Below, piece after piece: positions 1-44,840 of a DNA stretch of 44,840 bases (position 1 is the first letter of the stretch; every line of letters begins with the position of its first letter). This stretch comes from Thioalkalivibrio sp. (GTDB lineage: Bacteria; Pseudomonadota; Gammaproteobacteria; Ectothiorhodospirales; Ectothiorhodospiraceae), in NCBI GenBank assembly GCA_011389655.1, contig JAABTX010000013.1, positions 1-44,840 of the forward strand, written 5' to 3'. A program made the translations under genes and the position numbers. Below the pieces are notes generated by a model. The model was not told where the DNA came from. It saw only the letters and a program-made list of their open reading frames with translations, and did no database searches.

Positions 1-100
1 GATTCCCTGCCCCCCACCGATCGTGGGAGCGGCTTCCAGCCGCGATTCCCTGCCCCCCACACCCGTGGGAGCGGCTTCCAGCCGCGATTCCCTGCGCCCC
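1..100. repeat. Two REP-like elements
   Basis: Two tandem copies of a unit that begins GTGGGAGCGGCTTCCAGCCG (from positions 23 and 65) and runs into CGATTCCCTGC. Each can fold as a short GC-rich hairpin (GCGGCT/AGCCGC). The same unit recurs at 15262-15480 and 17960-18190. Such intergenic repeats are common in Gammaproteobacteria with high GC content. They are non-coding here, downstream of the rhodanese-like gene. Confidence 0.8.
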
Positions 101-152
101 CAACCACCCCCGACCCAATCGCGCCGGGGGTGCTCCTACAGAGCGGGAACCA

Positions 153-815
153 TCACGGCCGGATCACCGTAAGCCCCAGCAGGTGCCACAGCTGCATGCC
201 GCCGCGATACCACTTCAGTCGGTCAGGCGGGTATCCCAGGTTGGTCAGCGTACGCAGGTTGGTCGGAGATTGTCCGCACCAGGGGCCGTTGCAGAACAGT
301 ACCAGCGTACTGGCGTCGGCGAAGTTCGGGAAGTCACCGTCGAACATCACGCCGAAGTCCTCGAGGTACTGCTCGACCGTCTCCGGGTCCGCCCCGGCGC
401 CCAGATGCAGTTCGCTCCAGGGGACATTGACGGATCCCGGGATCGTCCCCCGCGCATATTCCTCCGCACTGCGTGAATCGATCACCAGGATGCTGTCGTC
501 GGTGCCGGCGCGCTGCAGGTAGTCGAGGAACTCGATCTCGCCCAGCGTCTCGATGCCCGGGCCCGCGCTCATCGGCTGGATGCAGTAGGGAGGGCAGGGG
601 CGCGAGGTCATGCTGAAGTCCGGAGTCACGGTGTTGAACGTGTCCTGCTCACGCTGGATCACCACCGGCTCGCCTTCGTGCAATACCTCAACGCGATCGA
701 TCTCGGCGGTGATGCCGACCTCCGGTGAGTCGGTCTGACCCGCGGCGGGCAGCAGTGCCGCAAGCAGGAAGACTGCCGGCAGGGCCCTGGGCAGGAACCG
801 GTACGTCTCGGGCAT
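153..815 (-). CDS. Exported rhodanese-like domain protein
   Basis: 220-residue protein with an N-terminal hydrophobic signal segment (about residues 9-28, PRALPAVFLLAALLPAAG), so probably periplasmic. The C-terminal half is a rhodanese domain: VIDSRSAEEYARGTIPGSVN precedes an active-site loop LFCNGPWCGQS with Cys at the expected catalytic position. A second Cys lies four residues later, within the same loop, which is unusual for a plain sulfurtransferase and leaves a thiol-redox role open. Start chosen at ATG 815, with AGAGG 8 nt upstream; a TTG six codons earlier lacks that spacing. It lies downstream of acs and is separated from it by a strong palindrome, so it may be transcribed separately. 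Substrate unknown. Confidence 0.8.
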   Translation of the reverse strand: MPETYRFLPRALPAVFLLAALLPAAGQTDSPEVGITAEIDRVEVLHEGEPVVIQREQDTFNTVTPDFSMTSRPCPPYCIQPMSAGPGIETLGEIEFLDYLQRAGTDDSILVIDSRSAEEYARGTIPGSVNVPWSELHLGAGADPETVEQYLEDFGVMFDGDFPNFADASTLVLFCNGPWCGQSPTNLRTLTNLGYPPDRLKWYRGGMQLWHLLGLTVIRP

Positions 816-964
816 GGGGGTTACCTCTGGCAATGGGGGAGCCGGGCGCCGGTTGCGCCCTGCACCGTGAAGGTAGCAGAAGAAGGCCGGGCGGAACGGC
901 TGCGGCCTTGCAATCGGAGCGGGTTTTCCCCTCGATGGAGGCCGCGGTCCGGGTAGGGGCAGTG

Positions 965-990
965 CCCCGTCCCGCCGCGGCGGGACGGGG
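965..990 (-). terminator. Palindrome after acs, candidate terminator
   Basis: A perfect inverted repeat with 13-base arms (CCCCGTCCCGCCG and its complement) lies just beyond the acs stop codon. There is no T-run after it on the minus strand, so intrinsic termination is plausible but unproven. Confidence 0.5.
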
Positions 991-996
991 CGGCCT

Positions 997-2955
997 TCAG
1001 GCCCTGCCCTGCAACTGGGTGACCACGTTCTCGTTCTCCAGGGTGGAGGTGTCGGAGGTGATCTCCTCGCCCTTGGCGATCGAACGCAGCAGTCGGCGCA
1101 TGATCTTGCCGGAACGCGTCTTCGGCAGCCCGTCCGCGAAGCGGATGTCGTCGGGCTTCGCGATCGGACCGATGTGATCGCTCACCCAGTTCCGCAGTTC
1201 CTTCACCACCTGCTCGGCGGCATCGCCGGTCGGCCGGTCTCCCTTCAGGATCACGAAGGCGACAATGGCCTCGCCCTTCACGTCGTGCGGTCGGCCTACC
1301 ACCGCGGCCTCGGCGACCGCCTCGTGCGCCACCAGTGCCGATTCGATTTCCATCGTGCCAAGCCGGTGACCGGAGACGTTGAGCACGTCGTCGATGCGGC
1401 CCATGATCCAGATGTTGCCTTCCGCATCGCGCCGTGCGGAGTCTCCGGCGAGGTAGTACTTGCCGTCGAACTTCGGCCAGTAGGTGGACCGGTAACGGTT
1501 GTCGTCCTGCCACACCGTTCGCAGCATCGATGGCCAGGGCTTCTTGATCACCAGCAGGCCGCCCTGGTCGGGTCCGAGGCTCTCACCCTCTTCGTTGACC
1601 ACGTCGGCCACGATCCCCGGCAGCGGGCGCGTGCAGGAACCGGGGACCAGGGTGGTCACGCCGGGCAGCGGGGCGATCATGTTGGCTCCGGTCTCCGTCT
1701 GCCACCAGGTATCGACCACCGGGCAGCGCGAGCCCCCGATCTTCTTGTAGTACCACATCCACGCCTCGGGGTTGATCGGCTCGCCCACGGTCCCGAGCAG
1801 GCGGAGCTTCGAAAGGTCGTACTGGTCGGGAATCTCGTCGCCGGCCTTCATCAGTGCCCGGATCGCGGTGGGCGCGGTGTAGAAGACGGTGACTCCGTGC
1901 GCCTGGCACATCTTCCACCAGCGGCCGGCATCGGGAACGGTGGGCACGCCCTCGTAGACGATCTGGGTCGCGCCGACCGACAGCGGGCCGTAGGCGACGT
2001 AGGTATGGCCGGTGATCCAGCCGACGTCCGCGGTGCACCAGAACACGTCCTCGTCGCGCAGGTCGAAGACCCACTCGTTGGTGATGATCGCGTTCAGCAG
2101 GTAGCCCGCGCTGGCATGCTGGATTCCCTTCGGCTTGCCGGTGGAGCCGGAGGTGTAGAGCAGGAACAGCGGGTGCTCGGCCTCCACCCACTCGGGTTCG
2201 CAGTCGTTCGACTGGCCGGCCACCGCGTCATGCCACCAGAGGTCACGTCCCTCCTTCATCTCGATCTCGTTGCCGGCGCGCCTGAGCACCAGGATCTTCT
2301 CGACCGAGCCCGCGCTGATGTCCAGCGCCTTGTCCACGTTCTTCTTCAGCGACACGACCCGGCCGCCGCGGGTGCCCCCGTCCGAGGTGATCATCAGCTT
2401 CGCGCCGGAATTGTCGATGCGGTCGCGCAGCGCGTCGGCAGAGAAACCGCCGAAGACCACCGAGTGGATGGCCCCGATGCGTGCGCAGGCCTGCATCGCG
2501 ATCACCGCCTCGGCGATCATCGGCATGTAGATGACGACGCGGTCGCCCTTCTGCACGCCCATGGAGCGCAGGGCGTTCCCGAGCCTGCCGACCTCGTTGT
2601 AGAGATCGCGGTAGGTGTAGGTGCGGGTGTCCCCGGCCTCGCCCTCGAAGATGATCGCGGGCTTGTCGCCGCGCTCTTCGAGGTGGCGGTCGATGCAGTT
2701 GTAGGAGACGTTCACCAGCCCGTCGGTGAACCAGGCAAAGTGGGGTGCCCGGCTGTCGTCGAGGCCGACGCTGAAATCCTTCTTCCACGTGATCTTCTCG
2801 CGTGCCAGATCGCACCAGAAGCCCTCGTAATCTTCCTCGGCCTTCCTGTACAGGGCCTCCGCATCCGCGGGCTTCAGCCGCGCCCTGGCCACGAAGTCTT
2901 CCGGCGGCGGAAAGTGGCGTTCTTCATGCAGCGCGGATTCGATGGTTTCGCTCAT
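997..2955 (-). CDS. acs: Acetyl-coenzyme A synthetase
   Basis: 652 residues, the usual length for Acs. The enzyme activates acetate with ATP to acetyl-AMP and then forms acetyl-CoA in the cytoplasm. Visible signatures are the AMP-binding loop [13 protein letters not shown], the DTWWQTETG segment, and the C-terminal [12 protein letters not shown] motif holding the lysine that is reversibly acetylated in characterised Acs proteins. Start at ATG 2955 has GGAGG seven bases upstream. The gene is followed upstream by an exonuclease, a CBS/DUF294 gene, an SSS symporter and a two-component system, a context seen in the acetate-responsive CrbS/CrbR (MxtR/ErdR) regulons of Pseudomonas and Vibrio. I found no convincing sigma-54 promoter in the 490 bp ahead of it. 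Confidence 0.97.
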
Positions 2956-3445
2956 CTGTTGCCTCCAGCATGGTTAGACTCTTGATCTTTTTTCGGGTCC
3001 GCCACCGCGGTGCCCGTATTGCTCCGGGCGCATTCACTGTGGCGCCCGTTCCCCCGTGACGCCAAGGTACAACCGGAAGACTGGATCATCACGAAGGCCC
3101 CGCCCGCAGACGGTTTCCGGCGGCTGCCCGTCGCGCAGGCAAGGCCCCTGGCCCGCACGCGGGACACCCGCTCGGGGATGAATTCCCGGCACGCGCCCCA
3201 CCCGCGACAGCGGCCCCAGCCAAGGGCTGGGGCCAACCCCGAGAGCATAGCACGCGCATTCGCGATCGCCTCCGGCTGATCCGGCGCGGAGGGCGGTGCC
3301 GGCAGGGCCAGCCGGAGGCGCCAGGATGAGACGGGCGAGCGCCGGAGCGGTGATCCTCTCCCGGGGCCGGGGGAACGCGGCGCCGGCGTGTCCGGCGAAT
3401 CCATTCCCGCCTGGGCCCTCCGCAAGGCCCCGGAGGCCCGCCCTG
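2956..3445. other. Intergenic region ahead of acs
   Basis: About 490 bases without a convincing gene. It must hold the acs promoter and leader. The segment nearest acs is less GC-rich (a run of six T at about 2993-2998 on the plus strand). The hairpin at 3212-3234 is the only clear structure. Open frames here lack ribosome sites and recognisable products. Confidence 0.5.
3212..3234 (-). terminator. Hairpin downstream of the exonuclease gene
   Basis: Perfect 10-bp stem (GGCCCCAGCC / GGCTGGGGCC) with a three-base loop. It lies about 210 bases past the exonuclease stop and 260 bases ahead of acs, so it could end the upstream transcript or act in the acs leader. No U-tract follows. Confidence 0.4.
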
Positions 3446-4156
3446 TCACCACAGCGGGCCCGGGCGATGCAGCACGCGGTGCAGCGGCAGCGGCTTGTCC
3501 TCGGCCCGGTGCGACACCTGCGCAGCGAAGAGTTCCGCAGCGGCCAGCGCGTCATTGAGCGCGTCGTGGCCCTTGTAGCGCGGCAGGTTGTAGCGTTCGC
3601 GCAGCGCATTGAGCCGCAGGCCGCCGGAGCGGACGGTCTCCTGCCGGCGCTCCATCTCGTCCTGCGCCAGGCGCAGGGTGTCCACGGTAGGGATCATGCA
3701 GGCAAAGCCGTATTCGCTCTGACAGGCCTGATCCAGGAAGCCGAGTTCAACCGCCGCGTGGTGGGCCAGCATCACGCGGCCGCCGAGCACCTCGAGAAAC
3801 CGCTCCAGTGCCTCCCCCAGGCTGCCGCCGCGCGCCGCCTGATCGTCCGTGATCTGGTGGATCACGGCGCTGGCCTCGGGGATTTCCCGGGTCGGCCGCA
3901 CCCGGCATTGCCCGGCCGTGTCGAGGCGGATCGTCAGTCCGTCCATCGCCACCCAGCCGATGGACAGGATCTGGTCCTCCGCGGGGTTCAGCCCGGTCGT
4001 CTCGAGATCCACGGCCAGGAACGGTGTTTCGCGGCAGTCGCTCGAGAGGTCCGGGATCCTGCCGGCGAGGTAGTCGCGCAGCGGTCCCGGAGGAACCCTT
4101 GCCGCGCGGCGCTGGCGGCGCCAGCAGAACAGCCTGGGCCCGGGGGGCTGAATCAC
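3446..4156 (-). CDS. DnaQ-like 3'-5' exonuclease
   Basis: 236 residues. The DEDDh exonuclease core is visible: Exo I LAVDLETTGL (Asp and Glu), an Exo II-like segment HHAAVELGFL in which the usual Asp is Glu, and Exo III GHDALNDALAAAEL (His and Asp). The N-terminal extension is Arg-rich. Start is GTG 4156: it overlaps the last four bases of the CBS/DUF294 gene (GTGA), so the two are almost certainly translationally coupled. A DnaQ-like nuclease paired with a CBS-nucleotidyltransferase is recurrent in acetate-metabolism loci of Proteobacteria, but the nucleic-acid or nucleotide substrate is not known. It is not the polymerase III epsilon subunit by context. Confidence 0.85.
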   Translation of the reverse strand: MIQPPGPRLFCWRRQRRAARVPPGPLRDYLAGRIPDLSSDCRETPFLAVDLETTGLNPAEDQILSIGWVAMDGLTIRLDTAGQCRVRPTREIPEASAVIHQITDDQAARGGSLGEALERFLEVLGGRVMLAHHAAVELGFLDQACQSEYGFACMIPTVDTLRLAQDEMERRQETVRSGGLRLNALRERYNLPRYKGHDALNDALAAAELFAAQVSHRAEDKPLPLHRVLHRPGPLW

Positions 4157-6015
4157 AGCGTGCCCGTGGCGGCCAGCCGTGACCGCAGGTTCTTCTGCAT
4201 CGTTCCGATCACCGCGAAGGCGTCCTTCAGGTGGGCGCGCTCCAGCGCCGACAGCGTCTTCGGCGGGATGTGGTTGTCGGGTTCCTCGCCGGCCTTCATC
4301 TGGTCCACCTGGTGGCGTGCGCGCAGGGTGAACAGCGTCTCGTAGGCATCGCAGAGGTTCTCGCCCGCATCCCGCGTGATCACGCCCGCGTGCACGGCTC
4401 CGGCCAGGCGGTCGAGGGTGTGCATTCCCGTGAGCCCCGCCTGGAAGGCATACACCTGGGCGAGGCTGGAGACCAGCAGGAGGCCCTGCTTCTTCACGTC
4501 CAGGGTGTCCGCCTGCTCGCCGGAGGGGACCAGCACCAGCTGCCGGAAGAAACCGAGCGGAGGCGAGCGGCGCAGTGCGTTGCGGGCCATCTGGGCCAGG
4601 AAGGGCGGCTGGCCGCCGACCATCGTCAGCGCCTCGGAGCGCAGGGGGTCGAACAGCGCGGCGTCGCCGTGAACCACACGGAGGTCGAAATAGTGGGCGG
4701 CCAGCATCGCCCGCTTCCTGTCCGGGGTGTAGGTGACGCGGCTGAACTCCTTGCGCCAGCCGCTGACACTGCGTCGCCAGTCGGCGTTCCGCGGCGTGAC
4801 GCCGCCGGGGCAGTGCGGCAGTCCGCACGCGTCCAGGCCGTCGGTGACGAACTCCGCCATCCGGGTGAAGTACGCGTCCACCTCCCCGTCCTTCGAGTCC
4901 CCGTGGATCAGGGCGTTGTCCTGATCGGTATGCACCGACTGCTCGCGCCGCCCCTGGGAACCGCAGGCAAGCCAGGCATAGGGCACCGGCGGCGGCCCGA
5001 AACGGGCCTCGGCCAGCTTCAGCAGGCGCCGTGTCAGGGCATCGATCACCGCCGTGACCGCCTGGCCCAGGTGAAAGGCGGTGGCCCCGGACTGAACCAG
5101 CTGGATCTGCAGCTCCCGCAGCGAACCGGCCACCTGGCTGAGCGATTCGACGGACTCGCAGCGGCGGATGTCGCGGACCAGGTACACCGCGTTGGTGCCC
5201 TGGTGCCGGATCAGGTCGGTGGTCGAGATCAGTCCCACGGGCTGCCGGCCGGACATCACCGGGAGGTGGTGGATGTCCTGGCGGGACATCAGCAGCAGCG
5301 CCTCGAACGCGGGCGTCTCGCGCGTGACCGTCTGCAGCCCGCCGCTCATGATGTTGCCGACCGGCTCCTGCCGCGACCGGCCGGCTGCCAGGCAGCGCTT
5401 GCGCAGGTCGTGATCGGTGACGATGCCCACGAGCTCGTCGCCGGACATCACGATCAGGGCGGACACCTCCTGCTCCGTCATGCGCTCCGCGGCCGCCCGG
5501 ATCGTCGACTCGGGGGCGATGGTGATCGGAGGGCGGGTGACCAGCTCGCCCACCGATACCGTCAGCACCCCGTGGCCGCGATTGCCCCCGGTCCGCCTCG
5601 CGGCCAGCGCCCGCTCCACGGGTCGGCGGCTGGCCCGGTCAAAGCGCTCCGCGAACGCGGGGTGCTGCTGCCGGAGCTCCCGTGCGTCGCGGCCCGGAAG
5701 CAGGTAGAACAGGGCATCCTCCACCACCCGGCCCGCGACCGGATTCAGGGGATCGACGTCCTCGGGCACGGCGAAGATGTCGCCTTCACCGAGCTTGTCC
5801 AGGAGTTCGTCCTCGGAATCCCTGAGGTCCACCGCGCCGGCGCGGACCAGCCAGAGGTCCGCGGCCTCCGATTCCGCCGGCGGGAAGGGGCTGCCTCGGC
5901 GCAGATACCGGACGCTCAGTGACTTCGGCAGACGGTCCAGGACCGGCTCCGGCAGCACCGCGTAATCCGGGCTCGTGAGCAGGAAGTCGCGGATTTCCTG
6001 AAGTTCGGCATCCAT
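4153..6015 (-). CDS. cNMP-binding/CBS/DUF294 nucleotidyltransferase (copy 1)
   Basis: 620 residues from ATG 6015. Order: cyclic-nucleotide-binding-like beta-roll (about 20-125), two CBS motifs (about 155-270; sequences such as ELVGIVTDHDLR and QPVGLISTTDLIR), then a DUF294-type nucleotidyltransferase. The nucleotidyltransferase motif GS-x2-R-x-EQ is at about 352, followed by TDQDN at about 363, and a C-terminal helical domain ends the protein. This architecture is annotated in databases as putative signal-transduction protein; the domain resembles GlnD-type nucleotidyltransferases, so protein nucleotidylation in response to adenine nucleotides bound by CBS is plausible. It is the first of two such proteins in this locus (the other at 8570-10444). 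Its end overlaps the exonuclease start by four bases. Confidence 0.88.
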   Translation of the reverse strand: MDAELQEIRDFLLTSPDYAVLPEPVLDRLPKSLSVRYLRRGSPFPPAESEAADLWLVRAGAVDLRDSEDELLDKLGEGDIFAVPEDVDPLNPVAGRVVEDALFYLLPGRDARELRQQHPAFAERFDRASRRPVERALAARRTGGNRGHGVLTVSVGELVTRPPITIAPESTIRAAAERMTEQEVSALIVMSGDELVGIVTDHDLRKRCLAAGRSRQEPVGNIMSGGLQTVTRETPAFEALLLMSRQDIHHLPVMSGRQPVGLISTTDLIRHQGTNAVYLVRDIRRCESVESLSQVAGSLRELQIQLVQSGATAFHLGQAVTAVIDALTRRLLKLAEARFGPPPVPYAWLACGSQGRREQSVHTDQDNALIHGDSKDGEVDAYFTRMAEFVTDGLDACGLPHCPGGVTPRNADWRRSVSGWRKEFSRVTYTPDRKRAMLAAHYFDLRVVHGDAALFDPLRSEALTMVGGQPPFLAQMARNALRRSPPLGFFRQLVLVPSGEQADTLDVKKQGLLLVSSLAQVYAFQAGLTGMHTLDRLAGAVHAGVITRDAGENLCDAYETLFTLRARHQVDQMKAGEEPDNHIPPKTLSALERAHLKDAFAVIGTMQKNLRSRLAATGTL

Positions 6016-6111
6016 CCGCTCATGGATACTCCGGATGGCATCCCGGCGCAACGCTGCACTGCACAAAAAACGCCGGTAAAACAGTTCCTTAACGCCAATC
6101 CCCGCAGCCGG

Positions 6112-6352
6112 GACGGTGGGCCCGCTGCGCCCGGGACGGTGGGCCCGCTGCGCCCGGGATGGTGGGCCCGCTGCGCTTGGCCCACCCTACGGAGCCTGCG
6201 GGCGAAAGGATGGTGGGCCCGCTGCGCTTGGCCCACCCTACGGAGCCTGCGGGTGAAAGGATGGTGGGCCCGCTGCGCTTGGCCCACCCTACGGAGCCTG
6301 CGGGCGAAAGGGAGCTCGTAGGGTGGGCAAAACGAAGTGTGCCCACCACAGG
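6112..6352. repeat. 51-bp tandem repeats of GGTGGGCCCGCTGCGC type
   Basis: Three near-identical 51-bp units start at 6161, 6212 and 6263 (each GGTGGGCCCGCTGCGCTTGG, then CCCACCCTACGGAGCCTGCG and a short tail). Truncated copies lie before them (from 6112) and an inverted partner containing GTAGGGTGGGC lies at 6318-6352. Within each unit GGTGGGC pairs with GCCCACC, so the array can form serial hairpins. This accounts for most of the 465-base gap between the DUF294 gene and the symporter operon end. It is not CRISPR: there are no unique spacers. Confidence 0.85.
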
Positions 6353-6403
6353 CCCACGCACGGCGGCAACCGGCGATTGGAGCCTGCGCGGGGCGCAAAC
6401 GAA

Positions 6404-6431
6404 GCCGCCCGCCAGGGGTCTGGCGGGCGGC
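6404..6431 (-). terminator. Terminator of the symporter operon
   Basis: A perfect 12-bp stem (GCCGCCCGCCAG / CTGGCGGGCGGC) with a four-base loop sits 50 bases past the symporter stop codon. On the minus strand it is followed by TTCGTTTG, which fits a rho-independent terminator. Confidence 0.75.
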
Positions 6432-6481
6432 TCCGGTAAGGGAGGGGGCCCGCCTTGCGACGGGCCTGAACAACGATGGGT

Positions 6482-8254
6482 CTAGCTGGTGCCCACGCGC
6501 GGTACGCGCACGTCCTCCACCAGGTGCTGGATGTGCTCCGGCGGGGCCTTCGTGACCTTCATCACCAGGAATGCCGCGATGAAGTTCAGGATCGCGCCGA
6601 TCACGCCGAAGCCGGTCGGGTTGATGCCGAACAGCCAGTACTCGGCGGTGTCCGGGAACATGTTGGTGCCCGGCAGGAAGAACCAGCCCTTGAACAGGAA
6701 GATGTACAGGAGTGTGGCTCCAAGGCCCACCAGCATGCCGGCGATCGCCCCCTCCCGGTTCATCTTCTTCACGAAGATGCCCATCATCAGCACCGGGAAC
6801 AGGCTGGCCGCCGCCAGACCGAAGGCCAGCGCGACCACCTCCGCCGCGAACCCGGGTGGATTGAGCCCGAGATAGCCCGCCAGCAGGATGGCCGCCGCCA
6901 TCGCGATCCGTCCGGACAGCAGTTCGGCCCGTTCCGATATCCCGGGCGTGATCACCCCCTTCATCAGGTCATGGGATATCGAGGACGAGATCGCGAGCAA
7001 CAGGCCTGCGGCGGTCGACAACGCCGCCGCGATACCTCCCGCCGCGACCAGTGCGATCACCCAGTTCGGCAGGCCTGCGATCTGCGGGTTGGCGAGCACC
7101 ATGATGTCGCGGTCGATCTTGGTGAACTCGTTGCCTTCCCAGCCGTAGTCCTCGCGGGCCATCTCCGCGAATTCCTCGTTCTGGTCGTTGTAGTACTGGA
7201 GCCTGTCGTCCTCGTTCTTGTCCTCAAACTCCAGCAGACCGGTCTGCTCCCAGCGCACCATCCAGTCCGGCCGTTCGTCGATCACCACGTTGCCCTGGGG
7301 TTCGCCGACTGGGCCCGGCTGCACGGTGTTGATGAAGTTGTACATGGCCATCGCGCCCACGGCGGGGGCGGTGGTGTACAGGATGCCGATGAAGACCAGC
7401 GCGAAGCCGGCGGACTTGCGGGCGTCACGCACGCGCGGCACGGTGAAGAAGCGGATGATCACGTGCGGCAGACCCGCGGTCCCGATCATCAGCGCCAGTG
7501 TCAGCAGGAACATGTTCATCAGCGACATGCCGGTGATGGAGGTGTAGGCGGCGAAGCCCAGATCCATCAGGGTCTGATCCAGTGCCTGCAGCAGCTGCGT
7601 GTCCTCGCCGACCAGTGTCGAACCCAGGCCGATCTGCGGGAAGGCGTGCCCGGTCAGCGTCAGGGAGATGAAGACCGCGGGCACGGTGTAGGCGAAGATC
7701 ATGATCACGTACTGCGCGATCTGCGTGTAGGTGATGCCCTTCATCCCGCCGAACACCGCGTAGATGAACACCACCACCATGCCCGACACCAGGCCGACGG
7801 TCAGGTCCATCTCCAGGATGTTCGAGAACGCGATCCCGACGCCGCGCATCTGCCCGATCACGTAGGTGATCGAGATCACCAGCAGGCTGATCACCGCAAC
7901 GATGCGCGCGGTCTTCGAGTAGAAGCGGTCACCGATGAACTCGGGCACGGTGAACTTCCCGAACTTGCGCAGATAGGGCGCAAGCAGCAGGGCCATCAGC
8001 ACGTAGCCGCCGGTCCAGCCCATCAGGTAGGCGCCCCCGGTGAAGCCGAGGAAGGCGATCAGGCCCGCCATCGAGATGAAGCTGGCCGCGGACATCCAGT
8101 CGGCCGCGGTGGCCATGCCGTTCAGGATCGGGTTCACGCCCTTGCCGGCCACGTAGAACTCGCTGGTGCTCCCCGCCTTCGCCCAGATCGCGATCCCGAT
8201 GTAGAGGACGAAGGTCGCACCAACGACCAGAAAACTCAGTGTTTGAAGGTCCAT
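6482..8254 (-). CDS. Sodium:solute symporter, VC_2705 family (acetate-type)
   Basis: 590 residues with about 13-14 hydrophobic membrane segments and the SSS/SLC5 fold. The N-terminus FVLYIGIAIWAKAGSTSEFYVAG and the segment NGMATAADWMSAASFISMAG are typical of ActP-like carriers. A hydrophilic acidic insert lies at roughly residues 300-360 (many Glu/Asp). The adjoining DUF4212 gene (gap of six bases) identifies the VC_2705/VC_2704 two-component symporter class. Together with acs next door the likely substrate is acetate or another short-chain carboxylate, co-transported with Na+ across the inner membrane; this is inferred from context. Start at ATG 8254, coupled to the upstream stop. A strong terminator follows. 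Confidence 0.92.
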   Translation of the reverse strand: MDLQTLSFLVVGATFVLYIGIAIWAKAGSTSEFYVAGKGVNPILNGMATAADWMSAASFISMAGLIAFLGFTGGAYLMGWTGGYVLMALLLAPYLRKFGKFTVPEFIGDRFYSKTARIVAVISLLVISITYVIGQMRGVGIAFSNILEMDLTVGLVSGMVVVFIYAVFGGMKGITYTQIAQYVIMIFAYTVPAVFISLTLTGHAFPQIGLGSTLVGEDTQLLQALDQTLMDLGFAAYTSITGMSLMNMFLLTLALMIGTAGLPHVIIRFFTVPRVRDARKSAGFALVFIGILYTTAPAVGAMAMYNFINTVQPGPVGEPQGNVVIDERPDWMVRWEQTGLLEFEDKNEDDRLQYYNDQNEEFAEMAREDYGWEGNEFTKIDRDIMVLANPQIAGLPNWVIALVAAGGIAAALSTAAGLLLAISSSISHDLMKGVITPGISERAELLSGRIAMAAAILLAGYLGLNPPGFAAEVVALAFGLAAASLFPVLMMGIFVKKMNREGAIAGMLVGLGATLLYIFLFKGWFFLPGTNMFPDTAEYWLFGINPTGFGVIGAILNFIAAFLVMKVTKAPPEHIQHLVEDVRVPRVGTS

Positions 8255-8260
8255 GGCGTA

Positions 8261-8521
<261 letters not shown>

Positions 8522-8569
8522 GGGAATGTCTCCTTGGTGGTGGTGTTGAGGTGTTCCTCCGACACGCGG

Positions 8570-10444
8570 TCAGAGCTGGTACTGAACCGCAAGCTGACCC
8601 GGCAGCTTGCGGGCCTGCCGGAAGGCCTCCTTCAGCACCCTTGCCTCCAGGGTGCCGAGTTCCTCCGGACGGATTCGGTTGCTGTCCTCGCGGTCCGCGT
8701 CCAGCGCCTGTTGCTGGGTGCGCAGCCGCAGCATCTGCAGATAGCGCAGGGCGGCATGATAGTCGCGGGCATCGTTGGCGCGCATCGCCCCCGCCGAGAC
8801 CGCCTGGTCCAGACGGTCGTGGGTGCGCGTGGCCGGCAGCTCCGCGGCCAGCGCGATCACCCGCGCCCCGTCCACGAAGGGCGTCAGGCCCTGCAGCTTG
8901 ATGTTGACGCCGCCGCTGCCACTGCGGATCTCCCCGAACAGCCCCAGCGGCGGGCGGAAGCTCATCTGGTTGGCCGCCATCTGGCGCCGGAAGCGGCTGT
9001 TGAAGGCGGTCTTGCGCAGCAGCTCCGAGCGCAATGCCTCGACCGGGTCGCGGTCGCCATCGATCGCGCGCAGATCGAAGAAGATCGAGCTCTTCAGCAG
9101 ATGTTCCGGGGTGCCCTGGTCGATCCAGCGCCCGAAGCGCCGCTGCCACTCCGGGCCGCTGAGACAGCATTCCGGATTGCCCGCCATCACGTCGCCGGGG
9201 CAGAGGTCGAAGCCACACTCGTCCAGGGCCCGGTTCACCGCCTGGGCATAGGGGAGGAGGCGTGCGCGCACCGTGTCTTCCTTTCCCCTGTCGCAGCGGA
9301 AGAGGATGCCGTTGTCCTGGTCCGTCTTCAGCGCCTGTTCCTCGCGGGCCTGGGACCCGAAGGCGAGCCAGGTGAAATCGATGCCTTCGATGTCGTGCTC
9401 CTGTCGCAGCAGTGCCAGCACCCGGCGCGTCGCGTGGTCGTTGATGCGGGTGATCAGGCGGAGGATCTGGTCCGCCTCGGCCCCCTGGCTGATCACCGCG
9501 CCGATCAGCCGTGGCACCTCGCGCAGCTGGGCGGCGATCGTGGCGACGGTGTCCGCGCGCAGGATGCCGCGCACCAGCCGGTCCAGTGTCAGCGGATGCG
9601 AGGTCAGCAGGTCACGTTCCCCGAGTACCCCGACCAGGCGGCCGTCGGCGACCACGCAGATGTGCTTCATCCCGTGCTCGGCCATGGTCTCGATGCCCTC
9701 GAAACCCGGGGCCGAGTCGGGCAGGGCAATGGGATCCGGGGTCATCACCTGACGCAGCGCGGTATCGAGCGGCAGCTCTTCCAGCGCAACGCGGGCGAGG
9801 AGGTCGGTCATCGTGAAGATGCCGACCGGCCGCCGGTCGTCGTCGACCGCGACGATGGAGCCGACCCGGGCGTCGCGCATCGCGGACAGCGCCTCGCGCA
9901 GCGACGCATCCGCTGCGCAGGTGACCGGGTCGCGGGCGATGCGGGCCCCCAGCGGGGTGTTCAGCTGGCCGCTGCCGCCGGCGCCGCCGAGGTTGCGCGT
10001 CAGCAGCCCCTGGTGCACGCGCTCCAGCAGGCTGGCCAGGCGTCGGGAACAGAAATCGCTGAAGACCTGCGACCGGGACCGCAGGCGGTCGAAGTCCTCG
10101 ACCGACAGCTCGAGACAGATGGTGTCCTCGAGCGCGCGATGCACCGTGTGCACCGGCCGCCGACCCAGCAGTGCGCCGATCGGGAAGGATTCGCCAGGCA
10201 CCAGTTCCCAGGCCTTGCCGGAAATCTGCTCGTCCTCGCTGGGGGTCTCTCCGCGGACCCGGCCCTGGCGGATGATGAAGAAGCGTTGCGCGGGTCCGCT
10301 GTCGGGATCGGTGATGCGTTCGCCACTGGCGTAGAACCGCGTCTCCAGCCGGGGCAGAAGGAATTCCAGCGCGTCCGGTTCGAGCTGGTCGAACGGGGCG
10401 TGCGTGTTCAGGAATTCCCGGGTGGTGTCGAGCGCGTCGGCCAT
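8570..10444 (-). CDS. cNMP-binding/CBS/DUF294 nucleotidyltransferase (copy 2)
   Basis: 624 residues, the same architecture as the 4153-6015 product but clearly diverged: N-terminal cNMP-binding-like domain (about 15-125), CBS pair (about 165-285, with VGIFTMTDLLARV and VGVLGERDLLTS), nucleotidyltransferase motif GSQAREEQ at about 363 with TDQDN at about 374, and a C-terminal helical domain. I chose ATG 10444. An upstream TTG at 10486 would give 14 more residues, but that codon lies within the predicted -12 element, upstream of the transcription start. First gene of the presumed operon with DUF4212 and the symporter; a role in sensing adenylate charge for acetate uptake or activation is inference. 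Confidence 0.9.
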   Translation of the reverse strand: MADALDTTREFLNTHAPFDQLEPDALEFLLPRLETRFYASGERITDPDSGPAQRFFIIRQGRVRGETPSEDEQISGKAWELVPGESFPIGALLGRRPVHTVHRALEDTICLELSVEDFDRLRSRSQVFSDFCSRRLASLLERVHQGLLTRNLGGAGGSGQLNTPLGARIARDPVTCAADASLREALSAMRDARVGSIVAVDDDRRPVGIFTMTDLLARVALEELPLDTALRQVMTPDPIALPDSAPGFEGIETMAEHGMKHICVVADGRLVGVLGERDLLTSHPLTLDRLVRGILRADTVATIAAQLREVPRLIGAVISQGAEADQILRLITRINDHATRRVLALLRQEHDIEGIDFTWLAFGSQAREEQALKTDQDNGILFRCDRGKEDTVRARLLPYAQAVNRALDECGFDLCPGDVMAGNPECCLSGPEWQRRFGRWIDQGTPEHLLKSSIFFDLRAIDGDRDPVEALRSELLRKTAFNSRFRRQMAANQMSFRPPLGLFGEIRSGSGGVNIKLQGLTPFVDGARVIALAAELPATRTHDRLDQAVSAGAMRANDARDYHAALRYLQMLRLRTQQQALDADREDSNRIRPEELGTLEARVLKEAFRQARKLPGQLAVQYQL

Positions 10445-10481
10445 CGGCTGCCGGAGGGTGATGGACTCATCGCGACAAGTC

Positions 10482-10497
10482 AGCAAGAATCAAGCCA
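10482..10497 (-). promoter_or_regulatory. Sigma-54 (-24/-12) promoter
   Basis: Minus-strand TGGCTTGATTCTTGCT matches the sigma-54 consensus TGGCACG-N4-TTGCW at all invariant positions: GG and GC are separated by exactly ten bases. The predicted start of transcription is near 10472, leaving a leader of about 27 bases before ATG 10444. The neighbouring regulator gene encodes a sigma-54 activator. Confidence 0.75.
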
Positions 10498-10557
10498 TGA
10501 TCCGCCCCCCCGCAGGCACAAGGACTTGCGAGCGGCCGGAGAGGGCGGCGCCCCGCG

Positions 10558-10597
10558 GCTGTTACATCCGGTAACAGCGGGTGTTACGCAAGGTAAC
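10558..10597. promoter_or_regulatory. Paired upstream activator sites GTTAC-N5-GTAAC
   Basis: Two palindromes, GTTACATCCGGTAAC (10561-10575) and GTTACGCAAGGTAAC (10583-10597), have centres 22 bp apart, two helical turns. The first extends to 8-bp arms (GCTGTTAC/GTAACAGC). They are centred about 96 and 118 bp upstream of the sigma-54 start, the usual distance for NtrC-type activator dimers. I infer that the response regulator encoded at 10725-12035 binds here. Confidence 0.65.
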
Positions 10598-10724
10598 GCG
10601 GCCTCGCGGTGTGCGGTGTCCGGAGCTGGCTGCCGCGCGCGGCGCGCACCGACCGCCCCTCGCCACCGGCGGAGCAGTGGGGGAGGGTGATCTTCACCCC
10701 TCCGCGTGGCGCGAATCACCGTGA

Positions 10725-12035
10725 TCACCCGGTCCGGGGCAGATTCTCGCGCTGGCGGCGCTCCCACAGGGTCTTGCGGCTGATGCCGAGGGCGCGCGCA
10801 AGCTCCGTCTCGTTCATGCGGCCCTGGTTCTCGATCACGAAGCGCCGGAAGTACGCGTTCAGGCTGGCGGTGCGGGAAGGGTCCTCGACCGTCGCGGGGG
10901 CAAGGCCGAGATGCTCCCAGTCGATGCGGTTGTCCTCGGACAGGACCACCGCGCGCTCCAGCGCGTTGCGCAGTTCGCGGACATTGCCCGGCCACGCGTA
11001 CTGGTGCATGCGCCGGCGCGTCCGTTCGTCCAGGCTCAGGCCGGATGTGTTGAAGCGCCGTCCCAGCTCCCCGAGAAAATGGCCGGTGAGCAGGTCCAGG
11101 TCCTGCAGGCGTTCCCGCAGCGGCGGGATGCGCAGCTCGAGCACCCGCAGCCGGTAGTAGAGATCGGCGCGGAATTCGCCCGCGTCGATCATCGCCTCCA
11201 GGTCCCGGTGCGTCGCCGCCAGCAGGCGCACATCGACCCTTCTGGCCTGGTTGGCGCCGACCGGCCGGATCTCGCCCTCCTGCAGCACGCGCAGCAGCCG
11301 GGCCTGGGCCGCCGGGGCCAGTTCACCGATCTCGTCGAGGAACAGCGCGCCCCCGTGGGCCGACTCGATCAGGCCGGTGCGGGCCTTGACCGCACCGGTG
11401 TAGGCACCCTGGGCGTGTCCGAACAGTTCCGCCTCGACCAGGCCCTCCGGTATCGAGGCGCAGTTGACCGGAACGAAGGGCTGGGCAGCCCGCGGGCTCA
11501 GGGCGTGGATCGCCCGCGCCGCAACCTCCTTGCCGGTGCCCGACTCGCCCCGGATCAGCACGGTGGAGTCGGCGGCGGCGACCTTGCGGATCTGCTGGCG
11601 CAGCGTGACGATCGCGGGAGATTCACCGATCAGTCCCTGCTCCTGCCCGGCAGGCCCTTCCGGCACGTCGGGATGGCGTTGTTGGCCGCTGCTGCGCAGC
11701 GCGGCGCGCAGGGTCAGCAACAGGGCGTCGTGATCGAAGGGCTTGGCGATGTAGTCGATCGCGCCGGACTTCATCGCCTCCACCGCCGAGGTGATCGAGG
11801 CATAGCTGGTCATGATCACGGTCGGCAGCCGCGGATATTCTCCGATCAGGGCCGTGCCCTCCCCGTCGGGCAGGCGCAGGTCGGCGAGCACCAGATCGAA
11901 GTCGCTGCGCTCGGCCTGTTCGCGGGCACCGCAGAGGTCCTCGGCCAGCGCGATCTCGAAGCCGTGGTGTTCCAGGAACCGGCGCACGGCCCGCCGGATC
12001 GCCGCTTCGTCATCGACCAGGAGGATTCGTGTCAT
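10725..12035 (-). CDS. NtrC-family response regulator (sigma-54 activator)
   Basis: 436 residues. Receiver domain about 1-120 with phosphoacceptor Asp52 (LVLADLRLP) and Lys98 (AKPF). The AAA+ domain has Walker A GESGTGKE (163-170), the sigma-54 contact loop GAYTGA (210-215, the Tyr variant of GAFTGA) and Walker B FLDEIGE. A Fis-type helix-turn-helix closes the protein ([19 protein letters not shown], from about 409). ATG 12035 overlaps the kinase stop codon (ATGA), so kinase and regulator form one two-component operon. In Vibrio and Pseudomonas the equivalent SLC5-kinase works with a LuxR-type regulator (CrbR/ErdR); an NtrC-type partner is a different solution. A good sigma-54 promoter lies just downstream. 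Confidence 0.93.
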
Positions 12036-14962
12036 GCCTGTCTGCCGGTCGGCAAGGTCAGAGTGAATTGGGCACCGCCCTCGGCTGCGTTCATGGCCGT
12101 TAGGCTACCACCATGGTCCTGCACGATGCTGTAGGCGACGGGCAGTCCAAGGCCTGTGCCCCGGCCGGCGGGCTTGGTCGTGAAGAAGGGTTCGAACAGC
12201 CGGTCCAGCGTGGCTGCGGCAATCCCCGGTCCCTCGTCATGGATGGTGATGCGCACCGCGGCGCCCGTCCGGCGCGCCCGGACACGGATCGCCGCGCCGG
12301 CCGGCGAGGCCTGCTCCGCGTTGGTCAGCAGGTTGATGAAGACCTGCAGCAGCTTCGGTCGTGCGCCCAGCACCGACTGCTCCGCCAGTCCGTCCAGTTC
12401 GTAGCGGATGTCCTTGCGGCCCGCGAGGCGGGTCAGCCGGATCGCCTCGTCCACCAGCGCGGCGAGATCGACCGGCTCGAAGCGGTTGCGCGGCGGCGTA
12501 TCGGAGTGGGCAAAGGCGACCAGCGACTGCACGATGGTGTTGATGCGCCGTGTCTGGCCAATGATGTCCTCCGCAATGTCGCGGATCTCCCCCGGGTCGT
12601 CCTCCAGCGGCAGGGTCTGCGCGAGGGAGGCGATGCCCGCCAGCGGGTTGCCGATCTCGTGCGCGACACCGGCCGCGAAACGCCCGATGGACGCGAGCCG
12701 GTCGCCGTGGGCCACCTCGCTTTCGAGCTGCACCCGGGCGGTGACATCCTCGATCAGGATCACGTAGCCCTCGCGGTGACCCGCGGTCACTGCCACCGTG
12801 GACTTGTGCAGGTTCAGTCGCCGCGGGCCGCGGCGGGTCTCCAGATTCAGCTTGTAGAGCTGCCGGTCGTCGCTGTCGAGGAAGGCCTGCAGCAGCCCGC
12901 CCCAGGGCCGTTCCAGGCGCTCGACGAGCTGGCCCACCGCAGCACCCGGCCGGATACCCGTGAGTTCGGCCAGCGCGTGATTCCAGCCGGTGACCTCGCC
13001 GCCGGGGGTCAGGCTGCACACCCCGAGCGGCAGTTCGTGCAGGATCTGGCGGTGGAATCGACGCAGCGCGTCGAGTTCGGCCGCCAGCCCGGTCAGCGGC
13101 AGGCGGGCATCCTCCAGCTGCTGCTCGATCCGGCGCAGGCTCTCGCCGAGGCTCGAACGGCCGGCGGCATCCAGGCGCAGGTGCTGATCCACGATCATGC
13201 GGGCGAGAACCGGCCCGAGCAGGCCCGAGAGGTTGCGCTCGATGCGCTCGCGCAGCCGCTGCAGGTCCCGGCGCGATCGCGTGTGCCGTGGCAGGCCGAG
13301 ATCGTCCAGTGCCCGCTGCACCTCGTGACGGGCCGGCATGCTGCCGAGCGTGTTCGCCAGCTCCGCCTCCATCTCGGGCACGTCACGCGCCAGTGGCAGG
13401 TCGATGGTGGCGTAGATCGGCTCGCGCGGGCAGCAGACCTGACCGGCCTCGACCTCCTGCTGGTTCGGCCGCGACAGCAGCGACCCGAGGATGAACAGCA
13501 CGGTGTTCGCCCCCAGACTGACCGTGAGGGCAAAGGTCCAGGGATCGAGGCCGCCGCCGGCGGCCAGCTCCTGCAGGCGGGGCGCCTGCGGCCAGATGCC
13601 GGCGTTCCCCAGCAGCGGCGTGACCAGACTGAAGAACCAGCCGGTGATGCCGGCGGCGAGTCCGAGCAGGAAGCCGTTGCGGGTCGCCCGCGGCCACAGC
13701 AGCAGGCCGAAGAAACCGGGCAGGAACTGGGCCACCGCAGCGAAGGAGATCAGGCCGAGCTGCGCCAGGCCCTCGATCACCTGCAGCAGGCCGTAGAAGC
13801 CGTAGCCAAGGGCGATGATCAGCACGATCCAGATGCGCCGCCCCCACAGCAGGTTGCGGTACAGGTTCGCCGGCATGCCCTGGCGTTCGCGCAGGCTGGC
13901 CGGCGGGGACAGGTAGTTCATTCCCATGTTGGCCAGTGCCAGCGTGGTGACGATCATCATCGCGCTCGCCGCGGACAGGCCGCCGACGAAGATCAGCAGC
14001 GCGAGCGTCGGGGACTCGAGCCGGGAGGCCAGCCCCAGCGCATAGTAACTGGTCTGCTCGGTGAGCCCGGCCGCCTGCCCGGCCCAGTAGAGCAGTGGCA
14101 TCGGCAGGTTCAGCAGCAGCAGGAACAGCGGAAAGCCCCAGGCCGCGCGGTTCAGCGCCTCGGGGTTGATGTTCTCCGTGAACAGCATGTGAAACTGCCG
14201 CGGCAGCAGGAAGGCGGCGGCGAAGGCCAGCACCATCAGGCTGGTCCAGCCACCGTCGAATACCGGCTGGTACAGCGCGGTGACCGCCTCGGGGTGCGAG
14301 GCCAGCCAGCGGTCCAGCCCCCCCAGCCCCCCGAAGACCGCGAACAGCGCGATAGCGGCGATGACGAGCAGCGCAACCAGCTTCACCATCGACTCGAAGG
14401 CGATCGCCACCACCAGCCCCGAGTGCTTCTCCCGCGGCGAGATGTGCCGCGCCCCGAACAGGATCGCGAACAGCGCGATGGTGGCGGTAAAGGTGAGCGC
14501 CAGCAGGTGCGGCGGCGTGTCCGCGGTCAGGACCGCCGCCGACTCGGCGACCGCCTTGATCTGCAGCGCGATGTAGGGGAGTACGCCGGCCAGCATGAAC
14601 AGCGTGACCACCGGCCCGGTGAGCCGGCTGCGGTAACGGAAGGCGAAGAGGTCCGCCAGCGAGGTCAGCTGATGCTCGCGCACCAGCACCAGAATCGGTC
14701 GCAGCAGGAACGGTGTGGCCGCAAACGCCAGGGTGACGCCGAGATAGATGGTCAGGTAGAGATAGCCGTGGGTCTCCAGGAATCCGAGATTCCCGTAGAA
14801 GGTCCAGGAGGTGGCGTACACGCCCAGCGACAGCGTGTACACCCAGGCGTTGCCGGCGATCCTCCCGAAGGCCCGCGAGCGCTCTGCCGCGAAGGCGATG
14901 GCGAACAGCGCCGCAAGGTAGATCACCCCGACCGCGTAGACGAGGCCGAGGCTAAGGGTCAC
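12032..14962 (-). CDS. SLC5-domain sensor histidine kinase (CrbS-like)
   Basis: 976 residues. The N-terminal half (about 1-500) is a sodium:solute-symporter-like domain with about 13 membrane segments (WVYTLSLGVYATSWTFYG is typical of this kinase family). A linker follows, then a PAS domain (about 640-750, VTGWNHALAELTG), a HisKA domain with the phosphorylated His near residue 766 (GVAHEIGNPLAG) and an HATPase domain (N box INLLTNAEQA, G1 DEGPGIA, G2 GTGLGLPVAYSI). Family members such as CrbS/MxtR respond to acetate or related metabolites and control acs. GTG 14962 overlaps the preceding small membrane gene by 11 bases; its stop overlaps the regulator start. Whether the transporter half moves substrate or only senses it cannot be told from sequence. 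Confidence 0.93.
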   Translation of the reverse strand: MTLSLGLVYAVGVIYLAALFAIAFAAERSRAFGRIAGNAWVYTLSLGVYATSWTFYGNLGFLETHGYLYLTIYLGVTLAFAATPFLLRPILVLVREHQLTSLADLFAFRYRSRLTGPVVTLFMLAGVLPYIALQIKAVAESAAVLTADTPPHLLALTFTATIALFAILFGARHISPREKHSGLVVAIAFESMVKLVALLVIAAIALFAVFGGLGGLDRWLASHPEAVTALYQPVFDGGWTSLMVLAFAAAFLLPRQFHMLFTENINPEALNRAAWGFPLFLLLLNLPMPLLYWAGQAAGLTEQTSYYALGLASRLESPTLALLIFVGGLSAASAMMIVTTLALANMGMNYLSPPASLRERQGMPANLYRNLLWGRRIWIVLIIALGYGFYGLLQVIEGLAQLGLISFAAVAQFLPGFFGLLLWPRATRNGFLLGLAAGITGWFFSLVTPLLGNAGIWPQAPRLQELAAGGGLDPWTFALTVSLGANTVLFILGSLLSRPNQQEVEAGQVCCPREPIYATIDLPLARDVPEMEAELANTLGSMPARHEVQRALDDLGLPRHTRSRRDLQRLRERIERNLSGLLGPVLARMIVDQHLRLDAAGRSSLGESLRRIEQQLEDARLPLTGLAAELDALRRFHRQILHELPLGVCSLTPGGEVTGWNHALAELTGIRPGAAVGQLVERLERPWGGLLQAFLDSDDRQLYKLNLETRRGPRRLNLHKSTVAVTAGHREGYVILIEDVTARVQLESEVAHGDRLASIGRFAAGVAHEIGNPLAGIASLAQTLPLEDDPGEIRDIAEDIIGQTRRINTIVQSLVAFAHSDTPPRNRFEPVDLAALVDEAIRLTRLAGRKDIRYELDGLAEQSVLGARPKLLQVFINLLTNAEQASPAGAAIRVRARRTGAAVRITIHDEGPGIAAATLDRLFEPFFTTKPAGRGTGLGLPVAYSIVQDHGGSLTAMNAAEGGAQFTLTLPTGRQA

Positions 14963-15122
14963 GGCGTCCGACCATCGTCAGCGCGATCAGGCCCACGAGC
15001 GCCCCCCAGGCGGCGAAGGGCCACCACCAGGCGGGTGCGATGGCGGCGACCCACGGCACCACCGGCGACAGGAACAGCAGCACGCCGATCAGCAGCACCA
15101 GCACGCTGGCCCCCTGGCTCAC
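14952..15122 (-). CDS. Small two-span membrane protein upstream of the sensor kinase
   Basis: 56 residues from GTG 15122 (MSQGASVLVLLIG...), with two hydrophobic segments (about 5-22 and 28-48) and a short basic tail VGRRDP. The stop overlaps the kinase start by 11 bases, so the two are coupled. An alternative ATG at 15191 would give 79 residues but has no ribosome site and adds a hydrophilic tract. Short membrane proteins often precede SLC5-type kinases; this one could be a kinase accessory, but no function is assigned. Confidence 0.6.
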   Translation of the reverse strand: MSQGASVLVLLIGVLLFLSPVVPWVAAIAPAWWWPFAAWGALVGLIALTMVGRRDP

Positions 15123-15261
15123 CGTCGCCCCCGCGCATTCAGCATCGATGTTCCGACATGTGTCATCGCTCCTGACCCGGCCAACGATCATAGTGCCGCG
15201 GGCAACGCCACTGACTTTAGCGCGAAAACATAGCCGCGGAAGAACCCCGACCGTGCGGACA

Positions 15262-15480
15262 GCAGGGAGCCGCTCCCACAAGCCACCGCGAGCCCCTGTG
15301 GGAGCGGCCTCCTGGCCGCTCCTGCGCGGGCAGTGCCGTGGGTTTGTGGGAGCGGCCTCCTGGCCGCGATGCCCTTCGCCCGGTGTGGAATCGCGGCTGG
15401 AAGCCGCTCCTACGGGCCGCTCCTACGGGCCGCTCCTACGGGCCGCTCCTACGGGCGGATCCAACGGGCCGCTCCCACGC
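15262..15480. repeat. REP-like cluster with 13-bp tandem array
   Basis: Several copies of the GTGGGAGCGGC/GCCGCTCC element in both orientations (around 15298, 15345 and 15395), followed by four head-to-tail 13-bp units GGGCCGCTCCTAC-like at 15402-15455 and a further fragment to 15480. They fill most of the gap between the small membrane gene and gluQRS. No gene is visible within it; translated frames are low-complexity Arg/Ala/Pro strings. Confidence 0.8.
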
Positions 15481-15540
15481 CACCGCGAGCCACCGTGGGC
15501 GGCGCGCCCTCGCGGCAATCCGGCGGCAGGGGCTGGCCGC

Positions 15541-16464
15541 CTACGCGCCCGTGGGGCGCAGGCACGCCTCCGGAATCGGTCCCGGCGGCAGTCGCCCCGG
15601 GCTCCAGTGGCGCCGTGCGTGCTCCAGCAGGTCGTCGACCGCTCCCGGTCCAGCCGCGGCGAAACCGGGATCGACGCCCGGGGTGCCGATCGCGGCCAGG
15701 ATCGGCGCGAGCAGGGCGGCGGGCCGCTGGCGCGGCGCCGGCGCGGCGCCCGAAGACTTGGCCAGCTTCCGGCCGCTGTCCGCGATCACCACCGGGTGGT
15801 GCAGATAACGGGGCTGCGGACGCCCGAGCCCCCGGTACAGCTGCAGCTGCCGGGGCACCGAGCCCAGCAGGTCGATGCCGCGGACCACGTCGGTGACCCC
15901 GAGCGCGATGTCGTCGACGACGGTCGCGAGCTGGTAGGCGAACACGCCGTCGGCCCGGCGGATCACGAAATCGCCGCCCAGCCGGTGCAGGTCGAAGCCG
16001 AGCGGGCCCAGGCTCCGGTCCGTGATCGTCCAGTGGCGCTGCTCGGCCCGCAGGCGAACCGAGCGGCCCTCCCGGCCGCGCGGCAGGCCCTCCCGACAGG
16101 TACCCGGGTAGATCGGCCCGTCGAGGCCCACGAGCCCGGCGGCGGCGACCTCCTTCCGGGAACAGGCGCAGGCGAAGACCCGGCCAGCGGCCTCCAGGCG
16201 CGCGAGGGCCTCCCGGTAGGCCGGTTCGCGCTCGCTCTGAAACACCACGGCGCCATCCCATCCGAGCCCGCAGGCGTCGAGGGTACGCAGGATCTCGTCC
16301 GCGGCGCCGGGCACGGTGCGCGGCCGGTCGCTATCGTCGATGCGCAGGTGCCACCGGCCCTGCCGGCTGCGGGCGTCCAGCCAGGAGATCACCGCGGCGG
16401 TCAGCGAACCCGCGTGCAGCGGGCCCGACGGAGTCGGGGCGAAGCGGCCTGTGCAGACGGTCAA
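15541..16464 (-). CDS. gluQRS: Glutamyl-queuosine tRNA(Asp) synthetase
   Basis: 307 residues. A truncated glutamyl-tRNA-synthetase paralogue that attaches glutamate to the queuosine at the wobble base of tRNA-Asp. Seen: the class I HIGH-like signature GRFAPTPSGPLHAGS near the N-terminus, zinc-ligand cysteines CACSRKE and YPGTC (about 98-120), the KLAKSSG (KMSKS-like) loop near 235, and no anticodon-binding domain. The only fitting start is TTG 16464, just ahead of the HxGS signature. It lies 57 bases downstream of dksA, the conserved dksA-gluQRS order of Gammaproteobacteria. Confidence 0.95.
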   Translation of the reverse strand: MTVCTGRFAPTPSGPLHAGSLTAAVISWLDARSRQGRWHLRIDDSDRPRTVPGAADEILRTLDACGLGWDGAVVFQSEREPAYREALARLEAAGRVFACACSRKEVAAAGLVGLDGPIYPGTCREGLPRGREGRSVRLRAEQRHWTITDRSLGPLGFDLHRLGGDFVIRRADGVFAYQLATVVDDIALGVTDVVRGIDLLGSVPRQLQLYRGLGRPQPRYLHHPVVIADSGRKLAKSSGAAPAPRQRPAALLAPILAAIGTPGVDPGFAAAGPGAVDDLLEHARRHWSPGRLPPGPIPEACLRPTGA

Positions 16465-16521
16465 GAGGCCGGGAACAGGACGTGAATGCCGGTTTGTCCG
16501 GTGTCCGGGACGGCGGGCCGT

Positions 16522-16974
16522 TCAGGCCATCTGCCTTTCCTTGATCTCCGCCAGCGTCTTGCAGTCGATGCACAGCGTGGCGGTCGGGCGCGCCTCCAGC
16601 CTGCGGATGCCGATCTCCACCCCGCAGGCCTCGCAGTAGCCGTAGTTGCCCAGATCGATGTTGCGCAGGGACTCGTCGATCTTCTTGGAGAGCTTGCGCT
16701 CACGGTCGCGCGCCCGGAGCTCCAGGCCGAATTCCTCTTCCTGTGTCGCGCGGTCGGCGGGATCCGCGAAGTTCGCGGCCTCCCGCTTCATGTGACCCAC
16801 GGTCCGGTTCACCTCCTCCAGCAATTCCTGTTTCCAGGCGAGCAGGAGTTGCCGGAAATGTGCCAGCTGCTCGTCGCTCATGTACTCTTCGCCGGCCTCC
16901 GGCTGGTAGGCGGCAATGCCGCTGGCCACCATGTGGTTGGACGAGGGCTTGGTCTTCTTCGGGTCTGCGGCCAT
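16522..16974 (-). CDS. dksA: RNA polymerase-binding transcription factor DksA
   Basis: 150 residues, the family length. DksA enters the secondary channel of RNA polymerase and, with ppGpp, resets promoter choice. The coiled-coil tip holds the D-x2-D-x-A motif (FADPADRATQ, Asp71 and Asp74), and the four-Cys zinc finger is intact (Cys114, Cys117, Cys135, Cys138: CEACG and CIDCK). ATG 16974 has GGAGA about ten bases upstream. Transcribed ahead of gluQRS. Confidence 0.97.
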   Translation of the reverse strand: MAADPKKTKPSSNHMVASGIAAYQPEAGEEYMSDEQLAHFRQLLLAWKQELLEEVNRTVGHMKREAANFADPADRATQEEEFGLELRARDRERKLSKKIDESLRNIDLGNYGYCEACGVEIGIRRLEARPTATLCIDCKTLAEIKERQMA

Positions 16975-17005
16975 GGACGCTGGTCTCCGGGTGAATCGCG
17001 GGCCT

Positions 17006-17034
17006 TATCTATCAGAGAAGGCCGGTGCAGGCAA
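17006..17034 (-). promoter_or_regulatory. Possible dksA promoter
   Basis: On the minus strand TTGCCT is followed after 17 bases by TAGATA, about 32 bases ahead of the dksA start. The match to sigma-70 boxes is moderate (four and three of six), so this is a weak call. Confidence 0.3.
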
Positions 17035-17155
17035 GGGCCGAGCGGGCCGGCGGTGTGAATTCGGCGGGCTGGCGCCCCGGCGCCTGCCGCGTGTCGACCG
17101 GTGCCCCTCCGCACCGCGGCGGGCCCGCGGTGCCCGCGAATCCCTTGGAGGATCA

Positions 17156-17941
17156 ATGGACAAGCTCAGTGCGCTGATATTCGACGTCGATGGCACCCTG
17201 GCCGATACCGAGCGCGATGGTCACCGGGTCGCCTTCAACCGCGCCTTCGAGGAGGCGGGGCTGGACTGGTTCTGGGACGAGGCCCGGTACGGCGCGCTGC
17301 TCCGCGTGACCGGCGGCAAGGAGCGGATCCGCCTCTACCTCTCCGAGGAGCGGCCGGATCTGCTTCAGGCACCGGATATCGACGAGCGCATCCGGGCGCT
17401 GCACGCGGCCAAGACGCGGCACTACCTGAGGCTGCTCGAGGCCGGTGCGATCCCGCTCCGGCCGGGGGTGCGGCGGTTGCTGCTGGAGGCGCGCACGGCG
17501 GGTCTCCGCCTTGCGATTGCCACCACCACCACGCCGGAGAACGTGACCACGCTGCTGCGCAGCACCCTCGGCACGGAGGGCCTGCAGTGGTTCGAGGTGA
17601 TCGCCGCGGGCGACATCGTTCCGGCGAAGAAGCCGGCCCCGGACATCTTTCGACTGGCCCTGTCGGAACTGGGGCTGGCGCCGAACGTCTGCCTCGCGCT
17701 GGAGGATTCCGGGAACGGGCTGCGGGCCGCGCTCGGGGCCGGTCTGCCCACGGTGGTCACCACCAGCGGCTACACCCGGGACGAGGATTTCTCCGGTGCC
17801 GTCGCGGTGCTGAATGGCTTCGGCGAACCCGGCGCCCCGGTGACCGTGCAGGCCGGGTCGCCACCCGCCGCGGGATATGTCGATCTCGCCAGCCTGGTCG
17901 CCTGGCACCGCGAAGCCCGGAGCAGGGCAGGGATCGCGTAG
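17156..17941 (+). CDS. HAD-IA phosphatase, CbbY-like
   Basis: 261 residues. HAD motifs are complete: nucleophile DVDGTLAD (Asp10, Asp12), motif II in AIATTTTPENV, motif III Lys in PAKKPAPD and motif IV EDSGNG. The cap sequence and ETER-like start of the cap resemble CbbY, which in autotrophs dephosphorylates xylulose-1,5-bisphosphate, a Rubisco inhibitor. No Rubisco genes lie in the window, so the substrate is only suggested. ATG 17156 has a clear GGAGG site five bases upstream; longer frames upstream are spurious. It stands alone, divergent from dksA and followed by REP-like repeats. Confidence 0.85.
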   Translation: MDKLSALIFDVDGTLADTERDGHRVAFNRAFEEAGLDWFWDEARYGALLRVTGGKERIRLYLSEERPDLLQAPDIDERIRALHAAKTRHYLRLLEAGAIPLRPGVRRLLLEARTAGLRLAIATTTTPENVTTLLRSTLGTEGLQWFEVIAAGDIVPAKKPAPDIFRLALSELGLAPNVCLALEDSGNGLRAALGAGLPTVVTTSGYTRDEDFSGAVAVLNGFGEPGAPVTVQAGSPPAAGYVDLASLVAWHREARSRAGIA

Positions 17942-17959
17942 AAGGCCAGCCCCCGGGTC

Positions 17960-21255
<3,296 letters not shown>

Positions 21256-21271
21256 TGGATTGAATGACGCG

Positions 21272-22849
21272 ATGACCCAGGACGTACATGCGCACCGGAT
21301 CCTGGTGCTGGACTTCGGCTCGCAGTACACCCAGCTGATCGCGCGCCGGGTGCGCGAGGCCGGGGTCTACTCGGAGATTCACCCCTGGGACATGAGCCCG
21401 GAGGCGATGCGCGCGTTCGCCCCCAGTGGCGTGATCCTCTCCGGCGGCCCCGAGTCGGTGCACATGGAGAATCCGCCGATCGCCCACCCGCTGGTCTTCG
21501 AGCTCGGTGTGCCGGTGCTCGGCATCTGCTACGGCATGCAGACCATGGCCGCGCAGCTTGGCGGCCAGGTCGAGCCCTGGGGTCACCGCGAGTTCGGCTA
21601 TGCGCAGGTCCGCGCCCGCGGCCACACCCGCCTGCTGACCGACATCGAGGACCACACCACGCCGGAGGGCCATGGCCTGCTGGACGTGTGGATGTCCCAC
21701 GGAGATCGCGTAGCGGAACTCCCGCCGGGCTTCCGGCTGATGTGCTCCACCGATTCCGCCCCGATCTCCGGCATGGCCGACGAGGAACGCGCCTTCTACG
21801 GTCTCCAGTTCCACCCGGAGGTCACGCACACCCGCCAGGGCCGGCGCATCCTCTCGCGATTCATCCACGAGATCTGCGGCTGCGAGGACCTCTGGACCCC
21901 GGGCAACATCATCGAGGACATGGCCGAGCGCGTGCGCGAGCAGGTGGGCTCCGATCACGTGATCCTCGGACTCTCCGGCGGCGTCGATTCCTCGGTGGTC
22001 GGTGCGCTGCTGCACAAGGCGATCGGCGACCAGCTGACCTGCGTCTTCGTGGACACCGGTCTGCTGCGCCTGCACGAGGGCGATCAGGTGATGGCGACCT
22101 TCGCGCGGCACATGGGGGTGAAGGTGATCCGGATTGACGCGGAGCGGCGCTTCCTGCAGGCCCTGGAAGGGGTCAGCGATCCGGAGCAGAAGCGCAAGGT
22201 CATCGGTGGGCAGTTCATCGAGGTCTTCGACGAGGAGGCCGGCAAGATCACGGATGCGCGCTGGCTCGCCCAGGGCACGATCTATCCGGACGTGATCGAG
22301 TCCGCCGGCTCCAGGACCGGCAAGGCCCACGTGATCAAGTCCCACCACAATGTCGGCGGGCTGCCCGAACACATGAACCTGGGCCTGGTCGAGCCCCTGC
22401 GCGAACTGTTCAAGGACGAGGTGCGCCGGATCGGGGTGGAGCTGGGCCTGCCCACCGAGATGGTCTACCGCCATCCCTTCCCGGGGCCGGGGCTCGGGGT
22501 GCGCATCCTCGGCGAGGTGAAGAAGGAATACGCGGACCTGCTGCGCCGCGCCGATGACATCTTCATCGAGGAACTGCGCCGGGCGGATCTCTACGACCAG
22601 GTCTCCCAGGCCTTCGCCGTCTTCCTGCCGGTGCGGTCGGTGGGCGTGATGGGGGATGGCCGCCGCTACGATTACGTGGTCGCGCTGCGTGCGGTCGAGA
22701 CCATCGACTTCATGACCGCCCGCTGGGCGCATCTACCCTACGAGTTTCTCGACCTGGTGTCGCGTCGTATCATCAATGAGATAGACGGTATATCTCGTGT
22801 AACATACGATATCTCAGGCAAGCCCCCGGCCACTATCGAGTGGGAGTAG
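21272..22849 (+). CDS. guaA: GMP synthase (glutamine-hydrolysing)
   Basis: 525 residues, the standard length. Converts XMP to GMP with ATP and glutamine. Class I amidotransferase domain with Cys86 (GICYGMQ) and the His/Glu pair in [12 protein letters not shown]-pyrophosphatase domain with the P-loop LSGGVDSS (about 234); dimerisation domain ending PPATIEWE. The last ~90 bases are AT-rich and use codons (ATA, GTA, ACA, TCA, TCT) rare elsewhere in the window, although the protein is normal. The guaA 3' end is a known integration site of genomic islands. The start, ATG 21272, has only a weak ribosome site and may depend on coupling to guaB. Confidence 0.97.
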
Positions 22850-22906
22850 CCCGCGGGCGCCTTGCGCAGCCCCTGCTCCCGCTTGCGGACAGGGCCGCCA
22901 AGGGCC

Positions 22907-22932
22907 GGGGACCGATTGGCCAATCTGTCCCC
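22907..22932 (+). terminator. Hairpin after guaA
   Basis: GGGGAC-C-GATTGG is followed directly by CCAATC-T-GTCCCC: two 6-bp arms joined by one mismatch, with a central perfect 12-base palindrome. It lies 58 bases past guaA. No T-run follows, so termination is a guess. Confidence 0.4.
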
Positions 22933-23002
22933 GCGGGGCGCCGGGAGCGGATTTCGAACCGCCGCAGCGATCACGCCGAAGCCCGCAAATCGGGACTCCC
23001 GG

Positions 23003-23833
23003 TCAGCGGAGGTCGTATGCGGCGAAGACCTGCCCGGCCCCGTCTTTTGCGTCGGGATCGTAGTAGAGCGTACGCGGAACGAGCGACGCCGGTGGATCCA
23101 GGGCGTCGCCTTCGAGCAGCGTATCGAAGGTCTGACCGCCGAGAAGGCGGTGAAAGTGGGTCAGGTAGAGCCGGTCGAGCACACGATCCCTCAGCAGGAG
23201 GTGCAGCACCCGCGGCCCGGCCATGGAGTAGATGCGCCGGAAGCCCGCGCGCCCCAGTGCATCGATCAGCGGCCGCCCCTGCACGTCCCGTCCGGTTCCG
23301 GCCCCGAGCACCCGCACGCCGGCGGCCTCGACCGCCGTGGCCGCGTCTGCCTTGGCCTCGCTTCCGACTGCGAAATAGACCGGCCGATCAAACTCGCCGC
23401 ACCGCTCGGCGAGTGCTGCATCCAGGCTGCGGCCGAGGATCACCACCGCCGGCTGGGACGGCATGCCTCTGTCCCTGCGCCATGCATGGAGGTCGTCGAA
23501 GGCGGGATCGCAGCCGATGGGCAGTCTCTCGGCGGCCTCCCCGGCAAGGATCGCGCGCAGCAGGTTGGCACTGATGATCAGCGCGTCGGCGCGAGTCGCC
23601 AGCTCCTGGAACAGGCGCCAGTCGCGCGGGTTGGTGATTGCCGGCGGAGAGCGCAGGCGGCCCCGCCGCGGGCCTTCCACGGCGATCCGCCCATCGAGGC
23701 TGCACACGAAGTTCGTGTACACGAAGGGCCGGTCCGGATCCGGCCCCGCCATCTCCTCGGCGAGATAGAGGCCCTCGATCGACCGCTCGAGGTGGGGAGC
23801 GGGGTAGAGTCTCAGGAGCCTGCCTTCATTCAT
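23003..23833 (-). CDS. RibD C-terminal-like (dihydrofolate-reductase-fold) reductase
   Basis: 276 residues. The segment FVYTNFVCSLDGRIAVEGPRR, followed by DWRLFQELATRADALIISANLLRA, is the signature of the RibD C-terminal/pyrimidine-reductase family of NADPH-dependent reductases; the C-terminal half has the expected pattern (GGQTFDTLLEG near 245). It has no deaminase domain and is not next to other riboflavin genes, so it may not act in riboflavin synthesis. ATG 23833 is chosen; GTG 23845 is an in-frame alternative. It is convergent with guaA and divergent from sufS. Confidence 0.75.
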   Translation of the reverse strand: MNEGRLLRLYPAPHLERSIEGLYLAEEMAGPDPDRPFVYTNFVCSLDGRIAVEGPRRGRLRSPPAITNPRDWRLFQELATRADALIISANLLRAILAGEAAERLPIGCDPAFDDLHAWRRDRGMPSQPAVVILGRSLDAALAERCGEFDRPVYFAVGSEAKADAATAVEAAGVRVLGAGTGRDVQGRPLIDALGRAGFRRIYSMAGPRVLHLLLRDRVLDRLYLTHFHRLLGGQTFDTLLEGDALDPPASLVPRTLYYDPDAKDGAGQVFAAYDLR

Positions 23834-23942
23834 GTCGCTTCTCACATGTGGTCTTCAGGTACCCGGAAACCCGCTGCCTTGCGGTCCGGGTCGGTGCATT
23901 GAATTAACCTTGCTTTGCCCGGGTGCCCAAGACGCATCCCGG

Positions 23943-23970
23943 AAAACTTGACTATTGTTGGGGGTCAAAT
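23943..23970 (+). promoter_or_regulatory. IscR-like site/promoter ahead of sufS
   Basis: ACTTGACTATT at 23946-23956 matches the left half of type 1 IscR operators, and an inverted GTCAA follows at 23964-23968 (TTGAC-N11-GTCAA). TTGACT could also serve as a -35 box, but no good -10 follows. The site is about 75-100 bases upstream of sufS. Regulation by an Fe-S sensor is inferred from this half-site and the gene function. Confidence 0.4.
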
Positions 23971-24043
23971 CGAACAACGTACACCACGCGGCCGGCACGC
24001 GGACCGGAAATCGGCTTCGAAGCGGCCGGCCAGGAGGAGATCG

Positions 24044-25291
24044 ATGAGTGCTGCAGTCCTGTCCACGCCAACCGGTTCCTGGGACGTCGAGCGCGTGCGC
24101 CGGGACTTCCCGGTGCTGGGCCAGCAGGTGCACGGGCATCCACTGGCCTATCTCGACAACGCCGCCACCACGCAGAAGCCGCAGACCGTGGTCGAGGCGC
24201 TCGACCATTACTACCATCACGATAACTCGAACGTGCATCGCGGTGTACATGCGCTGGCGGAGCGGGCCACCCGCGACTTCGAGGGCGCGCGCGAGTCGGT
24301 GCGCCGGTTCATCAATGCCCGCTCGACCCGCGAGATCGTGTTCCTGCGCGGCACCACGGAGGCGATCAACCTGGTGGCGTCGAGTTTCGGCCAGGGGCTG
24401 CGGGAGGGCGACGAGGTCATCCTGACCGCGATGGAGCACCACGCGAACATCGTGCCCTGGCAGCTGCTGCGCGAGCGCACCGGTATCGTGCTGCGGGTGG
24501 TGCCGATCACGCCCTCGGGCGAGCTGGATCTGGACGCACTGCCGGGCCTTTTCGGCCCCCGCACGCGCCTGCTGGCCCTGACGCACGCCTCCAACGCTCT
24601 GGGTACGATCAATCCTGTAGAGTCCATTATTAAGGCAGCACACGAACATGAAGTCCCGGTGCTGCTCGACGGCGCGCAGGCCGTACCGCACCTGCGGGTG
24701 GACGTGCAGGCGCTGGACTGCGACTTCTACGCCTTCTCCGGGCACAAGCTCTTCGGCCCCACCGGCATCGGCGTCCTCTATGGCCGGGAGCGGCTGCTGG
24801 AGGCGATGCCGCCGTATCAGGGCGGCGGCGAAATGATCCGCACGGTCAGTTTCGAGAAGACCACCTTCGCCGGGCTGCCGCACCGGTTCGAGGCCGGTAC
24901 GCCCGACATCGCCGGCGCCATCGGCCTCGGCCGTGCGATCGAGTACCTCGAGTCGCTGGACTGGGAGGGGGCGATGGCGCACGAGGCACGTCTGCTCGAC
25001 CATGCCACCGAGCGCCTGCAGGCGGTCCCGGGGCTGCGCATCATCGGCCAGGCGCACGAAAAGGTGCCGCTGGTCTCCTTCGTGATGGACGACGTGCACC
25101 CGCACGACATGGGCACCATCCTGGACCACCGGGGGCTGGCGGTGCGTGCGGGCCACCACTGCGCGATGCCGGTGATGACCTTCTATCGGGTCCCCGCGAC
25201 CTCGCGCGCCTCGATGGCCTTCTACAACACCTTCGACGAGATCGACCGTCTCGCGGAGGCCCTGCGGTACGCCCGGGAGATGCTGGCATGA
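24044..25291 (+). CDS. sufS: Cysteine desulfurase, SufS type
   Basis: 415 residues, class V aminotransferase fold, PLP-dependent. Extracts sulfur from cysteine for Fe-S cluster assembly. The PLP lysine lies in FSGHKLFGPTG and the catalytic Cys in RAGHHCAMPVM, the group II (SufS/CsdA) loop; HASNALGTINPVESI is typical of SufS. ATG 24044 has AGGAGGAG about five bases upstream. sufU overlaps its end (ATGA), but sufB, sufC and sufD are not adjacent. A 50-base stretch around 24605-24655 is AT-rich relative to the rest of the gene. Confidence 0.95.
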   Translation: MSAAVLSTPTGSWDVERVRRDFPVLGQQVHGHPLAYLDNAATTQKPQTVVEALDHYYHHDNSNVHRGVHALAERATRDFEGARESVRRFINARSTREIVFLRGTTEAINLVASSFGQGLREGDEVILTAMEHHANIVPWQLLRERTGIVLRVVPITPSGELDLDALPGLFGPRTRLLALTHASNALGTINPVESIIKAAHEHEVPVLLDGAQAVPHLRVDVQALDCDFYAFSGHKLFGPTGIGVLYGRERLLEAMPPYQGGGEMIRTVSFEKTTFAGLPHRFEAGTPDIAGAIGLGRAIEYLESLDWEGAMAHEARLLDHATERLQAVPGLRIIGQAHEKVPLVSFVMDDVHPHDMGTILDHRGLAVRAGHHCAMPVMTFYRVPATSRASMAFYNTFDEIDRLAEALRYAREMLA

Positions 25292-25737
25292 GCGAGATGA
25301 GCGACCTCTACCAGGAGCTGATCCTGGACCACAAGCGCAACCCCCGGAACTTCCGCGACATGCCGGATGCGACCCGCGCGGTGGACGGTCACAACCCGCT
25401 CTGCGGCGACCAGCTGCGGTTGTTCGTGAAGGTCGCGGACGGGAGGGTGGAGGACGTCAGCTTCATCGGGGTCGGCTGCGCGATCTCGGTGGCCTCGGCC
25501 TCGATGCTGACCGAGGCGGTGCGGGGCAAGACCGTGGAGGAGGCCCAGCGCCTGTTCGCCGAGATGCACGACCTGCTGACCAGTGACCACCCGCACACCG
25601 ACCCGGCCGAACTCGGCAGCCTCGGCGCGCTGGCGGGCGTGCACGAATACCCGATGCGGGTGAAGTGCGCCACCCTCTCCTGGCACACCCTCGACACGGC
25701 CCTCACCGGCGACGAGGAATCCGTCACCACGGAGTGA
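25288..25737 (+). CDS. sufU: SufU-type Fe-S assembly / sulfur transfer protein
   Basis: 149 residues. NifU-N/IscU fold. Three conserved cysteines are seen: NPLCGD (about 38), GVGCAIS (about 64) and MRVKCATLSW (about 125). The longer insert between the second and third Cys is typical of SufU rather than IscU. SufU accepts sulfur from SufS through a zinc-bound Cys. Starts at ATG 25288 overlapping the sufS stop by four bases. Confidence 0.93.
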   Translation: MSEMSDLYQELILDHKRNPRNFRDMPDATRAVDGHNPLCGDQLRLFVKVADGRVEDVSFIGVGCAISVASASMLTEAVRGKTVEEAQRLFAEMHDLLTSDHPHTDPAELGSLGALAGVHEYPMRVKCATLSWHTLDTALTGDEESVTTE

Positions 25738-25902
25738 GGTCGAGGCAATCGGCGCGGAGGCCGTGCCCGGGCCGACGGGTTTGCGGGCACCGATGCGCCT
25801 GCAGGAGGCCAGCCCTCAGGCGAGATCCTCCGCTTGACGCCGGATCGCCGAGAGGATTCGTCTCCCACGGGGCCCCCGGAGGCCGACCCCGTGCGCGGGT
25901 TT

Positions 25903-27324
25903 TCAGGCGGACAGGGCCTGCGCCAGCGACTTCGGCAGGGTCTTCACGCGGCCCAGAAGCGCAGGCCGGATCTTCTGCTGGAAGAACTCCGACTCATCCA
26001 TCCCCGTGACGCCAAGCACGCCGAGGTATTCGGGGGCAAAGGGCCATGGCATGCGTTCATGCTGGCCGTGAACCCGGTCGTGGAAACGATTCGCCAGATA
26101 CAGCAGGGCAACGTTCTTGCGCACCTCGTCCGGCACGTGTTCGGGCAGCGCGAACCCCGGGTAATGCTGCAATTCGATGCTCCGGCATAGCGGTTCGGGC
26201 AGGTTCCAGGCCCGCAGCAGCTCCGCCCCCATGCCGGTGGAGTCCACCGTGGCCAGGGCCATTTCCAGGTGCGGGTTGGCCGTCTTCAGGAGCTCCAGCA
26301 CAACGCTGCCGATTTCGTGCAGCAGGGCAATGGTCGAGACCTCCGCCGGGTGGCGGATACCGGTTGCCTGGGCCGCGGCGAACGCGAGTTGCGAGGTTTC
26401 GACGGCGCGCTGATGGGTCTTCTGGAACCGGGGTGTCTCCGGCAGGCTCTTGCGCAGGCTTTCGGAGAGCACCAGTTGGTGCACGCCATCAAAGCCCAGC
26501 AGGGTGACCGCGTGGTTGATGTGAGTGATCTTGTGGCTGAGGCCATACAGCGGGGAGTTGATCGCCTTCAGCAGCGCGGCGGTCAGGGAGGGATCGGACT
26601 TGACCAGTTCGACGACTTCCGCGTTGGTACTGCGTTCGTCGAAGAGCTTGCCCAGTAGCGTGGCCGTGGATACCGGCAGGCGGGGCACCTTCTGGATGAT
26701 CTGACTGACCGTCTCGGTCTTCGACAGATCGGCGTCCGCCGTCTGGCGGGACCGGTAGAGCGCGTCCACGAGCACCCCATTCCGGGTGCCGAGGTCGTCA
26801 TTGCGCGCGGCGAGGGCATGCACGACACCGTGCGCGTGTGCCTGAACCTGCGTCAGCACGCGCAGCTTGAGGTCACCATCGAGTCCGTCATACGTTGCGC
26901 GGTCCAGCGACAGCACCGAGGCTGGCCCAGCCGCCACCGCGGAGCAGCCGGGCGTTCCCGATTCGGTGGCATCAAGCCGGCCGATCCATGTCCCCACCGG
27001 GGTCCGGGTCAGCGTCTTGCCCGTTCCGTCCCGCAGCGCGACCTCGCCCTTGACCAGCATGTGCACCATGCCGCCCGCATCCCCGGGGCCGAACAGCACC
27101 GTGCCGGGCTCAAGCACATCGACCCGGGCCAGGCGGTACAGGGTGGCCATGTCGGTGTCGCGCAATCCCTCGACCGAAGGCGCATCTTCCATGCCACCCG
27201 GAGCCGCCGCAGGCACAGGTCCTGCAGCCGGCGCGTGCGTTTCGGCAGGGCCGCGGCGGGCCTGGCGCACGGGTTCCCCGCGGACCGTGACCCCATGCGC
27301 CCGTCTCTTCAGGAAACCGAACAT
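25903..27324 (-). CDS. HDOD-domain protein with N-terminal cNMP-binding-like domain
   Basis: 473 residues. An Ala/Pro-rich linker (about 28-50) precedes a cyclic-nucleotide-binding-like beta-roll (about 60-150, with VLEPGTVLFGPGD). A HDOD domain follows (about 208-410: VPRLPVSTATLLGKLFDE and SPLYGLSHKITHINHAVTLLGFD). The HD pair is HE here (LLHEIGS), in keeping with HDOD proteins lacking phosphodiesterase activity. Likely a signalling or cell-cycle/motility regulator; the ligand is unknown. ATG 27324 has a good AGGGAGAG site upstream. Convergent with sufU. Confidence 0.85.
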   Translation of the reverse strand: MFGFLKRRAHGVTVRGEPVRQARRGPAETHAPAAGPVPAAAPGGMEDAPSVEGLRDTDMATLYRLARVDVLEPGTVLFGPGDAGGMVHMLVKGEVALRDGTGKTLTRTPVGTWIGRLDATESGTPGCSAVAAGPASVLSLDRATYDGLDGDLKLRVLTQVQAHAHGVVHALAARNDDLGTRNGVLVDALYRSRQTADADLSKTETVSQIIQKVPRLPVSTATLLGKLFDERSTNAEVVELVKSDPSLTAALLKAINSPLYGLSHKITHINHAVTLLGFDGVHQLVLSESLRKSLPETPRFQKTHQRAVETSQLAFAAAQATGIRHPAEVSTIALLHEIGSVVLELLKTANPHLEMALATVDSTGMGAELLRAWNLPEPLCRSIELQHYPGFALPEHVPDEVRKNVALLYLANRFHDRVHGQHERMPWPFAPEYLGVLGVTGMDESEFFQQKIRPALLGRVKTLPKSLAQALSA

Positions 27325-27611
27325 CGGATGCTCTCCCTCAGCGCGTTCCGTTGCCCCGAACGACGCGCGGGTGGATCATGCGCGCTCAACGAGGTCAGAC
27401 CTTGTCGTGTTACATCCGGCCGGAGGCCCCCCGGCCCAGCCACGAGCCGCAGCGATGCCCCGCCGTCATCCATCGATCGGCGCTCACCGGCAGACCCGCC
27501 CGGCTCCGCCGCATGCGGTTCCGGATCACCCCCGAGCCGAAACCGCACGAACGGCAAAAGACCGGCCCGCGGTCTATATCGGCAAGGCCGCGCAGGCCTT
27601 TAGCAGCGCGC

Positions 27612-27850
27612 GGGTCGGACCAACGCAAGCATCTGATTTTTATCCAAAAGGAGCTCGAAAACGGGCCGTTTTCGGGGCTTGAAGGGGCCATTTCGGGTGC
27701 CAAATCGGGCGCCCAGGACGGATACGGCCACGACAGCAGGGTGGGGGTGAAAGGGGGGTCGGACCAAGCCAGGTCTCTGATTTTATTATCCAAGAGAGCC
27801 TAAAACCCGGGCATTTTCGGCCTTGAGACGGGCATTCCGGGCCCCGAAGC
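27612..27850. repeat. Intergenic repeat elements with GGGTCGGACCAA heads
   Basis: Two directly repeated heads, GGGTCGGACCAA at 27612 and GGGGTCGGACCAAGCC at 27755, are each followed by an AT-rich stretch (CTGATTTTTATCC and CTGATTTTATTATCC). Hairpin-forming blocks follow (CGAAAACGG/CCGTTTTCG at 27656-27676; ATTTTCGG... near 27812). The element at 34283-34558 belongs to the same family. The flanking 27325-27611 holds no recognisable gene. Confidence 0.7.
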
Positions 27851-27982
27851 CCGGTGCGGGTCAGGGACCTGCCTCCGGGCCCGCCTGTCGAAACGCCGGA
27901 GCTGGCCGCGGGTCGCGTCCTGAACTTGAACCGGGTTGACCGGTCGGTACACACGAGGCCAAGAAGGAATCTGGATGTCGCG

Positions 27983-28735
27983 ATGTGTTCCGCTGTACTG
28001 ACTCCCGCCGATCGCGGCCCGGTCATCGTGCCGGCGATGTTCAACGAGCAATGGCAAGACGGCCTGGGCGCACGCGGCTGGAAGCTCGACGTGCCGGGTG
28101 CCGGAGCGGACGTGATCGCCGCCACCCCGTACGCCGGTGAGCGGATCCCCACCTCCGTCTTCGTGCACGATCTCGTGGATCACCACCTCTGCGGCTTTCG
28201 CCTCTCCGGCTACCTCGACGAGGCCGGAGCACTGATCCAGCTCGCGCAGCGCACGGGCTCCGACCCGATGCCCGATTTCCGGCAGATCGTCGACGAGGAC
28301 CTGCTGACCGGCGCCGTCGAGGGGCCGGACTGGAAGGATCTGCTGCCCGCTTCGCTGGCTGCGGAAATTGCGCCCGCGACCGGCGCCGAGGCGGCCATCC
28401 GGGAGCTGCGCCGCAGGCTCGGCGACGGCCTTCTTCGGGCCCTGTTCACCGCCGGGTTCGTGCGCGAGGGCTGGCGGCGACGGGACGCGGCGCGGGCCGC
28501 CTGGACCGCGCACGGGCTCGACTACGCGGCGCGTCCGCGCATTGCGCTGGCGCTGCAGGCGCTGTTCGAGTGGATGGATTCCAGGGTGCAGGATTGTGGC
28601 TGGGCACAGGCACGGGGTGACTTCTGCATTCGCAATGACGCGGTGGCCTTCGTCTTCACGGAGCCGGCCGCCGTCCGGCACACGGTCGCGGTCGAAGGCG
28701 CAGGAGATGCGCCGGATGGCCGCGCACGGACCTGA
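27983..28735 (+). CDS. Conserved-looking protein of unknown function
   Basis: 250 residues; no confident family. Striking segment at about 62-90: SVFVHDLVDHHLCGFRLSGY followed by LDEAGALIQLAQRTGSDP, with clustered His/Asp/Cys residues (H-D-x3-H-H-x-C) that could bind a metal and recall the HD-x-H pattern of Coq4-like proteins without a clear match. The rest is helical and soluble, with no signal peptide. ATG 27983 is preceded by AAGGAA about 12 bases upstream, a weak site, and a GTG at 27854 would add 43 residues reaching into the upstream repeat element. Codon use is like its neighbours, so it is probably a real gene. Confidence 0.6.
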   Translation: MCSAVLTPADRGPVIVPAMFNEQWQDGLGARGWKLDVPGAGADVIAATPYAGERIPTSVFVHDLVDHHLCGFRLSGYLDEAGALIQLAQRTGSDPMPDFRQIVDEDLLTGAVEGPDWKDLLPASLAAEIAPATGAEAAIRELRRRLGDGLLRALFTAGFVREGWRRRDAARAAWTAHGLDYAARPRIALALQALFEWMDSRVQDCGWAQARGDFCIRNDAVAFVFTEPAAVRHTVAVEGAGDAPDGRART

Positions 28736-28853
28736 CCGGGCCGCGACGGTGCCGCGCCGACGGATCCGGAGCCGAAGACGCCCGAGCAGTCCCCGAGCGA
28801 CCGGCCCGACCCGACTGCGCAGCGCCGCCCCGTTGGCTCGCGGTGGCCCATCA

Positions 28854-29007
28854 GGGAAGCGCTGAATCAGGCCAACCCGGCCTTCTCAGCGCACGCGGCG
28901 CTGCACAGACGAGTTGCGGCTGCCCCCAGAATCAACCCCCTGCGATGGCCGATTCGGGCGAGACTTCACCTGTGCCGCAGGAAGACTCCGATGAATCAGC
29001 GTTTGCC
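28854..29007. mobile_element. Possible 154-bp MITE-like remnant
   Basis: Imperfect terminal inverted repeats, GGGAAGCGCTGAATCA at 28854 and the complement of GGCAAACGCTGATTCA ending at 29007, match at 13 of 16 positions. The inner 120 bases hold no convincing gene, only a 21-codon frame. The right end coincides with the stop codon of the AsmA-like gene. Target-site duplication not evident. Confidence 0.4.
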
Positions 29008-31934
29008 TAGGGGCGGTACGCGTGACGGGTGCGCCAGGCGTCAAACCACCGGCGCGGCCGCACGATGCGCAGCGTGGGGTCGCCGTCGTCGAGTTCCACG
29101 CCGAGGCCGAGGACGCCCAGCCGCGCATAGAGGGCGCCGTTCGACGTGCCCTCCGCCAGCGCCAGGTCGGCGAGCAGCATCAGGTTTTCCCCCCGGAGAT
29201 CGACGTCGCTGAGACGGATCCGTGTTTCGTTCAGATCAAGCCGCGCGCTGCCCGCGATGCCGCGCACGTCCAGCAGCCGGCCCAGCCAGTCACTGTCGCG
29301 GGCACGGTCGAGGAACAGGCGCGCGAGCAGTCCGGTGTCGCGCATCCGCAGGTGCAGCCGGCTCGCAAGATGGACCTGCTCAGTCCAGCGCAACCGCGCG
29401 TCGTCGAAGTCGAGACGGACCCACCATCCGGCATCCTCCGGTCGCGCCCCGTTCCGGCGCTGCACCCGATCCAGGCGCAGAAACGAACGGGCCGCGCTGA
29501 ACTGCCGGGTGGCCAGATCGCCTTCCGTGAGCCTCAGGGCGAGGTGCAGATCACCGCGCAGGCGCTGGTCGAGCAGCGCCAGATCGACGCCGGAAGCGCG
29601 CAGGTTCAGGGTGCCACTGGCGTCCAGGCCCGTGAGTGTGAACTCGCTGCCAAGGCGCGCCGTTCCGCCGAACAGCCTGACGCCAGCGTCCTCGGGCAGG
29701 TACGTGTTGTAGCGGGCGACATCCGGGATCTCCGTCTCCGGGAGGGAGATCTCGGTGGTGAAATAGGCAGGGTCGGGTGCCTCCAGCACCCGGGAGAACG
29801 CCCCGGTCCGGGTCGTCAGCACCAGGTCGCGCCCGTGCAGGCGAGGGCGGTCGTCATCGTCGCGCTGCAGTGTGTAGCGTGGGATCTCGAGCGAGAGCCG
29901 GGCCTCCTCCGGCGTCTCGAGCCGGACGCTCAGTTCCCCGCTTCCTGCTGCCCGGTGGTCGAGAAAGCCCACCCGCAGCGGCTCCGCCGCCACGCGCAGG
30001 TGGCTGCCCGGCAGGATCCGGCGGCCTTCGAAGCCGCCCTCCAGCTGGAGCTGTCCGCCGCCCTGCAGCGCGAGTCCGTGGGCGTCCGGCAGGAAGGCGT
30101 TGAGGAACCCGAGCTGGCGGATCCGGCCGTCCAGGACCAGCCGCCCTCCGGGTACTCCGTTGCGCCGGTGCAGCAGCCCGTCGCGCAGCACGAGGTCGCT
30201 TTCCAGCCGTTCCGCCTCCGGTGTCTGGCCGCGTGCCTGCCAGCTCAGGCGGCTGCCGGAGAGGTCCAGCCGCGTGCCGTCCAGCCTGGCCTCGTTCAGG
30301 GTCAGCAGCAGATGCATGCCGCTTTCCACGGCGTGCTCCCGAAACCGCGTGCGCAGCCTGTCGCCGGATAGCGCCAGCTCGCCGCGCAGAAGGCCCTCCG
30401 CGATCTCCAGCTGCCCGTGGCTCCGGGCGGTTCCGCCGAGCAGCTGCAGGGGTGCGGGATCGGCGAGAAAGGGCTCGAGATAGGGCTGCAGCGCAGCGAT
30501 GTCGGGCAGGCGTGCCGCCTGCCAGCTGACCGCCCCGCGGGTGCCATTCAGCGGCCGTGTCGGGTCGAGGGGACCACTCGCCGTCAGCTGAAGCTCGGCA
30601 TCGGCGAGCAGCTGCCGCGCCTGGTGACGCAGGCCGGATCCGGCGAGTCGAATCTCCACCTCCACGCGATCCCCGTCATCCAGCCGCGCGTGGAGCGTGC
30701 CCCTGCCGCTGGCCTCATAGCCCAGCGCGTGGACGCCCAGTCGCGGCGCGGTGACCTCCAGGCGGGCCCGGGCGGGGCGGGGGCCCAGGGTCTCCAGCTC
30801 CGCGGCCAGTTCGCCGGCGCCGCGCAGCTGGATGCCCCGGCCATTCAGCAGGTGGGTCAGATACGGATCAAGCACGTCCAGCCGGATCACCTCGCCCCGG
30901 AGCGCGAGCCGCGCCCGCTCGGGCGCCTGCAGACGGTCCAGGCGCCGGTTGTCGAGATCCGCGGCAAGCGTCAGTGCCGCCTGCCGCGCGTACGGATCGA
31001 CAGCACGCAGCGTCACGTCGTCCAGCCGCGTGGTCAGGGTCAGCCACTCCGGGTCTTCCGCAGAGACCGCCAGCAGCACCGACCCGTCGCCTTCGGCACG
31101 GTGGCGGGAACCGCTGCCATCGGGGGTCGTCGGGCCGCGCTCGGGCCGGGTGCCCGCCGGCAGCCGGTCTTCGTCAATCTCTACCTGCAGCGCAGGCGAG
31201 TCCAGGCGCAGGGTGCTGCCGGCTGCCAGGACCCCATGCTCGAGCGCGAGATCACCCCGCAGTGAGCCGTGGCCGGACAGCGCAAGCCAGGGCAGGGGTG
31301 CCAGGTAGGGCGTGAAGACATCCCAGGCATCGGCGTGGGCATCCAGCTGCAGGGTGCCCGACAGCACCCCCAGCAGATCGGCACCGGCCTCGGCGGGGGC
31401 GACGCGGCCGAGCGACGCCTCGGCGGCGAGATCGATGTCCCGGACCAGGGTGGCGTCATCGGTCGCGCGCCTGAGCAGGCCCCGTTCGAGCTGCAGATCC
31501 AGCCGCGCGATCTCCAGTTCCCGCGACGCGAGCACGGCGTCGTGCAGCCGCAGCCGCCCCTCTCCCTCGAGGGCGAGGTCGTTGAGTGTCAGGCGGCGTA
31601 TGCCGCGGGCATCCAGCGAACGGATGCGCAGCTCGCCGCGCAGCAGCGCCGGCAAGGACAGGTCCAGCGTGGCATGCTCCGCCCGCACCGAGAGCGCGAG
31701 TTCGTCGTCTTCCCGCGCGAGGTAGAAGCCCTCGACCTCCCAGCGGCCGGGATGCCGGCTGCGGCCCTTGTCCCAGCGGATCTCGATGCCCTCTGGCTGC
31801 GACAGGCGCTGTGGCAGCCAGGCGCTGTTGACCAGCCAGTGGCTGCCCGCAAACCAGAGAAGGGCCAGCGCCACCAGTACGGCCACCAGCGCGAGGGCCG
31901 CGCGATAACGGAAACGGTGCGGATGATGCGACAT
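29007..31934 (-). CDS. AsmA/TamB-like envelope protein
   Basis: 975 residues. A single N-terminal membrane anchor (about 11-30, ALALVAVLVALALLWFAG) is followed by a very long, Leu/Arg/Asp-rich stretch of repeating beta-strand sequence (for example LRLDSPALQVEID and LDGTRLDLSGSRLSW). This is the texture of AsmA-like/TamB/YdbH bridge proteins, which form hydrophobic grooves carrying phospholipids between inner and outer membrane. The bulk would lie in the periplasm. No TamA-type partner is adjacent. Start at ATG 31934; the stop codon coincides with the inverted repeat of the MITE-like remnant. The family assignment rests on architecture rather than a specific motif. Confidence 0.7.
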   Translation of the reverse strand: MSHHPHRFRYRAALALVAVLVALALLWFAGSHWLVNSAWLPQRLSQPEGIEIRWDKGRSRHPGRWEVEGFYLAREDDELALSVRAEHATLDLSLPALLRGELRIRSLDARGIRRLTLNDLALEGEGRLRLHDAVLASRELEIARLDLQLERGLLRRATDDATLVRDIDLAAEASLGRVAPAEAGADLLGVLSGTLQLDAHADAWDVFTPYLAPLPWLALSGHGSLRGDLALEHGVLAAGSTLRLDSPALQVEIDEDRLPAGTRPERGPTTPDGSGSRHRAEGDGSVLLAVSAEDPEWLTLTTRLDDVTLRAVDPYARQAALTLAADLDNRRLDRLQAPERARLALRGEVIRLDVLDPYLTHLLNGRGIQLRGAGELAAELETLGPRPARARLEVTAPRLGVHALGYEASGRGTLHARLDDGDRVEVEIRLAGSGLRHQARQLLADAELQLTASGPLDPTRPLNGTRGAVSWQAARLPDIAALQPYLEPFLADPAPLQLLGGTARSHGQLEIAEGLLRGELALSGDRLRTRFREHAVESGMHLLLTLNEARLDGTRLDLSGSRLSWQARGQTPEAERLESDLVLRDGLLHRRNGVPGGRLVLDGRIRQLGFLNAFLPDAHGLALQGGGQLQLEGGFEGRRILPGSHLRVAAEPLRVGFLDHRAAGSGELSVRLETPEEARLSLEIPRYTLQRDDDDRPRLHGRDLVLTTRTGAFSRVLEAPDPAYFTTEISLPETEIPDVARYNTYLPEDAGVRLFGGTARLGSEFTLTGLDASGTLNLRASGVDLALLDQRLRGDLHLALRLTEGDLATRQFSAARSFLRLDRVQRRNGARPEDAGWWVRLDFDDARLRWTEQVHLASRLHLRMRDTGLLARLFLDRARDSDWLGRLLDVRGIAGSARLDLNETRIRLSDVDLRGENLMLLADLALAEGTSNGALYARLGVLGLGVELDDGDPTLRIVRPRRWFDAWRTRHAYRP

Positions 31935-32130
31935 GCCGGGATTGCGGTCTCCCCTGCAGGAGCCTCGGTCGGCGCAGACAGGCTGGCGTCCCGCGGGTTG
32001 CGGCCCCCTGTTGGATGACGACGGTCCCCATCGGGACGCTGCTCATGCCCGGCGCCGGACCGGGTCCAAGCCTGGTTCGAGTCTAGCAGCCTGTCGGACC
32101 CAGGTGCGTATCGCCAGCCGCGCGGCCCGT

Positions 32131-33666
32131 TCAGGTCCCGCAGAAGGTCTGGTACACGTGCTGTTCCGGCCCCGGGGGCTGGCGGTAATCAGACGTGTCG
32201 AGGCGGGTATCGTAGGGATCCGCGAGGACCTCGAGGAGTTGCAGGGCCGGGTCCAGGTCCCCTTCCCGGACCGCCGCGTCCAGTGCCTGCTCCACCCGAT
32301 GGTTGCGCGGGATCACCGCCGGGTTGGCGCCACGCATCCGGTGGATCGCCGCGGCGATGTCGCCGTCCTGGCGGCCCAGCCGCTCCTGCCAGCGCGCGTG
32401 CCACGCGGCAAGGCCGGGGTCGGCGAAGGCGGGATTCAGCTGGCCGGGTGTTGCGGCCCCCGCCTCGCCAGCGAGTTCGCGGAAGGTATTGGTGTAGTCC
32501 GCGCCCTGGTCCTGCATCCACTGCAGCAGGTCGTCAATGAGTTCGGCGTCGCCCGGCTCCTCGTTGCCGAGGCCCAGCTTCGTGCGCATCACCGCGTGCC
32601 AGCGCCCGGTGAACAGCGCCGGGAAGTGCGCGATCGCCTCCTGCGCGCGGGCCAGGGCGGTGTCGCGGTCGTCGTGCAGCAGCGGCAGCAGCGTCTCCAG
32701 CAGCCGCGCCAGGTTCCACTGGGCGATCTTCGCCTGATTGCCGAAGGCGTAGCGGCCCTGGCGGTCGATCGAACTGAAGACCGTTGCCGGGTCGTACTGG
32801 TCCATGAAGGCGCAGGGTCCGTAATCAATGGTCTCGCCGGACAGGGTCATGTTGTCGGTGTTCATCACGCCGTGGATGAAACCGACCCGCATCCACTGCG
32901 CGACCAGGGACGCCTGGCGCTCCATCACCGCGTGGAACAGCTCCATGTAGCGGTCGGGGCTGTCCGCGAGTTCCGGATAATGCCGGTCGATGGTGTAATC
33001 GGCCAGGGCGCGCGTCAGGAGGCCGTCGTCCTGTCCCGCGGTCGCCACCGACGGGTCATCCGCGCCCTGCGATGCGTGCACCATCAGGTCCAGCCCGGAG
33101 TCGAGCGCCGCCGCATAGGCAAAGGTACCGACCCGGATGTGGCTGGCGGCGACCCGGCTCAGCACCGCGCCGGGCAGGGCCTGTTCGCGGAAGACCCGCT
33201 CCCCGGTCGCGACCACCGCGAGGGCGCGGGTGGTCGGAATGCCCAGCCCGTGCATCGCCTCGCCGATCAGGTATTCGCGCAGCATCGGTCCCAGGGCCGC
33301 GCGGCCGTCGCCGCGGCGGGAAAAGGGCGTCGGGCCCGAACCCTTCAGCTGGATGTCGACCCGCCGCCCGTCCGGGGCCCGGAGTTCGCCGAGCAGGTGG
33401 GCGCGGCCGTCGCCGAGCATCGCGAAGTGCCCGAACTGGTGCCCGGCGTAGGCCTGGGCAATCGGCTCGCTGGAGGGCTCGCGCTGGTTGCCCGAGAGCA
33501 TCCACGCCCCCTCCGGCTGGCGCAGCCAGTCGGGATCCAGGCCGAGTTCCTCGGCGAGGTCGCGGTTCAGCAGCACCATCTGCGGCGACGCGACCGCTAC
33601 CGGGTCGATGCGGCAGAAGAACTGCCCCGGCAGGCGCGTGTAGGTGGTTTCGAAGTTCCAGTCCAT
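32131..33666 (-). CDS. selO: Protein adenylyltransferase SelO (YdiU)
   Basis: 511 residues. Pseudokinase that transfers AMP to protein hydroxyl groups and is linked to redox homeostasis. Recognisable blocks: AYAGHQFGHFAMLGDGRAHLLGE, LKGSGPTPFSRRGDGRAALGP, RVGTFAYAA and the metal-binding segment GVMNTDNMTLSGETIDYGP. The C-terminus ends QTFCGT: the penultimate-region Cys takes the place of the selenocysteine found in eukaryotic SelO. ATG 33666 chosen because the family begins at this point; its ribosome site is weak. The long upstream extension of the frame is not coding. Confidence 0.95.
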   Translation of the reverse strand: MDWNFETTYTRLPGQFFCRIDPVAVASPQMVLLNRDLAEELGLDPDWLRQPEGAWMLSGNQREPSSEPIAQAYAGHQFGHFAMLGDGRAHLLGELRAPDGRRVDIQLKGSGPTPFSRRGDGRAALGPMLREYLIGEAMHGLGIPTTRALAVVATGERVFREQALPGAVLSRVAASHIRVGTFAYAAALDSGLDLMVHASQGADDPSVATAGQDDGLLTRALADYTIDRHYPELADSPDRYMELFHAVMERQASLVAQWMRVGFIHGVMNTDNMTLSGETIDYGPCAFMDQYDPATVFSSIDRQGRYAFGNQAKIAQWNLARLLETLLPLLHDDRDTALARAQEAIAHFPALFTGRWHAVMRTKLGLGNEEPGDAELIDDLLQWMQDQGADYTNTFRELAGEAGAATPGQLNPAFADPGLAAWHARWQERLGRQDGDIAAAIHRMRGANPAVIPRNHRVEQALDAAVREGDLDPALQLLEVLADPYDTRLDTSDYRQPPGPEQHVYQTFCGT

Positions 33667-33839
33667 GGCCCGACTATCCCACAACCCAGCGGCGCGGTGG
33701 GTTTTGCCACCCGTTGCACGGGGGTTTGCCCGCGGCGGGGCGGGGCGCTCGCAGCCAAAGGGTTCGCTCCTCGCGATGGCGGTTTGATCAGGGCTTCCCT
33801 GTCGCCTGCCGGACCGGCCCTGAGGCCCGGCCGGGCCCT

Positions 33840-34235
33840 TCAGGACAGATCGATCGCGAAGCGCTTCAGGTCCTCCAGGCTGACGATCTCCAGTGCCTTC
33901 TGGTGCGTCGCCATCAGCGCCACGCGCGGCGCCGCCCCGGCCTCCAGCGCCTCGCGCCAGCGCGCCGCACACAGGCACCAGCGGTCGCCCGGTTTCAGGC
34001 CCGGAAACCCGAACTCGGGCCGCGGCGTCACCAGATCGTTGCCGCGGCTCTTCGAGTACTCCAGGAACTCGGCGGTCACCCGCGCGCACACCACATGGCG
34101 CCCGAGGTCATCCGGCCCCGTGCTGCAATCCCCGTCGCGGTAAAACCCGGTCACCGGCTCACCCTGCGAGCACGCCACCAGCGGATGCCCCAGCACGTTC
34201 AGCCCCTGCTCTCTCCCCGGCGGTCCCCCGTCCAT
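33840..34235 (-). CDS. DUF2237 family protein
   Basis: 131 residues. Clear DUF2237 pattern: LNVLGHPLVACSQGEPVTGF, CSTGPDDLGRHVVCA, SKSRGNDLVTPRPEFGFPG and LKPGDRWCLCAARWREALE. Function unknown; the conserved cysteines and acidic residues suggest metal or substrate binding. ATG 34235 has GGAG six bases upstream; the frame opens five codons earlier at a GTG. Upstream of selO in the same direction (gap 173 bases). Confidence 0.9.
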   Translation of the reverse strand: MDGGPPGREQGLNVLGHPLVACSQGEPVTGFYRDGDCSTGPDDLGRHVVCARVTAEFLEYSKSRGNDLVTPRPEFGFPGLKPGDRWCLCAARWREALEAGAAPRVALMATHQKALEIVSLEDLKRFAIDLS

Positions 34236-34282
34236 ATCCAGCTCCCTCACACCTCAACCCGCCAAAGCATACCCCCCATCCG

Positions 34283-34558
34283 GGGGTCGGACCAAGGGAA
34301 GTGCCTGAAAACAATGAAAAACTGGCCCAAGAATGGGGTCTTTCAGGGCCTTGGAGGCGCGTTTTCGGCCCCGAAAACGGCGGTCGAGGCGCTGAGCGGG
34401 TGGATCAGGGGAACGAGGCGAGGCCGGGGCGCCAAGGTGCGGCGGCTTGGGCCTGGAGCGCCGTTCTGGGCCCCGAAAATGGCCCTCCAGGCCTTGATAT
34501 CGGGGTCAAAACCGGGTGAATAACCTTAAAAGACAGTGGCTTGGCCTGGTCCGACCCC
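34283..34558. repeat. 276-bp element with GGGGTCGGACCA inverted ends
   Basis: The left end GGGGTCGGACCAAG (34283-34296) is repeated in inverted orientation at the right end (34543-34558, complement GGGGTCGGACCAGGCC). Inside each end there is an AT-rich run (AACAATGAAAAACTGG; ACCTTAAAAGACAG). The middle holds palindromic blocks, for example GTTTTCGG-CC-CCGAAAAC (34363-34380) and GGGCCCCGAAAATGG. It shares heads and hairpin words with 27612-27850. It has no transposase; a non-autonomous element is likely. Confidence 0.7.
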
Positions 34559-34612
34559 GGCTGGTGGCATCATTACGGGTCGGCGGTCAATCTACAACCA
34601 TGCGGATGGATC

Positions 34613-35074
34613 ATGCGGCTTTCCGATGAGGATCAGCAGGGCCTCGAGCGCGGCGTCGCGGCCTTCGAGGACAACCGGTTCGCCCAGGCGATGCGGTCGC
34701 TCCACCCGCTCGCGGAGGCCGGCGTGGCCGATGCCCAGTACCGGGTGGCGATCATGTATCAGAACGGACTCGGCGTGGCGCGCCAGCCGGAACAGGCCGT
34801 GAGGTGGATGCGCGCCGCCGCCGAGGACCGCAACGCGATGGCAGAGTACGCGCTCGGCTTCATGTACCTGCAGGGCGATTGCGTGGAGCCCGACGGCGCG
34901 CAGGCGGTCCACTGGCTCGAGAGGGCCGCCGGGCAGGGGCTGTCCGGCGCCAAGACCACGCTCGCCCTGATGTACGCGCAGGGCCGGGGGGTGGAACGGG
35001 ACCCGGAGGCGGCGCGCCGCTGGTACATCGCCGCCGGCTTCGATCCGGACCGGATGGCTGCGCTGAAGGGCTGA
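34613..35074 (+). CDS. Sel1-like repeat protein
   Basis: 153 residues, about three Sel1-type helical repeats (each A-x2-LG-x-MY-x2-G-x-GV pattern): AQYRVAIMYQNGLGV, AEYALGFMYLQGDCV and AKTTLALMYAQGRGV. Such solenoids are protein-protein adaptors. No signal peptide. Start at ATG 34613; the open frame continues upstream into the 276-bp repeat element, but that extension reads as repeat sequence and is rejected. Its promoter would have to lie in or next to that element. Confidence 0.85.
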   Translation: MRLSDEDQQGLERGVAAFEDNRFAQAMRSLHPLAEAGVADAQYRVAIMYQNGLGVARQPEQAVRWMRAAAEDRNAMAEYALGFMYLQGDCVEPDGAQAVHWLERAAGQGLSGAKTTLALMYAQGRGVERDPEAARRWYIAAGFDPDRMAALKG

Positions 35075-35200
35075 GCGCGAGCGCACGGGCACAGGACTCA
35101 CGTCCGGAGACCCGGATCCAAGCCGGGTGGCCTGGGACGCCGCCTGCGTTTTCCCCGCTGGCTGCACCGCGCCCGAGCCGGATTCCCGGCCGGCCCCCGC

Positions 35201-35695
35201 TCAGAGACTCAGTTTGCGCAGCTCGCGCGATTCCGAACCGGCCGCCCAGTTCTGCTCGAAGTCCTCCGCGGCCCGGCGATTGCCGGCGGGGTCGCGCGAT
35301 TCCACCCGGAGGCCCGCGCGGCCCTTGTGCTGCACGAGATAGAGCCAGGCCTCGCGGTCGACGATCAGCAGCAGACTGGCGGGGGTATCCTGCGCGGGCG
35401 CGAGGCAACGCACCGATATCGCGGTGGGCAGACGCATCGCGGTGGCCGCAAGCCGGGGCAGGCCGCTCTTGAGCTCCAGATCGTCGTCGACGAGGAGCCG
35501 CAGATCGGGGTGCCGGGTGCGTCGGGCCACCCGGGACAAGGCCTCCCTCAGGCGCGTTTCCGGAAGGGCCATCAGCAGGCGGCACCGCGCGTGGACCCAG
35601 ATCCTGCGCCGCGCCGACTCCAGCAGGCGGTCGATCGCCGCGCCGGCCCGCTGGAGGTCGTCTTCGGGAATGTCGTCGTCCGTCCGCTCGTTCAC
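35201..35695 (-). CDS. DUF7931-like protein next to GNAT
   Basis: 164 residues. LQRAGAAIDRLLESARRRIW, followed by a PLD-like pattern (ALSRVARRTRHPDLRLLVDD), resembles the domain that follows a GNAT domain in some proteobacterial proteins (DUF7931); here it is a separate gene 33 bases downstream of the GNAT gene, so the pair may function together. No signal peptide or membrane segment. GTG 35695 is the start. The family assignment is tentative, and no activity is known. Confidence 0.55.
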   Translation of the reverse strand: MNERTDDDIPEDDLQRAGAAIDRLLESARRRIWVHARCRLLMALPETRLREALSRVARRTRHPDLRLLVDDDLELKSGLPRLAATAMRLPTAISVRCLAPAQDTPASLLLIVDREAWLYLVQHKGRAGLRVESRDPAGNRRAAEDFEQNWAAGSESRELRKLSL

Positions 35696-35728
35696 CGCCC
35701 CGTCCCCGTTCCGGCTACCCCGACCCGG

Positions 35729-36175
35729 TCAGGCCATCTCCGCCTTGCGGCTCAGGCACCGCAGCATGCGCTGGTGCGGGATGCCCGCATCCTCGAAGAT
35801 GTCGCTGATCACGATGAAGCCATGCGGGGCGTAGAAGTCCCGGCTGGCATACTGGGCATTCAGCCACACCTCGCCCCATCCGTGCGCCTCCGCCGCCGCG
35901 ATCGCGTGATTGAGCAGGCGCGAACCGATGCCCTGGCGGCGATACTGGCGAAGCACGGCCATGCGCCCGATCTGGCCGCTTGGCAGCAGGCGCAGCGTGC
36001 CCACGGGCTCTTCCTCGGAGGTGAGGGCCAGCCAGTGCAGGGCGGTCGCGTCGAGACCGTCGAACTCGAGGCTGCGGGGGACGTTCTGTTCCTTCACGAA
36101 GACCTCGCAGCGCACGGTCTGCAGGCCCATTCGGTCGGCCGGCCAGCTGGCCTCCCGTATCCGGATTCGCGTCAT
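35729..36175 (-). CDS. GNAT-family N-acetyltransferase
   Basis: 148 residues. ElaA/YjdJ-like GNAT fold: VRCEVFVKEQNVPRSLEFDG at the N-terminus, core IGRMAVLRQYRRQGIGSRLL with the acetyl-CoA pyrophosphate loop (RRQGIG), and DFYAPHGFIVISDIFEDAGI at the C-terminus. Acceptor unknown. ATG 36175; probably co-transcribed with the DUF7931-like gene. Confidence 0.9.
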   Translation of the reverse strand: MTRIRIREASWPADRMGLQTVRCEVFVKEQNVPRSLEFDGLDATALHWLALTSEEEPVGTLRLLPSGQIGRMAVLRQYRRQGIGSRLLNHAIAAAEAHGWGEVWLNAQYASRDFYAPHGFIVISDIFEDAGIPHQRMLRCLSRKAEMA

Positions 36176-36349
36176 TCCTGTCTTTCCCTGGCAGGTGGCG
36201 GAGCGGGCCGCCGCGTGGATTGATCGGACCGGTCAGATCAGTTGTGCCTCCTCACCCGTCGCTGTGGGGAGTGTAGCGCCTGCTGGACAAATGTGAAGAA
36301 CCATTTTTTTCGACCTCCGCCACTCGGGCCGCCGCCCGGCGGACCGGGC

Positions 36350-36940
36350 TCAGGTCAGCAGGTCGTCGCGAAAGCGCGCGGAAAGCGGCTCCCGCGGGTC
36401 GAGCCAGATGCCGAAGTAGGCCCGGGCGAAGTCGAGTCCGGGCACCCGGATCAGCTCCTCGCCGTTCTTCAGCAGCCGCGTTCCGTTTCCGGGGTCGTAC
36501 TCCAGCGCGTACCGGTCCCCGGCCTCCACGTCGCGATACGCTGCGTTGAACGTCTCCAGCCGGTCCGACAGCGCCGCCAGCACCTCGGGCGGCTGCTGCT
36601 TCTCCAGCAGGGCGGTTCCGCTCCGGCGAAAGTCATCGCCGCTGATCGACATCAGGTAATGCAATTCCAGGCGCTTGGGAACGTCCGCATCCAGCACATC
36701 ATCGGGCGCAATGTCCGCCGGCGCGTAGAGGGCACCGGTATAGACCCGGAACACGACCGCGTAGCGGAACAGGCCACCGCCGCGCACGGGCACGTCGGTC
36801 CCTCCGATGGCCACCGAGGGGGCAAAATCGACCCCCGAGATGCGGACCGACCCGGTGGCCGGGAGACCGAGCAGCAGGGCGAGAAGGAGCACGGTGGTGG
36901 CCGACGCGGCGCGCCGGACCGGCAGGGGGTTGCGGATCAT
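36350..36940 (-). CDS. Chalcone-isomerase-like exported protein
   Basis: 196 residues with a signal peptide (about 10-29). RYAVVFRVYTGALYAP is the hallmark of the bacterial chalcone-isomerase-like family (Chalcone_3), which shares a fatty-acid-binding fold with plant CHI but has no shown isomerase activity. A periplasmic lipid-binding role would fit its place as last gene of the cfa operon. ATG 36940 overlaps the stop of the MFS gene (ATGA). Confidence 0.82.
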   Translation of the reverse strand: MIRNPLPVRRAASATTVLLLALLLGLPATGSVRISGVDFAPSVAIGGTDVPVRGGGLFRYAVVFRVYTGALYAPADIAPDDVLDADVPKRLELHYLMSISGDDFRRSGTALLEKQQPPEVLAALSDRLETFNAAYRDVEAGDRYALEYDPGNGTRLLKNGEELIRVPGLDFARAYFGIWLDPREPLSARFRDDLLT

Positions 36941-38283
36941 GGGTTGCCTCCTGTGGGAGCGGTGGACATCTCGAGGGACGCCTGCTGCGCCTCGATGCGC
37001 TGGCGCAGCGCGCGCTGTGCATCCTCGTCGATCGGGAAGTGCCAGACCAGCGGCATCGCCGCCAGCTTGAACAGCACGGGCAGCCCCGCGTAGGCGAGGG
37101 CGAGCACCAGCAGGGCGCCTCCGCTGTTCCCGCCCTCGGTGGAGAATCCCGCGAGTGCGAGCAGCGGAAAGCTGATGCCGACCGCGAGCGCCAGCGCCAG
37201 CTTCGTGGCCATGCCCCACAGGCCGAAGAACAGCCCGGCGCGCTCGCCGCCGCCCTCGGCGGTGTCCTGGTCGATCACGTCGGCCTGCATCGCCGCCGGC
37301 AGGGCCAGGTCCACGCCCAGGCTCAGGCCCGTGAGCACGGTGATCAGGTAGAACCAGGCGACGTCCCCGGTGCCGAGCAGGGGCACCCAGATGAAGAAGG
37401 CGCTCGCCAGCAGCATGGAGATCGTCCAGACCCGGTGCTTGCCCAGCCGCCGGGCCAGCAACAGCCAGGCGGGCAGGGCGGCGATGCCGACGCCGAAGTA
37501 GACGAGCAGCAGCGGCCCCGCGTGCTCCGGGGCCTCGAGCACGTGGGTGATGAACAGCAGGAACAGGGTGGCGGGGATCGCGTTCGCGGTGCCGTTCAGC
37601 ACCCAGGCCAGCACCAGCCGACGGAACGGCCGGTTGTCCCGGAGCAGCAGCAGCCCATGCCGCCAGGCCACGGGCGGGAGGCGGCCGGGGCGCTCGGGAA
37701 CCGCCAGGATCAGCAGCAGCACCGCCAGCGGCAGCAGCCACCAGAACAGCGTGGCGAGGGCGGCGAGACTGGCGCCGGCGTCGTTCTCGAGTCCGAGCAC
37801 CGCGGGCATCGCGGCCGCGACCACCGTGCCGGTCACCACGAAGCCCTCGCGCCAGGCGCTGATCCGCGAACGCTCGTGGTAATGGGGCGAGAGCTCCGCA
37901 CCCCAGGCGAAGTAGGGCAGCGACACCAGTGTCCATCCCAGGTACACCAGCGCGCTGAAGAACAGCAGGTGGAGCGCGCCCACACCCGCGCCCGGCCGGA
38001 ACAGCATCTCGACGGCCACCAGCAGGATCGGCGTGCCGGCGATGATCAGCGCGCGCCGGCGGAACGGCCCCCGGATGCGGTCGGAGAGGTGGCCGACGAT
38101 AGGGTCGGTGATCACGTCGAACAGGCGCGCGGCCAGCAGGATGAAGCCGACGGCGGCCAGCCCGATGCCGGTCTGCTCCGCGTAGAAGGTCGGCAGGAAC
38201 ACGAACAGCGGCAGGCCGAGGATGGCCATCGGCAGCCCCGGCAGGCCGTAGGCGGCGAGCCGGGATCGGGCGATGCGGGTCAT
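36937..38283 (-). CDS. MFS transporter, GPH/MelB-like
   Basis: 448 residues, 12 membrane segments. The N-terminus LPMAILGLPLFVFLPTFYAE and the motif DVITDPIVGHLSDRIRGPFRRRR-like between segments 2 and 3 are typical of the glycoside-pentoside-hexuronide cation-symporter family. In clusters with cfa and DUF1365 this class is regularly present, and a lipid or lipid-precursor substrate rather than a sugar is likely (inference). It begins one base after the cfa stop codon and overlaps the chalcone-isomerase-like gene by four bases. Confidence 0.88.
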   Translation of the reverse strand: MTRIARSRLAAYGLPGLPMAILGLPLFVFLPTFYAEQTGIGLAAVGFILLAARLFDVITDPIVGHLSDRIRGPFRRRALIIAGTPILLVAVEMLFRPGAGVGALHLLFFSALVYLGWTLVSLPYFAWGAELSPHYHERSRISAWREGFVVTGTVVAAAMPAVLGLENDAGASLAALATLFWWLLPLAVLLLILAVPERPGRLPPVAWRHGLLLLRDNRPFRRLVLAWVLNGTANAIPATLFLLFITHVLEAPEHAGPLLLVYFGVGIAALPAWLLLARRLGKHRVWTISMLLASAFFIWVPLLGTGDVAWFYLITVLTGLSLGVDLALPAAMQADVIDQDTAEGGGERAGLFFGLWGMATKLALALAVGISFPLLALAGFSTEGGNSGGALLVLALAYAGLPVLFKLAAMPLVWHFPIDEDAQRALRQRIEAQQASLEMSTAPTGGNP

Positions 38284-38284
38284 G

Positions 38285-39517
38285 TCAGGCCGGGCGCTCG
38301 AGGATCGTCTGCATCAGGTCCACGCGCCCGTGGCGGAAGCCGACCTCGCAGTAGGCGAGGTAGTAGCGCCACATGCGCAGGAAGGCGTCACCGTAACCCA
38401 GCGCCTGGATGATGTCGGCGGAGCGGCGGACCTCCTCGAACCAGTGGCGCAGCGTGCGGGCGTAGTCCATCCCGAAGAAGTCCTGCTCCCGGCGCTCGAG
38501 ACCGGCGGCGGCGGCCAGCGTGTTGAATCGCGGCACCGGGGGCAGCATGCCGCCGGGAAAGATGTACAGCTGGATGAAGTCCGCGTTCTCCCGGTAGCGC
38601 TCGAAGGCGGCCTCGTCGATGGTGATCACCTGCAGCGCCGCGCGTCCCCCGGGACGCAGGCAGTTGCGGACCTTCTCGAAATAGGTCGGCCACCACTCCT
38701 CGCCGACCGCCTCGAACATCTCGATCGACACCACGTGATCGAAGCGCTCGTCGAGGTCCCGGTAATCCTGCAGCCGGAGTTCCACCCGGTCGGACAGCCC
38801 GGCCCGCGCCACGCGTTCGCGGGCATACTCGAGCTGTTCCTGCGACAGCGTGATGCCGGTCACCCGGTACCCTTGCCGGGCCGCCGCCGCGGCGAAGCCG
38901 CCCCAGCCGCAGCCGATCTCGAGGATGTGGGCCCCGGGTTCCGCGTCCAGCCGTTCCAGCAGGCGCTGGTACTTGCGCTGCTGCGCGGTCTCCAGCGCCT
39001 CGTCGCCCTTGCTGAACAGGGCCGAGGAATAGGACATCGTGGTGTCCAGCCACTGCCGGTAGAACTCGTTGCCGAGGTCGTAGTGGAAGCGGATGTTCGC
39101 GCGGCTGCCGCGCCGGCTGTTGCGACGCATGCGGTGCCGCAGGCGGTCCAGCCGGCGCTGCCAGGCCGGACGCCGGGCGAGATCGCGCAGCGACCCTTCG
39201 TTGTCCACCGAGAACTGGAGCAGGGCCTGCAGGTCCGGCGTGTTCCAGTCGCCGGCAATGTAGCCCTCCGCGAAGCCGATCTCCCCCCGGCGCAGCAGGC
39301 GCAGGAGCGCGCGCCACGGTCGGCGGAGGTGCCAGACCGCCTCGCTGCCCGGCAGGCGACCGCCGATCACGATGCGGTTGCCGGCGGCGTCGATCAGGGT
39401 GAGCTGTCCGTGCTCGACGGCATTCAGCGCGCGCGCCAGCCAGCGCAGCGGCAACGCGGGGCGGGACGATCCGGCGGTGCTGTCGCCGGGGGTGAAGGAA
39501 CGGGGTTGGGCCGACAT
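38285..39517 (-). CDS. cfa: Cyclopropane-fatty-acyl-phospholipid synthase family methyltransferase
   Basis: 410 residues. SAM-dependent enzyme acting on unsaturated acyl chains of membrane phospholipids. Seen: N-terminal lipid-binding domain, NIRFHYDLGNEFYRQWLDTTMSYSSALF, SAM-binding motif LEIGCGWGGFA (about 198-207), FDHVVSIEMFEAVG, FIQLYIFPGGMLP and the C-terminal WRYYLAYCEVGFRHGR. In operons with a FAD oxidoreductase and DUF1365 this homologue may instead be a methylase of branched or furan fatty acid synthesis, so classic cyclopropanation is not certain. ATG 39517 shares one base with the DUF1365 stop (TGATG). Confidence 0.93.
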   Translation of the reverse strand: MSAQPRSFTPGDSTAGSSRPALPLRWLARALNAVEHGQLTLIDAAGNRIVIGGRLPGSEAVWHLRRPWRALLRLLRRGEIGFAEGYIAGDWNTPDLQALLQFSVDNEGSLRDLARRPAWQRRLDRLRHRMRRNSRRGSRANIRFHYDLGNEFYRQWLDTTMSYSSALFSKGDEALETAQQRKYQRLLERLDAEPGAHILEIGCGWGGFAAAAARQGYRVTGITLSQEQLEYARERVARAGLSDRVELRLQDYRDLDERFDHVVSIEMFEAVGEEWWPTYFEKVRNCLRPGGRAALQVITIDEAAFERYRENADFIQLYIFPGGMLPPVPRFNTLAAAAGLERREQDFFGMDYARTLRHWFEEVRRSADIIQALGYGDAFLRMWRYYLAYCEVGFRHGRVDLMQTILERPA

Positions 39518-40278
39518 CAGCTGACCTCCTGTACGGGGGGTTCGGGTTTGCGGTGGAACCGGCCACCGCGCAGCCAGATCTTCAGGGCCTGCCAGTGGAT
39601 CAGGACCATCACCTTGACGGTGGCCCAGGGCATGGTGAGCAGGATACGAAGCAGGTTGCGGTCCGTGAAGTCGAGCGCGCGGCCGGACTGGCTCGCCACC
39701 AGCATCAGCTCGTCGTCCTCGAACTCCCGGATCGCGATGCGCAGGCGCGGGCCCGGCTCGTCCAGGCGGAAGACGTAGCGCGGTCGCATGTCGATGAACG
39801 GGGACACGTGGAAGTGCTTCGGTTTCTCTCCCTGCACCGGCCACGGGTTCTCTCCGGTGCCCGCCGGGAGCAGGTAGTGGTGATGCTCGCCAAAGGTGTT
39901 GCGCACCTCCAGCAGCACGGCGAGGGTCCGGCCATCGCGGTGCTCGCAGTACCAGATGCTGAGGGGGTTGAAGGCGTAGCCGAGGATCCGCGGCATCGCC
40001 AGCAGGCGGATGCGCCCGCCCTCGAGATCGATCCCGTGCTCCGCCAGCCGGGCCTCGACCCAGGGGCGCCAGGGCGAACCGTCGCGGCGGCCGTGGTCCC
40101 GGGTGTGCAGGCTGAACAGGTTGAAGCGGTTCACCGAGAACCAGCGCGCGCCGCGCGCCACCGTATCGAGCCGATCGATGTCGAACAGCGCGCTGTAGAT
40201 CCGGTACCGGAACCGGTAGGCCACCGGGAAGAAGCGCTGGTGCATCACCCGGCAGGAGTAGAGCAGGGCATCGCGCAT
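39517..40278 (-). CDS. DUF1365 family protein
   Basis: 253 residues. DUF1365 pattern: HQRFFPVAYRFRYRIYSALFDID near the N-terminus and MPRILGYAFNPLSIWYC, GEHHHYLLP and KHFHVSPFIDM in the middle. The His-rich blocks could bind metal. The family is almost always between a FAD-dependent oxidoreductase and a cfa-like gene, as here, and is thought to act on the same lipid; no reaction is established by what I see. It is coupled at both ends by TGATG overlaps. Confidence 0.9.
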   Translation of the reverse strand: MRDALLYSCRVMHQRFFPVAYRFRYRIYSALFDIDRLDTVARGARWFSVNRFNLFSLHTRDHGRRDGSPWRPWVEARLAEHGIDLEGGRIRLLAMPRILGYAFNPLSIWYCEHRDGRTLAVLLEVRNTFGEHHHYLLPAGTGENPWPVQGEKPKHFHVSPFIDMRPRYVFRLDEPGPRLRIAIREFEDDELMLVASQSGRALDFTDRNLLRILLTMPWATVKVMVLIHWQALKIWLRGGRFHRKPEPPVQEVS

Positions 40279-41603
40279 CAGGCGGCCGCCGCGGTTTCCT
40301 GCACCGGCATCGGGGTGGCGGGAGTCTCCGCGGTGTCTTCCCACGGCGGCGCACAGCCGAGCCGGCGGGCCACCTCGACCGCGGAGCGCATGCCGTCCTC
40401 GTGGAAGCCGAAGCCGGTCCAGGCGCCGGCGATGTAGACGCCGTTCTCTCCCTGGATGCCGGGCAGCCGGGCCTGGGCCTCCACGGCGGCGGCGTCCATC
40501 ACCGGATGGCGCCAGCGGTATTCGCCGAGCACCGTGGTCGGATGGGGCTCGCGCCACGGGTTGAGGCTGATCATGTAGTCCTGGCGGCGGTCCAGGCGGT
40601 GCAGGCTGTTCATGTAGTAGGAGACGGAGACGCGCTGGTCGTCGAGGCCCCGGCGCTGCGTCAGGTAGTTCCAGGAGGCCCACACGCGCCGGGACGCGGG
40701 CATCAGCCGCGCGTCCGTGTGCAGCAGCGCGCGGTTGTCCTGGAAGCGGCAGGCGCCCAGGACCGCCGACTGCTCCCGCGTGGGCGTGGCCAGCATCCGG
40801 AGCGCGTCGTCCGCGTGGCAGGCGAAGACCACTGCATCGAAGGTCTCGGACCCGGTCGCGGTGGCCACCTGCCAGGAGCCTCCGGCGCGGGTGACCTGCT
40901 CGACCCCGCCGTGGCGGACGGTGCCGGTCGGCAACCGCTCGGCCAGGCGCTGCACGTACACGCGGCTGCCCCCGACCACCGTGCGCCACTGCGGCCGCCC
41001 CTCGAGGTCGAGCAGGCCGTGATTGCGGAAGAACTCGAGGAACCCGCGCACCGGGAACAGGCGCATCGTCGCCGACGGACAGGACCAGATCGCGGCGGCC
41101 ATCGGCAGCAGGTAGTCCTCGCTGAAGCCGTGTCCGAAGCGGTGCAGGTCCAGGAATTCTCCCAGTGTGATGTCGGCGAGCGCGTCCTCCGCGAGCAGGC
41201 GCTTGCCCAGCCGGTTGAACCGGAGGATGTCGGCGGTCATGCGCAGGAAGCGCGGCCGCAGCAGGTTGCGCCGCTGGGCGAACAGGGTGTTGATGTCGGT
41301 GCCCGCGTATTCGATGCCGCCGGGCTGCAGCGAGTAGGAGAACGACATGTCGGTGGGCTGCGTCGCCACCCCGAGTTCCGCGAACAGGCGGGTCAGCAGC
41401 GGGTAGTTGCGTTCGTTGTACACAACGAACCCGGTGTCGATGCTGACCGCACCCTGAGGATCGGGAATCTCGACCGTATGGGCGTGCCCGCCCAGAACCG
41501 TTTCCTTCTCGAACAGTCTCACCTCGTGGCGTCGCTGCAGGAGCCACGCCGCCGCGAGCCCCGAGACCCCTCCGCCGATGACCGCGATCCGCTGCCGTTC
41601 CAT
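40278..41603 (-). CDS. FAD-dependent amine-oxidase-like oxidoreductase
   Basis: 441 residues. N-terminal dinucleotide-binding motif IAVIGGGVSGLAAAWLL, the FAD-contacting ETVLGGHAHT, and the C-terminal GVYIAGAWTGFGFHEDGM of flavin amine-oxidase/desaturase proteins. First gene of the five-gene lipid operon. In Rhodobacter, FAD proteins in cfa-type stress operons take part in desaturating methylated acyl chains to furan fatty acids; that is a reasonable but unproven analogy. ATG 41603 has GGAG about nine bases upstream. The promoter lies at 41637-41666 under the 11-bp repeats. Confidence 0.9.
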   Translation of the reverse strand: MERQRIAVIGGGVSGLAAAWLLQRRHEVRLFEKETVLGGHAHTVEIPDPQGAVSIDTGFVVYNERNYPLLTRLFAELGVATQPTDMSFSYSLQPGGIEYAGTDINTLFAQRRNLLRPRFLRMTADILRFNRLGKRLLAEDALADITLGEFLDLHRFGHGFSEDYLLPMAAAIWSCPSATMRLFPVRGFLEFFRNHGLLDLEGRPQWRTVVGGSRVYVQRLAERLPTGTVRHGGVEQVTRAGGSWQVATATGSETFDAVVFACHADDALRMLATPTREQSAVLGACRFQDNRALLHTDARLMPASRRVWASWNYLTQRRGLDDQRVSVSYYMNSLHRLDRRQDYMISLNPWREPHPTTVLGEYRWRHPVMDAAAVEAQARLPGIQGENGVYIAGAWTGFGFHEDGMRSAVEVARRLGCAPPWEDTAETPATPMPVQETAAAA

Positions 41604-41628
41604 GCCCTTGCTCCCCGTGCCGTAAGTC

Positions 41629-41657
41629 TGGAAATATTTATACACGAATTGTACAAT
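41629..41657 (+). promoter_or_regulatory. Promoter of the glutathione-peroxidase-like operon
   Basis: TGGAAA (four of six), a 17-base spacer and TACAAT (five of six) fit a sigma-70 promoter with a start near 41664 and a leader of about 23 bases carrying the GAGGAGG ribosome site. Confidence 0.5.
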
Positions 41658-41666
41658 CCTTGTAAA
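41637..41666 (-). promoter_or_regulatory. Promoter of the FAD-DUF1365-cfa operon
   Basis: Minus-strand TTTACA (41666-41661) and TATAAA (41642-41637), each five of six to consensus, are separated by 18 bases. The predicted start is near 41630, 27 bases before the ATG. Confidence 0.6.
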
Positions 41667-41670
41667 CGTT
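41638..41670 (+). promoter_or_regulatory. Three 11-bp direct repeats, CarH/LitR-like operator
   Basis: TTATACA (41638), TTGTACA (41649) and TTGTAAA (41660) share the pattern TTrTAmA and recur at exactly 11 bases. They span both divergent promoters. CarH of Thermus binds as a tetramer to three near-identical 11-bp direct repeats at a promoter and lets go in light; the geometry here is the same. No MerR-family regulator gene lies in this window, so the partner is inferred. Confidence 0.55.
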
Positions 41671-41686
41671 CCCGAGGAGGTTCCCC

Positions 41687-42238
41687 ATGGCTCCAGTCGC
41701 CGCAGTCGTCCTGGCCCTCGCCGCATTGCTTCCGGGCGTGGCGCAGTCCGCCAGCTGTCCCGAGAGTCTCGATTTCGAACTGCGGCCGCTGACCGCCGAG
41801 GAGCCCGTGCGCCTGTGCGACGCGCACCGCGATCAGGTACTGCTCATGGTGAACACCGCGAGCAAGTGCGGCTTTGTCGGCCAGTTCGAGGGGCTGGAGG
41901 CACTGGACGCGGAATTCAGGGATCGCGGCTTCCGGGTGGTCGGCTTCCCGTCGGGCGACTTCCTCAATCAGGAGTACGAGGACGAGGAACGGATCGACAA
42001 CTTCTGCCGGTCCACCTACGGCGTGCAGTTTCCGATGTACGAGAAGGTGAATGCCTCCCGCGGCAACGCGGCTCCGGGCACCCTGTACCACTATCTCGGC
42101 AGCGCCGCCGGCGAGTTCCCGCGGTGGAATTTCCACAAGTACCTGATCGGACGCGACGGCGAGGTGCTCGCGTCCTTCGGCACCCGCGTGCGGCCCGACG
42201 ACCCCAGCATCCGGGCGGCCATCCGGTCCGCACTCTGA
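41687..42238 (+). CDS. Exported glutathione-peroxidase-like protein
   Basis: 183 residues with an N-terminal signal segment (about 3-22), so likely periplasmic. Thioredoxin-fold peroxidase: peroxidatic Cys61 in VNTASKCGFVGQ and the WNF motif (Trp147, Asn148). The tetrad Gln, normally in FPCNQF, is replaced: FPSGDF has Asp91 at that place, and its Cys is Ser89. Activity toward peroxides may therefore differ from BtuE-type enzymes. A further Cys107 could act as resolving Cys. ATG 41687 has GAGGAGG upstream. It is the first gene of an operon with DUF3429 and folE and shares its promoter region with the cfa operon. Confidence 0.88.
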   Translation: MAPVAAVVLALAALLPGVAQSASCPESLDFELRPLTAEEPVRLCDAHRDQVLLMVNTASKCGFVGQFEGLEALDAEFRDRGFRVVGFPSGDFLNQEYEDEERIDNFCRSTYGVQFPMYEKVNASRGNAAPGTLYHYLGSAAGEFPRWNFHKYLIGRDGEVLASFGTRVRPDDPSIRAAIRSAL

Positions 42239-43002
42239 TGCCGGTCTGGCCCGAGGAGGTGACCCGCGCGCTGGAACGTTCCGAGGTGGTTGCGATCACC
42301 TCGGGGCTGACGGACCTGCGCGACGCGGAGGAGCTGCTCGAGCGGCGTCTGCCGGGGCGCTGGACCCGCATCGAGTGGGGCATGGGTTCGGCCGAGAACC
42401 GGGCGCGCTTTCGCGCGGTGCAGCAGGCCTCCGGCCTGTCCATGCTGCCGCTGTTCATCGCCCGCGACGGGTTGGTCGGGGGGCTTCCCGAGTTGCGCCG
42501 CCACCTGGGCGCCCCGGATGTCTCCGCACAAGGACCCGCCCCGGCCGCCGGCACCGGGGACCAGGCCTTCCTGCTCCGGGTCCTCGGCTACGGCGGGCTG
42601 ATCCCCTTCGTCTTCTTCGGGATCGGCGCATGGTTTGGTGGCGGCGACTGGCAGGCCTTCGCCCTGCACGCCCTCGCGGCCTACGCCGCGGTGATCCTGT
42701 CGTTTCTGGGCGCGATCCACTGGGGGCTGTCCCTCGCCGATCCCCCTCACCGGGTCTTCGGGCTCGCCGGGCCGGCCTGGGCGGTGATGCCGTCGCTCGC
42801 CGCGTGGGCGGCCCTGCTGCTGCCGAAGACCGCGGGGCTGATCGTCCTGCTGCTGCTGTTTCCACTGGTGCTGTGGGTGGATCGCGCAAGCCTGCGCGCG
42901 ACACCGTTGCCGCCCGGTTACCTTACGCTCCGCGGACATTTGACGCTGGGCGCAGTGGTTTTCCTACTATCTGGCACCCTCGCCAGCCTGACCATCCAGT
43001 GA
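42238..43002 (+). CDS. Glutaredoxin-like/DUF3429 membrane protein
   Basis: 254 residues in two parts. The N-terminal ~85 residues look like a glutaredoxin/thioredoxin-like domain lacking the CxxC (PVWPEEVTRALERSEVVAIT; MLPLFIARDGLVGGLPELRRHLG ends the fold). The C-terminal part (about 110-254) is DUF3429 with five hydrophobic segments, including FLGAIHWGLSLADPPH, the DUF3429 signature. ATG 42238 shares one base with the gpx stop (TGATG). Likely an inner-membrane protein with the thioredoxin-like part in the cytoplasm or periplasm; function unknown. Confidence 0.78.
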   Translation: MPVWPEEVTRALERSEVVAITSGLTDLRDAEELLERRLPGRWTRIEWGMGSAENRARFRAVQQASGLSMLPLFIARDGLVGGLPELRRHLGAPDVSAQGPAPAAGTGDQAFLLRVLGYGGLIPFVFFGIGAWFGGGDWQAFALHALAAYAAVILSFLGAIHWGLSLADPPHRVFGLAGPAWAVMPSLAAWAALLLPKTAGLIVLLLLFPLVLWVDRASLRATPLPPGYLTLRGHLTLGAVVFLLSGTLASLTIQ

Positions 43003-43039
43003 CGGCCCGTGCCGCACGCCGTAAACCGAGGAACCGAAC

Positions 43040-43663
43040 ATGACCGCCGTGAGCCGACCGATCAAGATCAACCAGGAACAGGCCGATGAGGCCCATGCAC
43101 CCGTCGCCAGTGTGGAGACGATGTCCTCCCACTACCGTGAAGTCCTCAGCGGACTCGGCGAGGACGTGGGCCGCGAGGGGCTGGTCGACACCCCGACCCG
43201 GGCGGTGAAGGCCCTGAAGTACCTCACCCGGGGCTATGCGATGGATCTCGACGAGATCGTGAACAACGCGCTGTTCAGCTCCGACAACGACGAGATGGTG
43301 CTGCTGAAGGACGTCGAGCTTTACTCGCTGTGCGAGCACCATGTATTGCCCGTGATCGGCAAGGCGCACGTCGCCTACCTGCCCAACGGCCGCGTGATCG
43401 GTCTTTCCAAGATCGCCCGCATCGTGGACATGTTCGCCGCCCGCCTGCAGATCCAGGAGAACATGACCCGCCAGATCGCCGAGGCCCTGATGGACGTCAC
43501 CGGTGCGCGCGGCGTCGGGGTGGTGGTCGAGGCGCGGCACATGTGCATGACCATGCGCGGCATCGAGAAGCAGCACAGCTCGATGACCACGTCGGTGATG
43601 CTGGGGGCCTTCCGCGAGGACCCGCGCACCCGCGAGGAATTCCTCGACCTGATCCGGCGCTGA
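43040..43663 (+). CDS. folE: GTP cyclohydrolase I
   Basis: 207 residues. Converts GTP to dihydroneopterin triphosphate, first step of folate (and pterin) synthesis. Zinc ligands: Cys98 and His101 in [10 protein letters not shown], and the second Cys (about 169) in [29 protein letters not shown] is family-typical. ATG 43040 has CGAGGAA nine bases upstream. It follows the DUF3429 gene by 37 bases, so it can share the promoter at 41629, and thus the repeat operator. Tetrahydrofolate pterins are photolyase antennae, which is worth noting beside a possible light operator. Confidence 0.97.
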
Positions 43664-43681
43664 TCCGCGCTCCGGTCGCGT

Positions 43682-43708
43682 CGTCGGCCCGGCGGCGCCG
43701 GGCCGACG
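43682..43708 (+). terminator. Hairpin after folE
   Basis: A 12-bp perfect stem (CGTCGGCCCGGC / GCCGGGCCGACG) with a three-base loop starts 18 bases after the folE stop codon. No clear T-run, but the stem is strong. Confidence 0.6.
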
Positions 43709-43751
43709 CGAATCGTGTGCTGTGGTATGCGTCCGCGTCCGCATGAAGTGT

Positions 43752-43780
43752 TTGACGCGCACCACGCCGGGTGTTACGAG
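43752..43780 (+). promoter_or_regulatory. Possible promoter of the Gln/Pro-rich protein gene
   Basis: TTGACG (five of six), a 17-base spacer and a weak TACGAG box lie about 80 bases ahead of the gene. The -10 match is only three of six. Confidence 0.35.
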
Positions 43781-43862
43781 TACATGGGGGCAGGCCGGCA
43801 ATCCAGCGACGCTGGGAGCGCCGGGCACCGGGCTGTCCCGACTCGTCCCTGGAGAGAGGATC

Positions 43863-44582
43863 ATGACTCAGAACAGCACACTCCGGCGTATCGGCCTTCC
43901 CGCCCTGCTGGGTTTCGGCCTCGTCGCGTTTGGCCCGGTGCAGGCGATCGATTTCGGCGACATGATGAGCCCCGGCCGCTGGTTCGGCGAGACCGACGGG
44001 GATCGGGACTACCAGGAACCCTATTACGGTCCCGGATCCCGGACACCGTACCGTGGCCCGGAGCCGTACGGGCAGCAGCAACCCTTCGGGCAGCAGTGGG
44101 GGCAGCAGCCGTTCGGTCAGCAGCCGTTCGGCCAGCAGCCCCCGGGCCAACCCCCGGGACAGCAGCCCTACGGTGCTGCACCCTTCGACCCACCGGGTGC
44201 GCCGACCGAAGGTCTTCCGGAGTGGACCGATCCCGGCGTGCGCGAACCCGCGCCGCCGTCCCCCGGCATGGGTTATGGCTATCCGGGTTACAGTGTCCCG
44301 GGACGGCAGTGGGGTATGCCGTCCGTTCCCGACGAGCGCATGCAGCAGCGGATGCGCGAGCTCGAGCAGCGCATCGACGAACTCGAGCGCCGGCGTCCGG
44401 AGCCGCGGCGCCCTGCGCCAAGGGAATACCGCCAGCCGGAGTTTCCGCCAACGGATCGCGGCCAGCCGGAGTTTCCGCCAGCGGATCGTGGCCAGCGGGA
44501 GTTCCCGCCGGCGGATCGCGGCCAACCCGAGTTCCCGCCGCTCGAGCGGGAGCAGCCGGGCTATCCGTCGATGGACCGCTGA
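43863..44582 (+). CDS. Exported Gln/Pro-rich repeat protein
   Basis: 239 residues. Signal peptide about 9-28 (LPALLGFGLVAFGPVQA), with mature start IDFGDMMSPGRWFGE. Residues 69-104 are Gln/Gly/Pro-rich with FGQQP-like repeats. Residues 158-180 form a short heptad coiled coil (MRELEQRIDELERRR). Residues 190-239 are five tandem 10-residue repeats of QPEFPPADRG type, encoded by 30-bp DNA repeats. Such disordered, charged tails suggest a periplasmic or surface protein binding other polymers. No catalytic motif. ATG 43863 has GAGAGAGGA upstream; it does not continue the longer frame opening at 43722. Confidence 0.75.
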   Translation: MTQNSTLRRIGLPALLGFGLVAFGPVQAIDFGDMMSPGRWFGETDGDRDYQEPYYGPGSRTPYRGPEPYGQQQPFGQQWGQQPFGQQPFGQQPPGQPPGQQPYGAAPFDPPGAPTEGLPEWTDPGVREPAPPSPGMGYGYPGYSVPGRQWGMPSVPDERMQQRMRELEQRIDELERRRPEPRRPAPREYRQPEFPPTDRGQPEFPPADRGQREFPPADRGQPEFPPLEREQPGYPSMDR

Positions 44583-44755
44583 AGCCGGATGCGTCCAGCG
44601 AATGCCCGCTCGCGGCGGAGTTGTCCCGCAAGCGGGGGCGTTCATCTGCAGGGGTGGCGCGGTGCCATGACCGCGAGCATTGACCCGAGACCGACGCCCT
44701 GCGCGCTGGGATCTGCGGGGCGGCCCGCGGCCACATCCGGACCCCGATGGGCGCC

Positions 44756-44840
44756 ATGAGATTCCTTCCCCGGATCGCCTTCCTGGTCGCGCTCGCCGGC
44801 GCGGCCCTGCTGCTGATCTCCGGGCCGGGCGTCCGGCTGG
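44756..44840 (+). CDS. N-terminus of a membrane or exported protein (cut by window end)
   Basis: The reading frame opened by ATG 44756 (or ATG 44747, three codons earlier) runs off the window. The visible residues RFLPRIAFLVALAGAALLLI form a hydrophobic segment typical of a signal peptide or first membrane helix. The family cannot be named from this fragment. Confidence 0.5.
   Translation, partial: MRFLPRIAFLVALAGAALLLISGPGVRL

Follow-up and report, generated by a model that had tools for sequence, protein, structure and literature searches.

The described systems closest to the one considered here are those of the class II LitR proteins of Pseudomonas (PMC9758184). In P. mendocina (PmlR2 with PmSB-LOV) and in P. 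putida (PplR1-3 with PpSB-LOV) a MerR-type LitR without B12 motifs is accompanied by a short LOV protein, and in P. mendocina the illuminated LOV protein binds PmlR2 and stops its DNA binding. The targets of these systems include genes for a UfaM-like protein, an FAD oxidoreductase, an SDR, a photolyase and folE, and their operator is built of T(G/A)TACA boxes, two of them in the arrangement T(G/A)TACA-N12-TGTA(C/T)A. In class I, represented by CarH of Thermus thermophilus and Bacillus megaterium, the motifs Wx9EH (in a four-helix bundle) and D/ExHxxG (in a Rossmann module) define the B12 pocket, and three or four TnnACA repeats, spaced by 11 bp and lying over promoter elements, form the operator, with pseudorepeats being accepted in published examples (PMC9304148). 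In work on a blue-light MerR regulator of V. cholerae a CFA synthase gene is reported as light-induced (PMC5241685), and the furan-fatty-acid genes of R. sphaeroides, encoding the DUF1365 protein UfaO, the desaturase UfaD and the methylase UfaM, are induced under photo-oxidative conditions through RpoE/ChrR (PMC7380195). In the open-access literature on LitR, CarH, LOV and Thioalkalivibrio we found no paper on such a system in Thioalkalivibrio.

The Thioalkalivibrio genome analysed here shares with the Pseudomonas systems the type of regulator, the short LOV protein, the target genes and the boxes, but its operator has three boxes with N5 between them, 11 bp apart, its litR and lov genes are unlinked, lov lies behind a Tll0287-like gene, and gpx and a DUF3429 gene are part of the putative regulon. 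Its own LitR, moreover, has no match to PF02607, the defining domain of class II, and is placed outside the Pseudomonas clade by a tree with a weak deep fork; since both this match and the N12 operator fail, it is strictly not a class II protein. With CarH it has in common the whole-chain fold (as predicted here) and the 11-bp spacing over likely promoter elements, whereas neither Wx9EH nor D/ExHxxG is present, no carotenoid genes lie at the site and the third repeat is imperfect. Genes of the UfaD/UfaO/UfaM type are found as in R. sphaeroides, but here a putative LitR-type operator would control them, and there is so far no sign of a role for an ECF sigma factor. We put at about 80% the probability that a 28-bp element between two divergent operons is the operator of a B12-free LitR/CarH-family repressor, relieved by the short LOV protein in blue light and controlling both operons; taken by itself, the statement that the site is an operator of a LitR/CarH-family repressor is very probably correct.

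The element, TATACA-N5-TGTACA-N5-TGTAAA (41639..41666, not assigned to either strand), consists of box 1 (TATACA, 41639..41644), box 2 (TGTACA, 41650..41655) and box 3 (TGTAAA, 41661..41666). The earlier note had described the heptamers TTATACA, TTGTACA and TTGTAAA, starting at 41638, 41649 and 41660, as three 11-bp direct repeats, possibly a light operator of the CarH/LitR type. Positions and spacing (exactly 11 bp) are as it stated; the third heptamer fits no direct TnnACA and reads better as an inverted box (TTTACA on the opposite strand). TGTACA is its own reverse complement, and on each strand two of the repeats are good and one is imperfect; we therefore speak of three boxes at 11-bp spacing rather than of three direct repeats, the site by itself being compatible with either order, direct or inverted. 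Measured against the tandem 11-bp TnnACA arrangement of CarH, the spacing is present with two full repeats and one imperfect repeat per strand, and a strict search of the window (the whole stretch of 44,840 bases that was analysed) for three perfect TnnACA at this spacing gave none. The pattern TNTACA-N5-TNTACA-N5-TNTACA, allowed up to three mismatches, matches a single place in the window (one mismatch, on either strand), against a mean of 0.01 matches in 100 dinucleotide shuffles. Within the coding sequence of the oxidase (window 41417-41428) there is an isolated palindrome, GTTGTACACAAC.

On the minus strand the element is followed by genes for an FAD oxidase/desaturase (40278..41603; Amino_oxidase domain and context), a DUF1365 protein (39517..40281; PF07103, 1.4e-83) and a CFA/CMAS methyltransferase (38285..39517; domain search), here called UfaD-like, UfaO-like and UfaM/Cfa-like, the first by analogy to PMC7380195. 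An MFS_2 transporter (36937..38283; ORF and domain search) and a chalcone isomerase-like protein (36350..36937; PF16036, 1.2e-30) probably form the end of this operon, which by domain content and gene order resembles the furan-fatty-acid genes; the Ufa-like names reflect these two features and not a sequence comparison with the Ufa proteins. On the plus strand, domain searches identified a glutathione peroxidase (gpx, 41687..42238), a DUF3429 membrane protein (42238..43002) and GTP cyclohydrolase I (folE, 43040..43663). The DUF3429 match covers only residues 114-245 of its protein, which has an N-terminal extension; by eye, the first 110 residues resemble a glutaredoxin. Among 30 loci, the side to the right of the operator has DUF3429 in 28, GPx in 16 (only 32% identical in one) and, within 1.5 kb, FolE in 17: the divergent gene pair is kept although gpx comes and goes. 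Together with the SDR and photolyase genes described below, the oxidase, DUF1365, CFA-like and folE genes match the light-induced set described for Pseudomonas (PMC9758184); the earlier note had named cfa, DUF1365, oxidoreductase and photolyase genes as being under the control of related LitR proteins. In another genus of the family (G034, L141:1-14001), genes for MFS, CFA, DUF1365 and oxidase, the operator, and genes for GPx, DUF3429, FolE, SDR and LitR lie within about 11 kb.

Conservation of the element was followed in an alignment of 30 regions upstream of the oxidase gene. The block occurs in 29 of them, namely in all 26 same-genus loci with an oxidase gene start and in G031, G034 and G035; the only exception, G033, is also without litR and LOV matches. 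The other four same-genus genomes have a fragment of the oxidase gene only (two) or no orthologue (two). Across the 29 loci 20 of the 28 columns are at least 95% conserved, compared with 1/28 and 0/28 in flanks of equal length, so that the block is a phylogenetic footprint; box 1 is identical in 29/29, box 2 in 28/29 (TTTACA in one) and box 3 in 27/29. The 11-bp periodicity, whose conservation the earlier note had named as a check, is thereby borne out. G036, a genome with litR, carries the site ahead of its oxidase gene, and all four genomes without a litR match (G033, G042, G046, G048) lack it there. G038 has an oxidase gene and a LitR-like match confined to the HTH, yet the site is absent there, as it is from the second oxidase copy of G026.

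With up to two mismatches the pattern is found at three places in the whole 3.46-Mb genome and its reversed control at none. The second place is the start of a gene for a 340-aa MerR protein of the LitR/CarH-like type (litR; G000:C329:1824-2846, minus strand; domain search); behind it, in the same orientation, come an SDR gene and then a photolyase gene that reaches the end of the contig. At the third place the site precedes a Tll0287-like gene, to which the gene of a 171-aa single-domain LOV protein is joined. Both companion sites were located by the operator pattern alone, and their genes are those that one would expect from the work on Pseudomonas. A LitR-type light operator is thus well supported: the promoter of the genome's single litR has a similar site, and the block recurs in all 26 same-genus loci with an oxidase gene start. 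Dispersed repeats around GTAGGAGCGGCTTCCAGCCGCGA flank litR (L002:540-720 and 1850-2120).

Like sites accompany litR and LOV genes in relatives. At litR promoters a site that agrees with the consensus at 12 or more of its 15 bases is present in 29/29 loci, a figure for which threshold and region were fixed after a first pass (21/29 at 13 or more of 15), starts were anchored on the HTH and no shuffles were run, the first-pass shuffle maxima being 8 to 12; G003, the thirtieth locus, was left out for its missing N-terminus. Five first-pass misses with scores of 7-8 (G016, G012, G010, G034, G031) arose because start codons had been set too far upstream. For LOV operons (28 of 30 loci, two being left out for contig edges) the site reaches at least 12/15 in 23, a score attained by none of 20 shuffles each, and five have no site at 12 of 15. 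Strong litR matches exist in 27 of the 30 same-genus genomes, the three others being assemblies of 58-77% completeness, and a short LOV relative exists in all 30 (E <= 1e-72). The 30 genomes contain 158 pattern matches (77 + 81; strands are counted apart, so one place is often counted twice) against 6 for the reversed control, and seven same-family genomes contain 20 against 2; in 21 same-class genomes there is no excess (65 against 85). Pairs of the form TGTACA-N0-28-TGTACA were not above control in the same-genus genomes (104 against 95 reversed; forward strand, manual sums), and among the matches listed for these genomes 38 of 75 forward TGTACA pairs have the N5 spacing (hand count): among TGTACA pairs the spacing alone is special and not their total number.

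The short LOV flavoprotein (171 aa; G000:C216, about 16232-16747, minus strand) is the likely sensor, and it is in front of its operon that the operator occurs for the third time. The protein consists of a LOV core with the adduct cysteine (in DCRFLQ; PAS_9 only) and has no effector domain, and it matches short LOV proteins of the PDB annotated as 'sensory box' at 2.2e-58 to 1e-50, some of which we take to be the P. putida SB-LOVs. The gene is preceded, apparently in one operon, by that of a secreted Tll0287-like (haem-type) protein (L008:902-1459), and it lies on a contig other than that of litR. Among the best 80 of 589 LitR candidate loci, mostly from Pseudomonas and Halomonadaceae, a LOV relative was found within 10 kb in 49, folE in 37, a photolyase in 30 and the oxidase-DUF1365-CFA trio in 17. 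Release of the repressor driven by the LOV protein is likely, by analogy with P. mendocina. Because the partnership is drawn by analogy, a LitR operator might also be relieved by a different signal, such as redox state, singlet oxygen, a CarS-like protein or a chromophore of the repressor itself (reported for class III LitR); class III and IV proteins do have other or unknown inputs (PMC9758184), and the LOV operon also holds the haem-type Tll0287-like gene. We consider this improbable, given that the LOV operon bears the same operator, that short LOV and litR genes co-occur and that the 49 loci with a neighbouring LOV gene come mostly from Pseudomonas, where the partnership is biochemically shown. 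A BLUF partner was discarded, PF04940 having no match in the assembly.

The litR gene is on a contig other than that of the operator and is the only LitR/CarH-like gene among the three MerR_1 genes of the assembly; the other two were set aside as candidate regulators (one, of 118 aa, neighbours an HU/IHF-like frame, the other, of 102 aa, a DnaJ-like frame; identities by eye). Its product contains a MerR-type DNA-binding domain (PF13411, 4.9e-15) and has no Pfam match to B12-binding (PF02310) or B12-binding_2 (PF02607) at E<=1; PF02607 matches 23 of 49 relatives. An AlphaFold2 model of the orthologue L148 (Thioalkalivibrio, 67% identical; pLDDT 86.9) shows a MerR domain, a helical bundle and a Rossmann-like module, and aligns with the cobalamin domain of T. 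thermophilus CarH (TtCarH; Z 18.9, rmsd 2.7, 193 residues) and with the full CarH chain 5c8d (E 1.8e-14). Wx9EH and D/ExHxxG are both absent from the own LitR and from its 10 same-genus homologues in the alignment; among 61 aligned relatives six have both motifs and one more has Wx9EH alone. The fold match and the missing motifs together describe a CarH fold from which the B12 signature is gone, and to judge from sequence and model the repressor seems to have lost B12. In the tree the own LitR clade (100/100) stands outside the Pseudomonas/Halomonas clade (100/98), on a long branch (1.71) and with a deep fork of only 81/57.

The B12-dependent CarH photoreceptor proposed in the earlier note, a repressor that would bind adenosylcobalamin and be freed by its photolysis, is not supported. 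The three boxes at 11 bp are the geometry of CarH operators (PMC9304148) and the predicted fold matches the cobalamin domain, but the regulator has neither B12 motif and no B12 domain match, and the search for a MerR gene with a B12-binding domain found none in the assembly, an outcome that the earlier note had listed as refuting its proposal, the single PF02310 match falling in a 1295-aa frame that we read as methionine synthase. As the assembly is 99.6% complete, an overlooked B12 regulator gene is possible but unlikely, and we regard this explanation as very improbable.

The earlier note had also placed the boxes over both divergent promoters, which is plausible. For the gpx operon a promoter scan reported TGGAAA-N17-TACAAT (41629..41657, plus strand; 9/12 matches, 0.1 expected), with its -10 on box 2; for the oxidase operon TTTACA-N18-TATAAA (41637..41666, minus strand) was recognised by inspection only and is missing from the scan output, as it does not end in T. 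Boxes 1 and 3 overlap likely promoter hexamers: the first four bases of box 1 lie within the supposed oxidase -10, its CA outside, and box 3 is, on the minus strand, the supposed -35 (both by inspection). That the boxes are merely the hexamers of a conserved divergent sigma-70 promoter pair, with box 3 as a -35-like TTTACA, box 1 overlapping TATAAA and box 2 holding the -10-like TACAAT, is highly unlikely, since two dinucleotides beyond the hexamers, the CA in box 1 and the TG in box 2, are conserved as well, the 11-bp array is repeated at the litR and LOV promoters and hardly elsewhere, and it is missing before the oxidase gene in the four genomes without a litR match.

For the LitR operator with a LOV partner we infer binding, repression and a response to light along the following lines. 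In the dark LitR, seated on the three boxes, would mask both hexamers of the oxidase promoter (-35 and -10) and, of the divergent gpx promoter, the -10, so that a single complex could shut both operons. In blue light the LOV protein would form its flavin-cysteine adduct, bind LitR and lift it from the DNA. Release would turn on the furan-fatty-acid-type membrane-lipid operon (UfaD-, UfaO- and UfaM-like proteins, MFS_2, chalcone isomerase-like protein) and, on the other side, glutathione peroxidase, the DUF3429 protein and folE; the litR-SDR-photolyase and Tll0287-like/LOV operons, both with like sites, would follow. Very probably, then, the switch allows blue light to induce genes guarding membranes against photodamage. 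If so, a genus of chemolithotrophic sulfur oxidisers would possess a dedicated blue-light defence regulon of which sensor, repressor, operator and targets can all be named; operator geometry would be separated from the chromophore in the LitR/CarH family, the replacement of B12 by LOV would become testable, and a short, defined operator would be at hand for optogenetics.

Among the best 80 of the 589 LitR candidate loci, two spacings of box pairs stand out, 11 bp with 12 and 18 bp with 11 of the 54 direct pairs; no other spacing is above 4. The 11-bp pairs occur in Thioalkalivibrio, Ectothiorhodospira, Cocleimonas, some Halomonadaceae, Azotobacter and three LitR loci with B12 motifs, the 18-bp pairs in Pseudomonas, Stutzerimonas, Azotobacter and Halomonas. 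This suggests that 11 bp may be the older form of the operator. Tentatively, and with the balance tilting slightly against it, one may propose that the sensor was swapped and the operator kept: a B12-less LitR of CarH fold with a LOV anti-repressor would read a CarH-type 11-bp operator, and the N12 form of Pseudomonas would be derived. The Thioalkalivibrio-type system would then be an intermediate between CarH and the class II LitR of Pseudomonas, and in it a single operator would govern genes of the furan-fatty-acid type together with a peroxidase and folE. Both spacings are found together in single LitR loci of Halomonas (L187, L221) and Azotobacter (L186).

Seven relatives have a further site of three or four boxes, flanked on one side by a PAS-PAS-MCP chemoreceptor gene and on the other by a divergent gene for a lipoprotein-like protein of about 300 aa (L128:2615, L130:2570, L131:2621, L136:2518, L144:2510, L145:2563, L146:2514), and taxis may therefore belong to the regulon there; the L128 copy of the lipoprotein-like gene gave no Pfam match. 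The relatives L129, L134 and L135 also gave weak pattern matches, located close to a CheA-like operon and to a primosomal-helicase-like gene.
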